Positions 1 through 64,000 of a DNA stretch of 64,000 nt are shown here, piece by piece. Both the position numbers and the translations under genes were made by a program. Position 1 is the first letter of the stretch; the number at the start of each line of letters is the position of its first letter. The DNA comes from Prosthecomicrobium sp. N25 (GTDB lineage: Bacteria; Pseudomonadota; Alphaproteobacteria; Rhizobiales; Ancalomicrobiaceae): contig NZ_JBBCAT010000003.1 in NCBI RefSeq assembly GCF_037203705.1, positions 1-64,000 of the forward strand. Reading direction: 5' to 3'. The notes under the pieces were generated by a model. That model did no database searches, had not been told where the DNA came from, and worked only from the letters and a program-made list of their open reading frames with translations.

Positions 1-141
1 CTCGGAGCCGACCGCTTCAGTCTTGCGAGAGAAGCTGACCCTCACCGGGCCGCCGAACCCTCAGATAACCACCCGAGGACCCGGAAACAAGAGCGAAGTT
101 CACTGCCGCTCGGCAGCGCCACCGCCCTCGTCGTTGGCCGC

Positions 142-171
142 TATCTAGTCCCCCACCCCGCCGCCTGTCAA
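142..171 (-). promoter_or_regulatory. Strong sigma-70-like promoter reading out of the window
   Basis: On the minus strand a perfect -35 hexamer TTGACA (166-171) is followed by TAGATA (142-147) with an 18-base spacer, or by CTAGAT with 17. The spacer is very G-rich. The 140 bases downstream, to the window edge, show no convincing reading frame and contain a small CTGCC/GGCAG hairpin. Such near-consensus promoters in high-GC alphaproteobacteria usually drive rRNA, tRNA or other stable RNA, so a stable-RNA operon may start here and run leftward. The rest of 1-273 holds no gene that I can support. Confidence 0.5.
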
Positions 172-273
172 CACGGCTCTTCGAAAAAGTTTCGGGCCAC
201 GGGTAATGCGAACCCGGAAACGCGCGGGAATGCTGGAATCTTGCGGTTTATCCACAGCTTGGGGAAAACACGC

Positions 274-1077
274 TCACGGTCTCTCGCCCCGCGCCAGCTT
301 CTCTTCGAAGAGGTCGAGCACGGGGACCAGGTCCTCGACGCTGTCGATGATCACATGCGCGCCGGACCGGTCGAGCTCCGCCCGCGCCCGGGCGAGCCGA
401 CGCTCGTACTCCGCCTCTGGCAGCGCCTCGACCTCCTCGCGGGACAGCCCCATGGCGTTGCCTGACAGCGCCACGCCGACCGTCCAGCAGCCCGCCGCCA
501 GGCCCTCCGCGATGCCCGGTTCCGTGTCGTCGACCTTCACCACCGCGGAGGGCGGGTAGACGCCGAGATCCGCGAAGGTCCGGTACATCATCAGCGGAGT
601 CGGCCGCCCGGCCGGCAGGTCTCCGGCGCACACCAGGTTGTCCGGCGCGTAGCCCGCCGCCGCCGCGACCGGAACAAGCCGTTCCATGATCTCGCGCGTG
701 TAGCCCGTCGTCGACCCGATCTTCAGGCCGCGCGCCCGGCAGGCCGCCACCGTCTCGAGCGCCCCGGGGATCAGGTCGGCGTAGTCGGTCACCACCCGGG
801 CGTTGAGCGGCACGAACACCGCGTGGATCCGGTCGACGTCCTCCCTGGTCGGCATCCCGCCCCGTGCGGCCTGCCAGCGCGCGGCGATCGAGGGATCCCG
901 GAGCAGCGCGTCGATATGGTCCCACTTCGGCAGGCCCATCGGCCGCCGCGCCTCCGCGATGGTGATCTCCACCCCGAAGGAGGCGAAGACCTGCACGAAG
1001 GCGCCCATCGGCGCGCGCGACCCGTAGTCCACGATCGTCCCCGCCCAGTCGAAGACGACCGCCTTGAGGTGCCTCAT
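274..1077 (-). CDS. phnX: Phosphonoacetaldehyde hydrolase (phosphonatase)
   Basis: HAD-superfamily enzyme of 267 residues, the usual phosphonatase length, that splits phosphonoacetaldehyde into acetaldehyde and phosphate in the cytoplasm. The nucleophile motif DWAGT has Asp10. The Schiff-base lysine lies in PMGLPKWDHI (Lys51), which separates true PhnX from PhnX-like HADs that lack it. GSTTGYTREIM (HAD motif 2) and GRPTPLMMY and VKVDDTEPG (motifs 3/4) follow. The start ATG overlaps the stop of the upstream oxidoreductase (ATGA), so it is the last gene of a four-gene operon. The flavoenzyme upstream probably produces its aldehyde substrate from an aminophosphonate (inference). Confidence 0.93.
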   Translation of the reverse strand: MRHLKAVVFDWAGTIVDYGSRAPMGAFVQVFASFGVEITIAEARRPMGLPKWDHIDALLRDPSIAARWQAARGGMPTREDVDRIHAVFVPLNARVVTDYADLIPGALETVAACRARGLKIGSTTGYTREIMERLVPVAAAAGYAPDNLVCAGDLPAGRPTPLMMYRTFADLGVYPPSAVVKVDDTEPGIAEGLAAGCWTVGVALSGNAMGLSREEVEALPEAEYERRLARARAELDRSGAHVIIDSVEDLVPVLDLFEEKLARGERP

Positions 1078-2198
1078 CCGAACATCTCCCCGATCACTTC
1101 CTCGGCGATCGCGAAGGCGGTCGACGCCCCCGTCCCGCTCGTCACCATCGCGATCCGGACCCGCTCAGCCGGCCGGTCGACGAACATCAGCCGGTCCGGC
1201 GCCGAAGGATAGATGCCGGTCCAGCGCTCCACCACCCGGGCCCCCGGCACGTCGAGAACCGCCTCGAACTCGTCGAGGATGATCCGGTCGACGGATTCCG
1301 GCGCGAAGGGGTCGGGTGTCGGCCCGTAGTGGTGGCTGTCGCCGACCACCAGCGAACCGTCCGCCGACTGGACGGCGATGAGGTGCACCCCGTTGGCGAG
1401 CGCGTCCCCCTGCTCCGCCTCGAGCCGCGCCTTCAGGGCCGCCGCCTCGGAGAGGGCCACATAGCCGAGATAGCGCACGAGCCCGAGGTCGGACATGACC
1501 GCTGCCCCGAGCCGGAACCCGGCCGCCCCGGGCGCGACGCGCATCATGTGCAGTTTGCACTTGGTCACCCCGTAGGCGGCGATCCGCTCGGGGAAGAGCG
1601 ACAGGAAGTCCTCGCCCGGGCAGACGACCGCCGCCGCCGCCCGCACCGGCCCGGCGCTGGTCTCGAGGTGCGGCGGCTCCACGGCCCTGACCAGCGTGGA
1701 CCGCAGGATGGTCACGCCCCACGCCGCCTCCAGCCAGCGCGCCAGCTTCGGGATCGCGTCCCGGCTCTCGACCCGGACCTCATGGGGCGAGTGGAGCGCG
1801 CCGGCGAGCGCCCCGGTCCGGAGCGCCGGCACCACGCCGGCCGCCTCGGCGGGCGACATCAGGCGGCAGCCCTCCCCCATCTCGGTCGCCCGGAACGCCT
1901 CCAGCACCGCCATCGCCTCCGGCCGCCGCGCCGCCACCACGAGGCCGCGGTGCTCGACCCGGATGCCGGCCTGCGGCGCCACCTCGGCCCAGACGTCGCG
2001 CGACCGCAGGGCGCGCCGCCAGCACGCTCCGCGCTCCTGCCCGGTCACCGTGACGAAGCCGAAGTTGCGGACGGACGCCCCGTTCGCCTGGGCGTCGCGG
2101 TCGATCACCATCACTTTCAGTCCCTTCCGCGCCGCCGCGAGCGCGTGCGCGAGGCCGACGATGCCGGCGCCCACGACGGCGAGATCGTAGTCGGTCAT
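1074..2198 (-). CDS. FAD-dependent oxidoreductase of the phosphonate-associated TIGR03364 type
   Basis: DAO-fold flavoprotein of 374 residues. The N-terminal VVGAGIVGLAHA Rossmann motif (about residues 8-19) binds FAD, and a C-terminal GTGASTAFAIAEE segment closes the FAD site. This family (named HpnW in TIGRFAMs) is recurrently found next to phosphonatase genes; members are thought to oxidise aminoethylphosphonate or its N-methyl form to phosphonoacetaldehyde. That fits the position here: ATGA overlap with phnX downstream and ATGA overlap with the ureohydrolase upstream. The family call is firm; the substrate is inferred from context. A longer in-frame extension exists upstream, but the ATG at 2198 gives the normal N-terminus starting directly at the FAD motif. 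Confidence 0.85.
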   Translation of the reverse strand: MTDYDLAVVGAGIVGLAHALAAARKGLKVMVIDRDAQANGASVRNFGFVTVTGQERGACWRRALRSRDVWAEVAPQAGIRVEHRGLVVAARRPEAMAVLEAFRATEMGEGCRLMSPAEAAGVVPALRTGALAGALHSPHEVRVESRDAIPKLARWLEAAWGVTILRSTLVRAVEPPHLETSAGPVRAAAAVVCPGEDFLSLFPERIAAYGVTKCKLHMMRVAPGAAGFRLGAAVMSDLGLVRYLGYVALSEAAALKARLEAEQGDALANGVHLIAVQSADGSLVVGDSHHYGPTPDPFAPESVDRIILDEFEAVLDVPGARVVERWTGIYPSAPDRLMFVDRPAERVRIAMVTSGTGASTAFAIAEEVIGEMFG

Positions 2199-3196
2199 GG
2201 CAGCGCCTCCCCCTCCCCTTCCCGCGCCGCCCGGTCCTGGCGCGCCCGCGCCCCGGCCAGGATGCACAGGATTTCGAACAGGATCGTGACGCCCGCCAGC
2301 GTGGTCATGCCGCCGACGTCCCAGGGCGGCGAGACCTCGACCAGGTCGGCGGCGACCAGATCGAGCCCGTCGAGCGCCCGGACCAGGCGCTGCGCCTGCA
2401 GGACCGTGATGCCGCCCGCCTCCGGGGTGCCGGTCCCGGGCGCCTGGCTCGGGTCGATCCCGTCGATGTCGAAGGAGAGATAGGCCGGCCCGCCCCCGAC
2501 GACGCGGCGCGCCTCCTCGGCCGCCCAGGCCCAACCCTTGTCGTCGAACTCCTCGATCGGCACGACCCGCATGCCGGACTCGAACGAGAAGGCCCACATG
2601 TCCGGCGTGTTGAGGCTGCCCCGGATGCCGATCTGGATGACCCGCCTCGGGTCGAGGAGCCCCTCCTCCACCGCCCGCCGGAACGGCGCGCCGTGATGGA
2701 ACCGCGACCCCAGGTAGTCGTCGCCCGTGTCGCAATGGGCATCGACATGCACCATCCCGAGCGGCCCGTCCTTGGCCACCGCGCGCAGGATGGGCAGCGA
2801 GATCGAATGGTCTCCGCCGACGGACAGAGGCGTGACCCCGGCCCCGACGACTGTCCGGAAGAAGGCCGCGATCTCCGCATGCGCGCCCTCCAGCTCGTAG
2901 GGCTTCTCCACCCAGGCGTCGCCCAGGTCCGCCACCCGGACGAGGTCGAAGGGCGCGACGCCGGTCGCGCCGTTGACCTTGCGGATCAGCGAGGAGGCGT
3001 TGCGCATCTCGCGCGGTCCGTGCCGCGTCCCGGTCCGGTGGGTGACGCCGCCGTCGAAGGGCACGCCCACGACGGCGAGGTCGACCCCCGCGAGATCCTC
3101 CGCATAGGGAAGGCGGAAGAAGGTCGGGATGCCGGTGTAGCGCGGCCGGCGCTGGGGATCGGCGAGTTCGGGATAGCGTTCGATCGACTTGACCAT
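2195..3196 (-). CDS. Agmatinase/guanidinobutyrase-family ureohydrolase
   Basis: Arginase-superfamily enzyme of 333 residues that releases urea from a guanidino compound using a di-manganese centre. The metal ligands are visible in GGDHS, DAHCDT and SFDIDGIDPSQAPGTGTPE. The N-terminal PYAEDLAGVDLAVVGVPFDGG resembles agmatinase and guanidinobutyrase or guanidinopropionase, so the exact substrate is unresolved. The gene sits 23 bases behind the TauE-like gene and overlaps the FAD oxidoreductase by ATGA. Pairing it with phosphonate genes is unusual; the divergent PotABCD-type importer and aminotransferase would suit a polyamine or guanidino substrate. Confidence 0.88.
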   Translation of the reverse strand: MVKSIERYPELADPQRRPRYTGIPTFFRLPYAEDLAGVDLAVVGVPFDGGVTHRTGTRHGPREMRNASSLIRKVNGATGVAPFDLVRVADLGDAWVEKPYELEGAHAEIAAFFRTVVGAGVTPLSVGGDHSISLPILRAVAKDGPLGMVHVDAHCDTGDDYLGSRFHHGAPFRRAVEEGLLDPRRVIQIGIRGSLNTPDMWAFSFESGMRVVPIEEFDDKGWAWAAEEARRVVGGGPAYLSFDIDGIDPSQAPGTGTPEAGGITVLQAQRLVRALDGLDLVAADLVEVSPPWDVGGMTTLAGVTILFEILCILAGARARQDRAAREGEGEALP

Positions 3197-3219
3197 GGTT
3201 CGTGTCTCGCGTGATCGCC

Positions 3220-3954
3220 TCAGGGGCGCAGGACGAGGGAGCGGCCGAGGCTGAGGATCGCCCCGCCGGCGATCGACCAGGCCGCGATGCGCCGCCACCA
3301 GGCGGCGTCGACCTTGTGGAAGAGCCGGCCGCCCAGGAAGACGCCGGCGAGGGTGGGCGGCAACAGAAGGAGCGCCGTCGTCCAGGCCTCCGCCGGGATG
3401 CCGATCGTGGACGCCCGCATGACGATCGCGGCGACGTCCACGACGCCGAAGAAGACGGTGAGGTTGCCCCGGATCGAGGCGGGTGCGGCGCCGATCGCCA
3501 GGAACCAGACCACCAGGAACGGCCCGCCGACCGCGAAGGCGGAGGCGAGCACCCCGACCAGGAAGGCGATCAGGCCGCCGATCCAGGGCCGGTCCAGCCC
3601 CGGGGCGCGGAAATGGGCGAGCGACACGAGCGCGGAGGCGAGCACCGCCGCGTCGAGCGCCGGTTTGACCCAGGCCGCCGGCAGCGCACTCGCCAGCGCC
3701 GCGCCCGCCACCGTCCCGGCCACGCCGCCGACCGAGAGCGGCACGAGCCGCGCCGGCTCCGCCGCCCTGAGCGCGCCGTCGCGCAGCATCAGAGCCGTGA
3801 TGGCGAGTTCCACGATCAGCACGGTGGCGGTCGTCAGCCCGGGCGGGAAGACGGCGGCGAGCGCGATCGCGGCCATCAGCGCATAACCGAACCCCGTCAT
3901 TCCGCGCAGGACGCCGGCCACGAAGACGACCAGGAAGGCATAGGCGATCAGCAA
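3220..3954 (-). CDS. TauE/SafE-family membrane transporter
   Basis: Integral membrane protein of about 244 residues with about eight hydrophobic segments in two similar halves, each starting with a Gly-rich stretch (VAGVLRGMTGFGYALMAA in the first, FLVGVLASAFAVGGPFLVVW in the second), typical of TauE/SafE (DUF81) exporters or permeases of sulfonates and small organic anions. An in-frame stop lies just upstream and there is no ATG before the first hydrophobic segment, so a TTG start at 3954 is the best available choice; no clear ribosome-binding site supports it. It is the first gene of the minus-strand operon and could move a phosphonate- or amine-pathway metabolite (inference). Confidence 0.75.
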   Translation of the reverse strand: MLIAYAFLVVFVAGVLRGMTGFGYALMAAIALAAVFPPGLTTATVLIVELAITALMLRDGALRAAEPARLVPLSVGGVAGTVAGAALASALPAAWVKPALDAAVLASALVSLAHFRAPGLDRPWIGGLIAFLVGVLASAFAVGGPFLVVWFLAIGAAPASIRGNLTVFFGVVDVAAIVMRASTIGIPAEAWTTALLLLPPTLAGVFLGGRLFHKVDAAWWRRIAAWSIAGGAILSLGRSLVLRP

Positions 3955-4188
3955 GGGCGGGACTCGACCGCGGGCCGGGGGACTTCATGACTACGCCCCC
4001 GCACCCCCGACCACCAGTCCCACGCTGCGGCAGGCGCTGCTCGGAATCTAGGCAGGTGCCGAAGCGCACGTCACGTCACCCCCTGGATCGCCGGTTACAC
4101 GAAAGCAAACCGCGCGTGAAACCGAAACTGCCGTTCCTGGCCCGCTTCGTGCTTTGCCGTGGGGGCTCAGCCAGAGGGAACGAGAGAC

Positions 4189-5361
4189 ATGAGCAAGACG
4201 TTGGATCCCCGGAACGACACGGCCGCCACGCTGGCCGCCGCCCGCTCCTTCACCCGCCGCACGATCCTGAAGGCGACCGCCGCGGCCGGCGCCGTCGCCG
4301 CCACCGGCCCCTGGTACGTGAAGGACGCGCTCTCGTCCTCGGGCAGCCTCAACCTCCTGCACTGGGACGACGAGCTGCCCAACCCGGTCATCCCCGAGTT
4401 CGAGAAGAAGACCGGAATCAAGATCAACTCCACGCCCTTCTCCCAGAACGAGGAGCAGATCAACAAGCTGCAGGCCACCGGCGGCGAGGGCTTCGACCTC
4501 TGCCAGCCGACGCGCGACCGCGCCCCCCAGTTCAAGGACCTCGCCCTGCTCCAGCCCTTCGATACCAAGAAGCTGAAGCTCGACGTCCTGCTGCCCGCCA
4601 TGCTGGAGGGATCGACGAGCGTCTGGACCTGGGACGGCAAGCTCTACCACCTGCCGCACTGCTGGGGGTCGGAGGCGATCTCCTGGCGGACGGACCTGAC
4701 CAAGCTCGACTATAAGACGCTCTCCTACGGCACGCTGTGGAACGAGGAGTACAAGGGCAAGGTGCAGGGCCGGCCCCACTCGCTCCTGCTCGGCATCGGC
4801 CTCTGGCTCGACGCCACCGGCAAGCTGCCGTCCAACCGCATGATGGACGCCTTCAAGGACGAGGCGACCATGAAGAAGATCTACGACGAGATCCTCAAGG
4901 TCGCGATCACCAAGAAGCCCTGGATCAAGCAGTTCTGGGACTCCGCCGACAACACGAAGTCGGGCCTGATGGAGAACGGCGTCGTCATCGGCCAGACCTG
5001 GGACGGCCCGCCGCTGTCGCTGAAGAAGCAGGGCAAGCCGGTCTCCTACATGGCCCCGCAGGAGGGCGCGATCGCCTGGCTCGACGGCTGGTCCATGCCG
5101 ACCGGCGCCAAGAACATCGAGCAGGCCTACGAGTGGCTGAACTACGTGCACACCCCGGAGGTCTCCGCCAAGGTCGCCGACGGGTCGGGCTACAACCCGA
5201 TCGCCAAGGGCGCCGACGCGCTCCTCTCCGACGTCGCCAAGAAGAATTTCCAGGAGGCCTTCCCGGACGACGCCACGTCGAAGCTGTGGCACCGCCCGCC
5301 GGAGCCGTCCTGGTTCGCGGAACTCCGCACCCAGTACGCGGAGAAGTTCAAGGCGGCCTGA
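4189..5361 (+). CDS. ABC transporter periplasmic binding protein, PotD/PotF-like
   Basis: Solute-binding protein of 390 residues from the spermidine/putrescine-type family. The N-terminus carries a twin-arginine-like export signal (TRRTILKATAAAGAVAA, about residues 24-40). LNLLHWDDELP near residue 55 and the late EWLNYVHTPEVSAKVAD segment (helper region before the C-terminus) match PotD-type proteins. The ATG at 4189, behind AGAGGGAACGAGAG, is preferred over an in-frame start 30 bases upstream. It is the first gene of a binding protein - ATPase - permease - permease - aminotransferase cluster; the ligand is probably a polyamine, related amine or aminophosphonate (inference). Confidence 0.88.
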   Translation: MSKTLDPRNDTAATLAAARSFTRRTILKATAAAGAVAATGPWYVKDALSSSGSLNLLHWDDELPNPVIPEFEKKTGIKINSTPFSQNEEQINKLQATGGEGFDLCQPTRDRAPQFKDLALLQPFDTKKLKLDVLLPAMLEGSTSVWTWDGKLYHLPHCWGSEAISWRTDLTKLDYKTLSYGTLWNEEYKGKVQGRPHSLLLGIGLWLDATGKLPSNRMMDAFKDEATMKKIYDEILKVAITKKPWIKQFWDSADNTKSGLMENGVVIGQTWDGPPLSLKKQGKPVSYMAPQEGAIAWLDGWSMPTGAKNIEQAYEWLNYVHTPEVSAKVADGSGYNPIAKGADALLSDVAKKNFQEAFPDDATSKLWHRPPEPSWFAELRTQYAEKFKAA

Positions 5362-5381
5362 GGCCTCTCGGGCTTCCTCCC

Positions 5382-5417
5382 GCCGGGGCCGGCCGTCTCC
5401 CAGCGGCCGGCCCCGGC
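5382..5417 (+). terminator. Intercistronic 14-bp perfect stem-loop
   Basis: GCCGGGGCCGGCCG (5382-5395) pairs perfectly with CGGCCGGCCCCGGC (5404-5417) across an 8-base loop, 20 bases after the binding-protein stop codon. There is no T-tract, so full termination is unlikely. Strong hairpins after binding-protein genes are known to stabilise the upstream mRNA and limit downstream expression, giving excess binding protein over membrane components. That role is inferred from position. Confidence 0.7.
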
Positions 5418-5498
5418 AGCTCGCCCCGCCCCCACGGCCCGCTCCGGCCGCGCCCGCCGGACGGCCGCAGCCGGCCTCCACCCGGAGCCCCTCCCCGC

Positions 5499-6581
5499 AT
5501 GACAGCCGCCGTCCAGCTCGACCGCGTCAGCGTCCGCTTCGGCACGTTCACGGCCGTCGACGACGCCAACCTGGAGATCCGGCCGGGCGAGTTCTTCTCG
5601 TTCCTCGGCCCCTCCGGATGCGGCAAGACCACGCTGCTGCGCGCCATTTCGGGTTTCGTCGAGCCGTCCGAGGGCCGCGTGTTGATCGACGGACGCGACA
5701 TGCGCGGCACCGGGCCGAACGCCCGCCCGACCGCGCTCATCTTCCAGAACCTCGCCCTCTTCCCGATGATGTCGGTCGCCGACAACATCGGCTACGGCCT
5801 GCGCGTGCGCGGGGTCGGCCGCCGGGAGCGGGCCGCCAAGGTCGACCGCCTGCTCGACCTGATCGCCCTGCCCGGCCAGGGTGGCAAGCGCATCGACGAA
5901 CTTTCCGGCGGCCAGAAGCAGCGCGTCGCCATCGCCCGCGCGCTCGCGGTCGAGCCGCAGGTGCTCCTGCTCGACGAGCCCCTGAGCGCGCTCGACCTGA
6001 AGCTCCGCCAGCACATGCGCAACGAGCTCCGCGCCATCCAGCGCCGGGTCGGCATCACCTTCGTGTACATCACCCACGACCAGGGCGAGGCGCTGACCAT
6101 GTCGGACCGCATCGCGGTCATGAACCGGGGCGTCATCGAGCAGGTCGCCGACGGCCGCACCCTCTACAATCACCCGCGGACCGCCTTCGTGGCCGCCTTC
6201 GTGGGCGAGAACAACGCCCTGCCGGGCCGGGTCGTGGAGGTCGACGGCGACTTCGCCCGGGTCGGCACCGAGTTCGGCCCTCTGGCCGGCGTGAACGCCC
6301 GCAGGCTGATGGCGGGCTCCGAGGCGGTCCTCTTCGTCCGCCCGGAAGCCTTCGCGATCGGCCGAGAGGACGACGCCGGAATTCCGGTGCGGGTCACCGA
6401 GGCCGCCTTCGAGGGCAACGTCACCCACCTGACCCTCGCGGCTCCGTCCGGCACCCGCCTGACCGTCACCCTCTCGGGCGCCGCCGCGCGGGAGGTCCCG
6501 CCCGAGGGGGCCGCCGTAACGCTCGCCTACCGGGCCGAGGAGGCGGTCGTCCTGCCGCCCGAGCAGGCCGGCCATGCATAG
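5499..6581 (+). CDS. ABC transporter ATP-binding protein, PotA-like
   Basis: Import ATPase of 360 residues. Walker A is GPSGCGKTT (about residues 37-45), the signature is LSGGQKQRVAIARAL, Walker B is VLLLDEPLSALD and the switch is YITHDQGEAL. The C-terminal 110 residues form a TOBE-type regulatory domain (FVRPEAFAI region), as in PotA and other CUT1/POPT ATPases. The ATG at 5499 opens directly into the nucleotide-binding fold. The last codons overlap the start of the first permease gene by eight bases, indicating coupled translation. It energises uptake through the two following permeases. Confidence 0.93.
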   Translation: MTAAVQLDRVSVRFGTFTAVDDANLEIRPGEFFSFLGPSGCGKTTLLRAISGFVEPSEGRVLIDGRDMRGTGPNARPTALIFQNLALFPMMSVADNIGYGLRVRGVGRRERAAKVDRLLDLIALPGQGGKRIDELSGGQKQRVAIARALAVEPQVLLLDEPLSALDLKLRQHMRNELRAIQRRVGITFVYITHDQGEALTMSDRIAVMNRGVIEQVADGRTLYNHPRTAFVAAFVGENNALPGRVVEVDGDFARVGTEFGPLAGVNARRLMAGSEAVLFVRPEAFAIGREDDAGIPVRVTEAAFEGNVTHLTLAAPSGTRLTVTLSGAAAREVPPEGAAVTLAYRAEEAVVLPPEQAGHA

Positions 6582-7587
6582 CGCCCTCGGCCAGTGGGTC
6601 ATCTACGCGCTGCCGCCCCTGGTCGTGGCGGCTTTCGCGCTGATGGCCTGGGCCGAGCGCCGCAAGGCTCCGGCCGGCCCCGGCTTCATCGCCCGCAACG
6701 GCTGGCCCGTCGCGCTCTTCCTCGTGGTCGCCGTCGGGCTCTGGGCGATCTTCATGATCGTCATGCCCCTCATGGCGATGATCGACCTCTCCTTACGGCC
6801 GAAGCTGCCGCCGACCCAGTGGGGCGGTCCCAAGGACTTCTACACGCTCGAGAACTACCGCTACTTCCTGTTCGGCTCGACCACCTCGACGGACGCCTGG
6901 AACGCCACCCACCTGAAGGCCTTCTTCCTGACGATCTGGGTCTCGATCCTGATCACCATCCTCGACTTCGCGATCTGCTATCCCCTCGCCTACTACATGG
7001 CCCAGGTCGCGAAGCCGGCGCGGCTCCGCCTCTTCATGCTGCTCCTGATCGCGCCCTATTGGGTCAACGAGATCCTGCGCGCCTTCGCGTTCCGCATCCT
7101 CTTCGCCAGCCAGGGGGTCATCAACAAGGCCCTGCTGGCGCTCGGGCTGGTCGACGCGCCCGTCGACTTCATCGCCGCCGACGTCGCGCTCTATTCGGGG
7201 CTCGCCTACGCGTACCTGCTCATGATGATGTTCGCCCTCTACAACGCCATCGAGACGCTCGACCGCAACCTGGTCGAGGCCGCGCGCGACCTCGGCGCCC
7301 CCTGGTGGCACATCCACGCCTTCATCGTCGTCCCGCACGCCAAGCCCGGCATCGGCTCCGGCGCCACGCTCGTCTTCATGCTGACCGCCGGGGCGATCGC
7401 GGCGCCGCTCATCCTCGGCGGGCCCAAGACCCTGTGGTTCACACCGATCGTCTACGATCGCTTCTATCAGGCCTTCAACTGGCAACAGGGTGCCGCCTAC
7501 GCGCTGATCCTGCTCGTCGCCTGCATCGTCTTCGTCCTCGGCGTCCTGAAGGTCTTCCGCCTCGGCCTCGGGGAGATCGCCCGATGA
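6574..7587 (+). CDS. ABC transporter permease, PotB-like
   Basis: Inner-membrane permease of 337 residues with an N-terminal membrane segment followed by the usual six-helix core. The ATPase-contacting EAA loop reads EAARDLGAPWWHIHAFIVVPHAKPG, here with VVPHA where most PotB proteins have a VxxPLxxPG ending. There is a sizeable periplasmic stretch between the first core helices (PKLPPTQWGG to TDAWNATH). It overlaps the ATPase gene by eight bases and the next permease by four, so the four transporter genes form one operon. The substrate is the same unknown cationic or amine compound. Confidence 0.9.
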   Translation: MHSALGQWVIYALPPLVVAAFALMAWAERRKAPAGPGFIARNGWPVALFLVVAVGLWAIFMIVMPLMAMIDLSLRPKLPPTQWGGPKDFYTLENYRYFLFGSTTSTDAWNATHLKAFFLTIWVSILITILDFAICYPLAYYMAQVAKPARLRLFMLLLIAPYWVNEILRAFAFRILFASQGVINKALLALGLVDAPVDFIAADVALYSGLAYAYLLMMMFALYNAIETLDRNLVEAARDLGAPWWHIHAFIVVPHAKPGIGSGATLVFMLTAGAIAAPLILGGPKTLWFTPIVYDRFYQAFNWQQGAAYALILLVACIVFVLGVLKVFRLGLGEIAR

Positions 7588-8465
7588 CCTCCCGCGCGGT
7601 CTTCCGGGCCCTGATGGGCTTCTACCTGCTGGTCTTCTTCGCCTACCTGTTCGGCCCGCTCGTGATCATGGGCATCACGGCGTTCAACACCTCGGCCTAC
7701 CCCCAGATCATGCCCTTCGAGGGCTTCACGCTCGACTGGTTCGGCGTGCTCTGGAACGATAAGGACATGATCTACGGCCTGAAGAACAGCCTGTGGATCG
7801 GCCTCCTGGTCGTCCTGGTCTCCGTGCCCGTAGGCTTCGCCGGCGCGATCGTGATGACCCAGGTCTACGACCGCGCGCGCGCCTTCTACTACCTCGTGGT
7901 GGTCTCCCCGGTCCTCACCCCCGGCGTCATCATCGGCATCTCGACGGTCGTCTTCTGGCGCCAGACCACCCAGGCGACCGGCCTGAAGTTCATCTACGAC
8001 GGCACGGTCCTGACCGTCCTCGCCCAGTCGAGCTTCATCTCGGCCTACACCATGCTGATCTTCCTGGCCCGGCTGGCCCGCTTCGACCGCACGCTGGATG
8101 AGGCCGCCCTCGACCTCGGCGCCACCCGGGCCCAGGTCTTCCGCCATGTGCTGATCCCCTTCATGGCCCCCGCCATCGGCTCCGCCGCCGTGATCGCCTT
8201 CCTGTCCTCCTTCGAGAACTACAACACCACGACCTTCGCGATCCTCGCCGACAAGACGCTGACCACCGTCCTCGCCGGCCGCGTCCGCCAGGGCACGACC
8301 CCGGCCCTCTCCGCCCTCGCGGTCGCCGTCGTGGCCGTGACGGTGGCGGGCGCGATCCTGTACGAGCTCCTGAAGCGCCGCGAGGCCGCCCGGGCCGAAG
8401 CCCGCGCGGAGGCGGCCCATCGCGCCGAGGTGGAGGAGCTGAACGCCGGCCCCGTGGCCGCCTAG
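7584..8465 (+). CDS. ABC transporter permease, PotC-like
   Basis: Second permease, 293 residues, with six predicted membrane helices and the EAA loop DEAALDLGATRAQVFRHVLIPFMAPA, which matches the consensus well. The start overlaps the stop of the PotB-like gene (ATGA at 7584). The C-terminus carries an Ala/Glu/Arg-rich tail (about the last 35 residues, KRREAARAEARAEAAHRAEVEEL), probably cytoplasmic and helical, longer than in typical PotC. Bases 8466-8609 between this gene and the aminotransferase hold no further gene. Confidence 0.9.
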   Translation: MTSRAVFRALMGFYLLVFFAYLFGPLVIMGITAFNTSAYPQIMPFEGFTLDWFGVLWNDKDMIYGLKNSLWIGLLVVLVSVPVGFAGAIVMTQVYDRARAFYYLVVVSPVLTPGVIIGISTVVFWRQTTQATGLKFIYDGTVLTVLAQSSFISAYTMLIFLARLARFDRTLDEAALDLGATRAQVFRHVLIPFMAPAIGSAAVIAFLSSFENYNTTTFAILADKTLTTVLAGRVRQGTTPALSALAVAVVAVTVAGAILYELLKRREAARAEARAEAAHRAEVEELNAGPVAA

Positions 8466-8609
8466 GAGTGCCGATGCGGCCCGTCCTCGACCTCTTCATG
8501 CCGTGGCTCGCGCCGGCCGGGCGGTTGGAGGCCCGCGACGGGCCTGGACGAACACGGCCGAGACGGAAGAGACTTGGCCGCCCCACGTGACCCGAACCCC
8601 GAGCCCGCC

Positions 8610-9977
8610 ATGATCGCCAACTCGCACGACCTCATCGACCGCGCCTCGCTCGTCCACCAGCAGACCGACCTCGCCGCCTACGCGGAGACCGGCGGCACCA
8701 TCATCGGCCGCGGCGAGGGCGTCTACGTCTACGACGAGGCGGGCAACAAGTACCTGGAGGCGATGGCCGGGCTCTGGTGCGCCTCGCTCGGCTTCTCCGA
8801 GCGGCGCCTTGCCGAGGTCGCCTACCGGCAGATGCTGGAGCTGCCCTACTACCACACGTTCTTCGCCAAGAGCCACGTGCCGGCCGCCGAGCTCGCCGAT
8901 CGCCTGCTCGCCATCACCCCGAAGGGCATGTCCAAGGCGATGTTCCAGTGCTCCGGCTCGGAGGCCAACGACGCCGCCATCAAGCTCGTCTGGTACTACA
9001 ACAACGCGCTCGGCCGGCCGAAGAAGAAGAAGATCATCGGCCGCGTCCGCGGCTATCACGGCAACACGGTCGCCTCCGTCAGCGTCTCCGGCCAGCCCCA
9101 CATGCAGGGCGACTTCGACGTCCCCCTCCCCCAGTTCCGGCACGCGGACAACCCGCACTGGTATCGCTTCCACGAGGAGGGCGAAAGCGAGGAGGCCTTC
9201 TCGCAGCGGATGGCCGACAACCTCGAGAAGCTCATCCTCGCCGAGGACCCCGACACCGTGGCGGCCTTCTTCGCCGAGCCCGTCCAGGGCGGCGGCGGCG
9301 CCATCACGCCGCCGAAGGGCTATTTCGAGAGGATCCAGCCGATCCTGAAGAAGTACGACATCCTGTTCCTCGCCGACGAGGTCATCTGCGGCTTCGGCCG
9401 GACCGGCAACATGTGGGGCTCGGAGACCTACGGCCTGGAGCCCGACATGGTCTCCTGCGCCAAGGCGCTCTCCGCCGCCTACCAGCCGATCTCGGCCCTG
9501 ATGATCTCGGGGCCGATCTACGAGGCCATGCTGGCGGAATCGAAGAAGCTCGGCACCTTCGGGCACGGCTTCACCTACGGCGGCCACCCGGTCGCCTGCG
9601 CGGTCGCCCTGGAGACCCTGAAGATCTACGAGGAGCGCGACATCCTCGGCCACGTCCGCAAGGTCTCGCCCGTCATGCAGGACGGCCTGAAGGCGACCGA
9701 GGACCACCCGCTCGTCGGCAACGCCCGCGGCGTCGGCCTGATCGCCGGCGTCGAGATCATGCTCGACAAGGCGAGGCGCATCCCCTTCGCGCCGGAGGCC
9801 AAGGCCGGCCTCGTGGTCCAGGACGAGTGCCAGAAGGCCGGCCTGATCGTCCGCGCGATCGGCGACCGCATCGCCTTCACGCCCCCGCTGGTCATCACCG
9901 CGGGCGAGCTCGACGAGATGCTCGCCAAGTTCCGCAAGGGCCTCGACGGCGCCCTCGACCGCCTGAAGCCGGCCTGA
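8610..9977 (+). CDS. Class-III PLP-dependent aminotransferase
   Basis: Omega-aminotransferase of 455 residues. Motifs in order: FQCSGSEANDAAIKL, RGYHGNTVASVSVSG, AEPVQGGGGAITPP, LFLADEVICGFGRTG (PLP-ring Asp) and CAKALSAAYQP with the Schiff-base lysine. The pattern resembles putrescine/beta-alanine-pyruvate or taurine-pyruvate transaminases rather than acetylornithine aminotransferase. ATG at 8610 gives the standard MIANSHDLIDRASL start; an earlier in-frame TTG at 8574 is less likely. Its place after the importer suggests it removes the terminal amine of the imported compound. Confidence 0.9.
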   Translation: MIANSHDLIDRASLVHQQTDLAAYAETGGTIIGRGEGVYVYDEAGNKYLEAMAGLWCASLGFSERRLAEVAYRQMLELPYYHTFFAKSHVPAAELADRLLAITPKGMSKAMFQCSGSEANDAAIKLVWYYNNALGRPKKKKIIGRVRGYHGNTVASVSVSGQPHMQGDFDVPLPQFRHADNPHWYRFHEEGESEEAFSQRMADNLEKLILAEDPDTVAAFFAEPVQGGGGAITPPKGYFERIQPILKKYDILFLADEVICGFGRTGNMWGSETYGLEPDMVSCAKALSAAYQPISALMISGPIYEAMLAESKKLGTFGHGFTYGGHPVACAVALETLKIYEERDILGHVRKVSPVMQDGLKATEDHPLVGNARGVGLIAGVEIMLDKARRIPFAPEAKAGLVVQDECQKAGLIVRAIGDRIAFTPPLVITAGELDEMLAKFRKGLDGALDRLKPA

Positions 9978-9995
9978 CCCGGCCGGGCCGCTCCG

Positions 9996-10691
9996 TCAGG
10001 CCTTTGTGGCCGAGAAGGCCATGCGTCTCTGGTCGAAGCCGAGGTTGGGCCTCAGCCGCTCCGCCCGGAAGCCCGCGGCCGCGAGCCGGGCGAGCAGCTC
10101 CGCCTCCCCATGCCGCGCGAGCCCGATCTCGGCCCGGAGCTTGCGGTAGGGGGAGAAGAACATGGCCGCGAGCCCGCCGAGGGCGGCGAGCACGAAGCCG
10201 TGGCGCCAGCCCGTGGCGAGCAGGTTGCGGACGTCCCCGACGAGGTCGTCCTCGGGCGGGATGACGTCGGCGACGACGAGGCGCCCGCCCGGACGCAGGA
10301 GTGCCTTCGCATCGCGGAGGAGCGCGCCGAGCGCGGGCTCGTCCAGGTACTGCAGCACCGAGTTGACCACCATCAGGTCGACCCGCCCCGCGTAGTCGCG
10401 CGCCAGCTCCTCCGGCGACACGACCCGGATCCGCGCCTCGCCGCCGACCCGCGCGGCGACCCGCCGCCGCGTGTTCTCGGCGGCGTCGCAGAGCACGAGC
10501 TCCCCGCAGGCGCGCGCCACCTGCTCGGCCGCCAGCGCGTCGCCGCAGCCCCAGTCGACCACGACCGCGTCCGGCCGCGGCACCAGCGCCGCGATGTCGG
10601 CCGCGACCTTGTCGTAGTGCACCCGGCGGTGCCGGTCGTTCACGTAGATCCGGTGCGTGCCGTTCCAGAAGTCGAGCCAAGCCTGTGCCAT
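9996..10691 (-). CDS. Class I SAM-dependent methyltransferase
   Basis: Soluble methyltransferase of 231 residues. SAM-binding motif I is VVVDWGCGDAL (about residues 41-51) and the acidic residue of motif II lies in LVLCDAAEN. SVLQYLDEPALGALLRDAKALLRPGGRLVV is the usual post-II/III region. The ATG at 10691 is chosen over a much longer upstream frame because the fold begins shortly after it. It runs convergently to the aminotransferase, with only 18 bases between the two stops. The target molecule is unknown. Confidence 0.85.
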   Translation of the reverse strand: MAQAWLDFWNGTHRIYVNDRHRRVHYDKVAADIAALVPRPDAVVVDWGCGDALAAEQVARACGELVLCDAAENTRRRVAARVGGEARIRVVSPEELARDYAGRVDLMVVNSVLQYLDEPALGALLRDAKALLRPGGRLVVADVIPPEDDLVGDVRNLLATGWRHGFVLAALGGLAAMFFSPYRKLRAEIGLARHGEAELLARLAAAGFRAERLRPNLGFDQRRMAFSATKA

Positions 10692-10986
10692 CCGTCCTCC
10701 CGCCAGGGACCCGCGCGACCCTAGTGCAACGCCGCGGCGGAGCGCAACGCCGCCCCGGAAATCCCCGGCCGGGCAAGGAGATCGGCAAGTTTTGGGGCGA
10801 GCCGGGCCGACGGACCTGCCGCCGGGCGTCACCACGGCCCCCGCAGCCCCGGGAACCCCCGCCCGCCTCGGGCGTTGCCGCTCCACCTCTCGCCTTCCCG
10901 CTGCCGCAAGGCTCACGCTATAAGGGGCGGACAGCCCGGCGGGCCCGGCAGGTCCGGTTGCGCGCGAGGCCGAGGGAGACGGGCGC

Positions 10987-11943
10987 ATGCGGTGGGAAGG
11001 CCGGGAGGAAAGCTCCAACGTCGAGGACCGGCGCGGTGAAGGCGGCGGGTTCGACACGGGCGGCGGGTTCGGCGGCGGCCTCGGCGGCGGCGGCCTCGGC
11101 ATGCCGATAAACCTTGGCGGCGGCGGCATCGGCACGATCATCCTGTTTCTGATCGTCGCCTGGATCTTCGGGATCAATCCGCTGTCGCTCCTGTCCGGTC
11201 AATCGGTCGGGCCCGGACCGTCCCAGTACGAGCGCCAGACGCGCCAGCCGGCCCCGCAGGGCTCCGTCCGCCGCGACGAGCTCACCCGCTTCACGGCGGT
11301 CGTGCTGCGCGACACCGAGCAGCGCTGGGCCGAGATCCTGCCCCAGCAGGCCGGGGATCTCGTCCGCAAGGCGGCGGGCATGCGCTACCAGGAGCCGACC
11401 CTCGTGATCTTCTCCGGCGCGACGCGCTCCGGCTGCGGCACGGCCAACGCCCAGACGGGGCCCTTCTACTGCCCGGCCGACCGCAAGGTCTACATCGACC
11501 TCGCCTTCTACGACCAGCTGAAGACCCGCTTCCGCGCGCCCGGCGACTTCGCCCAGGCCTACGTGGTCTCCCACGAGATCGGCCACCACATCCAGAACCT
11601 GCTCGGCATCCTGCCGGCCTTCAACGAGGCCCGCCAGCGCATGAGCGAGCGCGACGCCAACCGCGCTTCGGTGCGCGTCGAGCTGCAGGCCGACTGCCTC
11701 GCCGGCGTCTGGGCGCACCATGCCCAGAAGGAGCGCGACTTCATCGAGCCCGGCGACATCGAGGAGGCGCTGAACGCCGCCTCGCGGATCGGCGACGACG
11801 CCATCCAGCGGACCATCCAGGGCTACGCGGTGCCGGACAGCTTCACGCACGGCACGTCGCAGCAGCGCGTCCGCTGGTTCCGCGCCGGCTTCGACTCCGG
11901 CCGCATGGGCTCCTGCGACACCTTCAACACGAGCCAGCTCTAG
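10987..11943 (+). CDS. Neutral zinc metallopeptidase, YpfJ family
   Basis: Protein of 318 residues of the putative neutral zinc metallopeptidase family (pfam04228, E. coli YpfJ). The N-terminal 45 residues are Gly-rich, followed by one membrane segment (IGTIILFLIVAWIFGI, about residues 44-60). The domain carries the zinc motif HEIGHH (about residue 196) with downstream ELQADCLAGVWA and the late third-ligand region. CGTANAQTGPFYCPAD and QRVRWFRAGFDSG are family signatures. The catalytic domain is probably on the periplasmic side. It is a single gene, convergent with carA. Confidence 0.92.
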   Translation: MRWEGREESSNVEDRRGEGGGFDTGGGFGGGLGGGGLGMPINLGGGGIGTIILFLIVAWIFGINPLSLLSGQSVGPGPSQYERQTRQPAPQGSVRRDELTRFTAVVLRDTEQRWAEILPQQAGDLVRKAAGMRYQEPTLVIFSGATRSGCGTANAQTGPFYCPADRKVYIDLAFYDQLKTRFRAPGDFAQAYVVSHEIGHHIQNLLGILPAFNEARQRMSERDANRASVRVELQADCLAGVWAHHAQKERDFIEPGDIEEALNAASRIGDDAIQRTIQGYAVPDSFTHGTSQQRVRWFRAGFDSGRMGSCDTFNTSQL

Positions 11944-12021
11944 GCGGCCGCGGAACCACCCGCGCGCCCCATCTGGAGCGCGGAGTGACCGCGCGACGGC
12001 CCCCTGCCCTTCGCGAATCCC

Positions 12022-13245
12022 TTACCGCTCGGCGACTTGCGGCTCGCCCTTGCGCTCGCGGATGAGGTTCACGAATCGCGTGAAGAGATAGTGGCTGTCG
12101 CGCGGACCGGGCGAGGCCTCCGGGTGGTACTGCACCGAGAAGACCGGCTTTCCCTTCAGGCGGATGCCGCAGTTGGTTCCGTCGAAGAGCGAGACGTGGG
12201 TCTCCTCGACGTTGGCCGGCAGGCTCTCGCGGTCGACCGCGAAGCCGTGGTTCATCGACGTGATCTCCACCTTGCCGGTGGTGAAGTCCTTCACCGGATG
12301 GTTCGCGCCGTGATGGCCCTGGTGCATCTTGGCGGTCCGGCCGCCGAGCGCGAGCCCGAGCATCTGGTGCCCGAGGCAGATGCCGAAGGTCGGCAGGCCC
12401 TCGTCCACCAGCCGCCGGATGGTCGGCACCGCATATTCGCCCGTCGCCGCCGGGTCGCCCGGGCCGTTGGAGAGGAAGACGCCGTCCGGCCGGTGGGCCA
12501 GCACGTCCTCGGCCGTCGCGGTCGCGGGCAGCACGGTGACGCGGCAGCCGGCGTCCGCCAGCAGGCGAAGGATATTGCGCTTCACCCCGTAGTCGATCGC
12601 CACCACGTGGTACTTCGGGTCGGTCTGGTGGCCGTAGCCCTCGCCCAGGTGCCAGCTCGTCTCGTCCCACGTGAAGGTCTGCCCGGCGGTCACCCCCGGC
12701 ACGAGGTCCATGCCGACGAGGCCCGGCCAGGCCTTCGCCTCGGCCTTCAGGGCCTCCACGTCGAAGGCCCCCTCCGGGTCGTGCGCCACGACCGCGTTGG
12801 GCATGCCCGCCTCGCGGATGAGCGCCGTCAGGGCGCGCGTGTCGACGCCCGCGATGCCGACGATCCCGCGCGCCTTCAGCCACTGGTCGAGGTGCCGCGA
12901 GGCGCGCCAGTTCGCCGGATCGGTGATGTCGGCCTTGAGGACGACGCCGCGCGCGCCCGTCACGGCCGCCATGTTGACGGTCTCGATGTCCTCGTCGTTG
13001 ACCCCGACATTGCCGATATGCGGGAACGTGAAGGTGATGATCTGCCCGGCATAGGAGGGATCCGTCAGGATCTCCTGGTATCCCGTCATCGCCGTGTTGA
13101 AGCAGACCTCGCCCACTTGCCGGCCGACCGCGCCGAGGCCGAAGCCTTCGACGACCGTCCCGTCGGCGAGCACGAGAAGCGCCGTCGGTCGCGGATCCGC
13201 CCAGGCGTTCGGGTCCGTTCCGGGGGCGTTTCCGGTCGCGCTCAT
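12022..13245 (-). CDS. carA: Carbamoyl-phosphate synthase small (glutaminase) subunit
   Basis: Glutamine amidotransferase subunit, 407 residues, that hydrolyses glutamine and passes ammonia to CarB for arginine and pyrimidine synthesis. The N-terminal CPSase domain has FNTAMTGYQEILTDPSYAGQIITFT. The class-I GATase domain carries FLSNGPGDP, the nucleophile elbow GICLGHQ with Cys, and the His/Glu pair in YHPEASPGP. The ATG at 13245 (MSATGNAP) follows the family; an in-frame extension to 13302 is less likely. It is divergent from the GatB/YqeY gene, an arrangement common in Rhizobiales. carB is not in the window. Confidence 0.97.
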   Translation of the reverse strand: MSATGNAPGTDPNAWADPRPTALLVLADGTVVEGFGLGAVGRQVGEVCFNTAMTGYQEILTDPSYAGQIITFTFPHIGNVGVNDEDIETVNMAAVTGARGVVLKADITDPANWRASRHLDQWLKARGIVGIAGVDTRALTALIREAGMPNAVVAHDPEGAFDVEALKAEAKAWPGLVGMDLVPGVTAGQTFTWDETSWHLGEGYGHQTDPKYHVVAIDYGVKRNILRLLADAGCRVTVLPATATAEDVLAHRPDGVFLSNGPGDPAATGEYAVPTIRRLVDEGLPTFGICLGHQMLGLALGGRTAKMHQGHHGANHPVKDFTTGKVEITSMNHGFAVDRESLPANVEETHVSLFDGTNCGIRLKGKPVFSVQYHPEASPGPRDSHYLFTRFVNLIRERKGEPQVAER

Positions 13246-13401
13246 GGGCTTGCTTCCTGACGGTGTTGATCTAGAACTCGGCCGACCCGATATCGTCGGC
13301 AACGGTCGACGGATGAATCCGTCGCGCTGAGATAAGGGCGGACGCTCCGCCCGTCAACGTTTCCGCCCCGTCTTGCCCGGCGGCACCCGCGAGGACCGGC
13401 C

Positions 13402-13857
13402 ATGCGCCAGCGACTGAACGACGATCTGAAGGCGGCCATGAAGGCCGGCGACAAGGCGAAGGTCTCGACGCTGCGGATGATCACCTCGGCCGTCAAGGAC
13501 AAGGACATCGCCTCGCGCGGCGGCGCGGCCGCGGGCACCATCCCGGACGCCGAGATCGTCGAGCTGATGACGAAGCTCATCAAGTCCCGCGAGGAATCGG
13601 CCCGCCTCTACGATGAGGGCGGCCGCCCCGAACTCGCCGCCGCCGAACGCGCCGAGATCGCCATCATCCGCGACTACCTGCCCCGTCAGATGGACCCGGC
13701 CGAGGTGGACGCGGCCGTGCGCGCGATCGTGACGGAGGTCGGCGCGGCGAGCGTCAAGGACATGGGCAAGGTCATGTCCGCGCTCAAGGAGCGCTACGCC
13801 GGCCGCATGGACATGGGCAAGGCCGGCGCCGTGGTGAAGGCCGTGCTCGCGGGGTGA
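13402..13857 (+). CDS. GatB/YqeY domain protein
   Basis: Soluble helical protein of 151 residues. The N-terminal helical part begins MRQRLNDDLKAAMKAGDKAK and contains LRMITSAVKDKD; the C-terminal part (GKVMSALKERYAGRMDMGKAG) resembles the tRNA-binding tail of GatB. The standalone YqeY family is widespread and its role is not settled, though a tRNA-related function is suspected from the fold. The divergent carA neighbour (156 bases) is typical for alphaproteobacteria. There, dnaG often follows; here dnaG is about 20 kb away. Confidence 0.9.
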   Translation: MRQRLNDDLKAAMKAGDKAKVSTLRMITSAVKDKDIASRGGAAAGTIPDAEIVELMTKLIKSREESARLYDEGGRPELAAAERAEIAIIRDYLPRQMDPAEVDAAVRAIVTEVGAASVKDMGKVMSALKERYAGRMDMGKAGAVVKAVLAG

Positions 13858-13879
13858 GGCGAGAACGGGAGAGGGCAGC

Positions 13880-14764
13880 TCAGGCGTCGAACAGGAACGC
13901 CGGGTGCTTCACCGCGAAATACCTCTCGCTGACGGCCTCGTTGTCCTTCCTGAAGAGGGCGGCAAGCTTGGCCTTGAGCTCGCCGAGGTCCGGCCGGGAC
14001 CGTTGCGGCGGCTCGTCCTGCATCAGTTCGGTCCTGATCGTTTCCTTGATCTCCCGGACGGACTTGTTCTCGTCCTTGAGGGCGCGGACCAGTTCGAGCG
14101 CCTTGCCCACCTGTTCGGCGCCGAGACCCTGGTTCCGGCTCTCGACCGGGATGACGTCGGCCGTGAGATCGGTGCCGGTCCCCAGCTTGAGGAAGGTCCG
14201 TACGAAGCCGGGGAAGTCCGCCCGCAGGTACTCGAACGGCAGCACCACCAGCTTGTCCCGACCGTAGTGGCGCTCCACCGTGCTTAGGAGGGTCGACCAG
14301 CGCATCAGCTCCAGCCTGACCTCCTGCTCCCAGTACGGCCGGAACTCGGAGGTCACCCGGCCGTGGCGCAGCCTGTGCAGGTAGCAGGAGAGCAGGAACT
14401 CGTCCTGGCGCCGCACCGTGACGATGACCTTGTGCGGCGGGATCCCCAGCTTGTCGGTGAACCTGAACGCGCGCTCCGGCGCGGCGTCCCACGTCTTCTT
14501 GGAGGGATTCATCAGGGGACCCGTGCAGCCCTCGTCGCTCAGCAGCACGCAGCGCGTCGATTCGATCTCCTGCCGGAGCGGCGTGAAGGCGCTGTCGGCG
14601 GGTTCCGCCTTGCCCCGGATGAACTGGCCGATCTCGCTCTTCTGGAACCTGGGGGTGAAGTGATAGCGCACGCCATGCTTGGCCAGCTCCTCGTCCAGGC
14701 TCTTGAGCGTGTGCTGAAGAGACGTCGTACCCGTCTTCGGAGCCCCGATGTGGATCGCGTACAT
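13880..14764 (-). CDS. Sulfotransferase-like protein (first of three)
   Basis: P-loop protein of 294 residues. The 5'-phosphosulfate loop is IGAPKTGTTSLQ (residues 5-16); the 3'-phosphate site is probably VIVTVRRQDEFLLSCYLH. This pattern is that of PAPS-dependent sulfotransferases acting on carbohydrates or small molecules; the acceptor is unknown. The C-terminal third is rich in Lys/Glu and lacks recognised motifs. It points away from two other sulfotransferase-like genes (15540 and 16585) that share little sequence with it beyond the P-loop, so this is a functional cluster rather than a tandem duplication. Confidence 0.75.
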   Translation of the reverse strand: MYAIHIGAPKTGTTSLQHTLKSLDEELAKHGVRYHFTPRFQKSEIGQFIRGKAEPADSAFTPLRQEIESTRCVLLSDEGCTGPLMNPSKKTWDAAPERAFRFTDKLGIPPHKVIVTVRRQDEFLLSCYLHRLRHGRVTSEFRPYWEQEVRLELMRWSTLLSTVERHYGRDKLVVLPFEYLRADFPGFVRTFLKLGTGTDLTADVIPVESRNQGLGAEQVGKALELVRALKDENKSVREIKETIRTELMQDEPPQRSRPDLGELKAKLAALFRKDNEAVSERYFAVKHPAFLFDA

Positions 14765-14782
14765 TCTCGTCCTCGTCCTCGA

Positions 14783-15082
14783 TCACCAGTTTGCTACCGA
14801 GTCCCTGCCCTCCGGCAAGTCGTCAGTCCAGTCGGGCGCTTCCGCAGTGTAGGCGAACGATGCCATGCCGGCATTGAGAAGCGCGCTGTACAGAGGCAAC
14901 CGGAACAAGGCGGCATCCGCACTGACGAGGTCCGAGTAGCATGCGAGTTCCTCGACGGCCAAGAGTTCGAAGCCGGACACGGCCAGCGTCGCCGCTGCGA
15001 GTACCCGGAACGGGAGCCGACAGACCCATCCGGCGAACAGCGCCATGGCCGCCGCCGCGAGGATCGGGACTGCACAGGCCAT
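14783..15082 (-). CDS. Small predicted membrane protein
   Basis: Protein of 99 residues beginning MACAVPILAAAAMALFAGW, with two or three hydrophobic segments (about residues 3-20, 27-45 and 57-72) and an acidic tail. The ATG at 15082 has an AAGGAA Shine-Dalgarno sequence six bases upstream; longer in-frame versions lack one. It lies 18 bases upstream of the sulfotransferase-like gene on the same strand, so the two may be co-transcribed. No family is recognised. Confidence 0.5.
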   Translation of the reverse strand: MACAVPILAAAAMALFAGWVCRLPFRVLAAATLAVSGFELLAVEELACYSDLVSADAALFRLPLYSALLNAGMASFAYTAEAPDWTDDLPEGRDSVANW

Positions 15083-15539
15083 GGCGGATTCCTTGGGGCC
15101 CGGTACGCCGTTGTGACCATAGGCATGGAACGCGAGACATGCAAAAATAGGCATGTTGGTCGCGACTCGGAACGACCCTCGGCCATGGGCTTCGAGAATG
15201 AACGACGGAAATCCACAGAGTTCCGGAGCAGAACCGTGCGTCCGCGCGACGCCGCTCTGCCCGCCGGTGCGCCGTGGTCCAGTGCCCGTCCGGTCGCCCG
15301 CCTCCGATGCCCTCCGCCCCCTCACCGCTGCCCGACGCCCGTTGGCGCCGAAGTCGCCTCGGACGCATCCCCGACGCGGCACGCCGGAGCGGGGCGACAT
15401 CGTTCCCGTACGACCGGCACGCGGACGGGCGCCGGTCGGGATCGGGACGGCCAGGGTGGATCGCGGGGCATCCTCCACGCCCGACGGTTGCGCGCGGCCG
15501 CGCCGGACCGGCCTGTGCCGCGCAGCCTGAAGGGTCGAG
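15083..15539 (+). other. Intergenic region without a supported gene
   Basis: This 457-base stretch separates the divergent membrane protein and second sulfotransferase gene. Several overlapping open frames exist but none has a credible start, codon pattern or motif. It probably holds divergent promoters; GAAGGGTCGAG just before 15540 is the ribosome-binding site of the plus-strand gene. Confidence 0.5.
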
Positions 15540-16544
15540 ATGGTGCAGCTCTATCTGCATATCGGCATGCACAAGACCGGCTCGACGAGCATCCAGGACG
15601 CGCTCGAGGAGAACCGCGGGCTCTTGCGCGAATCCGGCATCCTGTTTCCCGACCTCGGCGACAACCAGTCCCGCGTCCTGAACCGCGCCTTCGGGACCTC
15701 CGAGGACGCCGCCCAGGACACCTCGCGCGTCAATGACATCGCCGAACGCCTCGTCCAGCAGCTCAAGGAGAACCCCGTCGACCGGCTCGTCATCTCGTCG
15801 GAGGCGTTGTTCCATTACCGCGCCCGACGCCGGGATGCCCTGAAATCGGTGCTGGATCGGATCACCGACGACGTCCGGGTGATCGTCTACGTGCGCGAGC
15901 CGATCGCCTGGGCGACCAGCCAGGCACAGCAGCATCTGCGCCATGGACGCATAACGCTCGACGAACTGGCGTCGCAAACGGCGACCGACGACGGCCGCAG
16001 GGGCCGTTCCGTGTTCCCGCGCTACAGAGCCGGCATCGAGGCCTGGATGAACGCCTACGGACCCGGCGCCATGGACATACGACCCTTCGGCTCCGAGCAT
16101 TTCGTCGGCGGCACGTTGATGTCCGATTTTTGCGCCGCCCTGGGTGCGCCGGAACTGGCGCGCAAGCTTCCCGACGAGCAGCGCAATCCGTCCGTGTCCT
16201 ACGAGGCGATCCTGCTGCTCGATCGCCTCATGGCGAGAGCCGGCCGCCGGTCGCTCGACGACCAGCCGGAGCTGACCAGCGCGCTGGCGCGTCTCCCCGG
16301 CTCGAAGTTCAGTCTCCCCCTGGAGCTGCAGCGGCGAATTGTCAAAGACACGGCCGAGGACGTTCGATGGTTGAGAGAGATCACGAACGCTCCGCTGTTC
16401 GCCGACCGGGCCCCTGAAAGCCGGATGCCCGAATGGAACGGGCGGACGCTGGATGCCCTGCTGGGGCTGATGATCAAGGAAAAACCTCGAGAATCCGCCC
16501 AGCCCTGGAGCAAAATCCTGCGCTGGCCCAAAAGGCTCTCATGA
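15540..16544 (+). CDS. Sulfotransferase-like protein (second of three)
   Basis: P-loop protein of 334 residues. LHIGMHKTGSTSIQDALEEN (residues 6-25) is the PAPS 5'-phosphosulfate loop and helix. VIVYVREPIAWATSQAQQHL (about residues 116-135) fits the 3'-phosphate binding segment. The GMHKTGSTS form is typical of bacterial sulfotransferase-like proteins in polysaccharide loci, where they modify exported glycans; the acceptor here is unknown. The next gene starts 40 bases downstream on the same strand, so they likely form an operon. Confidence 0.75.
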   Translation: MVQLYLHIGMHKTGSTSIQDALEENRGLLRESGILFPDLGDNQSRVLNRAFGTSEDAAQDTSRVNDIAERLVQQLKENPVDRLVISSEALFHYRARRRDALKSVLDRITDDVRVIVYVREPIAWATSQAQQHLRHGRITLDELASQTATDDGRRGRSVFPRYRAGIEAWMNAYGPGAMDIRPFGSEHFVGGTLMSDFCAALGAPELARKLPDEQRNPSVSYEAILLLDRLMARAGRRSLDDQPELTSALARLPGSKFSLPLELQRRIVKDTAEDVRWLREITNAPLFADRAPESRMPEWNGRTLDALLGLMIKEKPRESAQPWSKILRWPKRLS

Positions 16545-16584
16545 TGTATGGCACGTGCCGTCACCCTCCCACCGTTGAACCAAC

Positions 16585-17607
16585 ATGAACGCGTCTCGAC
16601 CCTCGACGGAGTTGTTGTCCGGCTACCCGGTCTTCATGCTCAACAGTTTCTCGAGATCGGGCGAGACCGTCTTGCTGAGGGCCCTCGCCGCGCACTCGAA
16701 GATTAAGGTCGCCCATGATCTGAACGCGACAAACACGCGCGCCGAGCAGAAGCTGGTCTCGCGGGTCCGTCACGGCGGCGCGCGCCTGATCTACGAGTCG
16801 GATTTCGCCGCCGGCGAGCCGCGCCCGCCGAGAGGGGGCGTTATCCTCGTCAAGAACGCGGTCTGGATCTCGTCCTTCGCCGTGCCCTCCTTCACGCTGG
16901 CCCGCAATCCCTTCGCGTCGATCACCAGCATCGGCGGGGTCGAGGCCGCGGCGGACGAGCGGCGGATCGCACAGAACGTCCCCCTCCGCCTCTGGTGCAG
17001 GATCCGCGGCAAGGAGCTGCCGACGACGGACGTGGTCGTCGATGTCCGCGAGAAGATCGGCCGCTGGGCCCGCGGCATGGACAAGCACCTGTTTCCCTAT
17101 GTGACGAGAACCGACCCGATCGCGGCCCTGGCCGCCCTCTATGCCCGCAAGATGGGATATGCCTACGAGTGCGGCGGGCCCATCCTGCGCTACGAGAACT
17201 TCGTGAAGAACCCCGAACCGGTGTTGCGACGGCTGATTTCGTACTTCGGTCTCGAGTGGGAGGACGCCGTTCTTCGGTCTCACGAGAAGTACCAGCCCGG
17301 CGAGATCGGCCACGGCGGCATCAAGCTCTGGGAACCCATCCACGACAAGTCCGCCGACAAGTACAAGCGCATGTCGCTGAGGGACTTCTACCGGATCTAC
17401 TCGATGACGGCCGATGTCCTGTGGAGGTTCGGCTACGCCGTGGATAAGGAGAAGGTGGTTTCGGTCGAGCACGTCCACAACGAGCGCTTCATCGATCAGG
17501 ACCCTGACTCGCCCCTGGCCGAGCCCTCCGCCCGACCGCCGCACCCTGCGGACGACGACGAGGAAGACTGGCCGGCCCTGCCCGAGGAAACGCCGCGCGC
17601 TTCCTGA
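16585..17607 (+). CDS. Sulfotransferase-like protein (third of three)
   Basis: Protein of 340 residues. The P-loop is FMLNSFSRSGETVLLRALAA (about residues 17-36), a SxSRSGETLLxRxL variant, and FTLARNPFASITSI (about residues 105-118) fits the 3'-phosphate site. ILRYENFVKNPEPVLRRLISYFGLEW near residue 205 is the segment common to sulfotransferases that dock acceptor sugars or proteins. The C-terminal 40 residues are acidic and proline-rich (DDDEEDWPALPEE), probably disordered. It is probably in an operon with the upstream sulfotransferase-like gene. Confidence 0.7.
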   Translation: MNASRPSTELLSGYPVFMLNSFSRSGETVLLRALAAHSKIKVAHDLNATNTRAEQKLVSRVRHGGARLIYESDFAAGEPRPPRGGVILVKNAVWISSFAVPSFTLARNPFASITSIGGVEAAADERRIAQNVPLRLWCRIRGKELPTTDVVVDVREKIGRWARGMDKHLFPYVTRTDPIAALAALYARKMGYAYECGGPILRYENFVKNPEPVLRRLISYFGLEWEDAVLRSHEKYQPGEIGHGGIKLWEPIHDKSADKYKRMSLRDFYRIYSMTADVLWRFGYAVDKEKVVSVEHVHNERFIDQDPDSPLAEPSARPPHPADDDEEDWPALPEETPRAS

Positions 17608-17763
17608 GAACGGTCGTCGAGAAGCGCGCGGCCGGCCTGGGCCCCGCGCGGCCCGCCCGTCCATGGGCACCCGGCGTCGCGGCCGCCGGACACGGCCATC
17701 GCCCCGGGGCCGCAACCGCGGCACGGGAAGGCGGGGCGACCCGGCGTTCGCCGACCACAGGGT

Positions 17764-18003
17764 CTAGGAGCCCTTCTGGGCGTCCCACTTCTTGACGAAG
17801 TCCTTGGCGGCTGCCTCGGCGAAATCCGGGTTCGCCTCGTCGAGGGCCGCGGCAGCCGGACTGAGCTCAACCGTCATGGACTTGGCGTTGCCCTTCTTGT
17901 TTGTCCATTTCACGACGACCGAAGCGCCCTCTCTGCTTACGTGTGTCAGGTCCTTTCTGAACTTGAGCGCGTTCGCCTTGGCCTTGAACTTCTCCAGATC
18001 CAT
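17764..18003 (-). CDS. Small basic protein of unknown function
   Basis: Protein of 79 residues starting MDLEKFKAKANALKFRKDLT. It is rich in Lys and Ala, with a central strand-like segment (ASVVVKWTNKKGNAKSMTVEL) and a helical C-terminal half ending KKWDAQKGS. A very strong Shine-Dalgarno sequence, GAGGAGG, precedes the ATG at 18003 and fixes the start. No family is recognised; no membrane segment or signal peptide is present. Confidence 0.65.
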   Translation of the reverse strand: MDLEKFKAKANALKFRKDLTHVSREGASVVVKWTNKKGNAKSMTVELSPAAAALDEANPDFAEAAAKDFVKKWDAQKGS

Positions 18004-18219
18004 GGGGGAACCTCCTCTTTCTATGCTTGGTTCGATCGAAATGTTAGTGACTGTGGGCAGACTTGGCAATCCGCGCGTCCCAGCGGCGTTGGGCCGACCC
18101 ATGAGGCCGCGGGCCGCGTTTTCGCACCACCCGACAACCCCCCTCCCTTCCGTCCGCCGCCGCATCGCAGCACCCCGGCCACGCTTGCTCCCGCGAACGG
18201 GAACGGTATAGTCCGGCCC

Positions 18220-18621
18220 ATGCTCCGTCCGTTGCGAACATGGCTGCTCGCGCTTCTGGCCGCCGCCGTCCTGGCGGTCCTGGCGGGCACACCCGCATCG
18301 GCGGGAATGGGGCCGGGCCACCACCACTCGCATGTGGGCGCGGACGGGCACGGCGACGGGACGTCCGCCGCGCAGTGGTCGCTCCCGGCCGACCCGATCG
18401 GGCACGGCAGCGCCGAACACAGGTCCGGCACGGACAGCTGCCCGTCCTCCGGCCACGGCGACGACGGCGCGTGCTGCGGAGTCGCCTGCCATGCCATGGC
18501 GGCCGTCACTCCCGAAGTCGTGCCGCAGGCCCCCGTCTTCGGCCGTCTTCGGCCTGCCAGGCCGGGGGCAGCGCATGTTCCGGGGCCCGTAGACCTCCTC
18601 GAAAGGCCACCGCGAGCCTGA
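18220..18621 (+). CDS. Secreted His/Cys-rich protein, probable copper-associated
   Basis: Protein of 133 residues with a signal peptide (MLRPLRTWLLALLAAAVLAV, cleavage after ASA near residue 28). The mature part has HHHSHVGADGHGDG and GHGDDGACCGVACHAM, giving many His and four Cys for metal binding. Similar short periplasmic proteins are often found ahead of copper-efflux genes. It is the first gene of a plus-strand run with a lipoprotein, TolC-like factor, multicopper oxidase, cupredoxin and CusF-like gene, so copper binding in the periplasm is likely (inference). Confidence 0.6.
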   Translation: MLRPLRTWLLALLAAAVLAVLAGTPASAGMGPGHHHSHVGADGHGDGTSAAQWSLPADPIGHGSAEHRSGTDSCPSSGHGDDGACCGVACHAMAAVTPEVVPQAPVFGRLRPARPGAAHVPGPVDLLERPPRA

Positions 18622-18748
18622 GCGCGGATCGGGCCGCCGGCATGCTCCGGCGGCGCGCCAGGCCGTGACCGCGCGGCCGTCTCCCGCCCCTTCCGGCATC
18701 GTCCGCACCGCCGCCGCGTGGCGGTCCCTCGTCCTTGCGAGATCCCCC

Positions 18749-18967
18749 ATGAGAATCGTCCTGGCGACCGGGGCAGCCTTGGTGCTGTCCGCGTGCGCGC
18801 CGCCGCCCGTCGTCACTGTCGGGCCCGACCCGGCCGATCCGGCCGTCCAGGTGCGCGCCACCACCTATCGGCCGGTGCTCGCGGGCACCGGCACCTTCGG
18901 ACCGGTCGAGCCCAAGCCCTGGGCCGCGACCAACGAGGCCGTCGGGCCGAGAGGGAAGGGTCCATGA
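18749..18967 (+). CDS. Small lipoprotein in copper operon
   Basis: Lipoprotein of 72 residues: MRIVLATGAALVLSACAPPP gives a signal peptide with lipobox LSAC and acylated Cys at about residue 16. The mature part is short and Pro-rich, with no recognised domain. An upstream in-frame start at 18665 is possible but would bury the signal peptide. Its stop overlaps the TolC-like gene start (ATGA at 18964), so it belongs to the copper operon. Confidence 0.6.
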   Translation: MRIVLATGAALVLSACAPPPVVTVGPDPADPAVQVRATTYRPVLAGTGTFGPVEPKPWAATNEAVGPRGKGP

Positions 18968-20388
18968 CGCTCCGCCTCCTGGCCGCCGCGGCGCTTGCCG
19001 TCCTCCTGACCGGCTGCGCGAGCTTCACGCCCGACGGAGGCATGGCCCCCGTCCTCTCGGCGGCGAGCCTCGACCTCCGACAGGAGACCCTGAAGATCGA
19101 CAGCCCCGAGAAGGCCGCCGCCGCGCAGGCCCGGGTCCGCGATCTCCTGGCCAAGCCGCTCGACCCCGACGGCGCCGTCCGGGTCGCGCTCCTCAACAAC
19201 CGCAACCTCCAGGCCGAATACAACGCGCTCGGCATCGCGGAGGCCGACTATGTCGCCTCGACCCTGCCCGAGAGCCCGACCGTCACCTTCGAACGGGTGA
19301 CCGCCGCCGGGATCCTGGACATCGAGCGGCGGCTGATCGCCGACCTGCTGTCGCTCGCGACCCTGCCCGCCCGCCGCGAGATCGGCGAGAAGCGCTTCGA
19401 GGCCGCCCGGTTCCGCGCCATCGAGGCGACGTTCCGGACCGCCGCCGAGACCCGCCGCGCCTGGTATCGGGCGGTCGCCGCCACCCAGGCGGTGTCCTTC
19501 CTGGAACAGGCGCGGCTCTCCGCCGAAGCCGCCGCGGAACTGACCACCAAACTCGGCGAGGCCGGATCGTCGAGCAAGCTCGACCAGGCCCGGGCGGCGG
19601 CCTTCCATGCCGAGATCTCCAACGACCTGGCCCGGGCGCGGCTTCGCGCGGTCACCGAGCGTGAGGCACTCACCCGGCGGCTCGGCCTCTGGGGCGCGGA
19701 CACGGGCTACCGCCTTCCGACTCGCCTGCCGCCCCTGCCGAAAGCGGTCGAGACGTCGACCGAACTGGAGGCCCGCGCCGTCCTGCATCGGGTCGACCTG
19801 ACGGCCGACCGGCTGGAGCTCGCGGCCCTCGCCCGGTCGCTCGGGCTCACGGAGGCGACCCGCTTCGTCTCGGCGGTCGAACTCGCCGGCATCTCGGCAA
19901 CCGAATGGGAGAAGGACGGGCCGGACACCCACCGCACGCGCCGACGCGGCTTCGAGCTGGAGGCGACCATCCCGATCTTCGATCTCGGGGAGACCTCCGT
20001 GCGGCGCGCCCGCGAGACCTACATGCAGGCGGTCAACAGGCTCGCCGCCAAGGCGGTCGAGGTCCGCTCCGAGGCGCGCGCCGGCTATGCCGCCTACCGG
20101 GCCTCCTACGACATCGCCCGGGCCTACCAGACCCGCATCCTGCCGTTGCGCCGGATCGTCGGCGAGCAGGCCGTGCTCGAGTACAACGGCATGCTCAAGG
20201 ACGTCTTCACCCTGCTGACGACCGCGCGCGAGAGCGCGGCGTCCAACCTGGCCGCCATCGAGGCGAAGCGCGACTTCTTCATCGCGGCCGTCGACTTCCA
20301 ATCCGCCCTGATCGGCGGCGGCGCGGGCTCCGGCTCGCCCGCCGCTCCCTCCGCCGCCCCGGCCGAGGCCGGCGGCGAAGGCCATTGA
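18964..20388 (+). CDS. TolC-family outer-membrane efflux lipoprotein
   Basis: Protein of 474 residues. The N-terminus MTLRLLAAAALAVLLTGCAS has lipobox LLTGC. The rest is strongly helical with the two-fold pattern of TolC/OEP proteins (NNRNLQAEYNALGIAEAD in the first half; RRARETYMQAVNRLAAKAVEVRSEARAGY in the second). It probably forms an outer-membrane channel or a related coiled-coil component of copper handling. No RND pump or adaptor gene lies beside it; instead multicopper oxidase and copper-carrier genes follow, a pattern seen in copper-tolerance loci. A short 11-base gap separates it from the oxidase gene. Confidence 0.88.
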   Translation: MTLRLLAAAALAVLLTGCASFTPDGGMAPVLSAASLDLRQETLKIDSPEKAAAAQARVRDLLAKPLDPDGAVRVALLNNRNLQAEYNALGIAEADYVASTLPESPTVTFERVTAAGILDIERRLIADLLSLATLPARREIGEKRFEAARFRAIEATFRTAAETRRAWYRAVAATQAVSFLEQARLSAEAAAELTTKLGEAGSSSKLDQARAAAFHAEISNDLARARLRAVTEREALTRRLGLWGADTGYRLPTRLPPLPKAVETSTELEARAVLHRVDLTADRLELAALARSLGLTEATRFVSAVELAGISATEWEKDGPDTHRTRRRGFELEATIPIFDLGETSVRRARETYMQAVNRLAAKAVEVRSEARAGYAAYRASYDIARAYQTRILPLRRIVGEQAVLEYNGMLKDVFTLLTTARESAASNLAAIEAKRDFFIAAVDFQSALIGGGAGSGSPAAPSAAPAEAGGEGH

Positions 20389-20399
20389 AGGAGCACGTC

Positions 20400-21806
20400 A
20401 TGACGCTCTCCCGTCGATCTCTCCTCGGCGCCGGCGGCGCCGCCGCCGCCCTCGTGAGCGCGGCCGCGGTCTCCGGCCGCGCCCAGGCCGCCTCCATCCC
20501 CGAGGCTCCGACCATGAAGGAGCCGACCATGCAGCCGCCTCTGCGGCCATCCAGCGGGCCGGACTACCAGCCCGTGGTCACCCTCAACGGCTGGACTCTG
20601 CCTTGGCGGCAGAACGGCGACTGGAAGGAGTTCCATCTCGTCGCCGAGCCGGTCACGCGCGAGATCGCGCCCGGCATGGTCGCCCATCTCTGGGGCTACA
20701 ACGGCCAGTCCCCGGGGCCGACCATCGAGGCGGTCGAGGGCGACAAGGTCCGGATCTTCGTCACCAACAAGCTGCCCGAGCACACGACGGTGCACTGGCA
20801 CGGCCAGCTCCTGCCCTGCGGCATGGACGGCGTCGGCGGCCTGACCCAGCCCCACATCAAGCCGGGCAAGACCTTCGTGTACGAGTTCCAGCTCCAGAAG
20901 AGCGGGACCTTCATGTATCACCCGCACGCCGACGAGATGGTCCAGATGGCCATGGGCATGATGGGCTTCTTCGTAGTCCACCCGAAGGACCCGGCCTTCA
21001 TGCGCGTCGACCGCGACTTCGTGTTCCTGCTGAACGCCTACGACATCACGCCCGGCACCTACGTGCCCCGGGTCAACACCATGACGGACTTCAACCTCTG
21101 GACCTGGAACAGCCGGGCCTTCCCGGGCATCGATCACCTGGTCTGCGCCAAGGGGGACCGGGTACGCGTGCGGGTCGGCAACCTGACCATGACCAACCAC
21201 CCGATCCACATGCACGGCTACCACTTCGAGGTGACCGGCACCGACGGCGGCTGGGTGCGGCCCGAGGCGCGCTGGCCGGAGGTGACCATCGACATCCCGG
21301 TCGGCGCCATGCGGGCCTACGAGTTCGACGCCGTCCACGAGGGCGACTGGGCGATCCATTGCCACAAGTCGCATCACACGATGAACGCCATGGGCCACGA
21401 CGTGAAGACCTGGATCGGCGTCGACAAGCGCGAGATCGCCAAGAAGATCCGCAAGCTCGTGCCGGACTACATGCCCATGGGCTCGACCGGCATGGCCGAG
21501 ATGGGCGCGATGGAGATGCCGCTTCCCGACAATACGCTCCCCATGATGACCGGCTTCGCCCAGTTCGGGCCCGTGGAGATGGGCGGCATGTTCTCGGTCG
21601 TGAAGGTCCGCGAGGGCATCGCCCGGGACGACTACAAGGACCCGGGCTGGTTCAAGCATCCGCCCGGCACCGTCGCGTACGAGTGGACGGGCGACCCGAA
21701 GCCCGCCGCCAGCGCTCCCCCCGCCAAGGTCGTGCCGGGCCGGACCGCCGAGGTGACGGTCGTCAAGCCGGGCAATACCAAGCCGAAGGCCGGCCATCAG
21801 CATTGA
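20400..21806 (+). CDS. Multicopper oxidase, CopA-like
   Basis: Periplasmic oxidase of 468 residues that probably oxidises Cu(I) to Cu(II). A Tat signal (LSRRSLLGAGGAAAALVSA) opens the protein. All copper motifs are present: HWHG (about residue 131), HPHADE, HPIHMHGYHF and HCHKSHHTMNAMGH with the type-1 Cys. It is shorter than classic CopA (about 600 residues), with two visible cupredoxin domains and a Met-rich stretch (MPMGSTGMAEMGAMEMP, about residues 360-376) that may bind Cu(I). It lies between the TolC-like and cupredoxin genes in one operon. Confidence 0.92.
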   Translation: MTLSRRSLLGAGGAAAALVSAAAVSGRAQAASIPEAPTMKEPTMQPPLRPSSGPDYQPVVTLNGWTLPWRQNGDWKEFHLVAEPVTREIAPGMVAHLWGYNGQSPGPTIEAVEGDKVRIFVTNKLPEHTTVHWHGQLLPCGMDGVGGLTQPHIKPGKTFVYEFQLQKSGTFMYHPHADEMVQMAMGMMGFFVVHPKDPAFMRVDRDFVFLLNAYDITPGTYVPRVNTMTDFNLWTWNSRAFPGIDHLVCAKGDRVRVRVGNLTMTNHPIHMHGYHFEVTGTDGGWVRPEARWPEVTIDIPVGAMRAYEFDAVHEGDWAIHCHKSHHTMNAMGHDVKTWIGVDKREIAKKIRKLVPDYMPMGSTGMAEMGAMEMPLPDNTLPMMTGFAQFGPVEMGGMFSVVKVREGIARDDYKDPGWFKHPPGTVAYEWTGDPKPAASAPPAKVVPGRTAEVTVVKPGNTKPKAGHQH

Positions 21807-21819
21807 AGGAGATCGAACA

Positions 21820-22323
21820 ATGAGATCGACGGTCCTCGCGCTCGCCATCCTGGCGGGCCTCGTCGCCGGCCCGGCGGCCGCGTCCCCCGGCGCCCCCGGA
21901 CACACCCACAGTCATGACGGCTATGCCTTCGGCGAGCCGGGCGACCCGAAGAAGCCCGCGCGCGTCGTCGAGGTGGTCGCCCGGGAGGTCGACGGCCGCA
22001 TGGCCTTCGAGCCGTCCCGGATCGAGGTGAAGCAGGGCGAGCGGATCCGCTTCCGCATCCGCAACGCCGGGCAACTCGCCCACGAATTCATGCTCGGCAC
22101 CCCGGCCGACAACGCCAAGCATGCCGCCCTCATGCAAAGATTCCCGGAGATGGAGCACGACGACCCGAACGGAACGTCCCTGCAGCCGGGCGCGACCGCG
22201 GAACTCGTCTGGACGTTCTCCAAGGCGGGGACGTTCGAGTTCGCCTGCCTGAAGCCCGGCCACTACGAGGCCGGCATGAACGGGCCCCTCGTGGTGGTGC
22301 CCGCCTCCTCGAAGAAGAAGTGA
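21820..22323 (+). CDS. Periplasmic cupredoxin-domain copper protein
   Basis: Protein of 167 residues with a signal peptide (about residues 1-21, cleavage after AAA) and a His-rich start (HTHSHDGYAF). The cupredoxin fold keeps a type-1 site: His in AHEFMLG and the C-terminal Cys-His-Met set CLKPGHYEAGM. EVDGRMAFEPSRIEVKQGERIRF is the family N-terminal strand pair. It may carry copper or electrons to the multicopper oxidase. The gene starts 13 bases after the oxidase stop with GAAGGAG as ribosome-binding site. Confidence 0.88.
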   Translation: MRSTVLALAILAGLVAGPAAASPGAPGHTHSHDGYAFGEPGDPKKPARVVEVVAREVDGRMAFEPSRIEVKQGERIRFRIRNAGQLAHEFMLGTPADNAKHAALMQRFPEMEHDDPNGTSLQPGATAELVWTFSKAGTFEFACLKPGHYEAGMNGPLVVVPASSKKK

Positions 22324-22338
22324 AGAAAGGATCCCACC

Positions 22339-22629
22339 ATGCTCGCGAAGTTCGCCTCCGCCGCCGCCCTGATCCTCGCCCTCTCGCAACCCGCCGCCGC
22401 CCAGGATTCGCTCGTCAACGGCCAGGTCACCAAGGTCGATCCCGGCGCCAAGAAGATCACCATCAAGCACGAGGAGATCAAGACGCTGGAGATGCCGCCG
22501 ATGACGATGGTGTTCCAGGTTGCCAACCCGGCCTTCCTGACCAAGGTCAAGGCCGGCGACAAGGTCAGGTTCAGCGCCGACCGAGTCAACGGCGCCCTGA
22601 CGGTCACGGCGATCGAAAAGGGGAAGTGA
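22339..22629 (+). CDS. CusF-like periplasmic copper chaperone
   Basis: Protein of 96 residues with a signal peptide (cleavage after AAAQ near residue 21) and one CusF-type OB-fold domain. GQVTKVDPGAKKITIKHEEI and LEMPPMTMVFQV are the family signature, the latter supplying Met ligands for Cu(I)/Ag(I). It is the last gene of the copper operon, 15 bases after the cupredoxin gene, and probably shuttles Cu(I) in the periplasm. Bases 22630-22724 separate it from the convergent cytochrome oxidase operon. Confidence 0.9.
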   Translation: MLAKFASAAALILALSQPAAAQDSLVNGQVTKVDPGAKKITIKHEEIKTLEMPPMTMVFQVANPAFLTKVKAGDKVRFSADRVNGALTVTAIEKGK

Positions 22630-22724
22630 CGGCCGGATCGGTCCCTTCGGGGCTCGCCGACCGGCCTCGGCGGCGAGACCTCGTCGGGACCGGTCAGGGG
22701 GCCCGGCCGCCATGCCGCGCTCGC

Positions 22725-22856
22725 CTAGAGGAGCCAGAAGACGACCGTGGCCAGAGCCAAGGCCAGGGCGGCGAGGCTTGGCACGATGACGGCCATCCCC
22801 GACGCGAAGGCCAGTCGAGCCACCCAATCGAAGGGACGATCGGAGTTCCGGCGCAT
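22725..22856 (-). CDS. Very small single-span membrane protein in cbb3 operon
   Basis: ORF of 43 codons: a basic, Trp-containing head (MRRNSDRPFDWVARLAF) followed by a long hydrophobic segment (about residues 16-43) ending VVFWLL. Its ATG overlaps the stop of the DUF2189 gene as TGATG, so translation is probably coupled. It is the last gene of the cytochrome oxidase operon. No family is recognised; small single-span proteins commonly assist oxidase assembly or stability, but that role is only inferred. Confidence 0.45.
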   Translation of the reverse strand: MRRNSDRPFDWVARLAFASGMAVIVPSLAALALALATVVFWLL

Positions 22857-23698
22857 CACAGGCCTCCGTCCGGTTCATCGGGACGGATCGGAGCCGCGAC
22901 GGCCTTGTAGGCGTGCCAGGTGGCATGACCCAGCAGCGGGAAGACGACGATCATCCCGAGGAGCCCGGTGGCGACGCAGAGGGCGAACAGGGCGAGCACG
23001 ATCGCTCCCCACGCGATCATGACCGGGAGGTTGTTCCAGACGAGCTTCATGCTGGTGCCCATGGCCGTGAGCGCATCGACGGGGCGGTCGAGCAGCATCG
23101 GCACGGCAAAGACGCTGATCGCGAACGCGAAGGCCGCGAACAGGCCGCCGATGGCGGTTCCGACCACGACCATGGTCCATCCATACGCGGTGCCGAACAG
23201 GATGCCGACGACGTGATCGAGGCCCGGGAAGGCCGTGACGCCGAAGAAGAGCGCCCACAGGAGCACCGCGGCCCGCGTCCACAGCAGCACGAGCAGGCAG
23301 AGGAGCAGGCCCGCGAAGAAGATCTGGGCACCGGCGCGCGGGCGGACGCGCACCATCGACCGGAAGCCGATGGCCCGTCCTTCGCCGAGCGTGCGGCTCT
23401 TCTCGTAGAGGCCGATCGCCAGGAAGGGCGCGACGATCAGGAATCCGGCGAGGGCCGGGAAGAGAATGTAGTCGCGCCCGAACGCCACGAGGGTCCAGAC
23501 GAACGCGACCGAAAGCACGAACACCGCGCCGCCATACGCGAGGCTGGGCATCGGGCCGGCCTTGAAGTCCTGCCAGCCCGCGGCGAGCCAGCGCAGACCC
23601 TCCAGCACGGGCAGATCCCGCTGGAGGCGAGGGTCGCGCGTCTCGCCGATGCCGGAGGTCTCGCTCAAGAGCCAGTAGGATCTGTCGGTCTCGCTCAC
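22856..23698 (-). CDS. DUF2189-family membrane protein
   Basis: Protein of 280 residues with a GTG start at 23698 behind AAGGAGGGGGAC. An N-terminal hydrophilic part (GETRDPRLQRDLPVLEGLRWLAAGWQDF) leads to about six membrane segments. The SLAYGGAVFVLS and PVDALTAMGTSMKLVWNNLPVM stretches are DUF2189 landmarks. The family often lies next to cytochrome oxidase genes in proteobacteria; its function is unknown. It follows the ccoP-linked small gene by 11 bases. Confidence 0.8.
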   Translation of the reverse strand: MSETDRSYWLLSETSGIGETRDPRLQRDLPVLEGLRWLAAGWQDFKAGPMPSLAYGGAVFVLSVAFVWTLVAFGRDYILFPALAGFLIVAPFLAIGLYEKSRTLGEGRAIGFRSMVRVRPRAGAQIFFAGLLLCLLVLLWTRAAVLLWALFFGVTAFPGLDHVVGILFGTAYGWTMVVVGTAIGGLFAAFAFAISVFAVPMLLDRPVDALTAMGTSMKLVWNNLPVMIAWGAIVLALFALCVATGLLGMIVVFPLLGHATWHAYKAVAAPIRPDEPDGGL

Positions 23699-23709
23699 GT
23701 CCCCCTCCT

Positions 23710-23901
23710 TCAGCACGCCGGCATGGCGGCGCGATAGCCTCGGCCGTCGTCCCTCGCCTTCAGATGGGCGACGCAATCCGGTTGCGAACGAACGGCGACA
23801 TAGACGAGATGCGCATGGGCGCCGACGACCAGCAGAGCCGACGCGAGGATCAGCCAGGGCAGCCAGCGTATGGGCGGACGGGCGCGCATGCGTTCGATCA
23901 T
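23710..23901 (-). CDS. Small membrane protein in cbb3 operon
   Basis: Protein of 63 residues with a basic N-terminus (MIERMRARPPIRWLPW), one membrane segment (about residues 12-35) and a polar C-terminal part holding two Cys (PDCVAHLK and the terminal AAMPAC). The ATG overlaps the ccoP stop (ATGA), so it is coupled to the oxidase genes. Orientation and two extracytoplasmic cysteines would suit a heme or copper assembly helper, but nothing proves it. Confidence 0.55.
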   Translation of the reverse strand: MIERMRARPPIRWLPWLILASALLVVGAHAHLVYVAVRSQPDCVAHLKARDDGRGYRAAMPAC

Positions 23902-24779
23902 GGCCGCTTGACGCCGAGGTCGTGGACGTAGAGCGCGAGGGCCCGGATCTCGGCCTTGGTCAGACGCTCGTCCCACGTCGGCATGTGGCCGCGACGCCCC
24001 CCGTGCACGGAGGCGATGATGGTGTCGAGCGTGCCGCCGTAGATCCAATAGGCGTCGGTCAGGTTCGGAGCCCCGACCTCCCGGTTGCCCTTCGCGTCGT
24101 CGCCGTGGCAGGGCGTGCAGGTGGTCGCGAACACCTCCTTGCCGGCCTCGATGGTGGCGACGGTCTGCGGCGTGGAGAAGTCCGGGTGCGTCAGCGAGTA
24201 GACGTAGGCGGCGACGTTGCGCACCTGGTCGCGGTCGAGCATCCTCTCGCGGCCGAAGGCCGGCATCTGCCCGACCCGGCTCTCGGGATGGGCGGTGTTG
24301 ACCCCAACCCTCAGGGTCTGTTCGATCAGGTCGGGCCCGCCGCCCCACAGCCAGTCGTCGTCCGTGAGATTGGGATAGTTGGTACCCCCTTTGGCATCCC
24401 GGCCATGGCAGGCCGCACAATTGTCGCCGAAGAGCTGGCGCCCGGTGCGCCGGACCGTGCGCATCAGAGCCTCGTCGGCGAGGAGGGAGTCGTAGGGCTC
24501 GGTCTCCAGCCGGGTCGTCCAGGAGGCGCGCTGCCGAAGGCCGTCGGCCAGCCGCGCCTCCACCGTCGTCTTCTGGTCGACCCCGAGGAGCCCCTTCGTG
24601 TAGGTCGTCCCGAGCGGCCAGGCCGGGACGACGAACCACCAGGCGATCGCCCAGAGATGCGTCACGATCAGGAAGATCAGGACGCCGCGGGGCACGGGCG
24701 TGTCCAGCTCCTTGATCCCGTTCCACTCGTGCCCGGTCGTCTCGCGGCCGGTGACCGGATCGCGCTCGTTCACCGCCAT
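23898..24779 (-). CDS. ccoP: cbb3-type cytochrome c oxidase subunit III (diheme)
   Basis: Membrane-anchored diheme cytochrome c of 293 residues that feeds electrons to the CcoN active site. The N-terminus has the ccoP signature (TGHEWNGIKELDTPVPRG) and one membrane helix (about residues 34-53). Two heme-c sites follow: CAACH and CTPCH, with axial Met in QMPAFG and HMPTWDERL. The start overlaps the ccoQ stop by ten bases. Also known as fixP in rhizobia. The oxidase works under low oxygen. Confidence 0.96.
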   Translation of the reverse strand: MAVNERDPVTGRETTGHEWNGIKELDTPVPRGVLIFLIVTHLWAIAWWFVVPAWPLGTTYTKGLLGVDQKTTVEARLADGLRQRASWTTRLETEPYDSLLADEALMRTVRRTGRQLFGDNCAACHGRDAKGGTNYPNLTDDDWLWGGGPDLIEQTLRVGVNTAHPESRVGQMPAFGRERMLDRDQVRNVAAYVYSLTHPDFSTPQTVATIEAGKEVFATTCTPCHGDDAKGNREVGAPNLTDAYWIYGGTLDTIIASVHGGRRGHMPTWDERLTKAEIRALALYVHDLGVKRP

Positions 24780-24943
24780 GGTTCGTCGTTCCGCTCGAGG
24801 ATGCTCGTCTTCGCCTGGCGGAACCGTTCTCGGTTCCTCGGCCAGAACGCGTAGGCGACGACGCAGAGGAAGAACCCCATCATGTAGAAGAGGCCCCAAC
24901 TCTTGGAGATGGCGACGAGCGTGTCGTGATCGAGGTCGGGCAT
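24770..24943 (-). CDS. ccoQ: cbb3-type oxidase small subunit
   Basis: Single-span subunit of 57 residues (FixQ/CcoQ): MPDLDHDTLVAISKSWGLF leads into one membrane helix (about residues 17-34), then the typical FWPRNRERFRQAKTSIL. It stabilises the cbb3 complex. It sits between ccoO (11 bases upstream) and ccoP (10-base overlap), the standard order. Confidence 0.9.
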   Translation of the reverse strand: MPDLDHDTLVAISKSWGLFYMMGFFLCVVAYAFWPRNRERFRQAKTSILERNDEPWR

Positions 24944-24954
24944 GCCGTTCTGCC

Positions 24955-25707
24955 TCAGTTCTTCGGGTCGGGCTTCCGCTCGGGGGCGTTCGTGTTCTTG
25001 TAGGCGGCGCCCGTCAGCCGCCCCAGGACCTGGAGATAGGCGACGAGGGCATCCATCTCGGTGACCTGGGTCGTCACGCCGTCGAAGGCGCTCACCTGCG
25101 TCTCCTCGCCATAGCGCTTGACGACGGCGCTCGCGTAGTCGGTCTCGGGGGTGGCCTGCCCGAAGGCATCCCGGGCGGCATTCTTCACCATGTCGTCGGT
25201 GTAGGGCACGCCCAAGGCCCGCTGAGCGGCCAGGTGCAAGGACAGGTCGTCCGTCCTGAGGGGCGTTCGGGCGAGCCAGCGGTAGGCCGGCATGTTGGAT
25301 TCCGGCACCACGTCGCGCGGGTTCGTGAGATGGGCGACGTGCCACAGGTCCGAGTATTTCCCCCCGATGCGGGCGAGGTCTGGACCTGTCCGCTTGGACC
25401 CCCACAGCATCGGCCGGTCGTATTTCGATTCGACGGCGAGCGAATAGGGGCCGTAGCGCTCCACTTCGTCCTGCAGCGTGCGGATCATCTGGCTGTGACA
25501 CGAGTAGCAGCCCTCGCGGACGTAGATGTTCCGACCCGCGAGTTCGAGAGGCGTGTAGACCCGCATGTCCGGTGCCGGCTCGACCGTCTCGTGGATGGTG
25601 AACAGGGGGGCGATCTCGACGATGCCGCCCACGCTCGCGGCGGCGAGGATCGCGACCACGAAGCCGATGGCGGAGCGCTCGAGTTTGCGGTGCAACAGTT
25701 CGGGCAT
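24955..25707 (-). CDS. ccoO: cbb3-type oxidase monoheme subunit II
   Basis: Membrane-bound cytochrome c of 250 residues. One N-terminal helix (about residues 13-33) is followed by the heme-c site CYSCH with the typical GRNIYVREGCYSCHSQMIR context, and SNMPAYRWLAR gives the axial Met. Three bases separate it from the ccoN stop. It passes electrons from ccoP to ccoN at the periplasmic face. Also called fixO. Confidence 0.96.
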   Translation of the reverse strand: MPELLHRKLERSAIGFVVAILAAASVGGIVEIAPLFTIHETVEPAPDMRVYTPLELAGRNIYVREGCYSCHSQMIRTLQDEVERYGPYSLAVESKYDRPMLWGSKRTGPDLARIGGKYSDLWHVAHLTNPRDVVPESNMPAYRWLARTPLRTDDLSLHLAAQRALGVPYTDDMVKNAARDAFGQATPETDYASAVVKRYGEETQVSAFDGVTTQVTEMDALVAYLQVLGRLTGAAYKNTNAPERKPDPKN

Positions 25708-25710
25708 GCG

Positions 25711-27366
25711 TCACTCTCCCGCCACGGCCGCGGCGCCGACGGGGATGTCGCTTTTCCGCTCCGCCGCTATCGGCACGGCGCGAACGGTCATCCACATATT
25801 GTAGCACCCGACCACCGCCCCGATGAGGAAGAGCAGTCCCCCGAAAGCACGCGCGATGTAATAGGGGTACATGGCGACCAGCGAGTCCACAAACGAATAG
25901 GCTAGTGCGCCCTCCTCTGTATAAGTCCGCCACATCAGCCCCTGGATGATGCCGGAGTTCCACATCGCGAAAATGTAGATCAGGATCCCGGCGATCGCGA
26001 GCCAGAAATGAACCTCGACGAGCGTCGACGAATACATTCGCTCGCGTTTCCAGAGCGACGGCACCAACGTATAGAGCGACCCGAACGTGATGAGCGCCAC
26101 CCACCCCAGGGCGCCCGCATGGACATGGCCGATGGTCCAGTCGGTGTAGTGGCTGAGCGAATTGACCGGCCGGATCGCCATAAAGGACCCCTCGAAGGTC
26201 GAGAGCCCGTAGAAGACGACGGCCGCCATCATGAAGCGCAAGGTCGCGTCGTCCCTCACGCGGTGCCAGGCCCCGTTGAGGGTGAGCAGCGCATTGCCGG
26301 CCGATGCCCAGGACGGGACCAGCAGCATCACCGAGAAGGTCATGCCGAGCGTCTGCACCCACTGCGGCAGGGCCGTGTAGTGCAGGTGGTGGGAACCGGC
26401 CCACATGTAGAAGAAGGTGATGCCCCAGAAGCTCAGGATCGACAGCCGGTAGGAGAAGATCGGCCTCTGCGCCCTGACCGGCAGGTAGTAGTAGAGCATG
26501 CCGAGGAAGCCGGCCGTGAGGAAGAAGGCCACCGCGTTGTGCCCGTACCACCACTGGACCATTGCGTCCTGCACGCCGGGCCAGATCGTGTAGCTCTTGG
26601 CATGACCCCAGGAGACCGGGAGGGCGAGGTTGTTCACGATGTGAAGCACCGCGACCACCAGGATGAAGGCCATGAAGTACCAGTTCGAGACGTAGATGTG
26701 CGGCTCCTTCCGCCTCGCGATCGTGGCGATGTAGAGAAGGAAGTAGGTGACCCACACGATCACCAGCCAGATGTCGGCGTACCACTCCGCCTCGGCATAT
26801 TCCTTCGACTGCGTGATCCCCAGCAGGTACCCGGAGACGGCGAGCACGCAGAAGAGATTGAACCCGAGCAGGACGAACCAGGGACTGATCTGCCCGGCCA
26901 GGCGCGCGCGCGACGTGCGCTGGACGACGTGGAACGAGGTCGCGATCAAGGCATTGCCGCCAAAGCCGAAGATCACGCCGGTGGTGTGCGTGGGCCGCAA
27001 CCGCCCGAAGCCGGACCAGGCGGCGTCGAAGGCGAGTTCGGGCCACGCGAGCTGCGCGGCGACCCAGACGCCCATGAACATGCCGAAGACCGCCCAGACC
27101 ATGGACAGGACGATTCCGGCCTTGATGGGGTCGTCGTAATAGGAGGCCGCCCGGTCCTCGGTCGGTTCCGGGCCGTAGAACGCGCCCATGACGGGGATGA
27201 GCACGGCGCCGGCAAAGATCATCACGATCGCGCCATGCACGCCGAGGAGGTCGGCCCGTCCCAGCACCGTCATCGCGAAGCCGGCCAGCCCGACCGCGAC
27301 CGTGATCGCGAAGGCCGTCTGCCGCTCGGACGAAGTGAAGCTCGCGATCATCTGGCGGGTCCCCAT
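25711..27366 (-). CDS. ccoN: cbb3-type cytochrome c oxidase subunit I
   Basis: Catalytic heme-copper subunit of 551 residues with about 12 to 14 membrane helices. Heme and CuB ligand histidines lie in FHVVQRT, YGHNAVAFFLTAGFLGMLYY, GSHHLHYTALP and YTDWTIGHVHAGALGW, all typical of CcoN/FixN. It reduces oxygen at high affinity and pumps protons. The ATG at 27366 (MGTRQMIASFTSSERQTAF) is preferred over an in-frame start 60 bases upstream. It is the first gene of the ccoNOQP operon; the fixGHIS assembly genes are not in the window. Confidence 0.97.
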   Translation of the reverse strand: MGTRQMIASFTSSERQTAFAITVAVGLAGFAMTVLGRADLLGVHGAIVMIFAGAVLIPVMGAFYGPEPTEDRAASYYDDPIKAGIVLSMVWAVFGMFMGVWVAAQLAWPELAFDAAWSGFGRLRPTHTTGVIFGFGGNALIATSFHVVQRTSRARLAGQISPWFVLLGFNLFCVLAVSGYLLGITQSKEYAEAEWYADIWLVIVWVTYFLLYIATIARRKEPHIYVSNWYFMAFILVVAVLHIVNNLALPVSWGHAKSYTIWPGVQDAMVQWWYGHNAVAFFLTAGFLGMLYYYLPVRAQRPIFSYRLSILSFWGITFFYMWAGSHHLHYTALPQWVQTLGMTFSVMLLVPSWASAGNALLTLNGAWHRVRDDATLRFMMAAVVFYGLSTFEGSFMAIRPVNSLSHYTDWTIGHVHAGALGWVALITFGSLYTLVPSLWKRERMYSSTLVEVHFWLAIAGILIYIFAMWNSGIIQGLMWRTYTEEGALAYSFVDSLVAMYPYYIARAFGGLLFLIGAVVGCYNMWMTVRAVPIAAERKSDIPVGAAAVAGE

Positions 27367-27508
27367 GGATTCACGATCGTCTCTGGAAGGTGGCACCGCC
27401 GGCGGCGGGTCCGGACGACCGGGCACCCCGAGCGGAGGACAGGATTCGAGCCATAACGAACCATTGCACCGCGCACCCTGTTCCGCCGAGCGGATTTGAG
27501 GTATCTAG

Positions 27509-27529
27509 GATGCATCTTTAATGCCCATC
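27509..27529. promoter_or_regulatory. Possible Rrf2/NsrR-type operator
   Basis: Between ccoN and the divergent Rrf2 gene lies GATGCATCTT-T-AATGCCCATC, an imperfect inverted repeat of the form GATG....TT-T-AA....CATC that resembles NsrR sites (GATGyATTT type). It is 35 bases upstream of the regulator's ATG, suitable for autoregulation and perhaps control of the oxidase operon. The match is partial. Confidence 0.35.
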
Positions 27530-27563
27530 GAGCGCGGCGACCATACGTATTTTTGAGGACTCG

Positions 27564-28022
27564 ATGCGTCTGACCCTGCACACGGATTTCGCGCTGAGGA
27601 TCCTGATGTCCCTCGCCGTCGCCGGGGAGCGGCTCGTCACCATCGAGGAGCTGGCCAGACGGCATCGCCTGCCGAAGAACCACCTCATGAAGATCGCCCG
27701 GTCGCTGACCGGCATCGGGGTGGTCGACGGTGTTCGCGGGCGCTCCGGCGGGCTCCGTCTCGCCCGGCCCGCGGCCCAGATCAGGATCGGCCGGGTCGTG
27801 CGGGACCTGGAACCGCTCGCCCTGGTCGCCTGCCAGGGCAGCAAGCCGGAAGGCTGCGTCCTGGTGGGCGCCTGCGGCCTGACTGCGGCGCTCGACCGCG
27901 CCATGGAGGCCTTCTTCGCCGAACTGGACGGCGTGACCCTTCGGGACGTCGTGGCCGAGCGCCGCGGCCTTCGCGAGCGCCTGGGCCTGGACACCCCCGA
28001 GCCGGCGCAACCTCTCGCGTAG
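27564..28022 (+). CDS. Rrf2-family Fe-S regulator, NsrR-like
   Basis: Transcription regulator of 152 residues. The winged helix-turn-helix begins MRLTLHTDFALRILMSLAV, like NsrR, and has KNHLMKIARSLTGIGVVDGVRGRSGGLRLAR. Three cysteines follow as C-x7-C-x5-C in ACQGSKPEGCVLVGACGL, the Fe-S ligands of nitric-oxide-sensing NsrR; their number fits an NsrR/IscR-type cluster. NsrR normally represses nitric-oxide defence and respiratory genes. Divergence from ccoN suggests it controls this oxidase or itself. TTTTTGAGGAC before the ATG is the likely ribosome-binding site. Confidence 0.82.
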   Translation: MRLTLHTDFALRILMSLAVAGERLVTIEELARRHRLPKNHLMKIARSLTGIGVVDGVRGRSGGLRLARPAAQIRIGRVVRDLEPLALVACQGSKPEGCVLVGACGLTAALDRAMEAFFAELDGVTLRDVVAERRGLRERLGLDTPEPAQPLA

Positions 28023-28049
28023 AGCGGGTTGCCAAATGCCCCTTTCCGC

Positions 28050-28133
28050 AAATGTCCCGCTGGCTCCCGGAGGACGAGGCGCGCCAGCTCCGCTTCGCCT
28101 TCGAGGCGGAGGTGAAGCGCCTCCTCGCCGCCT
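28050..28133 (+). pseudogene. C-terminal gene fragment before terminator
   Basis: An open stretch of 27 codons reads MSRWLPEDEARQLRFAFEAE and continues for seven codons to a TGA. It looks like the helical C-terminal end of a larger protein, followed by an intact-looking terminator hairpin 13 bases later. The body of the gene is missing, so it is probably the tail left after a deletion or insertion. The parent protein is not recognised. Confidence 0.35.
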
Positions 28134-28146
28134 GAGGCGGCGTTGA

Positions 28147-28168
28147 AAGGCCCGCCGGAGCGGGCCTT
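28147..28168. terminator. Rho-independent-like terminator hairpin
   Basis: AAGGCCCGC (28147-28155) pairs perfectly with GCGGGCCTT (28160-28168) over a CGGA loop. Flanking A/T bases give a short TTT run on the minus strand. It separates the plus-strand regulator from the convergent permease gene and could stop transcription from both sides. Confidence 0.65.
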
Positions 28169-28215
28169 GCAGCGACGATCGTTTCGCCCGGTCAGTTGCC
28201 GGGCGAGCCTGAACT

Positions 28216-29343
28216 TCAGGGCGCGTGCTCGCTTGTCCCGGGGCCCGGTCGACCCAGGGATCTGCGTTGGTGATCGCGAGCCCGACCGGAGGTCGGCTGC
28301 AGGAGCGGAGCGGACGGAAAGAAGAGCTCCCAGACGGCCACGAACATCGCGGCGATCACGGGTCCGAGGATGAACCCGTTCAAACCGAAGCTGGCGATGC
28401 CGCCCAACGTGGAAATCAGCACGATGACGTTGGGCATCTGCGTGTCTTTGCCGACCAGAAGAGGGCGCAGTATGTTGTCGGTCGAGCCGATCACCAGCGC
28501 GCCGTACAGGATCAGGGTCACGCCCTGCCAGACCGATCCGGTCACGAGCAGGTACATGGCAACCGGCATCCAGACCAGGGCTGCACCGACGGCGGGCATC
28601 AGGGACAGGAATGCCATGAGGACGGCGCCCAACACCGGCGCATGAATTCCCAGGAACCAGAACATCAGTCCACCGAGTGCGCCCTGCAACGCGGCCACGA
28701 GAAGATCGCCCTTGACGGTCGCGCGGATGACGACGGTGAACTTGCCCAGCAGCTCCCGCTGATGCTCCGCACTGAGGGGCATCGCCCGCTGCACGCGACT
28801 GATCAGCGCGTCGCCGTCCCGTATCATGAAGAACAGCAAGTAGATCATGACGCCGATGTCGACGACTACGTTGAACGTGCTCTGGCCGGACCTCAAGGCC
28901 CAGGTCGCGATGGACTCGCTCGCTTTCACCATCCCGGCCGACACACGCAGTTGCACGGCCTTGAGGTTGGTCAGGCCGAACCGGTCGAGGAGGTTTCCGA
29001 GCCAGGTCGGGAGGGCATCGAACACGCGTTGGGACAATTGCTGGAAGTTGATCTCTCCCGACTGCGTCTTTCCGTAGAGGTCGATCGCCTCCTGCACCAG
29101 GGAAAGGCCGATGAGCGCGATTGGGAGGATGACGATGAGCACGATGATCGTGACTGCCGCCAGAGCCGCCAGCGTGCGCCTCTGCCCGGTCCGAACCAGG
29201 AGCCACCGATAGAGCGGCGCGAACACGATCGCCACGACGCCACCCCAGAGAATGGCGTCCGAGAACGGCCAGAGCACCCACAGGAAGGCGAGCGACACGG
29301 CGAGGAGCAACAGCGTGAGTGCCTTATCGTCCTGAGTTCGCAT
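28216..29343 (-). CDS. AI-2E/PerM-family permease
   Basis: Membrane protein of 375 residues with about seven or eight helices in the pattern of the AI-2E transporter (UPF0118, PerM/YhhT) family: N-terminal hairpin (LLLLAVSLAFLWVLWPFSDAI), a long central extracytoplasmic part, and the conserved late LSLMPAVGAALVWMPVAMYL and GLNGFILGPVIAAMFVAVWELF. Members export small molecules or act as Na+/H+ antiporters; the substrate is unknown. The ATG at 29343 has AGAGGGA upstream; a start 24 bases earlier is less likely. Confidence 0.85.
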   Translation of the reverse strand: MRTQDDKALTLLLLAVSLAFLWVLWPFSDAILWGGVVAIVFAPLYRWLLVRTGQRRTLAALAAVTIIVLIVILPIALIGLSLVQEAIDLYGKTQSGEINFQQLSQRVFDALPTWLGNLLDRFGLTNLKAVQLRVSAGMVKASESIATWALRSGQSTFNVVVDIGVMIYLLFFMIRDGDALISRVQRAMPLSAEHQRELLGKFTVVIRATVKGDLLVAALQGALGGLMFWFLGIHAPVLGAVLMAFLSLMPAVGAALVWMPVAMYLLVTGSVWQGVTLILYGALVIGSTDNILRPLLVGKDTQMPNVIVLISTLGGIASFGLNGFILGPVIAAMFVAVWELFFPSAPLLQPTSGRARDHQRRSLGRPGPGTSEHAP

Positions 29344-29532
29344 GCCAGTCCCTCTGGCGAGCAGCATAGCTGGAGTCCGACCCTCTCAGAACGGACAAGG
29401 TGGGATACAGGCGACTACATACTCGGTTACGGCCGATCATGCCGGCATACATCCCGGATGGGAGACCATCTTGGGCACATCACTTCTGATTGTTGATCTG
29501 AGCTTTATAAGTCGCATTGCACTCGTTCCGCC

Positions 29533-29970
29533 GCGCTGAGCGATGCGGAGGCGTTACAGATCGCGATCGAGGGTTACGTCTACCTCTATCCGCACATCTC
29601 CATGGACGTGACCCGGCGCGTGTTCACCAACGTCGCCCCAGGCGCCGCCCTGGGCGCGCCGGCGAACACTGCGGCCCCATGGTCAGCTACAGCGACGAGC
29701 CCGGCTACGGCTTCTACGCCATGAATACGTACGGCCTCTATACGATTGAGGGAAGGGTGATGTTGGATGGGAGGCCGCATCCCGAAGACCTGGTCGGGAT
29801 GGTCCGGGGACCACATGCTCGCCGACGTCAACTACTACTGGCTCGTAATCGGCGGCGAGGAATGGTTCCTTGTGGACTTCTTCCGGGCGGTCGTGCGCTG
29901 GTTCGGCATCGACGAGTGGGCGACGCGCCGACCGACTTGGGGTTGGCGTGAGCGAACGCGCTGGCAGTGA
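29533..29970 (+). pseudogene. Frameshifted remnants, including DUF1254-like N-terminus
   Basis: From 29533 one frame reads ALSDAEALQIAIEGYVYLYP and HISMDVTRRVFTNVAPGAA, like the start of DUF1254 proteins, then ends. From 29686 a second frame (YSDEPGYGFYAMNTYGLYTIEG) and from about 29795 a third (DHMLADVNYYWLVIGGEEWF to a TGA at 29970) are protein-like but cannot be joined without two frameshifts. The second and third parts may be one damaged gene of a different kind. No intact product is expected. Confidence 0.5.
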
Positions 29971-30071
29971 ATGACCCACGAGCGGCAATTGCCGATTGGG
30001 CAGTCCGGGCAATGAGACGGTCGACGCAGAAGCAGGCCCGGAATAGACCGGACCCGCTACATTCGGACGCG

Positions 30072-30284
30072 TCACTTCACCTTGATGACGACGTCGGGCT
30101 TCTTCTCCTTCACGATCACCGGGGCTGGGGCGATATAGACTGGAGGCGGAGCCACAACCACGTAACCAGGACGCGGAGCCTTCACGCACTCGCCGTGCTT
30201 GTTGCAATACTTCTCAGCCGAAGCCGGGGCTGAGAACGTCACGACGGCGGCAACGGCCAGCGCGCCCGCAAAGAGAATTTTCAT
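30072..30284 (-). CDS. Small secreted Pro/Val-rich protein
   Basis: Protein of 70 residues. MKILFAGALAVAAVVTFSAP is a signal peptide with cleavage after ASA near residue 23. The mature peptide has two Cys (YCNKHGECVKAP) and a proline/valine repeat (VVVAPPPVYIAPAPVIV) ending in Lys-rich KEKKPDVVIKVK. Such peptides are frequent in Hyphomicrobiales and have no known function. The start ATG at 30284 is clear, with GGTCGAGGAAGTGCG upstream. Confidence 0.65.
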   Translation of the reverse strand: MKILFAGALAVAAVVTFSAPASAEKYCNKHGECVKAPRPGYVVVAPPPVYIAPAPVIVKEKKPDVVIKVK

Positions 30285-31399
30285 ATCGCACTTCCTCGAC
30301 CTGTTGCTCCCGTTCTTACCTGCAGTAAGACCCACATACCTGTCAATCGTGAGCGGGGCTTTACCCTTCCGGCATGGCATGTGCGCTAGCCCGGCCCTCC
30401 CCTGTCCGCGTCCGTCACAAGCTACAGGGGGTCGGTCAAGCCGGTTTGTTCCGGCAACAACCAAGAGGCTTCGGCTATGCCGCTGGTTTTCCAAAACGAG
30501 CCCAGAACCAATCTACGAAACGTGCGGCGTCCCTATCGGCGTCCCGCTCGCCTATCCTCTCCGCCTCAGCCGCCGCCGCATCGCTGCCTCGATCTCGTTT
30601 ACCGCCGACGCTCAACGATCTAGAGGCATTGTGTGGCCTCGACGATGCCCGTCGATGACGACGAAGCCGTAGTGCCGGCGGCGTCCAGCGACCTCGTCGC
30701 CGATGAGGACCAACAGCCCGCCGGCATCGTGCCGCTGCTGTTGGAGAGATCAGGTAGCGCTGCCGAGCAGCGAGACCGAAAGTTTTCGACTTCAAAAAAA
30801 TCTCAGTTGGACGATGTGGGGCCGAACTCTTGCAGGCCAAAAAAATTCGAGCCTTACGCCTCAAGTGATTGACGTAACGGCACCAGAATTTAGGGACAGA
30901 ATTATGCGCAGGGGGCAGGAGCACGCGACGAGCGCGCCGAATTTTGACCCCCCTCCCGACAGGAGTACCCCACCCCGGGGCCAGGATTACCGCTTCGCTC
31001 GTCGCGCCTCAGGCCAGGCCCAGTTCTCCTTCGAGGCGGCGTCGGCGGCCGGATACGCGTCGTCCACGCCGTGAAGCTGGTCCAGGAACGCGCGAACTGC
31101 GGGCAGGTATCGACACCCATCAGCGGGTTGATCTTGGGCAGGCCGCGCTCTTCGAGGACGAAGGCGATCGCCTGCCAGTTCCTGGCCCCAGCGGGACCAA
31201 GGATCAGGAGCGCGAGTTCCTACTCGGAGGCATAGAGGGGCGGCGGCCGCGAGCGCCGGGTCCGGCCTGAGCAGGGGCTGCGTCGTCGCGCTCGGGGTCG
31301 AGTTCTATCTCGCTGCTGCCCGGGTGTTACCCCGACCGCATCATTCGTGGCGCGATCGGGGTGTTTATCACAGCCAGCCAAATGCTTAGGGAAAACGCC
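30285..31399. other. 1.1-kb stretch without intact genes
   Basis: Apart from the wHTH-like pseudogene at 30987-31240, frames on both strands are broken. A minus-strand piece around 30640-30720 (LIGDEVAGRRRHYGFVVIDG) is protein-like but bounded by stops. An AT-richer patch at 30780-30910 has AAATTCGAGCC and TTTAGGGACAGAATTAT, the latter resembling sequences often seen beside transposase remnants. It looks like a decay zone upstream of the core rpoD gene. Confidence 0.5.
30987..31240 (-). pseudogene. Broken small wHTH/excisionase-like gene
   Basis: Minus-strand reading gives YASE-stop-ELALLILGPAGARNWQAIAF and VLEERGLPKINPLMG, then a one-base shift restores RYLPAVRAFLDQLHGVDDAY and a tail to a TAA at 30987-30989. 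The rejoined protein resembles the short helix-turn-helix or excisionase-like proteins common in alphaproteobacteria (GLPKIDPLMGGRYWPAVRAF type). One in-frame TAG and one frameshift show that it is not functional. Confidence 0.6.
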
Positions 31400-33403
<2,004 letters not shown>

Positions 33404-33754
33404 GTAATCCACTCTCCTGAGATGCCACCGGGCGGTCCTGCCCGGCCGGACCGCGGTTCCGGAAAGATCCGGCGCCGAGGCCCTCACGTATGTCCCGTCG
33501 ATACCAGCCGTCCGCTTAAACCACGCTTAACCGTGCCCCTCCCCGCGCACCCTGGGGGGCCTTCTCGTGCCGGTCCCGATTAGCTAAAGCGCCCGTACGG
33601 TTAGACAATAGGGACGACCCCTCGGCCGGCCATTTTCGGCGGAAGGATCGGAGCGTCGTTATTTAGCGGGTGATTCCGATTCCGCAAGGGTGATTCGTGC
33701 CGCGATGGGACAGGGCGTCAGAGCCGGCCTCGTGCCGCCGGCGATGGGTTCCCC
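33404..33754 (-). other. dnaG-rpoD intergenic region
   Basis: These 351 bases between the dnaG stop and the rpoD start hold no credible gene. The AT-richer middle (GATTAGCTAAAG, GGTTAGACAATAGGG, TTATTTAGCGGG on the plus strand) probably contains an rpoD promoter, but no hexamer pair stands out enough to place. Confidence 0.5.
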
Positions 33755-35698
33755 CTACCGCCGCACCCCCTGGGGCGGCGCGAAGACCGGGGCTGCGCCC
33801 TTCTCGGGGCCGCCGAAGGCCGCGCGGATGAGCTTGGCCTCCTCGGCCAGTTCCTGCTCCCGGTGGGCGTATTCCTCCCGTCGCCGGACCACCTCGCGGG
33901 AGAGCTCCAGGATGCGCGTCTCGACCGTCTCGTCCGCGTCCGGGCCGACGTTGGTCACCTCCTGGTCAAGGTGGCGCTCCATCGCCTTCAGTTCGATCCG
34001 GTCGAGGAAGTGCCAGAGGCAGCGGACCACATAGTCCTCCGGCGGATGGAACTTCAGGATGGGGAAGCGCTCGCGCAGGCGATGGCCCCGGCCGGTCACC
34101 ACCCGGCCGTCCGGATCGACCACGTCCTCGCCGTGGATCTCCTTCATGAGGAAATAGAAGCGCTGGTCGATGCCCCGGTAGAAGGTCGAGGGCGAGCGGT
34201 CCTCGAACTCGGTGGCGATGCGCGTCAGCTCGCGCTTGAACAGTTCGTGCGGCTCGATGCCGAAGTCGAGGTCGAGCATGCGGTCGGCCGCACCCTCGAA
34301 GATGTCCGGATACTCGATCGACAGCCCGAGCACGATCCGCTCGATGCCGGCGAGCTCCCCGTCCGCCTGCAGCGCCGGGGCGGCGGCCCCGGGCGCCCGG
34401 GTCGGGGCGCCGCGCTCGGCCCGTTCGCTCTGCCAGAACAGGTTCGACAGCCGCAGCCGGTAGCGCAGCCTGTAGCCCTTCTGGACGCGGGCGTCCTTGA
34501 TCTCCGAGGTGAGATCCTCGAGCCGCTTCTCGAGCGCCGCCTTGCGCTCCGGCGTGTCGATCGTGGCGCCGGTCGTCTCCCGCTCCCACAGGACCTCCGC
34601 CAGCGGCACCGCCCGCTGGATCTCCGCCAGGAAGGCCTCGCGGCCGCCGAGCGCGACGATCTCGTCCGGGTCCTTGCCATCCGGGAGGAAGCAGAAGTTG
34701 AAGGAGAAGCCGCTCTTCAGCTGCGGCAGGATGCGGTCGACCGCCCGGTGGGCGGCCCGGATGCCCGCCCGGTCGCCGTCGAAGCAGACCACCGGCTCGG
34801 CCGCATACCGCCACAGGCGCTGGATCTGGTCCTCCGTGAAGGCGGTGCCGAGCGTGGCGACCACGGACTTGATGCCGGCCTGGTAGACCGCGATCGCGTC
34901 CAGGTAGCCCTCGACCACCACGACCTGCCCGCTCTCGTGGGCGGCCGCCCGAGCCCGGTGGGCGTTGAACAGCATCAGGCCCTTGTGGAAGAGCTCGGTC
35001 TCCGGAGAGTTCAGGTATTTCGGCTGGTCCTCCGCCGCGATCGCCCGGCCGCCGAAGGCGACGACGCGCCCGCGCTCGTCATGGATGGGGATGATCAGCC
35101 GGTTGCGGAACCGGTCGTAGGACGGGCGCCCGTCGTCCGGCTTGATGACGAGGCCGGCGTCGAGCATGGACGGCTCGTCGACCCCCTTGCCGACGAGGTG
35201 CCGCTTCAGCGCGTCCCGCTCGGCCGGGGCGTAGCCGACGCGGAACTCCTTCAAGGTCTCCGCCCGCAGCCCCCGCCGCTCCGCATAGGCGCGCGCCGGC
35301 GCACCCTGATTCAGCCGGAACGTGTCTTGGAAGAACTGCGCCGCCATCTCGACCACGTCGGCGAGGCTCGCCCGGTGCCGCTCGCGCACAACCTCGCGCT
35401 GGTCGGGCTTGGGCAGCGACACGCCGGCGTCCTGGGCGAGCCGCTCCACCGCCTCGGGGAAGCTCAGTCCCTCGGTCTCCATCAGGAAGCGGAAGATGTC
35501 GCCGTGCTTGCCGGACGAGAAGCAGTGGTAGAAGCCCTTCTGGTCGTTGACGAAGAAGGACGGCGTCTTTTCGGGGTTGAAGGGCGACAGCCCCGCGAAC
35601 TCCCGCCCCTGCCGCTTCAGGCGCACGCGCCGGCCGACCACGTCGGAGACGGGCAGCCGGGCGCGGATCTCGTCGAGAAGGGCGGGGGGGAACTTCAT
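33755..35698 (-). CDS. dnaG: DNA primase
   Basis: Replicative primase of 647 residues. The N-terminal zinc-ribbon-like domain (about residues 37-70) has the right length, but the expected CHC2 ligands are mostly replaced: LSPFNPEKTPSFFV in place of the Cys-Pro-Phe-His form, and YHCFSSGKHGD with a single Cys where two are usual. The catalytic TOPRIM core is intact: VVVVEGYLDAIAVYQAG (Glu) and CFDGDRAG (DxD). A C-terminal DnaB-binding helical domain follows. The altered zinc site probably is a lineage trait, since the rest is well conserved. It is upstream of rpoD. Confidence 0.96.
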   Translation of the reverse strand: MKFPPALLDEIRARLPVSDVVGRRVRLKRQGREFAGLSPFNPEKTPSFFVNDQKGFYHCFSSGKHGDIFRFLMETEGLSFPEAVERLAQDAGVSLPKPDQREVVRERHRASLADVVEMAAQFFQDTFRLNQGAPARAYAERRGLRAETLKEFRVGYAPAERDALKRHLVGKGVDEPSMLDAGLVIKPDDGRPSYDRFRNRLIIPIHDERGRVVAFGGRAIAAEDQPKYLNSPETELFHKGLMLFNAHRARAAAHESGQVVVVEGYLDAIAVYQAGIKSVVATLGTAFTEDQIQRLWRYAAEPVVCFDGDRAGIRAAHRAVDRILPQLKSGFSFNFCFLPDGKDPDEIVALGGREAFLAEIQRAVPLAEVLWERETTGATIDTPERKAALEKRLEDLTSEIKDARVQKGYRLRYRLRLSNLFWQSERAERGAPTRAPGAAAPALQADGELAGIERIVLGLSIEYPDIFEGAADRMLDLDFGIEPHELFKRELTRIATEFEDRSPSTFYRGIDQRFYFLMKEIHGEDVVDPDGRVVTGRGHRLRERFPILKFHPPEDYVVRCLWHFLDRIELKAMERHLDQEVTNVGPDADETVETRILELSREVVRRREEYAHREQELAEEAKLIRAAFGGPEKGAAPVFAPPQGVRR

Positions 35699-35792
35699 GG
35701 CCGGACTGTAGCGGATCGAGGCACGTGGTGCAGCAAAAGCTATCACGCCCCCCGCCCTCGGCGCCGCCCCCGGGCAAGAGGTCGATCGCCTC

Positions 35793-35882
35793 TCAGTCCG
35801 GCAGGGCGAGCAGCAGCACGGCCGCGAAGGCCAGGGCCCCGGCGGCCGCGACCGTGACGGCCAGGACTGTCCTCCTCTCCAT
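35793..35882 (-). CDS. Possible 29-residue membrane peptide
   Basis: ORF of 29 codons (MERRTVLAVTVAAAGALAFA, then nine more residues ending LALPD) forming a single hydrophobic helix with a basic head. The ATG overlaps the stop of the upstream 116-residue gene as TGATG, and GGCGTG precedes it without a clear ribosome-binding site, so it would depend on coupling. The pattern is plausible for a small membrane protein but short enough to be chance. Confidence 0.3.
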   Translation of the reverse strand: MERRTVLAVTVAAAGALAFAAVLLLALPD

Positions 35883-36232
35883 CACGCCGCCCAACTCGGC
35901 CGGGCGATCGGGATGTCGTCGAGGGCTTCGGACCCCAGGTGGCGAGCGACATACTCGGCGCCCTCCGGAGAAATGCCGCCGCGCAGGCGCGCCCGCTTCA
36001 GCGCCTCCTCGGCCATCTCCTCGCTCACATCGGCCACCGTCAGCGCGACCGGATCAAAACGGAAGACCTGCAGGGCGACGACGTCGCCCGCCGCGATCCG
36101 GCTGGCCACGCGATCGACATAGATCACGTCCGGATCGCTGATATCCGTCTCGGGGATGGAGATCCCGTAGCGGCCGAACTCGGCGACCACGAGGTGGAGC
36201 TGGGCCGGATACGCCGTTGAACTGGAACTCAT
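35882..36232 (-). CDS. Conserved-looking small soluble protein, unknown function
   Basis: Protein of 116 residues (MSSSSTAYPAQLHLVVAEFG start) with no membrane segment or signal. It contains acidic stretches (PETDISDPDVIYVDRV) and a helical C-terminal half (SEEMAEEALKRARLRGG, GAEYVARHLGSEALDDIP). The ATG at 36232 has a strong AAAGGAG site. No family is recognised. It lies upstream of dnaG on the same strand but 184 bases away, past the small peptide ORF. Confidence 0.6.
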   Translation of the reverse strand: MSSSSTAYPAQLHLVVAEFGRYGISIPETDISDPDVIYVDRVASRIAAGDVVALQVFRFDPVALTVADVSEEMAEEALKRARLRGGISPEGAEYVARHLGSEALDDIPIARPSWAA

Positions 36233-36439
36233 GACAAGGCTCCTTTGCCTCTGAGTCACGCGAAGCGACGCGAATCGTTCCCGCCGGGACCCGGCCGAAT
36301 GCGAACGGGCCCTCGCCTCCTCGCCCGGCGCCCCCGCCGCCGCGCGGCATTGCTGAGAAGCTTGCGGCACCCTATGTCATGTGACGAAAACCTGACAGTC
36401 GGCCGCGCCGACGTGAACCCGAACGGGAGACGCGACCTC

Positions 36440-36829
36440 ATGAAGTGCCCCATCGACGGCGAGAACCTGGTCATGGCGGACCGCCAGGGCATCGAAATCG
36501 ACTACTGCCCCAAGTGTCGCGGCGTGTGGCTCGACCGGGGCGAACTGGACAAGATCATCGAGCGGGCCTCGCCGCAGGCCGCCCCGCCCCCCTCCCCGCC
36601 CGCCGCGCCGGCCGGAACGCCGACCTTCGGTGGCGGCGGCTTCCCCCCGCCGGGAGGCGCTCCTCGCGGCTACGACGCGCCCCGCGGCTACGACGCGCCA
36701 CGCTACCGTGACGACGACGATGACGACGACCGCCGCCGCCACGCGGGATACGACCCGCGCTACGGTGGGAGCCATCACCATCCCCCCCGCAAGAAGTCCA
36801 TCCTCGGCGAGATCTTCGACTTCGACTGA
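36440..36829 (+). CDS. zf-TFIIB-type zinc-finger protein
   Basis: Protein of 129 residues. The N-terminal domain (residues 1-45) has a four-Cys zinc ribbon, MKCPIDGENLVMADRQGIEI then YCPKCRGVWLDRGELDKIIE, typical of the bacterial zf-TFIIB family (pfam13453); only three of the expected Cys positions are clearly spaced, with Cys3 as the first. The rest is low-complexity: Pro/Ala, Gly, two RGYDAP units, an Asp run (RDDDDDDDRRR) and His-rich KSILGEIFDFD end. Role unknown. The ATG at 36440 is the natural start; upstream codons lack similarity. Confidence 0.75.
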   Translation: MKCPIDGENLVMADRQGIEIDYCPKCRGVWLDRGELDKIIERASPQAAPPPSPPAAPAGTPTFGGGGFPPPGGAPRGYDAPRGYDAPRYRDDDDDDDRRRHAGYDPRYGGSHHHPPRKKSILGEIFDFD

Positions 36830-36930
36830 AGCGCCCGACGCCCAGGCGGCGGCAAGGCTCTTCCCCCCGGCGTCGGCCGGCCGTAGCTTCGGGGCCGGCG
36901 CCGGCACGGCCGGCCATCGCGGAGATCACC

Positions 36931-37224
36931 ATGTCGTTCTTCAAGAAGCTCTTCGGCCTCGGCGGCGGCGCGGAGGGTGGTCAGGCTCCCGCCAAGCCCG
37001 CCGGCCGGCAGGAGCACAACGGCTTCACCATCGAGGCGACGCCCTTCGTCGAGGGCGGCCAGCACCAGGTCTGCGGCGTCATCTCCAAGGAGGTCGACGG
37101 CGTCCGGCGCGAGCACCGCTTCATCCGCGCCGATCGCTTCGCCTCCAAGGACGACGCCGTGGACATGACCTTTCGCAAGGCCCGCCAGGTGATCGACGAG
37201 CGCGGCGACCGCGTCTTCGACTGA
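36931..37224 (+). CDS. HlyU-family protein
   Basis: Protein of 97 residues of the HlyU family (pfam10115). MSFFKKLFGLGGG opens it, followed by HNGFTIEATPFVEGGQHQVCG, DGVRREHRFIRADRF and a C-terminal MTFRKARQVIDERGDRVFD helix, all family landmarks. In vibrios an unrelated-length HlyU activates hemolysin genes; in alphaproteobacteria this short form is common and its role is unclear. The gene stands alone between the zinc-finger and Uma2 genes. Confidence 0.85.
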   Translation: MSFFKKLFGLGGGAEGGQAPAKPAGRQEHNGFTIEATPFVEGGQHQVCGVISKEVDGVRREHRFIRADRFASKDDAVDMTFRKARQVIDERGDRVFD

Positions 37225-37262
37225 TCTCGCCAGGCGAGCCGGCACGCGCTACTCTTCCGGGC

Positions 37263-37838
37263 ATGAACGCAAGGACCATCCTCTCCGCCGACGGTCGCGT
37301 CCGCCGCGCCTTCACGGTGTCGGACCTCTTCCGCATGGTCGAGGCCGGCATCGTCGGCGAGGACGAGCGGATCGAGGTCGTCGCCGGAGAGCTCTTCCCG
37401 ATGGCCGCCAAGGGCATCCGCCACGAGGTGCTGAAACAGCACCTCAACCTTCACCTCGCGCTTGCGCTCCCGGCCGGCTTCACCTTCATCCCGGAGCCGG
37501 GCTGGACGCTCTCCGAGCTCCTCTATCTGGAGCCCGACTACCTGGTCTTCCCCGCGCGCCTCGGCTTCGCCGAGGTGAAAGGCCCGCAAGCGCTCCTGGT
37601 GATCGAGGTCGCGGACTCGAGCCTCGGCTACGACCTCGGCCGCAAGCCCGCCCTCTACGCCGCCGAGGGCGTGCGGGAATACTGGGTCGTCGACGCCCAG
37701 TCCCGGGAGACGCACGTCCACCGGGAGCCCGCGGGTACCGGCTACGCCTCCGTCCGCATCTACCCGGCGGCCGTGGAGCTGACGGCGGCGCTGATCCCCG
37801 GGTTCAAGGTCCGGATGGCCGACCTGCCGGAGACCTGA
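37263..37838 (+). CDS. Uma2-family restriction-endonuclease-fold protein
   Basis: Protein of 191 residues of the Uma2 (DUF820) family with a PD-(D/E)xK nuclease fold. The core shows EDERIEVVAGEL, the metal-site Asp in LEPDYLVFP, VIEVADSSLGYDLGRK and YAAEGVREYWVVD. These proteins are abundant in cyanobacteria and some other bacteria; activity and target are mostly untested. It follows the HlyU gene by 38 bases and may share its transcript. Confidence 0.9.
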   Translation: MNARTILSADGRVRRAFTVSDLFRMVEAGIVGEDERIEVVAGELFPMAAKGIRHEVLKQHLNLHLALALPAGFTFIPEPGWTLSELLYLEPDYLVFPARLGFAEVKGPQALLVIEVADSSLGYDLGRKPALYAAEGVREYWVVDAQSRETHVHREPAGTGYASVRIYPAAVELTAALIPGFKVRMADLPET

Positions 37839-37854
37839 CCTTCCGCCGCAGACC

Positions 37855-38379
37855 TCAGGCGGGCCGGAGATCCGGGACGGCACCCATGAAGTCGCGCTTG
37901 CCGATGTCGATGCCGGCCTGGCGCAGGATCGCGTAGGCCATGCAAAGGTGGAAGTGGAAGTTCGGCATCACGAAATGGAGAAGGTAGGCCTCGCCCGGCA
38001 TCTTCATCTGGTTGGGGCCGACCGGGAACACGATTTCGCGGCCCGCGCCCGCATCGACCGCGGACGGCTCCAGGCCCTTCACGAAGGCGACGGTCCTCTC
38101 GATCCGGCCCTTCAGCTCCTCGATCGTCTTCTCCGTGTCGTCGTACTTCGGGGCCTCGTCCCCGGCGAGCCGCGCCGCGCCGTTCTTGGCGAAGTCGCAA
38201 GCGATCTGCACTTGCCGCGACAGCGCGAACATGTCCGGGATCAGCCGGGTGGCGCCGAGCACCGCAGGGTCGATCTTCTTCGCCACGCAATGGGCCGCGG
38301 CCTTGTCGAGGATGGCGGAGAGCGCCTCCAGCGAGCGGACGAAGACGGGCACGGACGCGGTGTGCAGGCTGAGCGACAT
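37855..38379 (-). CDS. DUF1993-family protein
   Basis: Helical cytoplasmic protein of 174 residues. MSLSLHTASVPVFVRSLEAL, LGATRLIPDMFALSRQVQIACDFAK and FHFHLCMAYAILRQAGIDIGKRDFMG are signatures of DUF1993, a DinB-like four-helix-bundle family often annotated only as hypothetical. The His pair in NFHFHLC could bind metal as in DinB relatives (inference). It is convergent with the Uma2 gene, with 16 bases between. Confidence 0.85.
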   Translation of the reverse strand: MSLSLHTASVPVFVRSLEALSAILDKAAAHCVAKKIDPAVLGATRLIPDMFALSRQVQIACDFAKNGAARLAGDEAPKYDDTEKTIEELKGRIERTVAFVKGLEPSAVDAGAGREIVFPVGPNQMKMPGEAYLLHFVMPNFHFHLCMAYAILRQAGIDIGKRDFMGAVPDLRPA

Positions 38380-38614
38380 GGAAATCCTCTCGGGCGGGTC
38401 CGGCGATCGGCCGGCGCGGGAGCCTGTCCTACCGCGCGCGGTCGCCCCCGTCCACGGCGCCGGCCGGAGGCGAAGGGCCGCAACCTTGCCCGCCCCCCGG
38501 CGCGTGATAACCTCGCCGGCACGATCGGTCCCGCCCGCCGGCGGGCGCGAGCCGATGCCGACCTCTCCGGGCCCTGCCCGGTTCCGAAATCCTTTCCGAG
38601 GGTGTCCCTTGTCC

Positions 38615-39025
38615 ATGGCCGCCGAGACCGCTGCCCCTGCCGTCGACCAGCCGCGCGGCGACCTGACCGTCCGCACCATCGCGATGCCGGGCGACACCAA
38701 CGCCAACGGGGACATCTTCGGCGGCTGGGTGATGAGCCAGATGGACCAGGCCGGCGGCATCGCCGGCGTGGAGCGGGCGCAGGGCCGCGTCGTCACGGTC
38801 GCGGTCGATGCCATGACCTTCATCCGCCCGGTCAAGGTGGGCGACGTCCTCTGCGTCTATACCGAGGTCGAGACCGTGGGCCGCACCTCGATGAAGATCC
38901 ACATCGAGGCCTGGGCGCGCCGCTTCATGACCAATCATCGGGAGAAGGTCACGGACGCCACCTTCACCTTCGTGGCAATCGACGAGGACCGTCGGCCCCG
39001 CCCCGTTCCGCCGAAGGCCGACTGA
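38615..39025 (+). CDS. Acyl-CoA thioesterase, YciA-like hotdog fold
   Basis: Hotdog-fold thioesterase of 136 residues. The catalytic loop and helix read NANGDIFGGWVMSQMDQAGG (about residues 29-48), with the Asp that activates water, and MTFIRPVKVGDVLCVYTEVE is the family core. YciA-type enzymes hydrolyse short and medium acyl-CoAs, working as dimers or hexamers in the cytoplasm. The ATG at 38615 is used; a TTG two codons earlier is also possible. Single gene. Confidence 0.92.
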   Translation: MAAETAAPAVDQPRGDLTVRTIAMPGDTNANGDIFGGWVMSQMDQAGGIAGVERAQGRVVTVAVDAMTFIRPVKVGDVLCVYTEVETVGRTSMKIHIEAWARRFMTNHREKVTDATFTFVAIDEDRRPRPVPPKAD

Positions 39026-39217
39026 GCGGCCGGCGGGCACGCACGGCCGGAGCCGAAGGCCTGCGGGGTCCGGCCGCGATAAGGTTCGGTGCAGGCGAGC
39101 TCCCTCGGGAACCCGCCCGCACCTGTCGCGTTGTGGATCGGACGGCTTGCAGCGCCGTCCGATACCTCATCCCTTCACGGTGCCAGCCGCGTCGGGACTA
39201 TATCGAGACGGAAATCC

Positions 39218-39631
39218 TCAGTTCTGGGCGACGGTCATGTCGCCGACCCGCTCCACACGCACCTTGGCGACGCCGCTGCCGATGAAGCCGAGCTGGGCGG
39301 CGGCGCCGCGGCTCACGTCGATGATCCGGCCGCGCACGAAGGGGCCGCGATCGTTGATGCGGAGGAGAACGGCCTTGCCGTTGGAGAGATTGGTGACCTT
39401 CACCCGTGTTCCCATCGGGTAGGTCCTGTGGGCGGCCGTCATGGCGTTCTGGTTGAATCGCTCGCCCGAGGCGGTCGGCCCGCCGTGGTGGCTGCCGCCG
39501 TAGAAGGAAGCCACGCCGACGGTGTCGGCGAGAGCGGAACCGCCTGAGGTCGCTGCGAGGCCGAGGCCGAGGATCGCGACGAGGGTGCGGGGGACGCGCG
39601 GGGCGCGCGCCGTCGTCAGAGCAGTGTTCAC
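39218..39631 (-). CDS. RlpA-like septal lytic transglycosylase/lipoprotein-type domain protein
   Basis: Secreted protein of 137 residues with a GTG start and a signal peptide (cleavage after ALA near residue 35). The double-psi beta-barrel domain has VGVASFYGGSHHGGPTASGE, TAAHRTYPMGTRVKVTNL and RINDRGPFVRGRIIDVSRGA, the RlpA pattern with the catalytic Asp in NDRGP and the preceding His. RlpA cleaves naked glycan strands at the septum or in the cell wall. No SPOR domain and no lipobox are present, so it is a short periplasmic form. Confidence 0.9.
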   Translation of the reverse strand: MNTALTTARAPRVPRTLVAILGLGLAATSGGSALADTVGVASFYGGSHHGGPTASGERFNQNAMTAAHRTYPMGTRVKVTNLSNGKAVLLRINDRGPFVRGRIIDVSRGAAAQLGFIGSGVAKVRVERVGDMTVAQN

Positions 39632-39826
39632 GTGTCGGTTCTCCGATGGGTTGAATGGGCCTCGAACCGCGATTTTCCGATCAGCTCGAGTTTTGATTGC
39701 CCCTAGTCCGTTGTCCTAGCTTGCGGTTGTGGTGATGAGCGCGCCAAACGGCGTGCCCGCGGCACATCCGGGCCGATCCGCCGCCCGCGGCGGCCGGTTC
39801 GGTCCGGGATGATCGAACGGTTCAGG

Positions 39827-40591
39827 TCAGGGGGATGATCCCTGCAGGATCTCGAAGGTCACGTCGACCTCCGCGCCGAGCGTCGCCTCGCCGGCTTCGA
39901 TCGGGGGCGCAGCGGCCTTGCTCGCCATCGGCCGCATGCGGGGCATCGGCATCTCGCGCGAAGTTTCCCGGATCTCCAGGACACGGCCGAGCCGAACGCC
40001 GGCCGCCGCCGCGTAGAGTTCCGCCCGCGCCCGGGCGGCCTTGACGGCCGAGGTCCTCGCCTCGTCGAGCCGCGCGTCGGCATCGCTGACCTCGAACGCG
40101 ATGCTATCGATGGTGTTTGCGCCCTTGCCGACGAGCCGGTCGATCACCGATCCGGCCTTGGCCACCGGCGAGATCTCCAGCGACAGCGCGTTGGTGACCG
40201 CGTAGCCGGAAACCTCCTGGACCTCGCGCCCGTTCACCTTCCGGCTGGCGTAGACCGGCTGGACGAGGAGGCGGGCCGTCGAGATCTTCCGCTTGTCGAT
40301 GCCCAGCGCCTCGGCCTCGGCGACCACCGCCGACACGGCCTTCGAGTTCTCCGCCAGGGCCTCCCCGGCGGTACGCGCCTCGGTCGCCACCCCGATGGTG
40401 AAGCGCACTACGTCCGGCACCGCCGTGACCTCGCCGCGCCCCGTGATCGTCAGGGAGGGCGAGACCGGCTCGGCGGCCTCGGCCGGTTGCACGCGGAGCG
40501 CGAGCACCCCGGTGAGCATCACGGCTGCGAGCGCGGTGGCCAGGCTGCCGGACCCTGAGAAAAAGCGCCGCCGCAGATACCGTAACGGCAT
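39827..40591 (-). CDS. SIMPL (DUF541)-domain periplasmic protein
   Basis: Exported protein of 254 residues: signal peptide MPLRYLRRRFFSGSGSLATA and following hydrophobic stretch, cleavage after AEA near residue 37. The SIMPL domain follows with SLTITGRGEVTAVPDVVRFT, EALGIDKRKISTARLLVQPVY, VSGYAVTNALSLEI and ARARAELYAAAAGVRLG. The family forms oligomeric periplasmic assemblies linked to envelope stress or signalling. ATG at 40591 with GGAAGGGG upstream is preferred over longer frames. Confidence 0.9.
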   Translation of the reverse strand: MPLRYLRRRFFSGSGSLATALAAVMLTGVLALRVQPAEAAEPVSPSLTITGRGEVTAVPDVVRFTIGVATEARTAGEALAENSKAVSAVVAEAEALGIDKRKISTARLLVQPVYASRKVNGREVQEVSGYAVTNALSLEISPVAKAGSVIDRLVGKGANTIDSIAFEVSDADARLDEARTSAVKAARARAELYAAAAGVRLGRVLEIRETSREMPMPRMRPMASKAAAPPIEAGEATLGAEVDVTFEILQGSSP

Positions 40592-40826
40592 CGCCGCAAC
40601 CCCTTCCCGCTCGGCCCGACGACCCGCCCGGAGCCCGGCACAGTGAGCCGGCTCCGGTAAAAACGCGTTTTGTTTCATGCGGATACTCACTTCACTCCGC
40701 CGTGATGATCTTTTTACCATACGGCGGATCATGTCCATATCGTGGCGCGCTTGTCCCCGTTCCTCCGGGGTGCTAGTGACCGACCACCCAATCGCGCCGC
40801 AACCTTGACGGTGGAAGGCACGCGAC

Positions 40827-40902
40827 GGGCCCGTAGCTCAACGGTTAGAGCTGGCCGCTCATAACGGTCTGGTTGCAGGTTCGAGTCCTGCCGGGCCCAC
40901 CA
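40827..40902 (+). tRNA. tRNA-Ile2 (anticodon CAU, lysidine type)
   Basis: A 76-base cloverleaf: acceptor GGGCCCG/CGGGCCC (7 bp), D arm GCTC/GAGC, anticodon stem GGCCG/CGGTC with loop CTCATAA (anticodon CAU), T arm GCAGG/CCTGC with TTCGAGT, and an encoded CCA end. The acceptor and overall sequence match tRNA-Ile whose CAU is modified to lysidine and reads AUA, not methionine tRNAs. Its 3' end adjoins IS remnants and accessory genes, as is usual for island integration sites. Confidence 0.93.
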
Positions 40903-41059
40903 CGCACACGAGTATTCTCTGATGTGTCAATTCCAGATGGAGATTGCCGGAGCCGCGGTAACACGGCCAGGCAGGCGGTTAGAGCGGGTCTCCATGGGCC
41001 GCTGATCGGGGGAATGGATCGGCCCAATCCAAGCCAGTGTCTCGGATCGCGATTTGTTC

Positions 41060-41690
41060 TTTCCTGATCTGTGGGTCGCGTCCCAAGCAACTGTTCAGGT
41101 CAGCCAAGAAGAGGAATGGACCCTTGCTCCCGCACGGGCTCCAGACCCTCGGGGGAAGGGCTCCATCCCGCACTCTCAGCTTCTCACCGTTCAAACAGAC
41201 ACGGGCGAGCTGGTCGTAGAGGAAGTTCATGACCCAGACGTCGTTGGGACGGCATGCCGGCTTTCGGTCGTCCCGAAGCTTTGCCCTGACCCGCCGCTAC
41301 GGCACCTTGTACCGGAGCTGAGGTTCCAACTCCCTGCAAAGCAGGTACGTTCTCTTGTGTTTCACCTGCCATCCCTCGCGCTGGAGCAGCACCTGGACGC
41401 CTGTAGCCGTACCGGACGCGCGTCGCACAGATCTCCCGGATGCGAGCCTTCGGACCGGCCCGACGCGAGCGGTAGTGGAAGGTAGACCTGTCGAGGGCGA
41501 GGATCCGGCAGGCTCGCTGGATCGACACGCCCCATACACCCCCGCACCGTGTCGACGAGCTTGCGCTTGCGACCAGGCCTCGGATTTTTCGGCGAACGAA
41601 TCCTGCACCATTCCTTGTCGAGGGAGAGGTCGGCAACCAGCCTCTCCAGCTTGGCGTTCAAGACGAGCCCGTCAGTTGAACCCATCCTGG
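41060..41690 (-). mobile_element. Decayed IS3-family insertion sequence
   Basis: Minus-strand fragments of an IS3/IS407-type transposase in several frames: the OrfA end LNAKLERLVADLSLDKE near 41660, OrfB start pieces near 41450-41580, and the catalytic-domain start RPNDVWVMNFLYDQLARV near 41230. In active elements the latter has MDF, whose Asp is a DDE catalytic residue; here it is Asn. Multiple frameshifts and no visible ends show an inactive relic. It fills the gap between the tRNA and the LysR gene and overlaps the LysR stop region. Confidence 0.75.
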
Positions 41691-42583
41691 ATGACATCCA
41701 GGCAGATCTGCCTGAAGCGCTGTCTCAACCATCGGTGGGCAGGATCGGCGTCCATGCGGGGATGCCAGATCAGCGAGATGGTCATCGGGTCGAGCGGGAA
41801 CGGCAGGGCAAGGGTGGCCATGCCGTGCCGCAGGCTCGTCGTATGGCGCTCGGGCACCGTCGCGACGAGGTCGGACCCCCGGGCCATCATGAGCGCAGCC
41901 GAAAAACCCGAGACGACCACCGCGATGCGCCGCCTGTGACCGACCGCCGCCAGCGCGTCGTCGACCGGACCAGGCGGTGCGCCCGGGCGCCCCGCATGGA
42001 CGTGACCGGCCGCCACATAGCCCGCAACGTCGATCGTCCCGGCGGCGAGCGGGTGACCCGCCCTGACCGCGCCAACGAAGCAATCCCTGAACAGCGCCTG
42101 CGCTTTGAGCTCCGGACCGAGCACGGGCCCCACGATCCCCGTCTCGAGATCGACCGTGCCCTCCCGGAGTGGCGTGCTGTCCCGCTCCGACTTCAAGACG
42201 AAGTCGAGGCGCAGACCCGGAGCCTCGTCGGCGAGCGCGGCGACGAGCGGGGCCCCGAACGTCTCCACGAAGCCGTCCCGGGTCCTGATCGTAAAGGCGC
42301 GCTCGATCGCCCGGGGATCGACCGGGCGTTCAGGTCGGAGCAAGTCTGCAGCGTCCTGCAGGAGGGGCGCGATGCGATCCCGCAGGGCGAGCGCGCGGGG
42401 TGTCGGGACGAGCCGGCGTCCGGCACGGACCAGGAGAGGATCGCCCGTCGCGGACCTGAGCCGCGCGAGCGTCCGGCTCATGGCCGACGGGCTGAGGCGA
42501 AGGCGCTCGGCCGCCACAGCCACGCTCTCGGTGGCGAGCAGGACGTCGAGTGCGACGAGCAGGTTCAGATCGGGAAGCGGCAT
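41672..42583 (-). CDS. LysR-family transcription regulator
   Basis: Regulator of 303 residues. The N-terminal winged helix-turn-helix (MPLPDLNLLVALDVLLATES, AERLRLSPSAMSRTLARLR) is followed by a ligand-binding domain (about residues 90-300). It is divergent from an MFS exporter gene with 129 bases between, a common LysR-target arrangement, so it probably controls that gene. The last codons abut IS3 remnants, so the C-terminus (CLDVIQDGFN) might have been slightly altered. A related LysR remnant lies at 49990. Confidence 0.9.
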   Translation of the reverse strand: MPLPDLNLLVALDVLLATESVAVAAERLRLSPSAMSRTLARLRSATGDPLLVRAGRRLVPTPRALALRDRIAPLLQDAADLLRPERPVDPRAIERAFTIRTRDGFVETFGAPLVAALADEAPGLRLDFVLKSERDSTPLREGTVDLETGIVGPVLGPELKAQALFRDCFVGAVRAGHPLAAGTIDVAGYVAAGHVHAGRPGAPPGPVDDALAAVGHRRRIAVVVSGFSAALMMARGSDLVATVPERHTTSLRHGMATLALPFPLDPMTISLIWHPRMDADPAHRWLRQRFRQICLDVIQDGFN

Positions 42584-42712
42584 GCACCGCAATCTAGCAC
42601 ACCCGCATTTGATACGGCGTTCCATGCAGCTATTTCCTGCAATTGCTGCGCGTTCCGCCTCATCAGCCGCGGCACTACAAGAGGCGAGGCAGAACCACCC
42701 AGAGGCGCAATC

Positions 42713-44206
42713 ATGACCACGACCCATGCCGACCCCGTTCCAGACATCGCCGAGAGCCAAGGCACGGCCGCCGCGTCCTTGCAGTTCGGGGGGCTCGCCT
42801 TGTCTGTCCTGCTGGCCTCGATCGGCACCAGTTCGGCGAATGTCGCGCTGCCGACACTGAGCGCGGCGTTCGCGGTGCCTTTCGCGGCCGTGCAATGGGT
42901 GGTGCTCGCCTATCTCCTGGCGATCGTCGTCCTGATCGTCATTGCGGGCGCGCTCAGTGATGGCTTCGGGCGGCGGCGAGTCCTGATGGCGGGTCTGATC
43001 CTGTTCGCGGTCGGATCGGCGATCTCGGGGGCGGCGCCGTCCTTCGCGCTCCTCGTCGGCGCCCGGGCGATCCAGGGTGCCGGGGCCGCCGCGATGCTGG
43101 CGCTGGCCCTCGCCTTCGTCAGCGAGGTAGTTCCGAAGGAGCGGATAGGACGCGTTATGGGAACCATGGGGGCGATCTCGGCCGCCGGCACGGCGTTCGG
43201 TCCGGCGCTCGGAGGATGGCTGATCGCCAGCGTGGGCTGGCCAGCCGTCTTCCTGGTCAACGTTCCGATCGCTTTCGCGGCCCTCGGCCTCGTGGCCCGG
43301 ACCCTGCCGCGGGACGCCGCCGCTGTGGCGGGGACACAGACGCGGTTCGATGCGGCGGGCGCCGTGACGCTGGGCCTGACCCTCGCCGCCTTCTGCTTCG
43401 CGACGACCGCCACGGCGCAGGCCGCCATCCCTCTGCTTGTCATCTGCGCGGCCGGTCTGGCGCTGCTGCTCAGGATCGAATCCCGTGCCGTCGTGCCGGT
43501 CATTCCGCTCGCGCTCCTGCGCGATCCGGTCCTGGCGCAGGGCCTGGCCCTCAATGCGCTGGTCTCCATGGTCATGATGGCGACCCTGGTGGTCGGACCC
43601 TTCCACCTCTCGCGCGCACTCGGCCTCGACCCGCCGCTGACCGGCATGGCCATGTCGGCCGGGCCGATCGTCTCGGCCTTGGCGGGTCGGCCGGCGGGGT
43701 GGTTGACGGACCGCTTCGGCCCGCCCGCGATGACCATCGGGGGTCTCGCCGCCATGACCCTGGGCGCGGCCCTCCTGGCCGCGTCGCCGGTGGCCTCGGG
43801 ACTGGCCGGCTACCTCGTCCCTCTCGTGGTGCTCACCGCCGGCTATGCCCTGCTACAGGCGTCCAACAACACGGCCATCATGGGCAGCGCCCAAGCGGAC
43901 CGGCGCGGGTCGGTCTCGGGCCTGCTCAATCTGACGCGATATATCGGCCTCCTGGCCGGCGCCTCCGGAGCGGCCGCTTTCTTCGCCATGGCCTCGGGGC
44001 TTGCACAGGATCCGTCTGCCGGCGCCGCTGCGGTCGCGTACGGCACGAGCCTGACCTTCGGCGCCGCCGCAGTGGCCACCGGCACCGCCGTGCTGGTCGC
44101 CGCTGCGCGGTGGGCGGGTTCTCCGCAGCACCGAAAAGCTGGACTACGAATGCTGCATAGACCGGATAAGGCGCTTCCACTTGCCGCGCGAAGCAAGTCA
44201 GGCTGA
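42713..44206 (+). CDS. MFS drug/metabolite exporter
   Basis: Major-facilitator protein of 497 residues with 14 predicted helices (DHA2-like). Loop 2-3 motif A is GALSDGFGRRRVLMAG, motif C-like GTAFGPALGGWLIASVGW is present in helix 5, and PAGWLTDRFGPP repeats motif A in the second half. These proteins use proton antiport to expel drugs or metabolites. The ATG at 42713 follows GAGGCGCAATC. The stop is 98 bases from the convergent lasso B gene; it could export a compound but the lasso cluster has its own ABC exporter. Confidence 0.9.
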   Translation: MTTTHADPVPDIAESQGTAAASLQFGGLALSVLLASIGTSSANVALPTLSAAFAVPFAAVQWVVLAYLLAIVVLIVIAGALSDGFGRRRVLMAGLILFAVGSAISGAAPSFALLVGARAIQGAGAAAMLALALAFVSEVVPKERIGRVMGTMGAISAAGTAFGPALGGWLIASVGWPAVFLVNVPIAFAALGLVARTLPRDAAAVAGTQTRFDAAGAVTLGLTLAAFCFATTATAQAAIPLLVICAAGLALLLRIESRAVVPVIPLALLRDPVLAQGLALNALVSMVMMATLVVGPFHLSRALGLDPPLTGMAMSAGPIVSALAGRPAGWLTDRFGPPAMTIGGLAAMTLGAALLAASPVASGLAGYLVPLVVLTAGYALLQASNNTAIMGSAQADRRGSVSGLLNLTRYIGLLAGASGAAAFFAMASGLAQDPSAGAAAVAYGTSLTFGAAAVATGTAVLVAAARWAGSPQHRKAGLRMLHRPDKALPLAARSKSG

Positions 44207-44304
44207 ATCCGGGTGGCTGGAGAGTTGCAGAGCTGCACTGCCGTTAAAGAGTGACGGTAATGCCTTGAGCGGCCGAACGTTTCTTTCAGCGTTCAGCCGC
44301 TTGC

Positions 44305-45048
44305 CTACCAGTCAGAGCTGGCCACGATCGTGTAACCCGCAGCTCGCGCGCCAAGGTCTGCGCAGATCCGGTCGCCGACTCGGCACCAGCAGTGCCCTGC
44401 CAGCGGGTAGAATTCGATTCCGACCACCAACTCGGCCGGAAGGCCGCGGGCCGCGAGGAGTCGCCAGGCCGCCAGGGCGATCTCTTTGCAGGCTGCGCCG
44501 GGCAGGCGGGCCGCCGCGGCAATCACCTCGCGGTCGATCGCCGCGACCGTCGCCAGGTCTGGCGACCGCGTCGGGGCGCCGCCGGTGCCGGGCCGGAACG
44601 CCGAAGCCGCCGCGCCGAAGCCGAAGATCCTGACAGCGAGCCGGGCGAGAATCAGCAGACCTGTCGCGGATGGACCGCAAATGTCTTGGGCTGCGAGGAA
44701 CGGTGCCAGGGCGACACGCGCCAAGATTCTGCGCATCCGGCGGCGAATCCGTCCCGAGCCGGTTTCGACCAGGCCGCGCCGCGCCAGATCGGCGCGGAAA
44801 GCGGCGAGATCGGCCGAGACCACGTCGAGGGGCACGCCGTAGTCGACAGCCACCGCGGCGGCCGCGTCCGCGGACGGTCCCGCTAGCATGCCGCGCAGCA
44901 TGTCGGCGGCGACGGCCGTCAAACCGTAGAATGCGCCGTCCAGGTCCACCAGTCGCGCACCACCGTCGGGCGCGGCGACCAGATGGACGCCGAGGGCGAG
45001 CCGGCAGTCAGGAAGGCCGCCGTGGCCCTGTGCTGCCGCGCCGTTCAT
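44305..45048 (-). CDS. Lasso peptide B protein: RRE fused to leader peptidase
   Basis: Protein of 247 residues that binds and removes the precursor leader. The N-terminal PqqD-like recognition element spans about residues 12-95; the C-terminal transglutaminase-like protease spans about 150-247. Catalytic residues are Cys187 (GAACKEIALAAW), His219 (GHCWCRV) and Asp231 (RICAD), spaced 32 and 12 residues apart, the same spacing as the Cys-His-Asp triad of McjB. Proteobacterial lasso clusters use this fused form, unlike actinobacterial split B1/B2. The ATG overlaps the cyclase stop (ATGA). Last gene of the cluster. Confidence 0.9.
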   Translation of the reverse strand: MNGAAAQGHGGLPDCRLALGVHLVAAPDGGARLVDLDGAFYGLTAVAADMLRGMLAGPSADAAAAVAVDYGVPLDVVSADLAAFRADLARRGLVETGSGRIRRRMRRILARVALAPFLAAQDICGPSATGLLILARLAVRIFGFGAAASAFRPGTGGAPTRSPDLATVAAIDREVIAAAARLPGAACKEIALAAWRLLAARGLPAELVVGIEFYPLAGHCWCRVGDRICADLGARAAGYTIVASSDW

Positions 45049-46877
45049 GCCTGTGTCGCCTCCATGTCCGGCACGGCATCGCTCAGGCATGGGACGGAAA
45101 GCGGAGGCGCGGCAGCGGAGACATGGCGCTCGAGCCAGATGAGAAGTGCCAGCATGAGGTCGATCCCCAGCGACTCTCCAGGATCCGTCAGCGCGCCCAT
45201 GGCGGCCCGCCGGAGACTCCCGGCCAATCGCCCGCCATCGACGATGCCGAGATCCCGCTCCGCGGCACGGGCCAGCCGCTCGAGCTTCGGCAGGTTGCGG
45301 GCGAGGCCTCGGAAGTAGACCTCGTTGAAGTTCCGCTTGTCGGTTCGCTGCCGGATGATCTGCGGCACGCGGTCCGCCATCGCGTCGGCTAGGATCGGCT
45401 TCGACCGTTTGGGAACGGCGCGGGGCCTGAGGCGCAGGCCGAGTGCGAATCCGACCAAACGCGGATCCAGGAGGGGGTTCGCGACCAGGATGCCCTGTTC
45501 GGCGGCGAGACCGCGGCGCGGATCGCCGGCCAGCGCCGCGATCGAGGCGGCTGCAACCGAGAGGGCCGTGGGACCCGTGCCGCAGAAGAGCCGGGCCTCG
45601 GCTTGCCGGAACAGATCGGCAAGCCCTGCCTCCCGCGCGAAGTCCGGCGCGATCCAGGCCGGCACGGCCGCCGGACGGCCGAGAGCGAGCCACCGGCCTG
45701 CCGGGCCCCGCGCCGCCAGGGGTCGTAGGCCGAAGCGCCGCAGCACCGTGAAGGGATCCGCCCCGAACACCTGCCCCCAGGCAACACATTCGTGCCACGC
45801 GGACACGAAACGTCCAGCTCGGACGAGGTCTGCGACGTCGTATGGCGGGATGTCGAAGAGATCGTCGCCGCCGATCCCGGTCAGGATGGTGTCGGCCCCC
45901 GCTGTCCTTGCGGCGCCGAGAAGGGACAGATCCTGCGCCCCCGCCAGGACCGCGCCATGGGGCTCGTCCGTCGCCGCCTCGGCGTCGTCGTAGGCCAGCA
46001 GGTCGTCGGCCAGGATGAGATGCGGACGCAGCGATGGCGCGGCCGCGTAGGCGGTCTCGACAAAGGCCGCCTCGCCCGCGAGCGATCCGATCGCGCGGTA
46101 GATCAGCGAGAGGCCATAAAGCGGGGCAGCGCGCCCGGCCAGCGCCGCGGCGGTCAGCGCCACGGTCGAGGAATCCAGGCCGCCCGACACGTGGACCGCC
46201 GTCCGATCGCCGAGGCGCTCGCGAACGGCCGCGTCGATCAGCATGCGGGCATGCGCCGCGAGCTCGGCAGGCGTGGCGTCACCGGGATCGAGCGCCCGCT
46301 CCGCCCAGTTCCACGCCGCCCCGACGACCACCGGACCGTCCGGAAGGTCGACCGAAAGCAGCCGACCCGGACCGAGGCGATTCACCCCCTGCAGGATGGC
46401 GCGGTCGGTCACCCCGTCGGGCGAGGCCAGGAGCGGGGCGGCCAGCCATGCAGAAAGAAAACCGCGGTCAAGTGCCGACGTGCCAGGCGGGACCAATGTG
46501 TCGGCGGCCATGGAAGCCTCGAACTGCCCGTCCGACGCCCGCCAGTATAGGGGAAAAGCCCCCAACGGGTCGCGCAGGGCGTGTATCCGCCGCGCGCGCA
46601 GATCGTGGACGATCAGGCAGAAGTCGCCTTCGAGCCCGACCAGACCGTCGGCACCGCGGCGCTCGAAAAGATCGAGGCACCGCGCGGCATCGCCATCCGG
46701 CGTGGCGGGACCCGCGCCGCCGCCGGGCAGGTCGTGGCGGTAATGAAGCCGGCCGAATAAGGCCACCGCAGTCCGGCCGGACCGCGCGGTACCCGCCAAC
46801 CGCCCCGCCTCCACAGCGCCGAGACGCCGGAAGACGACGCGCGACGCCTCCGCCCATACCGCGAAACCGCACCGCAT
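45045..46877 (-). CDS. Lasso peptide C protein: asparagine-synthetase-like macrolactam cyclase
   Basis: Protein of 610 residues of the AsnB/McjC family that activates an Asp or Glu side chain with ATP and joins it to the freed N-terminal amine of the core. The N-terminal glutaminase-like domain is degenerate: the protein begins MRCGFAVW, with Arg where amidotransferases need Cys2. The synthetase domain has the PP-loop VSGGLDSSTVAL (about residues 228-239), GIGGDDLFDIPPYD and a late VANPLLDPRLVGFAL plus KPILADAMADRVP. It sits between the precursor and B genes, with a 4-base overlap to B. Confidence 0.9.
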   Translation of the reverse strand: MRCGFAVWAEASRVVFRRLGAVEAGRLAGTARSGRTAVALFGRLHYRHDLPGGGAGPATPDGDAARCLDLFERRGADGLVGLEGDFCLIVHDLRARRIHALRDPLGAFPLYWRASDGQFEASMAADTLVPPGTSALDRGFLSAWLAAPLLASPDGVTDRAILQGVNRLGPGRLLSVDLPDGPVVVGAAWNWAERALDPGDATPAELAAHARMLIDAAVRERLGDRTAVHVSGGLDSSTVALTAAALAGRAAPLYGLSLIYRAIGSLAGEAAFVETAYAAAPSLRPHLILADDLLAYDDAEAATDEPHGAVLAGAQDLSLLGAARTAGADTILTGIGGDDLFDIPPYDVADLVRAGRFVSAWHECVAWGQVFGADPFTVLRRFGLRPLAARGPAGRWLALGRPAAVPAWIAPDFAREAGLADLFRQAEARLFCGTGPTALSVAAASIAALAGDPRRGLAAEQGILVANPLLDPRLVGFALGLRLRPRAVPKRSKPILADAMADRVPQIIRQRTDKRNFNEVYFRGLARNLPKLERLARAAERDLGIVDGGRLAGSLRRAAMGALTDPGESLGIDLMLALLIWLERHVSAAAPPLSVPCLSDAVPDMEATQA

Positions 46878-46973
46878 GGTCGATCTCCTCGGCGCCGGGC
46901 CCCCGCCCCCGCAGCCCGGCGCTGACGAGAGCCTCGAGTATCTTAGGAACCCGAGCACCTCGCCAGCATGGCG

Positions 46974-47153
46974 TCAGCAGTTCGGCCGCGTCAGGGTTTT
47001 CCCGTTGCCGATGCAGTCCCAGTAAGTCTCAAGCATGGGGCCGCGAATAAGCTCGCGTGTTTCCCCGGCCTCAACCATCGCAGGAGCTTCGTATGACTTA
47101 TCGGTCTCGGCCGCAGAGTGTTGATGAGCCGACCGTTCTTTCGTGACACGCAT
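46974..47153 (-). CDS. Lasso peptide precursor (A)
   Basis: ORF of 59 codons. Leader residues 1-37 carry Tyr21, Pro24, Met26 and Gly30 (SYEAPAMVEAG), i.e. positions -17, -14, -12 and -8, the determinants read by lasso recognition elements. The core (38-59, 22 residues) starts Gly38 in GPMLETYWD; Asp46 is core position 9, right for a nine-residue ring. The tail has Cys47 and ends KTLTRPNC, Cys59 being last. The usual Thr at -2 is Ile36. AAAAGGGA lies seven bases before the ATG. Overlapping longer frames on this strand lack these features. Placed just upstream of the cyclase gene. Confidence 0.85.
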   Translation of the reverse strand: MRVTKERSAHQHSAAETDKSYEAPAMVEAGETRELIRGPMLETYWDCIGNGKTLTRPNC

Positions 47154-47225
47154 GTGAACATCCCTTTTCCAGGTTGAAACAAATATTCAATTTAGTTAAT
47201 GTATTCGCGAGGGCCATGAGTTAGA
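47154..47225 (-). promoter_or_regulatory. AT-rich leader and likely promoter of the lasso precursor
   Basis: The 72 bases between the exporter stop and the precursor start are strikingly AT-rich for this genome (TACATTAACTAAATTGAATA on the minus strand). This, plus the strong ribosome-binding site, suggests a separate promoter that gives high precursor mRNA relative to the enzyme genes. Exact hexamers are not certain. Confidence 0.45.
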
Positions 47226-48965
47226 TCAAATGAATGCATCCGGACGAGCGCGGATCCCGCCAGCTTCGGTATCGCGAGGTCCGCTGCCGTCGCCACGTCG
47301 CTGACGAACCGGTCGCGTTCGGGCGTCCGGAGCGCCGTCCGCCACGATCCGGCCGGCCTCCAGTTCCACGACACGGTCGGCCACGTCGAAGTAGCGGTCG
47401 TCGTGCGAGACGACGATTAACGTCTTGCCATTCCGCTTCAATTCAGGCAGCAGGTCCCGATAGAACACCTCCCGGAAGGCGGGATCCTGGTCGGCGGCCC
47501 ATTCGTCGAGTAGCACGAAGGGTCGGCGGTCGAGCAGCACTTGCACGAAGGCGAGGCGTTTGCGCTGGCCTGTCGAAAGGCCTCCCGCGATGACCCGGTC
47601 GTCCCGAAGTTGGACCTTGTCGGCGATCTCCAGCCGCCTCAGGGCGCCCGCCGCTGCCTCGGCGTCGCCGTCCGCTGCGAAGATCAGGTCGTCGAACAGG
47701 AAGTAGTCGAAGAAGATCACCGAAAAGAGCTGCCTGTAGGCGTCCGCATCGCTGGCGGCTCCGACCGGCCGCCCGTCGCAAAGCAGTTCGCCCGCGCTCG
47801 GTCGGTACAGTCCCAGCAACAGCTTGAGCAGCGTCGTCTTGCCGCTGCCGTTGCGGCCGACCAGGAAGACCGTCTCGCCGCGCCGGATGCTCAGATCGAT
47901 CGGGCCGAGCACGAAGGGCACGGGCTGATTGGGCACGGACGGGAACGCGAAGGTCGCGCCGGCGAGCGCGACCGTATTTCCGGCGAACAGTCCGCCTTCG
48001 ACAGGACCGGGGACTGCAGGGGCCGGTCCGATCTCGCCGCCTAGTCCGGCGACCCGGCGCAGAGAGGCCATCGCATCCGCAACGAGAGGCACACCGCCGA
48101 CCAGCCGGTCGATCGGACCCTTCGTGTAGGTCAGGACCAGAAGGAATCCCGCTAGGGCGGCGCTGTCCACCGATAGCCAGTGCCCGACACCGAGGACCGC
48201 CCCCAACGTTGCAAAGAATGCGGTCGAGTTGCACGCCTGACCGCCGAAATAGAGCTGGAGCGTCGACGACAGCCGCCCGCGGATCCTCTCCACCGCGCCC
48301 TCCAGGCGCGCCATCGTGCGTTCCCGGCGGGCCCGGCCGATCCGGATCTCCTTGGCGCCGTCGATGATGGCCCGATAGGTGTACTGAAGTTCGTCCTGCT
48401 CGGCGCGCGCGGCCGCAAACCCTTCAATGCCGGCCCGATTGGCGGCGAGTTGCAGGCGGAAGCCGGCAAGCGCACCGAGGGCGGCCACCAGGAACAGAGG
48501 CAGTGAGAGCCAGGCCAGGTAGCCGAAGCAGCCGGCGATTACCGCCAGCGAGACGATCATTCCAGACAGATTGATCGTGAAAGCGCTGAGCACGCCGACG
48601 TCCACGTCCAGCATCGACAGGAGCCGATGCGGCTCCGCCGCCTCGATGTCCGCGAGCGGGGCCGCCGCCACGCGTCGGGCGAGGTCACGCCTCAGGGCTG
48701 CGACCACATGCTGACCGACCCGACCATTGGCCACGCCGCCGATGAACTCGCCCGCCACGCTCACGACCGCCAGTGCCGGCACGAACAGGGCCATGCGCAG
48801 GAGCGAGCCGCCATCCTGCAGCTCGCCATGCAGGAAGGCCAGCACCGCCGCGGTGGCGAGGCCGGTGATCCCGCCCGCGGCAACACCCAGGGCGGCGAGC
48901 GGCCAGAACGGCCGGAGCGTCTCCCAGGCCGCCGCGAGCACGCCGACCGGACGGACCTCCGTCAT
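47226..48965 (-). CDS. Lasso peptide D protein: ABC exporter
   Basis: Half-transporter of 579 residues with an N-terminal six-helix membrane domain (about residues 15-310) and C-terminal ATPase. Walker A is VGRNGSGKTTLLKL (about residue 370), the signature is LSTGQRKRLAFVQVLL, and Walker B is FVLLDEWAADQDP. The LSTGQRKR form and overall layout match cyclic-peptide exporters of the SyrD/PvdE group and lasso exporters. It would export the mature lasso peptide and give self-immunity. Its start overlaps the upstream small gene (ATGA); unusually it precedes the precursor gene. Confidence 0.88.
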   Translation of the reverse strand: MTEVRPVGVLAAAWETLRPFWPLAALGVAAGGITGLATAAVLAFLHGELQDGGSLLRMALFVPALAVVSVAGEFIGGVANGRVGQHVVAALRRDLARRVAAAPLADIEAAEPHRLLSMLDVDVGVLSAFTINLSGMIVSLAVIAGCFGYLAWLSLPLFLVAALGALAGFRLQLAANRAGIEGFAAARAEQDELQYTYRAIIDGAKEIRIGRARRERTMARLEGAVERIRGRLSSTLQLYFGGQACNSTAFFATLGAVLGVGHWLSVDSAALAGFLLVLTYTKGPIDRLVGGVPLVADAMASLRRVAGLGGEIGPAPAVPGPVEGGLFAGNTVALAGATFAFPSVPNQPVPFVLGPIDLSIRRGETVFLVGRNGSGKTTLLKLLLGLYRPSAGELLCDGRPVGAASDADAYRQLFSVIFFDYFLFDDLIFAADGDAEAAAGALRRLEIADKVQLRDDRVIAGGLSTGQRKRLAFVQVLLDRRPFVLLDEWAADQDPAFREVFYRDLLPELKRNGKTLIVVSHDDRYFDVADRVVELEAGRIVADGAPDARTRPVRQRRGDGSGPRDTEAGGIRARPDAFI

Positions 48966-49255
48966 GGTGTTGTCCGGGGTGCGTAACGCCGCTGGATCCG
49001 CTTGGCCAATATCGCCGTCGGCACGATGCCGACAATGATCGGAACGAGGACGATCAGGACCGCCCAGGCCGGATCCTGCGGCGCCACCCAGCTCGCGATA
49101 CCTACGCCGATCCCTGCCGCCCCGATCGCATAGACCGCGACCAGAAGTGTGATCAGACCGGCGGCCCGCCATGACCACTGGCCCTGCTGCTTGGCTTGGC
49201 GGTACGCGAGAATCGCGGCGGCCAGAACGGCCAACAGAGAAAGGAGGCTGGTCAT
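48962..49255 (-). CDS. Small three-span membrane protein upstream of lasso exporter
   Basis: Protein of 97 residues with three hydrophobic segments (about residues 2-18, 30-55 and 63-84), a Gln/Lys-rich first loop (YRQAKQQGQWSWR) and a basic tail (KRIQRRYAPRTTP). The stop overlaps the exporter start by ATGA, so the two are co-translated. No family is recognised. Position suggests a helper of the exporter or an immunity protein (inference). It is the first gene of the minus-strand cluster. Confidence 0.6.
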   Translation of the reverse strand: MTSLLSLLAVLAAAILAYRQAKQQGQWSWRAAGLITLLVAVYAIGAAGIGVGIASWVAPQDPAWAVLIVLVPIIVGIVPTAILAKRIQRRYAPRTTP

Positions 49256-49586
49256 CGTGCAGGCCTCATGGCGAGCAGGCCGCTTTCGACTGGCCGGTCA
49301 GCGCCGCCGTCTCCGGTGATCCACGGCCCGCCCGGCTATGGACGGCCAGCCAGTACCGGGGTTCGCATGCAAACTATTCCTAGCTGCCCACGGCGCTTTG
49401 ACCAATCTCAACAACGCCGACAGCGCCGGCGGATGTCCGATTCCGCACATGGATGCGAGCACTGCAGTTCAAAGCGCCGTCGTTGACGGACCTCAATGCC
49501 CAGAGGGCTACGAAGCCCGAGGCTTCACGGGCCGCTCCCTCCGGGAGCCAGGCCGGATGCAAGGTCCGCCAAGGAGGCCGCCGCCC
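49256..49586. other. Divergent intergenic region upstream of the lasso operon
   Basis: 331 bases between the divergent lasso-operon and secreted-protein genes with no supported gene. A frame continues upstream of 49587 but shows no protein-like features. It should contain the promoter for the lasso operon; a small CTCCC-TCC-GGGAG hairpin lies near 49540. Confidence 0.45.
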
Positions 49587-49973
49587 ATGCTCGCATCTCT
49601 GATGAAGGCCCTTGTCGTGCTAGTATTCTTGCTCGTCTCCCGGGCAGCTTCAGCAGAGGAGCTGACTGGGATCTGGCGCGGCATCATGATGACGCCTTGG
49701 GGTCAGGCAATGAACATAGAGGTCATATTCATGCCGAATGCCCACTACACCAGCGCGGCATCCATGAACGAACTGATGACTCGCCACTGGGGCCATTACT
49801 CGGTGGGACAGAACTGGATTCATTTCGACTTGCAAGGTTGGAATCCGACTGAATACTGCGTGCCCGCCGGCTGTACGCGTCTTGCCTGGCCTCAGTCTGA
49901 AACCTGGTCGATTGTCTACTTTGACGGCCAGATTTTGCGCACGCCGAACGGGGAACTTCATCGGGCCCAATAG
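49587..49973 (+). CDS. Small secreted protein, unknown function
   Basis: Protein of 128 residues with a signal peptide (MLASLMKALVVLVFLLVSRA, cleavage after ASA near residue 23). The mature part starts EELTGIWRGIMMTPWGQAMN and has Trp-rich beta-like segments and two Cys (EYCVPAGCTRL), which could form a disulfide. AAGGAGG before the ATG at 49587 supports this start over a frame reaching 49338; MKALVV at 49602 is an alternative. The fold resembles small lipocalin-like or DUF2147-like domains only loosely. Confidence 0.6.
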   Translation: MLASLMKALVVLVFLLVSRAASAEELTGIWRGIMMTPWGQAMNIEVIFMPNAHYTSAASMNELMTRHWGHYSVGQNWIHFDLQGWNPTEYCVPAGCTRLAWPQSETWSIVYFDGQILRTPNGELHRAQ

Positions 49974-49989
49974 GCCGACGGACGCGGCT

Positions 49990-50165
49990 ACCGAGGATCA
50001 CATGACAGGCGTCGGCGCGCGCCACCATGGGCGCGGCCGAGAAGCCCGCGACGACCTCCGCGATACTTCGCTCGTGGCCGAGCGCCGCCGGCGCGTCGTC
50101 GACAGGGCCGGTCATCGGAACATGGACGACGAAGACCAACGGCCAGCCTCTGGAGGCGATCGGCC
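49990..50165 (-). pseudogene. Fragment of a LysR ligand-binding domain
   Basis: Minus-strand reading GPVDDAPAALGHERSIAEVV then AGFSAAPMVARADACHVILG aligns with GPVDDALAAVGHRRRIAVVV and SGFSAALMMARGSDLVATVP of the intact LysR protein encoded at 41672. DNA identity is also clear over about 80 bases. No start, DNA-binding domain or C-terminus remains. A related LysR gene, or a copy of that one, was lost here. Confidence 0.75.
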
Positions 50166-50461
50166 CCGCTCCCGAGGGTCGGGCCGAAGGCCGTGCGCGA
50201 GGCCGGGATCGCCCCCATGCGTCATCTGGTGTGAATTTGGATGGCTTCGCGGCCGGTTGGTCGCCGTCCTGGACCTGGATCGGCACTATTGCTGATCGGA
50301 CGTTTCCCAAACGTAATGAACCCTATTTCAGTAATCTGTCATATTCGGAATTATGTTTGTGAACCCGGCGTGACCGGGCCACGAATGAATAAGTTCTCGG
50401 AACGCGAACCCAAGCCAAGCAGTAACAATCTCTTGGCCCGATCCGCTCGGGAGGGCAGACC

Positions 50462-53400
50462 ATGTCGCAGTTCGGCGCCGGCCATCGGGTTTCTCGTGCG
50501 GGCCGGAGCGGAGGAGTTGCGCTCGCCTTGGCCTCGATTCTGGTCACGGCTCAGGCAGCGCAAGCCCAGAGCAACGATCTGACGCCGCTGCGTCCAGGCG
50601 AGGCCTTTCTCACCCGCTTCTCCGGTACTGCCCCCGGGCCTGACGGCAAGGCGGTGATCGACGTCAACGGGGTCGTGGGCAGCGTCCTCGATTTGAGGAA
50701 CCCGGGCTTCAGGGCACAGGGACAGCACTGGCTCGACGAGCCGCAGCGCCTGCCGGTCACCGCGGCCGACGTCGGTCAGGTCTACGGCGTCGCCCTGGAC
50801 GATCAGAACCCGCCGAACATCTATCTGACCGCCACCTCAGCGTTCGGTCTGCACCGCACCGCCGACGGACGCGGCTGGATGGCGGGCCAATGGGGACCGG
50901 CAGGGGGACCCGGTACCGTTTGGAAGCTCGAGGCGGCCCGCAACTACGCGCCCCGGTCCTTCGCCAACATCACGCTGGACGGCCGAGAGAACAGTGGCGC
51001 CTCCCTCGGAAACCTGGCCTTCGACAAGGCGCATCGCCAGTTCTTCGTCTCGGACCTGGAAACCGGGATGATCCATCGGCTCGGTATGGACGGGCGCGAT
51101 CTCGGCCGCTACGACCATGGCGTCGACGGTCGCTCCGCCCACTACGACGTGCCTGCCGCCCGCAACGCCAGTCTGCCGCCGGTCGTCTTCGACCCGCTCG
51201 GCACCGCCCGCATCAACGATTGCGGCGAGGGCCCCTTCGCCGAAACCCCGTCGTGCTGGAACGTCGCCGATCCACGCCGGCGAGTCTGGGGCATCGGGGT
51301 CAGGACTGACAAGGCCAGCCGCGAAACTCGTCTCTACTACGCCCTGTGGAGCGGCGTCGCGCTCGGCCGTGCGGTCGCCGCCGACATGGCCGAGGGCGAG
51401 AAGACGGGCACGGTCTGGTCGATCCGAATCGCACCCTCGGGCGACTTCGATCGCACGAGTATCCGCCGCGAGTTCGAGATTCCCGAGTTCTTCGTCGCCA
51501 AAGCGGACTTCGAGCGCGCCGGTCCCAGCCATCCGGTTGCCGACATCAGCTTTCCGGACTGCTACGACCAGCCGCTCATGGTTCTCTCCGAGCGGGGCGG
51601 CCTGAAGAACCTCGGCCTCGACGTCGAGGAGCCCTTCGCGACGTCGCGCGAAAGCCGCGTCCTGCGCTACGAGCAGGACATGAACGGCGACTGGAAGCCC
51701 ACCGGCCGGTACGACATCGGTCATGCCGAGCGCAAGCCGCCGCGCGAGCAGCCCTGGATCCGTGCCAACGCGTCCGGCGCAGCCGCATTCGGGCTCGGCT
51801 ACACCTCCGCCGGGACGGCGGACCCGGCCCGGCCCGACCAGACCCTCTGGATCGCGGGAGATCATCTCTGTTCGCCCGAGGGTCCCTGCTACAACCCCGC
51901 AACCGGAACCTTCGAGGACGACTCGCAGGTGCACGGGCTGCAGGGCACGCCCGAGAGCGCCTACGCGCCGCTCGCCCCGAGCGGGGCCTTCCGGGTCTAT
52001 CCGGCGCGCGGCACCGTCTCAACCGCGGACGGCCCCCAGCAGTCCTACATGGTCGACGCCGACGTGAACGTCGACGGGTCCGGCGCCCCCAATCCGGCCG
52101 ATCTCGCCCGCAACGACGCCACCATGATCGGCGACGTCGCCATTTGGCAGCCCTGCGAAGGACAGGCCGCCGGGACCGAAAGCCCGGTCGAGATCGGCAC
52201 CGCGCCGCTGCCGACCGGCCCCGTCGACCTGTGGATCCGCAAGTCGGCCGTGGAGGACTGCGACATCGACGGCTTCTGCAGCTTCGCCATCACGATCACG
52301 GCGATCGGGGAAGGGGCCTGGCGCGCGCCCATCTTCATCCGCGACATGATCCCCGACGGAGCGGAACTCGTCTCCTTCACGCCTGCCGACCCCTGGCTGT
52401 GCGAGGTGATCGACGCCCTCCTGTGCTGGCGGCCGGCTGTCGTGCTGCTGCCCGGGGAGGACCTGGTGCTGCGGATCAGGATCCGCCTGCCCGAGGTGAT
52501 CCTGATGCGCGCGCCGATCGAGCTCGACAACTGCGTCCTGATCGAGTGGCCATTCGTCGATCCCGACGACGCGCCGGCGATCGAGATCACGGTGCGCAAC
52601 ATCCTCGTGCTGATGGGGTACCTGCCCGCGCGCGGCCCCGGCGACCTCGTCTCGGCCATTCTGCGCTTCGAACGGGACATGCGCCTGGAAGGGACCGGCC
52701 GCATCGGCCCGCGCCTCGTGGACGCGCTGTTCGGCAGTCTTGCGCGCATGAACGGGGACGACGATCCACTGAATGACATCGCCTGCGCGCCCATCCGGGT
52801 CGGATTGCCGCCGATTCTGGTGGGCGGACATGGCCGGGCCAGCACCCATCGCCGCTTCGGTTCCTTCGAGCATACCCGCGCGATGACGCACCGGCGCTGG
52901 GCCTCCCCGGCCCACAATCCGTGGCAGAGCCACTTCCGCTGGGGCTCCGCCGTGCTCCCTCCGGTCGATTTGCACAGCCGTGCCCAGACGCACGCCCGTT
53001 GGGGCTCGGTCTGGCACAGCCGCGCCCGAACTCACCGTCGCGACGGCTCGTTCCCGCCCAATCACGACCGTCGCCTGTCGCACGACCGCTACGACTCGGT
53101 GCACTCGACGGCGATGTCCCACTACCGGACCAGCTCGATCCACGCGGTCGATCGCTCGCACTACCGCTACAGCTCGATCCACGGCCGTCACGAGTCGCAC
53201 GACCGGTTCGGCTCGATCCACACGCGCGCCGAGACGCACCGGCGTGACGGCTCGATCCACCACCGAGCGCTGTCGCACGCGCGCGTCGAGTCCAGCCACA
53301 ATCGCGACCGCTCCCACAACAAGGCCGGCTCGGAGCACCGGCGCAAGGATTCGCTGCTCGGCGGCGGCTTCGCCAGCCCATACCACACCCGGGCCATGTC

Positions 53401-54172
53401 GCACTTCCGCGGCGCCTCGGCCGGCCACGACACGTTCGGCGATCCCGCGCATCGCCGCAGCGATAGTCTCGGTCCGATCATCAAGGACAAGGACAAGACC
53501 GTCGTGAAACCCGAGGAGCACCATCCCGAAACGCCCCCGCCCGCCATCCCCAGCGTGATCGCCGCACCGCCTCCGGCCGGCGCACCCGTCGGGGAGGATC
53601 GGCACAACCGCCTGCTCAGCCAGGATCAGCGCGGGACCACCGGAGAGGGAATCGTCAAGGGGCACACGGTGGCGCAGAGCCGGGGCAGCACGTCGCGCCA
53701 CACGACCGCCGAGAGCCGCGGGCCGACGCCGGTCGCCGTCCATGGACGGGCGGCCAGCCGCGCCGACGTGAGGCCAGTGCACCGGACTGCGGCAAGCCGG
53801 GCGGCGAGCCATTCCCGCGAGGAGAGCCGCGGTCCCGTCGTGATCCACTCCAAGGCGGTGAGCCGCGCCCAGACCGTCGGACCCGTCCACGCCAGGAAGG
53901 CGAGCAGGGGGATCATCACGGTGACCCCGGATCACGTCGCACCGCCGGTCTCCGTCTTCGGTGGAGGCGGGCATGGCAAGAAGGCCAGCAGAGGCGGCCA
54001 TGGCGGCGGCGCGATCGGCGGACACGGCCCGAACACCATCTTCGGTGACGGCGGGCACGCCAAGAGAGCCAGCAGGGGCGGCGGATTCGGCGGCGATCAC
54101 CACGGCGGCGGCCTGGGCGGCTTCGGGGGCGGAGGCCACGAAAAGTGGCACAGGAAGGGTAGCTTCTTCTGA
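50462..54172 (+). CDS. Large secreted protein with propeller-like, DUF11-like and His/Arg/Ser repeat regions
   Basis: Protein of 1236 residues. A signal peptide (cleavage after AQA near residue 35) is followed by a beta-propeller-like region (about 36-560), a DUF11-like domain (about 586-700, with VDLWIRKSAVEDCDIDGFCS and its Cys pairs), a short peptidoglycan-binding-like helix set (MGYLPARGPGDLVSAILRFE, about 718-760), a 13-residue His/Arg/Ser repeat block (about 793-1002), and a Pro-rich link followed by Ser-Arg-Gly and Gly-His repeats to the end (KWHRKGSFF). GGGAGGGCAGACC precedes the ATG. The next gene overlaps or follows directly. Function unknown; cell-surface or matrix role is a guess. 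Confidence 0.8.
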   Translation: MSQFGAGHRVSRAGRSGGVALALASILVTAQAAQAQSNDLTPLRPGEAFLTRFSGTAPGPDGKAVIDVNGVVGSVLDLRNPGFRAQGQHWLDEPQRLPVTAADVGQVYGVALDDQNPPNIYLTATSAFGLHRTADGRGWMAGQWGPAGGPGTVWKLEAARNYAPRSFANITLDGRENSGASLGNLAFDKAHRQFFVSDLETGMIHRLGMDGRDLGRYDHGVDGRSAHYDVPAARNASLPPVVFDPLGTARINDCGEGPFAETPSCWNVADPRRRVWGIGVRTDKASRETRLYYALWSGVALGRAVAADMAEGEKTGTVWSIRIAPSGDFDRTSIRREFEIPEFFVAKADFERAGPSHPVADISFPDCYDQPLMVLSERGGLKNLGLDVEEPFATSRESRVLRYEQDMNGDWKPTGRYDIGHAERKPPREQPWIRANASGAAAFGLGYTSAGTADPARPDQTLWIAGDHLCSPEGPCYNPATGTFEDDSQVHGLQGTPESAYAPLAPSGAFRVYPARGTVSTADGPQQSYMVDADVNVDGSGAPNPADLARNDATMIGDVAIWQPCEGQAAGTESPVEIGTAPLPTGPVDLWIRKSAVEDCDIDGFCSFAITITAIGEGAWRAPIFIRDMIPDGAELVSFTPADPWLCEVIDALLCWRPAVVLLPGEDLVLRIRIRLPEVILMRAPIELDNCVLIEWPFVDPDDAPAIEITVRNILVLMGYLPARGPGDLVSAILRFERDMRLEGTGRIGPRLVDALFGSLARMNGDDDPLNDIACAPIRVGLPPILVGGHGRASTHRRFGSFEHTRAMTHRRWASPAHNPWQSHFRWGSAVLPPVDLHSRAQTHARWGSVWHSRARTHRRDGSFPPNHDRRLSHDRYDSVHSTAMSHYRTSSIHAVDRSHYRYSSIHGRHESHDRFGSIHTRAETHRRDGSIHHRALSHARVESSHNRDRSHNKAGSEHRRKDSLLGGGFASPYHTRAMSHFRGASAGHDTFGDPAHRRSDSLGPIIKDKDKTVVKPEEHHPETPPPAIPSVIAAPPPAGAPVGEDRHNRLLSQDQRGTTGEGIVKGHTVAQSRGSTSRHTTAESRGPTPVAVHGRAASRADVRPVHRTAASRAASHSREESRGPVVIHSKAVSRAQTVGPVHARKASRGIITVTPDHVAPPVSVFGGGGHGKKASRGGHGGGAIGGHGPNTIFGDGGHAKRASRGGGFGGDHHGGGLGGFGGGGHEKWHRKGSFF
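52842..53470 (+). repeat. Protein-coding His/Arg/Ser tandem repeat
   Basis: About 12 to 14 units of the pattern [S/T]-H-x-R-x-x-S-x-x-H, mostly 13 to 15 residues apart, for example SHYRTSSIHAVDR, SHYRYSSIHGRHE, SHDRFGSIHTRAE and THRRDGSIHHRAL. DNA of neighbouring units is similar but not identical, so the array is old or under selection for amino-acid pattern. His content could allow metal or pH-dependent binding (inference). Confidence 0.85.
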
Positions 54173-54264
54173 TGGCGGCAAGCCGGCGCGTGCTTTGGCG
54201 GCGCTCCGGCTCGCCTGCTGGCGTTCGGCTGCGGAGCGGCCGCTGCGGATCGGGATGGACCACC

Positions 54265-55323
54265 ATGTTCGAGCGTACCCTGGGCCTCGGCCGCCTTCTC
54301 CTCTGCCGCCTTCTCCTCGGCCTCCTCGTCCTCGTTCTGGTCGTGCCCCCGCGCGCGCGCGCGGAGGAGGCCGCGCGGCCGGCCGGATGGCCAAAGCTCT
54401 ACACCAACCAGGAACTGATCGAGGAAACCGCGAAGCGGGCGGCCATCGACACCAACGATCCGCTCGCGGTGCTCGACTTCGTGCTCAGGAGCCTGCCGGA
54501 GAGGGTGAAAGTCTATCCGACCGAGAATTACTTTTACTTCTATTTCTACCACAATCAGGTCAAGTGGGCGGGCAATATCAGACTCGACCCTCAGGAACGT
54601 GAGAAGGGCCTGGTCAACTTCGCCTACTTCGAGGACTACACGGGGTGGGCGATCGAAAGTCGGATCAACCACCGCCTGCTCGGGGCGGCGGAGGGCGTAG
54701 AGGTCGAAAAGCTCGCGGAGCTCGTGTGGCGGGTCTCCTTTCGCGGCACCGCGGTCGTGTTCGAACTGAACGACCTCGCTCAAGTGGTTCCGCCCACCGG
54801 TTACCTCCGCCCGCAAGAGGTCTATATCGGGCCCGTATCGGACGAGTCCGGCATTCGCTTCTTCCTGGTCTGGAACCGAGAGCGACGGCTCTTCCACTAC
54901 ATTCTCGACGAAGCCGCCCCGGTCACCGAGGCATGGCGCTCGTCCCGCGTCTCACCGCGCATTCTGATCGGCAAACGTTCCGGCTTCGCGCTCTTCCGCG
55001 ACCGTTACCGCGACCGCAAGATCCTGATCGGCGTGTTCGCGGCCAACGCCGCCGTCAACAACTATTATGACGGGCCGTTCGACCAGCTTCCCGACAATTT
55101 CATGAAAGGCGAAACCTTGCGCGAGGCGATCCTGGCCTTGGAGCCGCAACTCAAGGGCAAGATCGACGCCTTCGGAAACTCTCCGGATGGTCGAGAGCGC
55201 TACCTGATCGGCCCCTACATGCAATGGCGAACGGAGGAGGATCTCGCCGTAGTCTCCCGCTGCACGAACGACCGGCGAGTGACGGGCGAGCGCTACTACG
55301 ACTGCTTCATGGTGGAGCCCTGA
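54265..55323 (+). CDS. Secreted partner protein, unknown function
   Basis: Protein of 352 residues with a long signal peptide (MFERTLGLGRLLLCRLLLGL, cleavage after ARA near residue 33). The mature protein is a single domain with aromatic-rich YPTENYFYFYFYHNQVKWAG and a late VSRCTNDRRVTGERYYDCFM with two Cys. An alternative ATG at 54172 overlaps the repeat-protein stop as TGATG and would add 31 basic residues before the signal. No family is recognised. Tight linkage suggests it works with the large repeat protein. Confidence 0.7.
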   Translation: MFERTLGLGRLLLCRLLLGLLVLVLVVPPRARAEEAARPAGWPKLYTNQELIEETAKRAAIDTNDPLAVLDFVLRSLPERVKVYPTENYFYFYFYHNQVKWAGNIRLDPQEREKGLVNFAYFEDYTGWAIESRINHRLLGAAEGVEVEKLAELVWRVSFRGTAVVFELNDLAQVVPPTGYLRPQEVYIGPVSDESGIRFFLVWNRERRLFHYILDEAAPVTEAWRSSRVSPRILIGKRSGFALFRDRYRDRKILIGVFAANAAVNNYYDGPFDQLPDNFMKGETLREAILALEPQLKGKIDAFGNSPDGRERYLIGPYMQWRTEEDLAVVSRCTNDRRVTGERYYDCFMVEP

Positions 55324-55510
55324 GTCACCCGACAAGTGCCGTCCAAGGGGGTGCCGCACCGCCCATTCCTGGTCTGAGTCTCGCGCCATCGGTGCCGGCG
55401 CGTCCGGCCGATGGCCATTGGCTGTGAGCCAGCGATCAGCCTGGAGGAAGCGCCACGGCGAGCCATTGCACGCGATGAGGCGCGCGCAGCGCCCCGAAGC
55501 AGGCCTCCAC

Positions 55511-55690
55511 TCAATTCACCATCATGTCCCGGATCATCTCCCCGGAAAGACCTGCCATTCTCGCGGTCCAGCCGATGATTTCCCGGTTATGGCAGCCGAG
55601 GACGACGGCGAGGCGGACCACCTCGCCGTTCCAACAGGTGAACTCCAGCCCATCCGAGCACCAGCGCACGTTCGATCGGAGAGTCGCCAC
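55511..55690 (-). mobile_element. IS3-family transposase fragment
   Basis: Minus-strand reading NVRWCSDGLEFTCWNGEVVR then LAVVLGCHNREIIGWTAR and SGEMIRDMMVN to a TGA matches the catalytic-domain region of IS3-family OrfB (IS2-like group; the DG of CSDGLEF is part of the DDE core). No start, OrfA or terminal repeats are left. The surrounding 55324-55903 has no intact gene. Confidence 0.7.
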
Positions 55691-55903
55691 TTCCGGCTAA
55701 GGCCGGTGTCCGGTCGAAACGGAGTGCACTTCAGTCGATACCAAGTGGCCATCGCATTGGCGTGAATGACGTAACGTCCCCTAGCATTTTCATGGGGCCG
55801 AGTTAGTAGACGCACTGACTACGATCTCATTGAGAATTCGTTCTGGTAAGTCTACGGTAAACGCGCGCCTAAGGTATCTTTAGGCCATTAGGAGAAGCAG
55901 ATC

Positions 55904-56164
55904 ATGCACCCGACCGCGCCTAAGTTGGCCATCTCAGTAGCTCTCGCTGCACAATTCCTTATTCTACCCACAGCGGCTGAAGCGAGGTACGGTCGTGGAG
56001 CTGCCTTCGTGGGCGGCGCCGCTGCCGGCGCTGTCGTTGCTGGTGCTGCAACGGGGAGATACGGCTACTACTACGGAGCACCAGTTGTCGTTGCGCCGCC
56101 TGTTGTTGTTGCACCGCCTCCGGTTCGGGCCTGCGGGTATTACCCATACCCGCCTTGCTACTGA
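55904..56164 (+). CDS. Small secreted Gly/Ala/Tyr-rich protein
   Basis: Protein of 86 residues with a signal peptide (cleavage after AEA near residue 27). The mature part has a glycine-zipper-like stretch (GAAFVGGAAAGAVVAGAATG), a Tyr-rich turn (RYGYYYGAP), a Val/Pro repeat (VVVAPPVVVAPPP) and two Cys in CGYYPYPPCY. AGGAGAAGC precedes the ATG at 55904. Similar peptides are common in Hyphomicrobiales envelopes; function unknown. Confidence 0.65.
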   Translation: MHPTAPKLAISVALAAQFLILPTAAEARYGRGAAFVGGAAAGAVVAGAATGRYGYYYGAPVVVAPPVVVAPPPVRACGYYPYPPCY

Positions 56165-56222
56165 TTGGGTGATGCGCCCTCCTCTCGGAGAGTGATCTTC
56201 ATATGTTATCAGGAGAAGCATA

Positions 56223-56675
56223 GTGAAAACAGTTGCACCTGCGCTTGCGCTAGTCGCGAGCCTCACCGCACCGTCCATGGTCATCGCGCAGAGCGCCCCG
56301 CCAGCTAATGCTCCACCGGTGGTCGACAATGCGCCGAGATCGGCGGCCTGTGTGATCACGAAAGCGATGACCTGCAAGCCGGACGGCTCTTGCACGGCAG
56401 CCACCTCGATTGGCGAGATAAAGTTGCCGATGAAAGTCACCGTCGACTTTCAGCATCGCGTCTTGATGAGTACGGACAGCGATGGGTTTCCCGTCGCCTC
56501 GCCGATCGGCACATTGGTCGGAGGCGATGGCAAGGTTGTCCTCCAGGGAGTTGATCGCGGAGTGGGTTGGGTTATGCACGGATCGAGAAGTGACCTTCAG
56601 GTTTCTTTCGCAATGACTTCACACAACACGGTACTCGCCGCGTTCGGGACCTGCGAGATCGAAAACGAGGATTAG
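56223..56675 (+). CDS. Small exported protein, unknown function
   Basis: Protein of 150 residues with a GTG start and a signal peptide (cleavage after IAQ near residue 23). The mature part has Cys in SAACVITKAMTCKPDGSCTA and a late FGTCEIEN, so two disulfides are possible, and beta-like alternation (KLPMKVTVDFQHRVLMSTDS). The same AGGAGAAGCA ribosome-binding site as in the preceding gene, 58 bases upstream, suggests co-expression. No family recognised. Confidence 0.65.
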   Translation: MKTVAPALALVASLTAPSMVIAQSAPPANAPPVVDNAPRSAACVITKAMTCKPDGSCTAATSIGEIKLPMKVTVDFQHRVLMSTDSDGFPVASPIGTLVGGDGKVVLQGVDRGVGWVMHGSRSDLQVSFAMTSHNTVLAAFGTCEIENED

Positions 56676-56789
56676 GTTGACACCCGTGTTTTGTGGCGCT
56701 GAAGCGCGCCCACCGTCCAGTTATTATCCCGCATTCACCTTCTCCAGGTGAGCATGCTTCCCGGGGCGAAGGATGGGCGAAAGATGGGT

Positions 56790-56965
56790 CACGGGCGGTG
56801 GCCCCAAACGCTTCGGCGGGCACGTGAGCATCGGCGAGGCCAATGGCGAGTGTAGGGTCCGGGAGGCTCACGCCCTCGCGGGTTAAACGCTCGCCCTGCC
56901 GGTGAAGCGGCAGGTCCGTGCCGTACTTTGCGGTGACGATCTCGGCCAGCAGGCTCGGCCCGCCC
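56790..56965 (-). mobile_element. IS66 transposase fragment
   Basis: Minus-strand reading PSLLAEIVTAKYGTDLPLHR then QGERLTREGVSLPDPTLA matches the IS66 TnpC segment that normally reads PGLLAHVLVSKYADHLPLYR...REGVDLDRSTLADW. Flanking codons on both sides do not continue the family, so only about 60 residues survive. It shows that an IS66 element once sat here. Confidence 0.65.
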
Positions 56966-57321
56966 CCGACGGTCCGCGCCGCGCTCGCCGCCCTGTCCGA
57001 GAACGGCCTGAAGGCGATCCCGGACTCAAAACCGGTCCAGGTCGCCCGAGGCGCTCCGCTGGTTGGAGGGCCGGCGCGGCTTCTATCCATCCTTCTCTGG
57101 GCGAACCTGTCCAAGCCGAGGTCCGCGGCGATGTCATGTGCTTCGGGACCGGACACGGCCGCCGCGTTGCGCAGGAGGACATTGCCCAAGTCCTCGGTGG
57201 TGCGCGCCTTTAACAGCTGATCGACGGCGAAGCGATCGTTGCGACTGATGCTTTCGAAATTGCCGAGTTCGAATCGGGCAGATGTCGAGCTGAGGTTTAG
57301 CGGTTCAACTCCTACCGGGGC

Positions 57322-57650
57322 TCAGCCGGCGGGCAGTCCGGCAGCGAGGAGATCGGCGCTTTCCCGATTTTCCTCCGCCGTGTGCTGGTAGCAAGCAGAC
57401 TTCCGCCACTTTGCGACCGTCAGGTTAGGCGCTCGGGCGAGCGCTCGCTCAATGCTTGCCCTGGCCTTGTCCTTCTCACCGAGCCGCCAGAGGCTTACCG
57501 CGGTGAGCACAGCGGCCTCAACCGAGCTTCCAGCATCCACCTCTGCGAGAACGGGGAGCGCCTCCTGCGGTCGCCCGGCCGTAATCAGCGCCCATCCTTT
57601 GACCTAACGATAGTAGCGCGAATGGATTGGGTCGGTCCACGCCGGGACCG
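57322..57650 (-). pseudogene. C-terminal remnant of a TPR protein, adenylate-cyclase-like
   Basis: Minus-strand reading WTDPIHSRYYR, a TAG, then VKGWALITAGRPQEALPVLA and VLTAVSLWRLGEKDKARASI to a TGA at 57322 is two TPR-like helical repeats of the sort at the end of class-III adenylate cyclase/TPR proteins. The in-frame TAG and the missing N-terminus mean that no intact protein is made. A 72-codon piece after the TAG remains open. Confidence 0.5.
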
Positions 57651-57748
57651 CCAGCATCCCGGGACCACCAGGCGACTCTTGGTCGGTTCGAACTGCCGGA
57701 ATAGCGGGCGCGCCTGGGAAGGGAGAAATCGACCCTTCCCCCTTGCCA

Positions 57749-57760
57749 CTTGTATACAAG
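57749..57760. promoter_or_regulatory. GntR/FCD operator palindrome
   Basis: CTTGTATACAAG is a perfect 12-base palindrome containing the T-x-GT-...-AC-x-A pattern of FadR-type GntR operators. It lies 17 bases before the regulator's ATG, where a bound repressor would block transcription of the regulator and the ABC operon behind it. Confidence 0.75.
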
Positions 57761-57777
57761 CACACTAGAGTGCCAGC

Positions 57778-58527
57778 ATGATGGCGAACGAAACCTCACT
57801 GGCCGATCAGACCGACGCCGGGACAGCGGCTGACCGGGCCTACAGACTGATCCGTCGGGCGATCCTGGATCTGACCTTCCTGCCGGGCAGCACTCTGTCG
57901 GAATCGGCGCTGGTCGATCAGATCGGTGTCAGCCGGACGCCGATCCGGCAGGCGCTGCAGCGGCTTGAACACGAGAATCTGGTCAGGATCCTCCCGCAGC
58001 GCGGCACCGTCGTCGCACCGCTGGACATGGCCGGGTTCCGCGAAGCCCTCTTCACGCGGGTCTCACTGGAGACCGCCTCGGCGGCCGAGGCGGCGCGGCG
58101 TGCCACGCCGGCGGATTGCGCGGAACTCGCTGCCCAGACCGGGGAGCAGGAGCGGGCCGTGGCCGCCGGAGACGACGCCACGTTCTTCAAGTTGAACGAG
58201 CTCTTCCACCGCCGGATCATGGCGCTCGCAGGTGTGCCGAACGTCTGGTCGGTGGTGGAATCGGCGAAGGTGCATCTCGACCGGTTCCGCGTCGGACATC
58301 TGACGCTCACCGATCCCTATCCCCTGAAGCCGGTGGTCGCCGAGCATGTGGCTCTGGTCGATGCGCTCGCCCGCGGGGACGCCGCATCGTCGGCCGCGCT
58401 GATGCGCATCCACGTCGAGAAGGTCGTGCCGCGCGCGGAGCTCCTGCACGCCCGCCGGCCCGATCTCTTCGAATGGCCGCGCGGTCTCGTCGGGCCGACT
58501 CGGCTCCGATCGATCCCGACACGATAA
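57778..58527 (+). CDS. GntR-family regulator with FCD domain
   Basis: Repressor-type regulator of 249 residues. The N-terminal winged helix-turn-helix has AYRLIRRAILDLTFLPGSTL and VSRTPIRQALQRLEHENLVRI; the all-helical FCD ligand domain (about residues 90-225) has the metal-binding Asp/His set in FKLNELFHRRIMALAGV and VVAEHVALVDALARGD. Such proteins usually respond to sugar acids or organic acids. The palindrome upstream suggests autorepression, and the ABC genes follow 46 bases downstream. Confidence 0.92.
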   Translation: MMANETSLADQTDAGTAADRAYRLIRRAILDLTFLPGSTLSESALVDQIGVSRTPIRQALQRLEHENLVRILPQRGTVVAPLDMAGFREALFTRVSLETASAAEAARRATPADCAELAAQTGEQERAVAAGDDATFFKLNELFHRRIMALAGVPNVWSVVESAKVHLDRFRVGHLTLTDPYPLKPVVAEHVALVDALARGDAASSAALMRIHVEKVVPRAELLHARRPDLFEWPRGLVGPTRLRSIPTR

Positions 58528-58573
58528 CAAGCGAGCACGAAAAAGCTCGTGGCTTCAACGGAGGAGACGCATC

Positions 58574-59923
58574 ATGACAGGTCTGTCCGTATCACGGCGC
58601 GGCGCTCTCGGGCTCGCAGCCGGTTTCGCCGCAGCGCTCGCCGGCGGTAGGCTCGCCGCCCAGGAGACCGCCGCGCCGGCAAGCCTGAAGCGGGCCGGCA
58701 AGACGGTGCTCAACTTCCGGGCCTGGGAGCGTTATCCCGCCAGCGACATTCCCGAACTCAACCGCTTTCTCGACCGCAATCCGGACTTGTCGATCCAGTG
58801 GGTGAGCGCGCCGTTCGGCCGCTATCGGGATGCCATGATCGCCGAGTTCGTGGCACGCACCCCACTCGACATCGTTCAGGTCCCGGAGACCGAACTGGCC
58901 GGCTGGGCGGACAGCAACTGGCTCATGCCGCTCGACGGCCTTCCCGGGCTGGACGGGATCCTCAAGGCTGCGACCCCGACGGCGGTCGCCGGCACCAAGG
59001 CGCTGGACGGCCGGACGGTCGCTCTGCCGTTCCTCTCGGACGCGTTCGGCTTCGCCTATGACCACGAGGTGCTGACCAAGGCCGGCTTCGGCAAGCCTGC
59101 GAGGAATCTGGACGAACTGCGGTTGCAAATGCAGGCGATCAAGAAGGCGGGCCTGGAAGAGTACCCGCTGAGCCTCGCGACGAAGAAGCAGCCCGGTCAG
59201 TTCTGGAGCCTGTGGGCGACGCTCTACGCCTCTGGCGGCGAATTCTTCGACGACGCCAACGCACCGCTGTTCGATCGCCCCGGCCATCCCCTCGAGGCGA
59301 TCCTCGACTGGTATGTGGCGGCCATCAACGACTGGAAAGTGACCGCCCCCGACGACATGCAGCGCGACTGGGGCGCCTCGCGCACCGGCATCCGCTCCGG
59401 CACCGTCAAGTTCGGCTACATGGCGCAATATGCCTTGGCCGAGTTCAACGTCTGGCCGGACTCCAAAGCGGCCGGGAAGATCCGCATGGGCCTCGTCCCG
59501 GGGCTCGAGCGCAATGACGTGGCCACCGTCGGCTATGCGCACAGTGTCGGCCTCGCGGCGACGACGAAGGAAAAGGACGCCGCCTGGAAGACCTTGCGCG
59601 CCTATGCGGGGCCGGACGAGACGGGCGTCTTCACCATCCCGCGCGCCCGGCTTCTCAGCGAGGGCGGCCGCAGCCCCTACCCGGACCTGATTGCCGATCC
59701 GGCGGTCGGCGAACTGGTCAACCGGATGAATGTCGGCGACACGGCCGACTTCAACAGGCTCTCGAAGCTCGGTCGACAGCGGAAGGGCATCAAGACGACC
59801 TGGTACCCGGAATGGGAGCCCTTCATGATGGCTCAGTTCCAGGAAGCGCTGATCAAGAAGACCACCGTGAAGGCGGCGATCGCCGCTTCGGCCGCCGAGG
59901 CCCGCCGGCTGGCCAAGGCTTGA
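58574..59923 (+). CDS. ABC sugar-type solute-binding protein
   Basis: Family-1 extracellular binding protein of 449 residues. A Tat-like signal (VSRRGALGLAAGFAAALAGG) opens it; the mature protein has VLNFRAWERYPASDIPELNR, DIVQVPETELAGWADSNWLM and LPFLSDAFGFAYDHEVLTKAG, the CUT1-type pattern. GGAGGAGACGC precedes the ATG at 58574. It delivers a carbohydrate or derivative to the permeases encoded at 61270 and 62178. The ATPase gene is not in the window and may be shared or further right. Confidence 0.9.
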   Translation: MTGLSVSRRGALGLAAGFAAALAGGRLAAQETAAPASLKRAGKTVLNFRAWERYPASDIPELNRFLDRNPDLSIQWVSAPFGRYRDAMIAEFVARTPLDIVQVPETELAGWADSNWLMPLDGLPGLDGILKAATPTAVAGTKALDGRTVALPFLSDAFGFAYDHEVLTKAGFGKPARNLDELRLQMQAIKKAGLEEYPLSLATKKQPGQFWSLWATLYASGGEFFDDANAPLFDRPGHPLEAILDWYVAAINDWKVTAPDDMQRDWGASRTGIRSGTVKFGYMAQYALAEFNVWPDSKAAGKIRMGLVPGLERNDVATVGYAHSVGLAATTKEKDAAWKTLRAYAGPDETGVFTIPRARLLSEGGRSPYPDLIADPAVGELVNRMNVGDTADFNRLSKLGRQRKGIKTTWYPEWEPFMMAQFQEALIKKTTVKAAIAASAAEARRLAKA

Positions 59924-59999
59924 ACGGGCCACGCCATATCCGCCGGCCGGCAGGGGACGCCCCGCCGGCCCCCCGCTCCGAGCCAGGACGTCACGCCTC

Positions 60000-60926
60000 A
60001 TGTCAAGCTTCGCGGATCTTCGGCGCGCCCTCGTGGCCGCCGATCCCAGACTGAGCCGCTTCAACCCTCTACCCCGGATCCTGTTTCACGACGACTTCGA
60101 CGAGGGCGTGAACGGCTGGTGCGAGTTGATCGGCAATCACGACGGCAATCTCGACAAGGTGCGCCCCGTCATCAGCGACATGCGGCCGCCGCAGATCAGC
60201 AACGTCAGCTTCTTCGACATCGGCACCCATGGCTCCGTCGACGGGACCTATGCGCTGAAGCTGGCGACCCGCGCGCGAGCGCATCACATGGCGCTCGCCA
60301 TCAAGCGTTTGACCTATGTGAAGCCGGGCCTGGTGCAGTTCGAAACCTACTTCACGATCAAGGCGGAGGGTTGGATCGGCACCCTGCCGGAGCGCCACAA
60401 GTCCTTTGACGGCAACGTCGACCCGAGCGTCTTCGACTTCGGCGACTTCTGCATCGGCAACGACGTTTGCGATCTGGAGTTCGGCCGGCGTTACCACTGT
60501 GCCCTGCGCTATCTCAACACGGACGACGACGGCAATCTCGTGCGCAAGTGGATGTACAAGACATCCCTGCAGACCTCGACCCGCATGGTGATCGAGGGCG
60601 CACCCCATACCACCGACTACCATGTCGCCAATCCGAACGATTGGGCCGAGGTCCCCGGCGGCGAGCAGAACCTCTGCTACAACGAGCTGCCGACGAAGGT
60701 AAACTGGCACTACCTGAGATATGTATTCGACACGTCCGCGGGGCGGAACGTCGAGTTGCAAGTCAACGACAAAATCATGGATCTCAGGTCCATCCCGGTT
60801 CCCACCTACGGCAAAGGCTATTGGGGCCTCGAGAAGCTGCTGAACTTCTGCGTCGACGTGCGAACGCACCGGCCGGTTCGAAATTTTCTTTTCCTCGATT
60901 CCGTACTTGTCTCGGTCGACTGGTGA
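60000..60926 (+). CDS. Conserved-looking protein of ABC operon (possibly DUF6772), unknown function
   Basis: Soluble protein of 308 residues with no signal peptide. It has LFHDDFDEGVNGWCELIGNH near the start and long beta-like segments (VKPGLVQFETYFTIKAEG, NFLFLDSVLVSVDW at the end) that suggest a concanavalin-like jelly roll as in carbohydrate-binding or glycosidase domains. I believe it is DUF6772 but cannot verify. It lies between binding-protein and permease genes, so it probably acts on the same compound. Confidence 0.65.
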   Translation: MSSFADLRRALVAADPRLSRFNPLPRILFHDDFDEGVNGWCELIGNHDGNLDKVRPVISDMRPPQISNVSFFDIGTHGSVDGTYALKLATRARAHHMALAIKRLTYVKPGLVQFETYFTIKAEGWIGTLPERHKSFDGNVDPSVFDFGDFCIGNDVCDLEFGRRYHCALRYLNTDDDGNLVRKWMYKTSLQTSTRMVIEGAPHTTDYHVANPNDWAEVPGGEQNLCYNELPTKVNWHYLRYVFDTSAGRNVELQVNDKIMDLRSIPVPTYGKGYWGLEKLLNFCVDVRTHRPVRNFLFLDSVLVSVDW

Positions 60927-60931
60927 ACGCC

Positions 60932-61264
60932 ATGCTGAAACGCTCCTTCACCGCCGTCGTCGAGCGCAACGTCACCGTCGAGGGACGTCTGGAGACCGAA
61001 CCCTACGAGACAGGCTGGGCCGGCGAGGCGCGCTGGTTCGTGCATGTGCTGGCGGCCGACGCCGACACGGTCCTGCGGATCGCCTCGGAGATCTCGCCGG
61101 ACGGACTGACCTGGTGCGCGCATGAGGCCGATCCCGTCAGCCGGCGGGGCCCGGGCCTCGTCAGCCTGCCCCTGACGATGGTCGGTCCGTGGCAGCGCCT
61201 GGTCCTGACGACGGAGCCGGCCGCACCCATCAAGGTGATCGTCTATCTCACGCTCAGGGAGTGA
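60932..61264 (+). CDS. Small beta-rich protein of ABC operon, unknown function
   Basis: Protein of 110 residues (MLKRSFTAVVERNVTVEGRL start) with alternating hydrophobic strands (EARWFVHVLAADADTVLRIA, WQRLVLTTEPAAPIKVIVYL), suggesting a small beta sandwich. A GTG at 60923 overlapping the previous stop is an alternative start. The next gene begins six bases after its stop. No family is recognised; it probably works with the preceding 308-residue protein. Confidence 0.55.
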   Translation: MLKRSFTAVVERNVTVEGRLETEPYETGWAGEARWFVHVLAADADTVLRIASEISPDGLTWCAHEADPVSRRGPGLVSLPLTMVGPWQRLVLTTEPAAPIKVIVYLTLRE

Positions 61265-61269
61265 CCGGC

Positions 61270-62181
61270 ATGACGCGGCGGCGCGCCTGGTCGGCGCCGA
61301 ACGAGCCTCAGCCGTTCCTTTTCTTCGTCCTGAACTCGCCGGCGATCCTCCTTCTGGCTGCGCTGGTTCTGTATCCGATCGTCTATTCGTTCTGGTTGTC
61401 CCTGCACGCCTACAATCTGCGCCAGCCCAACCGTGTCCGGTTCATTGGCCTCGACAACTATGCCACGGTGCTTTCCAGCGACCAGTTCTGGAGCGCGGCG
61501 GGAAACACGGCGATCTTCTGCATCGCCTCGATCAGCCTGACGGTGACGCTCGGCACCCTGCTGGCGCTGCTCCTCAATGAACCGTTCCCCGGGCGCGGCA
61601 TCCTGCGCGCGGTGATGCTCCTGCCTTGGGCGATCCCGCCGGTCGTCAACGGTCTGATCTGGCAATGGCTCCTCGACGGCCAGCACGGCCTCATCAACGC
61701 GCTGCTTGTCGGCGGCGGCCTGCTCGCCGAGCCGCAGGCCTGGCTCAGCAAGACCTCGACCGCCATGCCGGCGCTGATCCTGGCGCAGGTCTGGAACCAT
61801 GTTCCGTTCGTGGCGGTCGTCATGCTGGCGGCCTTGCAAACGGTGCCGGGCGAACTCTACGACGCCGCCCGGCTCGAGGGCGCGAACCTGCTGCAGCGTT
61901 TCCGATATGTCACATTGCCCTGGTTGTCCCATGCACTGCTGCTCGTCCTGGTCACGCAAACCATGGTGGCGCTCAGGACCTTCGACATCATCTACGTGCT
62001 GACCGGCGGCGGGCCCGGCAGCGCCACGACGGTGATTGCCTGGCTGACCTACGTCACCACCTTCAACCTCACCGATTTCGGGCGCGGCAACGCCTACGCC
62101 TACATCATCGCGCTGATCACGATGAGCCTGTCGCTCCTCTATATCCGCCTGTTGTGGAAGCGCGGGGAGATCGGCCGATGA
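61270..62181 (+). CDS. ABC sugar transporter permease (MalF/UgpA type)
   Basis: Permease of 303 residues with six helices. NSPAILLLAALVLYPIVYSFWL is the usual first helix of CUT1 permeases, LLPWAIPPVVNGLIWQWLLD is typical of the core, and the EAA loop is YDAARLEGANLLQRFRYVTLPW. ATG at 61270. It pairs with the following gene, which it overlaps by ATGA, to form the transmembrane pore. Confidence 0.92.
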   Translation: MTRRRAWSAPNEPQPFLFFVLNSPAILLLAALVLYPIVYSFWLSLHAYNLRQPNRVRFIGLDNYATVLSSDQFWSAAGNTAIFCIASISLTVTLGTLLALLLNEPFPGRGILRAVMLLPWAIPPVVNGLIWQWLLDGQHGLINALLVGGGLLAEPQAWLSKTSTAMPALILAQVWNHVPFVAVVMLAALQTVPGELYDAARLEGANLLQRFRYVTLPWLSHALLLVLVTQTMVALRTFDIIYVLTGGGPGSATTVIAWLTYVTTFNLTDFGRGNAYAYIIALITMSLSLLYIRLLWKRGEIGR

Positions 62182-63068
62182 TTGGTCTCCTCGGCGCCGA
62201 GCGCATCCGGACCGGCCTGTTGATGCTGGCGGGACTCTTCTTCTTCATATTCCTGTTCGGTCCGGTCTACTGGATGGTGGTGACCAGCCTGATGACCGAG
62301 ACCGAGATGCTCGCCGCGCCGCCGCATTTCGTCCCGCGGGAGCCGACCCTGAGGAACTACCTGACCTTCCTCGGCCAGGGCGACCCGGACTATCTCAAGA
62401 TCGCCTACAACCGCGCTCCCGCGGTCTTCGACATCGCACCGGCACTGAAGAACAGCCTCGTCATCGCAATCACGGTGGCGCTCCTCAACATCATCATCGC
62501 GACGCCTGCGGCCTATGCCTTCGCGCGCCTGAACGTTCGCGCGAGCCTCCTGGTGCTGATGGGCTACCTGGCCATCCGGATGATTCCGCCGATCATGATC
62601 GTGGTGCCCCTCTTCCTGATCATGCGAAATCTGGACCTGATCGACACGCTGCTGTCCCTCGTTATGGTCTATTGCTTCTTCACGGTGCCCTTCTCGATCT
62701 GGATCCTGCAATCCTACTTCAAGGCCATGCCTGCCGAACTGGAGGACTCGGCGCTGATCGACGGGTGCTCGCGCTGGCAATCGGTCCGCTATGTGCTCCT
62801 GCCGCTTGCGAGGCCCGGCCTGACCTGCGTCGCCATCCTGTCCTTCATGAGCTGCTGGAGCGAGTTCCTGTTCGCCGTCGTCTTCTCCAAGACGCCGGCG
62901 AGCAAGACGCTGACCGTGGTGGCGGCCAGCTTCGCCGACACCGCGGCGATCCAGTTCGACTACGTCATGACGGCCGGCGTGCTGACCGCCCTGCCACCGT
63001 TCTTCCTGGCCCTGTTCTTCCAGCGCTACATCGTCGGCGGCCTGGCCGCCGGTGCGGTGAAGGGGTAG
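62178..63068 (+). CDS. ABC sugar transporter permease (MalG/UgpE type)
   Basis: Second permease, 296 residues, six helices. FLFGPVYWMVVTSLMTETEM is the MalG-type opening, PAAYAFARLNVRA a core landmark, and the EAA loop reads LEDSALIDGCSRWQSVRYVLLPLARPG. It has a longer periplasmic insert (LGQGDPDYLKIAYNRAPAVF) between helices 1 and 2. The start overlaps the stop of the first permease; the aldo/keto reductase gene follows by three bases. Confidence 0.92.
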   Translation: MIGLLGAERIRTGLLMLAGLFFFIFLFGPVYWMVVTSLMTETEMLAAPPHFVPREPTLRNYLTFLGQGDPDYLKIAYNRAPAVFDIAPALKNSLVIAITVALLNIIIATPAAYAFARLNVRASLLVLMGYLAIRMIPPIMIVVPLFLIMRNLDLIDTLLSLVMVYCFFTVPFSIWILQSYFKAMPAELEDSALIDGCSRWQSVRYVLLPLARPGLTCVAILSFMSCWSEFLFAVVFSKTPASKTLTVVAASFADTAAIQFDYVMTAGVLTALPPFFLALFFQRYIVGGLAAGAVKG

Positions 63069-63071
63069 GCC

Positions 63072-63989
63072 ATGATCCGCCTGCCCGAGATCGGCGTCGG
63101 CTGCGCGGCGCTCTCGATCGTCTCGCCGGAGACCGGTGACGAGGCCGCCGTCGAATTGCTCGTCCGCGCCTATGACCATGGGATCCGCTACTTCGACGTC
63201 GCGCCGCTCTACGGCGGCGGGCGCGGCGAGGTTCTGCTGGGCCGGGCGCTCGGGCGAATGGGCGGCCCGGTCGCGGTCTCCACCAAGGTCGGCTATGCCG
63301 GCGCGATCCCCTACGGCGGCCGCCAGGCGCCGGAAGATCGGCGCAAGGACTTCTCGCCGGATGCGATCGAGCGGGGCGTCATCGAGAGCCTGCGACGGCT
63401 CGGTCGCGATGTCCTCGACATTCTCTATCTGCACGATCCGCCCGCCGATCTCCACGACATCGAAGGCGGAGCCCTGCCCAGGATCGAGCGATTGCGCGAG
63501 CAAGGCCTGATCCGGGCCATCGGCGTCGGCACGTCGAACGCCGCAACCGCCCAGGCCGTGCTCGAGCGGCTGCCGCTCGAGGTCCTCCTGCTCGCCGGGC
63601 GCTTCACACTCATTGACCGGACCGGCGCCGGTGTGGTGGCGCGATGCCATGCCATGGGGGTTTCGCTGGTCGTCGGCGGCGTCTTCAATTCCGGCCTGCT
63701 CGCCGCAGCGCGGCCGGCGGCCGGCGGCAGCTTCGACTACGGACCGGCGCCCGAACCCATGATCGCCAGGGCGGTGGCTGCGGAGCGGATCTGCAAAGCC
63801 GCCGGAATCCCGCTCAAGGCGGCCGCCTTGCAATTCGCCCGCCGCCAACCGGGCGTGGCCACGACATTGCTCGGACCGCGCACCCGCGGCGAACTGGACG
63901 ACCTGATGGCGCTCCTGGCGCTGCCGGTTCCGCGATCGCTTTGGAGCGAACTCGACCGGATCGGGGCGGGAGGCGACCCGCCGTGTTGA
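63072..63989 (+). CDS. Aldo/keto reductase, D-threo-aldose 1-dehydrogenase-like
   Basis: AKR of 305 residues. The barrel opens with IGVGCAALSI and shows the catalytic Tyr in YFDVAPLYGGGRGEVLLGRAL, the Lys in VAVSTKVGY, the His in ILYLHDPPADL and the NADP-site segment late (TTLLGPRTRGELDDL). The GRG-E-LLG variant resembles D-threo-aldose or L-fucose dehydrogenases that oxidise sugars to lactones. Directly after the permease and overlapping the next gene start, it probably performs the first catabolic step on the imported sugar. Confidence 0.88.
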   Translation: MIRLPEIGVGCAALSIVSPETGDEAAVELLVRAYDHGIRYFDVAPLYGGGRGEVLLGRALGRMGGPVAVSTKVGYAGAIPYGGRQAPEDRRKDFSPDAIERGVIESLRRLGRDVLDILYLHDPPADLHDIEGGALPRIERLREQGLIRAIGVGTSNAATAQAVLERLPLEVLLLAGRFTLIDRTGAGVVARCHAMGVSLVVGGVFNSGLLAAARPAAGGSFDYGPAPEPMIARAVAAERICKAAGIPLKAAALQFARRQPGVATTLLGPRTRGELDDLMALLALPVPRSLWSELDRIGAGGDPPC

Positions 63990-64000
63990 TCGACACCCAT
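63983..64000 (+). CDS. Start of an amidohydrolase-like gene (partial, cut by window edge)
   Basis: The last bases, GTG TTG ATC GAC ACC CAT, read (M)LIDTH, the start of amidohydrolase-family enzymes whose HxH metal motif follows immediately. GTG at 63983 or TTG at 63986 overlaps the reductase stop. After an aldose dehydrogenase, a lactonase such as L-fuconolactonase would be expected, and that family begins this way. Only six codons are visible. Confidence 0.45.

Follow-up and report, generated by a model that had tools for sequence, protein, structure and literature searches.

The question raised by this locus is whether five adjacent minus-strand genes at positions 44305-49255 of a 64,000-nucleotide stretch of Prosthecomicrobium sp. 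N25 DNA (hereafter the window) produce a lasso peptide and, if so, of which kind. A precursor (A), a leader peptidase (B) and a cyclase (C) suffice in principle for lasso biosynthesis, and D serves export. The locus is very probably a lasso-type peptide biosynthetic cluster (probability about 0.9), and its product is predicted to be a 22-residue lasso peptide. This identity is drawn from the family-model matches of B and D and from the homologous precursors found beside homologous cyclases, which are stronger evidence than the count of precursor motifs.

Organization of the gene cluster

Five intact frames were read in the order small membrane protein, D, A, C and B; these are the kinds of genes that the initial annotation had listed, and the family matches of B and D and the Asn_synthase match of C exceed their cut-offs. 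The first frame (48962..49255, start codon at 49255) encodes a small membrane protein of 97 aa and shares an ATGA overlap with D (47226..48965, start at 48965), a cyclic peptide export ABC transporter (TIGR01194). A gap of 72 bp (47154..47225) precedes A (46974..47153, start at 47153), the 59-aa lasso precursor recognized by its leader and core motifs. It is followed by C (45045..46877, start at 46877), an AsnB-like macrolactam synthetase (lasso cyclase) with PF00733 and an SGGLDS motif, and by B (44305..45048, start at 45048), an RRE (PqqD) fused to a transglutaminase-like leader peptidase (NF033537, PF13471, PF05402). C and B are also joined by an ATGA overlap, and purine-rich stretches occur just 5' of the starts of A, B and C. 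The D-A gap has a GC content of 0.38, against 0.68 for the window overall, and the two 40-mers with the lowest GC in the window (0.23) lie in it; it likely carries the promoter of A. The ATGA overlaps together with this AT-rich stretch fit an operon in which the precursor has its own promoter; a sigma-70 consensus scan of 44150-49500 detected no promoter site.

Biosynthetic enzymes, exporter and membrane protein

B matches NCBIfam lasso_biosyn_B2 (NF033537) with 54.1 bits (cut-off 33), Transglut_core3 (PF13471) with 59.7 bits (cut-off 26) and, over residues 34-94, PqqD (PF05402) with 28.2 bits (cut-off 23.4), evidencing the presence of a fused RRE domain. It is the sole NF033537 match and the sole Transglut_core3 match in its own genome. 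The residues of the previously proposed triad, Cys187/His219/Asp231, were read exactly as claimed; their spacing (32 and 12) is presumably the same as in McjB, and the triad is kept in both aligned B proteins of relatives (34% identity). Against PDB sequences B gave one weak, chance-like match, and an AlphaFold2 model built from three sequences is poor (pLDDT 41) and lends no support.

D matches TIGR01194 (cyclic peptide export) with 430.4 bits (cut-off 286.2). C matches Asn_synthase (PF00733) with 62.9 bits (cut-off 21) and scores below the cut-offs of the narrower lasso-type cyclase models NF033561 (170.7, cut-off 300) and NF033535 (88.4, cut-off 525). Its matches among PDB sequences are five amidotransferase or asparagine synthetase chains, and in plasmid records two C-like places were detected, in Nostoc and Streptomyces, at about 30% identity.

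The small membrane protein matches no family over cut-off in Pfam or NCBIfam and none in PHROGs. Matches to it occur in 13 of 297 genomes of the order, its own included, and only one of the others is strong (G005, 40% identity, E 3e-11). The proposal that all of these parts are necessary and enough for lasso biosynthesis was therefore loose: sufficiency stands for A, B and C, and the membrane protein has its best homologue in a genome (G005) that lacks a B2 match. A role as immunity factor was also considered for this protein, whose best homologue is the one just described.

No protein of the genome passes the cut-off of 400 for the lasso isopeptidase model NF033523 (best of three matches, 31.5 bits), the model that marks isopeptidase-type proteobacterial lasso clusters. 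Neither kinase nor thiol oxidoreductase families were found in the five cluster proteins or in ten further ORFs scanned across the window; three of these ten have no family match at all, and a BsfK-like kinase may escape Pfam.

The precursor and its predicted core

A comprises 59 aa, with the leader end YEAPAMVEAGETRELIR and the predicted core GPMLETYWDCIGNGKTLTRPNC. Re-reading this 59-codon ORF reproduced exactly the reported Tyr, Pro, Met and Gly at -17, -14, -12 and -8 and the Gly1 and Asp9 of the core. The first three residues belong to YEAPAM (-17 to -12), in which Met takes the place of the Leu of a YxxPxL-type leader. The ring is predicted to join Gly1 and Asp9 because Asp9 is the only acid at core positions 7-9. 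At leader position -2 the usual Thr is absent and Ile is found; the core contains two cysteines, Cys10 and Cys22, both outside the predicted ring (1-9), and no aromatic plug is seen in the tail beyond Cys10. Neither the Ile at -2 nor the cysteine pair, which is common to relatives, had been mentioned in the initial annotation.

A scores 14.0 bits with the lasso leader model NF033521, below the cut-off of 19. The full pattern (YxxPx[LMIVF]xxxG, Gly1 and Asp/Glu at 7-9), which was composed after the ORF had been seen, has a single occurrence in the window and is absent from 60 order-1 Markov copies, more than chance alone would give. No match to A was found among PDB chains of at least 20 residues or in plasmid records, so that the earlier remark that the core was not recognized holds against both. 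The computed monoisotopic mass expected for the product is 2450.118 Da for the reduced lasso and 2448.102 Da for the oxidized form.

Relatives of the cyclase and their precursors

Lasso clusters are not rare in this order, as a match to the lasso B2 family was detected in 25 of 397 genomes (own included), and the B of the window is present in one of the 15 genomes of the family, its own. C was found at E <=1e-20 in three of 385 genomes of the class, again including its own. A tblastn search with C covered 35 loci and gave a match in 21. The closest cyclases found are in two loci of genome G162 (L037 and L038, 38-39% identity) and one of its congener G785 (L083, 36.5%). Judging by equal precursors, these genomes correspond to the MAGs Alphaproteobacteria bacterium PL24a_bin.80 (L037, L038) and IP29b_bin.19 (L083). 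The latter is labelled Anaerolineae; G785 is placed in the class of the window. With a three-cyclase profile, matches at 1e-20 were obtained in 6 of 17 genomes of the G162 family, four of them far weaker than G162 and G785. At 1e-30 the profile matched 16 genomes among 398 in the phylum, the others scoring far below the window's own genome. A quick tree of 19 cyclases (the window and 18 of the 21 matches, omitting L039, which has an in-frame stop, and the partial L095 and L096) joins the C of the window and the three relatives in one branch with an SH-aLRT of 100, with the row of the window flagged by the program for odd composition.

The initial annotation had named homologous loci devoid of lasso neighbours as evidence against it; this check turned out in favour of the annotation, since lasso-type precursors adjoin all three of the nearest C homologues. 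In L037, homologues of B (33.7% identity) and D (44.1% identity) lie beside the cyclase and the precursors. In L083, B is present and the contig ends about 0.5 kb beyond the precursors, where L037 has D. L038 contains A and C, and no B or D match was found in the 17 kb covered at this locus. A further B2 match, in G001 of the same family as the window, adjoins six small ORFs with a YSKP leader and without a lasso-type core; C was not found beside it on a contig that stops 1.9 kb past the match.

Beside the relatives' cyclases, L037 has three precursors, L038 one and L083 two, and these six amount to three different cores, GVGEYNSYDQCGHASWGC, GYSWMSGYDMCGHGIYECE and GHSFLSGYDWCQNGLYTC. In all seven precursors found in the clade, that of the window included, Gly1 and Asp9 are present, position -2 is Ile or Val, and the core has exactly two cysteines, both located beyond the ring; as both relatives' genomes belong to one genus, this conservation is seen in only two independent lineages, the window on one side and G162 plus G785 on the other. 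The four distinct cores of the clade are 18 to 22 residues long, the cysteines are at positions 11 and 18 in the relatives vs 10 and 22 in the window, and core position 16 of the relatives is W or Y. NF033521 was applied to three of the six relatives' precursors; that of L038 passes the cut-off of 19 with 20.2 bits, and two of L037 gave no match. The precursor table contains only ORFs of <=110 aa that match a motif built from the window's leader (16 distinct ORFs). Eight other proteobacterial precursors in it combine Thr(-2) with a cysteine-free core; among these, L005 has Val instead of Gly at core position 1, and a Nostoc row (L114) belongs to neither the Ile/Val(-2) nor the Thr(-2) group.

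Genomic setting

To the left of the cluster are a tRNA-Met (40827-40902), transposase-like fragments judged by eye (about 41200-41660) and one gene each of the LysR and MFS families, which also have DNA matches elsewhere in two genomes of the same genus (G012 and G013). The surroundings of the cluster have no in-place counterpart in these two. On the right side, DNA similarity with both begins at about 50580, and the 6.3 kb covered upstream of that point in each genome is free of DNA matches to the lasso region. The matches to the tRNA and to the right flank are >2 Mb apart in G012, so that rearrangement is as possible as insertion. The genome has a single full copy of the tRNA-Met stretch, in addition to two 75% matches; as no flanking repeat was shown, integration at this tRNA is not claimed. 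At 0.69, the GC content of the cluster is close to the 0.68 of the whole window. The cluster genes have a third-position GC of 0.65-0.82, below the 0.84-0.98 of many other window ORFs, some of which are nevertheless as low. A recent arrival of the cluster is plausible from these features.

Proposed pathway and alternative readings

In the pathway proposed here, the PqqD-type RRE of B would bind the YxxPxM leader and the Cys/His/Asp peptidase of B would cleave after Arg(-1), accepting Ile in place of the usual Thr(-2). C would then activate Asp9 and join it to Gly1 around the pre-threaded tail; the resulting product, a ring of 9 residues followed by 13 residues of loop plus tail, would be exported by D. 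Weighing against the lasso-type reading are the scores of the precursor under the leader model and of C under NF033561 and NF033535, the absence of Thr(-2), and the fact that the relatives represent one other lineage, joined to the window in a quick tree with a flagged row. Ile(-2) is no flaw in itself: according to PMC10368454, BsfB1/B2 accept it experimentally, and leader removal of BsfA stopped when Ile(-2) was changed to Thr or Ala.

Finally, Cys10 and Cys22 may oxidize to one disulfide, a step that we regard as probable, well short of certain. Two core cysteines outside the ring, as in class IV, occur in the window and in the six precursors of the relatives, suggesting a peptide like those of class IV, with a disulfide that would bridge almost the entire loop and tail. 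The ring closed by this bond would enclose nearly all of both because the first cysteine directly follows the macrolactam ring and the second is at or near the end of the chain. By the account of a 2022 review, the disulfides of classes I, III and IV are vital to both topology and activity; the reported class IV clusters have no oxidase in common, and oxidation without an enzyme is considered conceivable (PMC9266682). The contrary view, that disulfides are not needed for keeping the interlocked form, is expressed in another review (PMC13352647). With a threaded tail, a bond between the ring-adjacent residue and the chain end would produce linked macrolactam and disulfide rings, i.e., a natural catenane-like lasso made without a dedicated oxidase in the cluster; this is an unlikely outcome, which, if true, would represent a linked-ring lasso kept by topology and not by bulky plugs. 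An antibacterial or signalling role is a default guess.

A first alternative, somewhat unlikely, is a lasso whose cysteines stay reduced or are bound elsewhere (to a metal or another thiol), the peptide working as an ordinary class II lasso. It would agree with the lack of thiol oxidoreductase families in the ORFs scanned and with the contrary view on disulfides cited above. On the other hand, two core cysteines are present in each of the seven clade precursors (four distinct cores) and in none of the eight Thr(-2) cores, and the known class IV clusters, for which disulfides are called vital, also go without a common oxidase (PMC9266682).

Disulfide formation in a lasso is the preferred reading, and a second alternative questions the lasso fold. 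C could close the Gly1-Asp9 ring on an unthreaded chain, with the disulfide as a second ring of a branched-cyclic peptide. Threading is unreadable from sequence, a bond from position 10 or 11 to the C terminus makes side-by-side rings easy to draw, and the tail of the window has no aromatic plug after Cys10. B, C and the leader are nevertheless of the lasso kind, and the W or Y at core position 16 of the relatives could act as a plug. Characterized members of this kind of B, C and leader thread, and an unthreaded product appears distinctly unlikely.

Decay or silencing, leaving no product any longer, would be in line with the presence of B in its own genome only among the 15 of the family and with the transposase-like fragments a few kb to the left. 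The five frames are nevertheless intact, with start sites and overlaps kept, and the triad is preserved at 34% B identity, making this alternative very unlikely. Both reduced cysteines and decay are compatible with a lasso type of cluster. Another type of RiPP relying on a borrowed B2-like peptidase and AsnB-like enzyme, as might be read from the C scores below the lasso cyclase cut-offs and from the YSKP-leader ORFs beside the B2 match of G001, is extremely improbable given that C is present here and that Gly1 and Asp9 stand at lasso spacing and are kept in relatives.

Position among lasso peptides

Both Ile/Val(-2) leaders and class IV have been described before. In the 2022 review, the class IV cases reported number only three: LP2006, pandonodin and felipeptins (PMC9266682). 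An Ile(-2) leader was first validated in 2023, in a paper that also cites a survey of the same year with predicted precursors carrying Ile, Val or Ala at -2 (PMC10368454). In our literature search neither this cluster nor the combination of Ile/Val(-2) with a cysteine pair was found, an earlier listing of such precursors being possible. Likewise, the set formed by Ile(-2), Cys10/Cys22, the D-A-C-B order and a cyclase clade of its own was not found described in that search. The kind of cluster is thus known; what looks new is a small branch with paired cysteines and an unusual leader end, present here in one other lineage. A lineage that combines Ile/Val(-2) with cysteines bracketing loop and tail offers a ready test of how B selects residue -2, and its bracketing pairs a test of whether and when a disulfide locks a lasso topologically.

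Relation to described lasso systems

The class IV clusters of LP2006, felipeptins and pandonodin share with the window the lasso gene set and the lack of an oxidase common to the clusters (PMC9266682, PMC7549694). In those peptides the disulfide lies within the post-ring part, whereas here it is predicted from the cysteines alone. In the window's clade the first cysteine, at position 10 or 11, comes straight after the ring, and the second occupies the C terminus or the position beside it; in pandonodin, Cys16 is described as the lower steric lock (PMC13003496).

BsfA/BsfB1/BsfB2 of Bradymonas sediminis resemble the window in a YxxPxL-type leader from -17 to -12 and in Ile(-2). They differ in that BsfA is phosphorylated by BsfK, B is split into B1 and B2 and the ring closes at Asp8 (PMC10368454), whereas the window has a fused B and Asp9, and the 15 proteins scanned yielded no kinase family, a scan that a BsfK-like kinase may escape. 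Precursors with Ile/Val(-2) have also been predicted in Acidobacteriaceae and Sphingomonadales (PMC10368454).

The clusters of PL24a_bin.80 and IP29b_bin.19 share the cyclase clade, Ile/Val(-2), Asp9 and two post-ring core cysteines. They differ in the cysteine positions (11 and 18) and in having up to three precursors per cluster; in L037, moreover, B precedes C and D is divergent upstream. The proteobacterial clusters L010, L015, L017, L019, L020, L033 and L075 resemble the window in the YxxP leader, Gly1 and Asp9 and differ in Thr(-2) and the lack of core cysteines, for which reason they were taken as class II. The tree included the cyclases of six of these seven genomes, and they fall outside the clade of the window.

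In catenanes engineered from microcin J25 (Allen and Link 2016, via PMC8498205), cysteines were added to a lasso and used to close linked rings. As described there, those are man-made, formed after trypsin cleavage and composed of several molecules, whereas in the window the cysteine pair is native and the predicted bond would lie within one chain.

Flanking regions of the lasso peptide cluster

On the left side of the cluster, a tRNA-Met is followed by fragments of an IS3-like transposase, judged as such by eye (40827-41660), and these elements lie to the left of a stretch with no in-place counterpart in two genomes of the same genus. The right flank contains an ORF of 1236 aa (50462-54172) with a signal-like start, also judged by eye, and imperfect repeats of the SHxRxxSxH type, with tandem units of 39 bp at 53120-53265. 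Pfam returned no match for this ORF, and positions 50582-53497 share about 75% identity with the two same-genus genomes.

Related loci in other genomes

A precursor-cyclase pair was observed at L038 (G162:C61, 6162-8489), and neither the leader peptidase B nor the exporter D was matched within the 17 kb examined around it. The other cluster of G162, L037, has both B and D, and the L038 pair is possibly served in trans. Precursors and a cyclase nearly duplicating those of L037 are present on the contig of L058 from MAG IP29b_bin.19, which corresponds to L083 of G785. The record title of this contig reads Anaerolineae, whereas its genome-level placement is in the class of the window genome; perhaps the record was mislabelled or misbinned.

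In Nostoc sp. ATCC 53789, plasmid pNsp_a, typed as conjugative, encodes B2 and AsnB-like proteins with a pentapeptide-repeat gene in between (L114, 3536-7821), and an ORF missing from the gene table (4605-4760) has a product containing YSQPKI.

Six small ORFs adjoin a lasso-type B2 match at L040 (G001:C256, 6642-8113), a locus from the same family as the window genome. All of them share the leader-like stretch YSKPx[IV]xxGPKLxx[IV]T[AS], downstream of which they lack Asp/Glu, and the cyclase C was not found on this contig (10.9 kb, ending 1.9 kb beyond B2). L040 may perhaps represent another RiPP type that uses B2.
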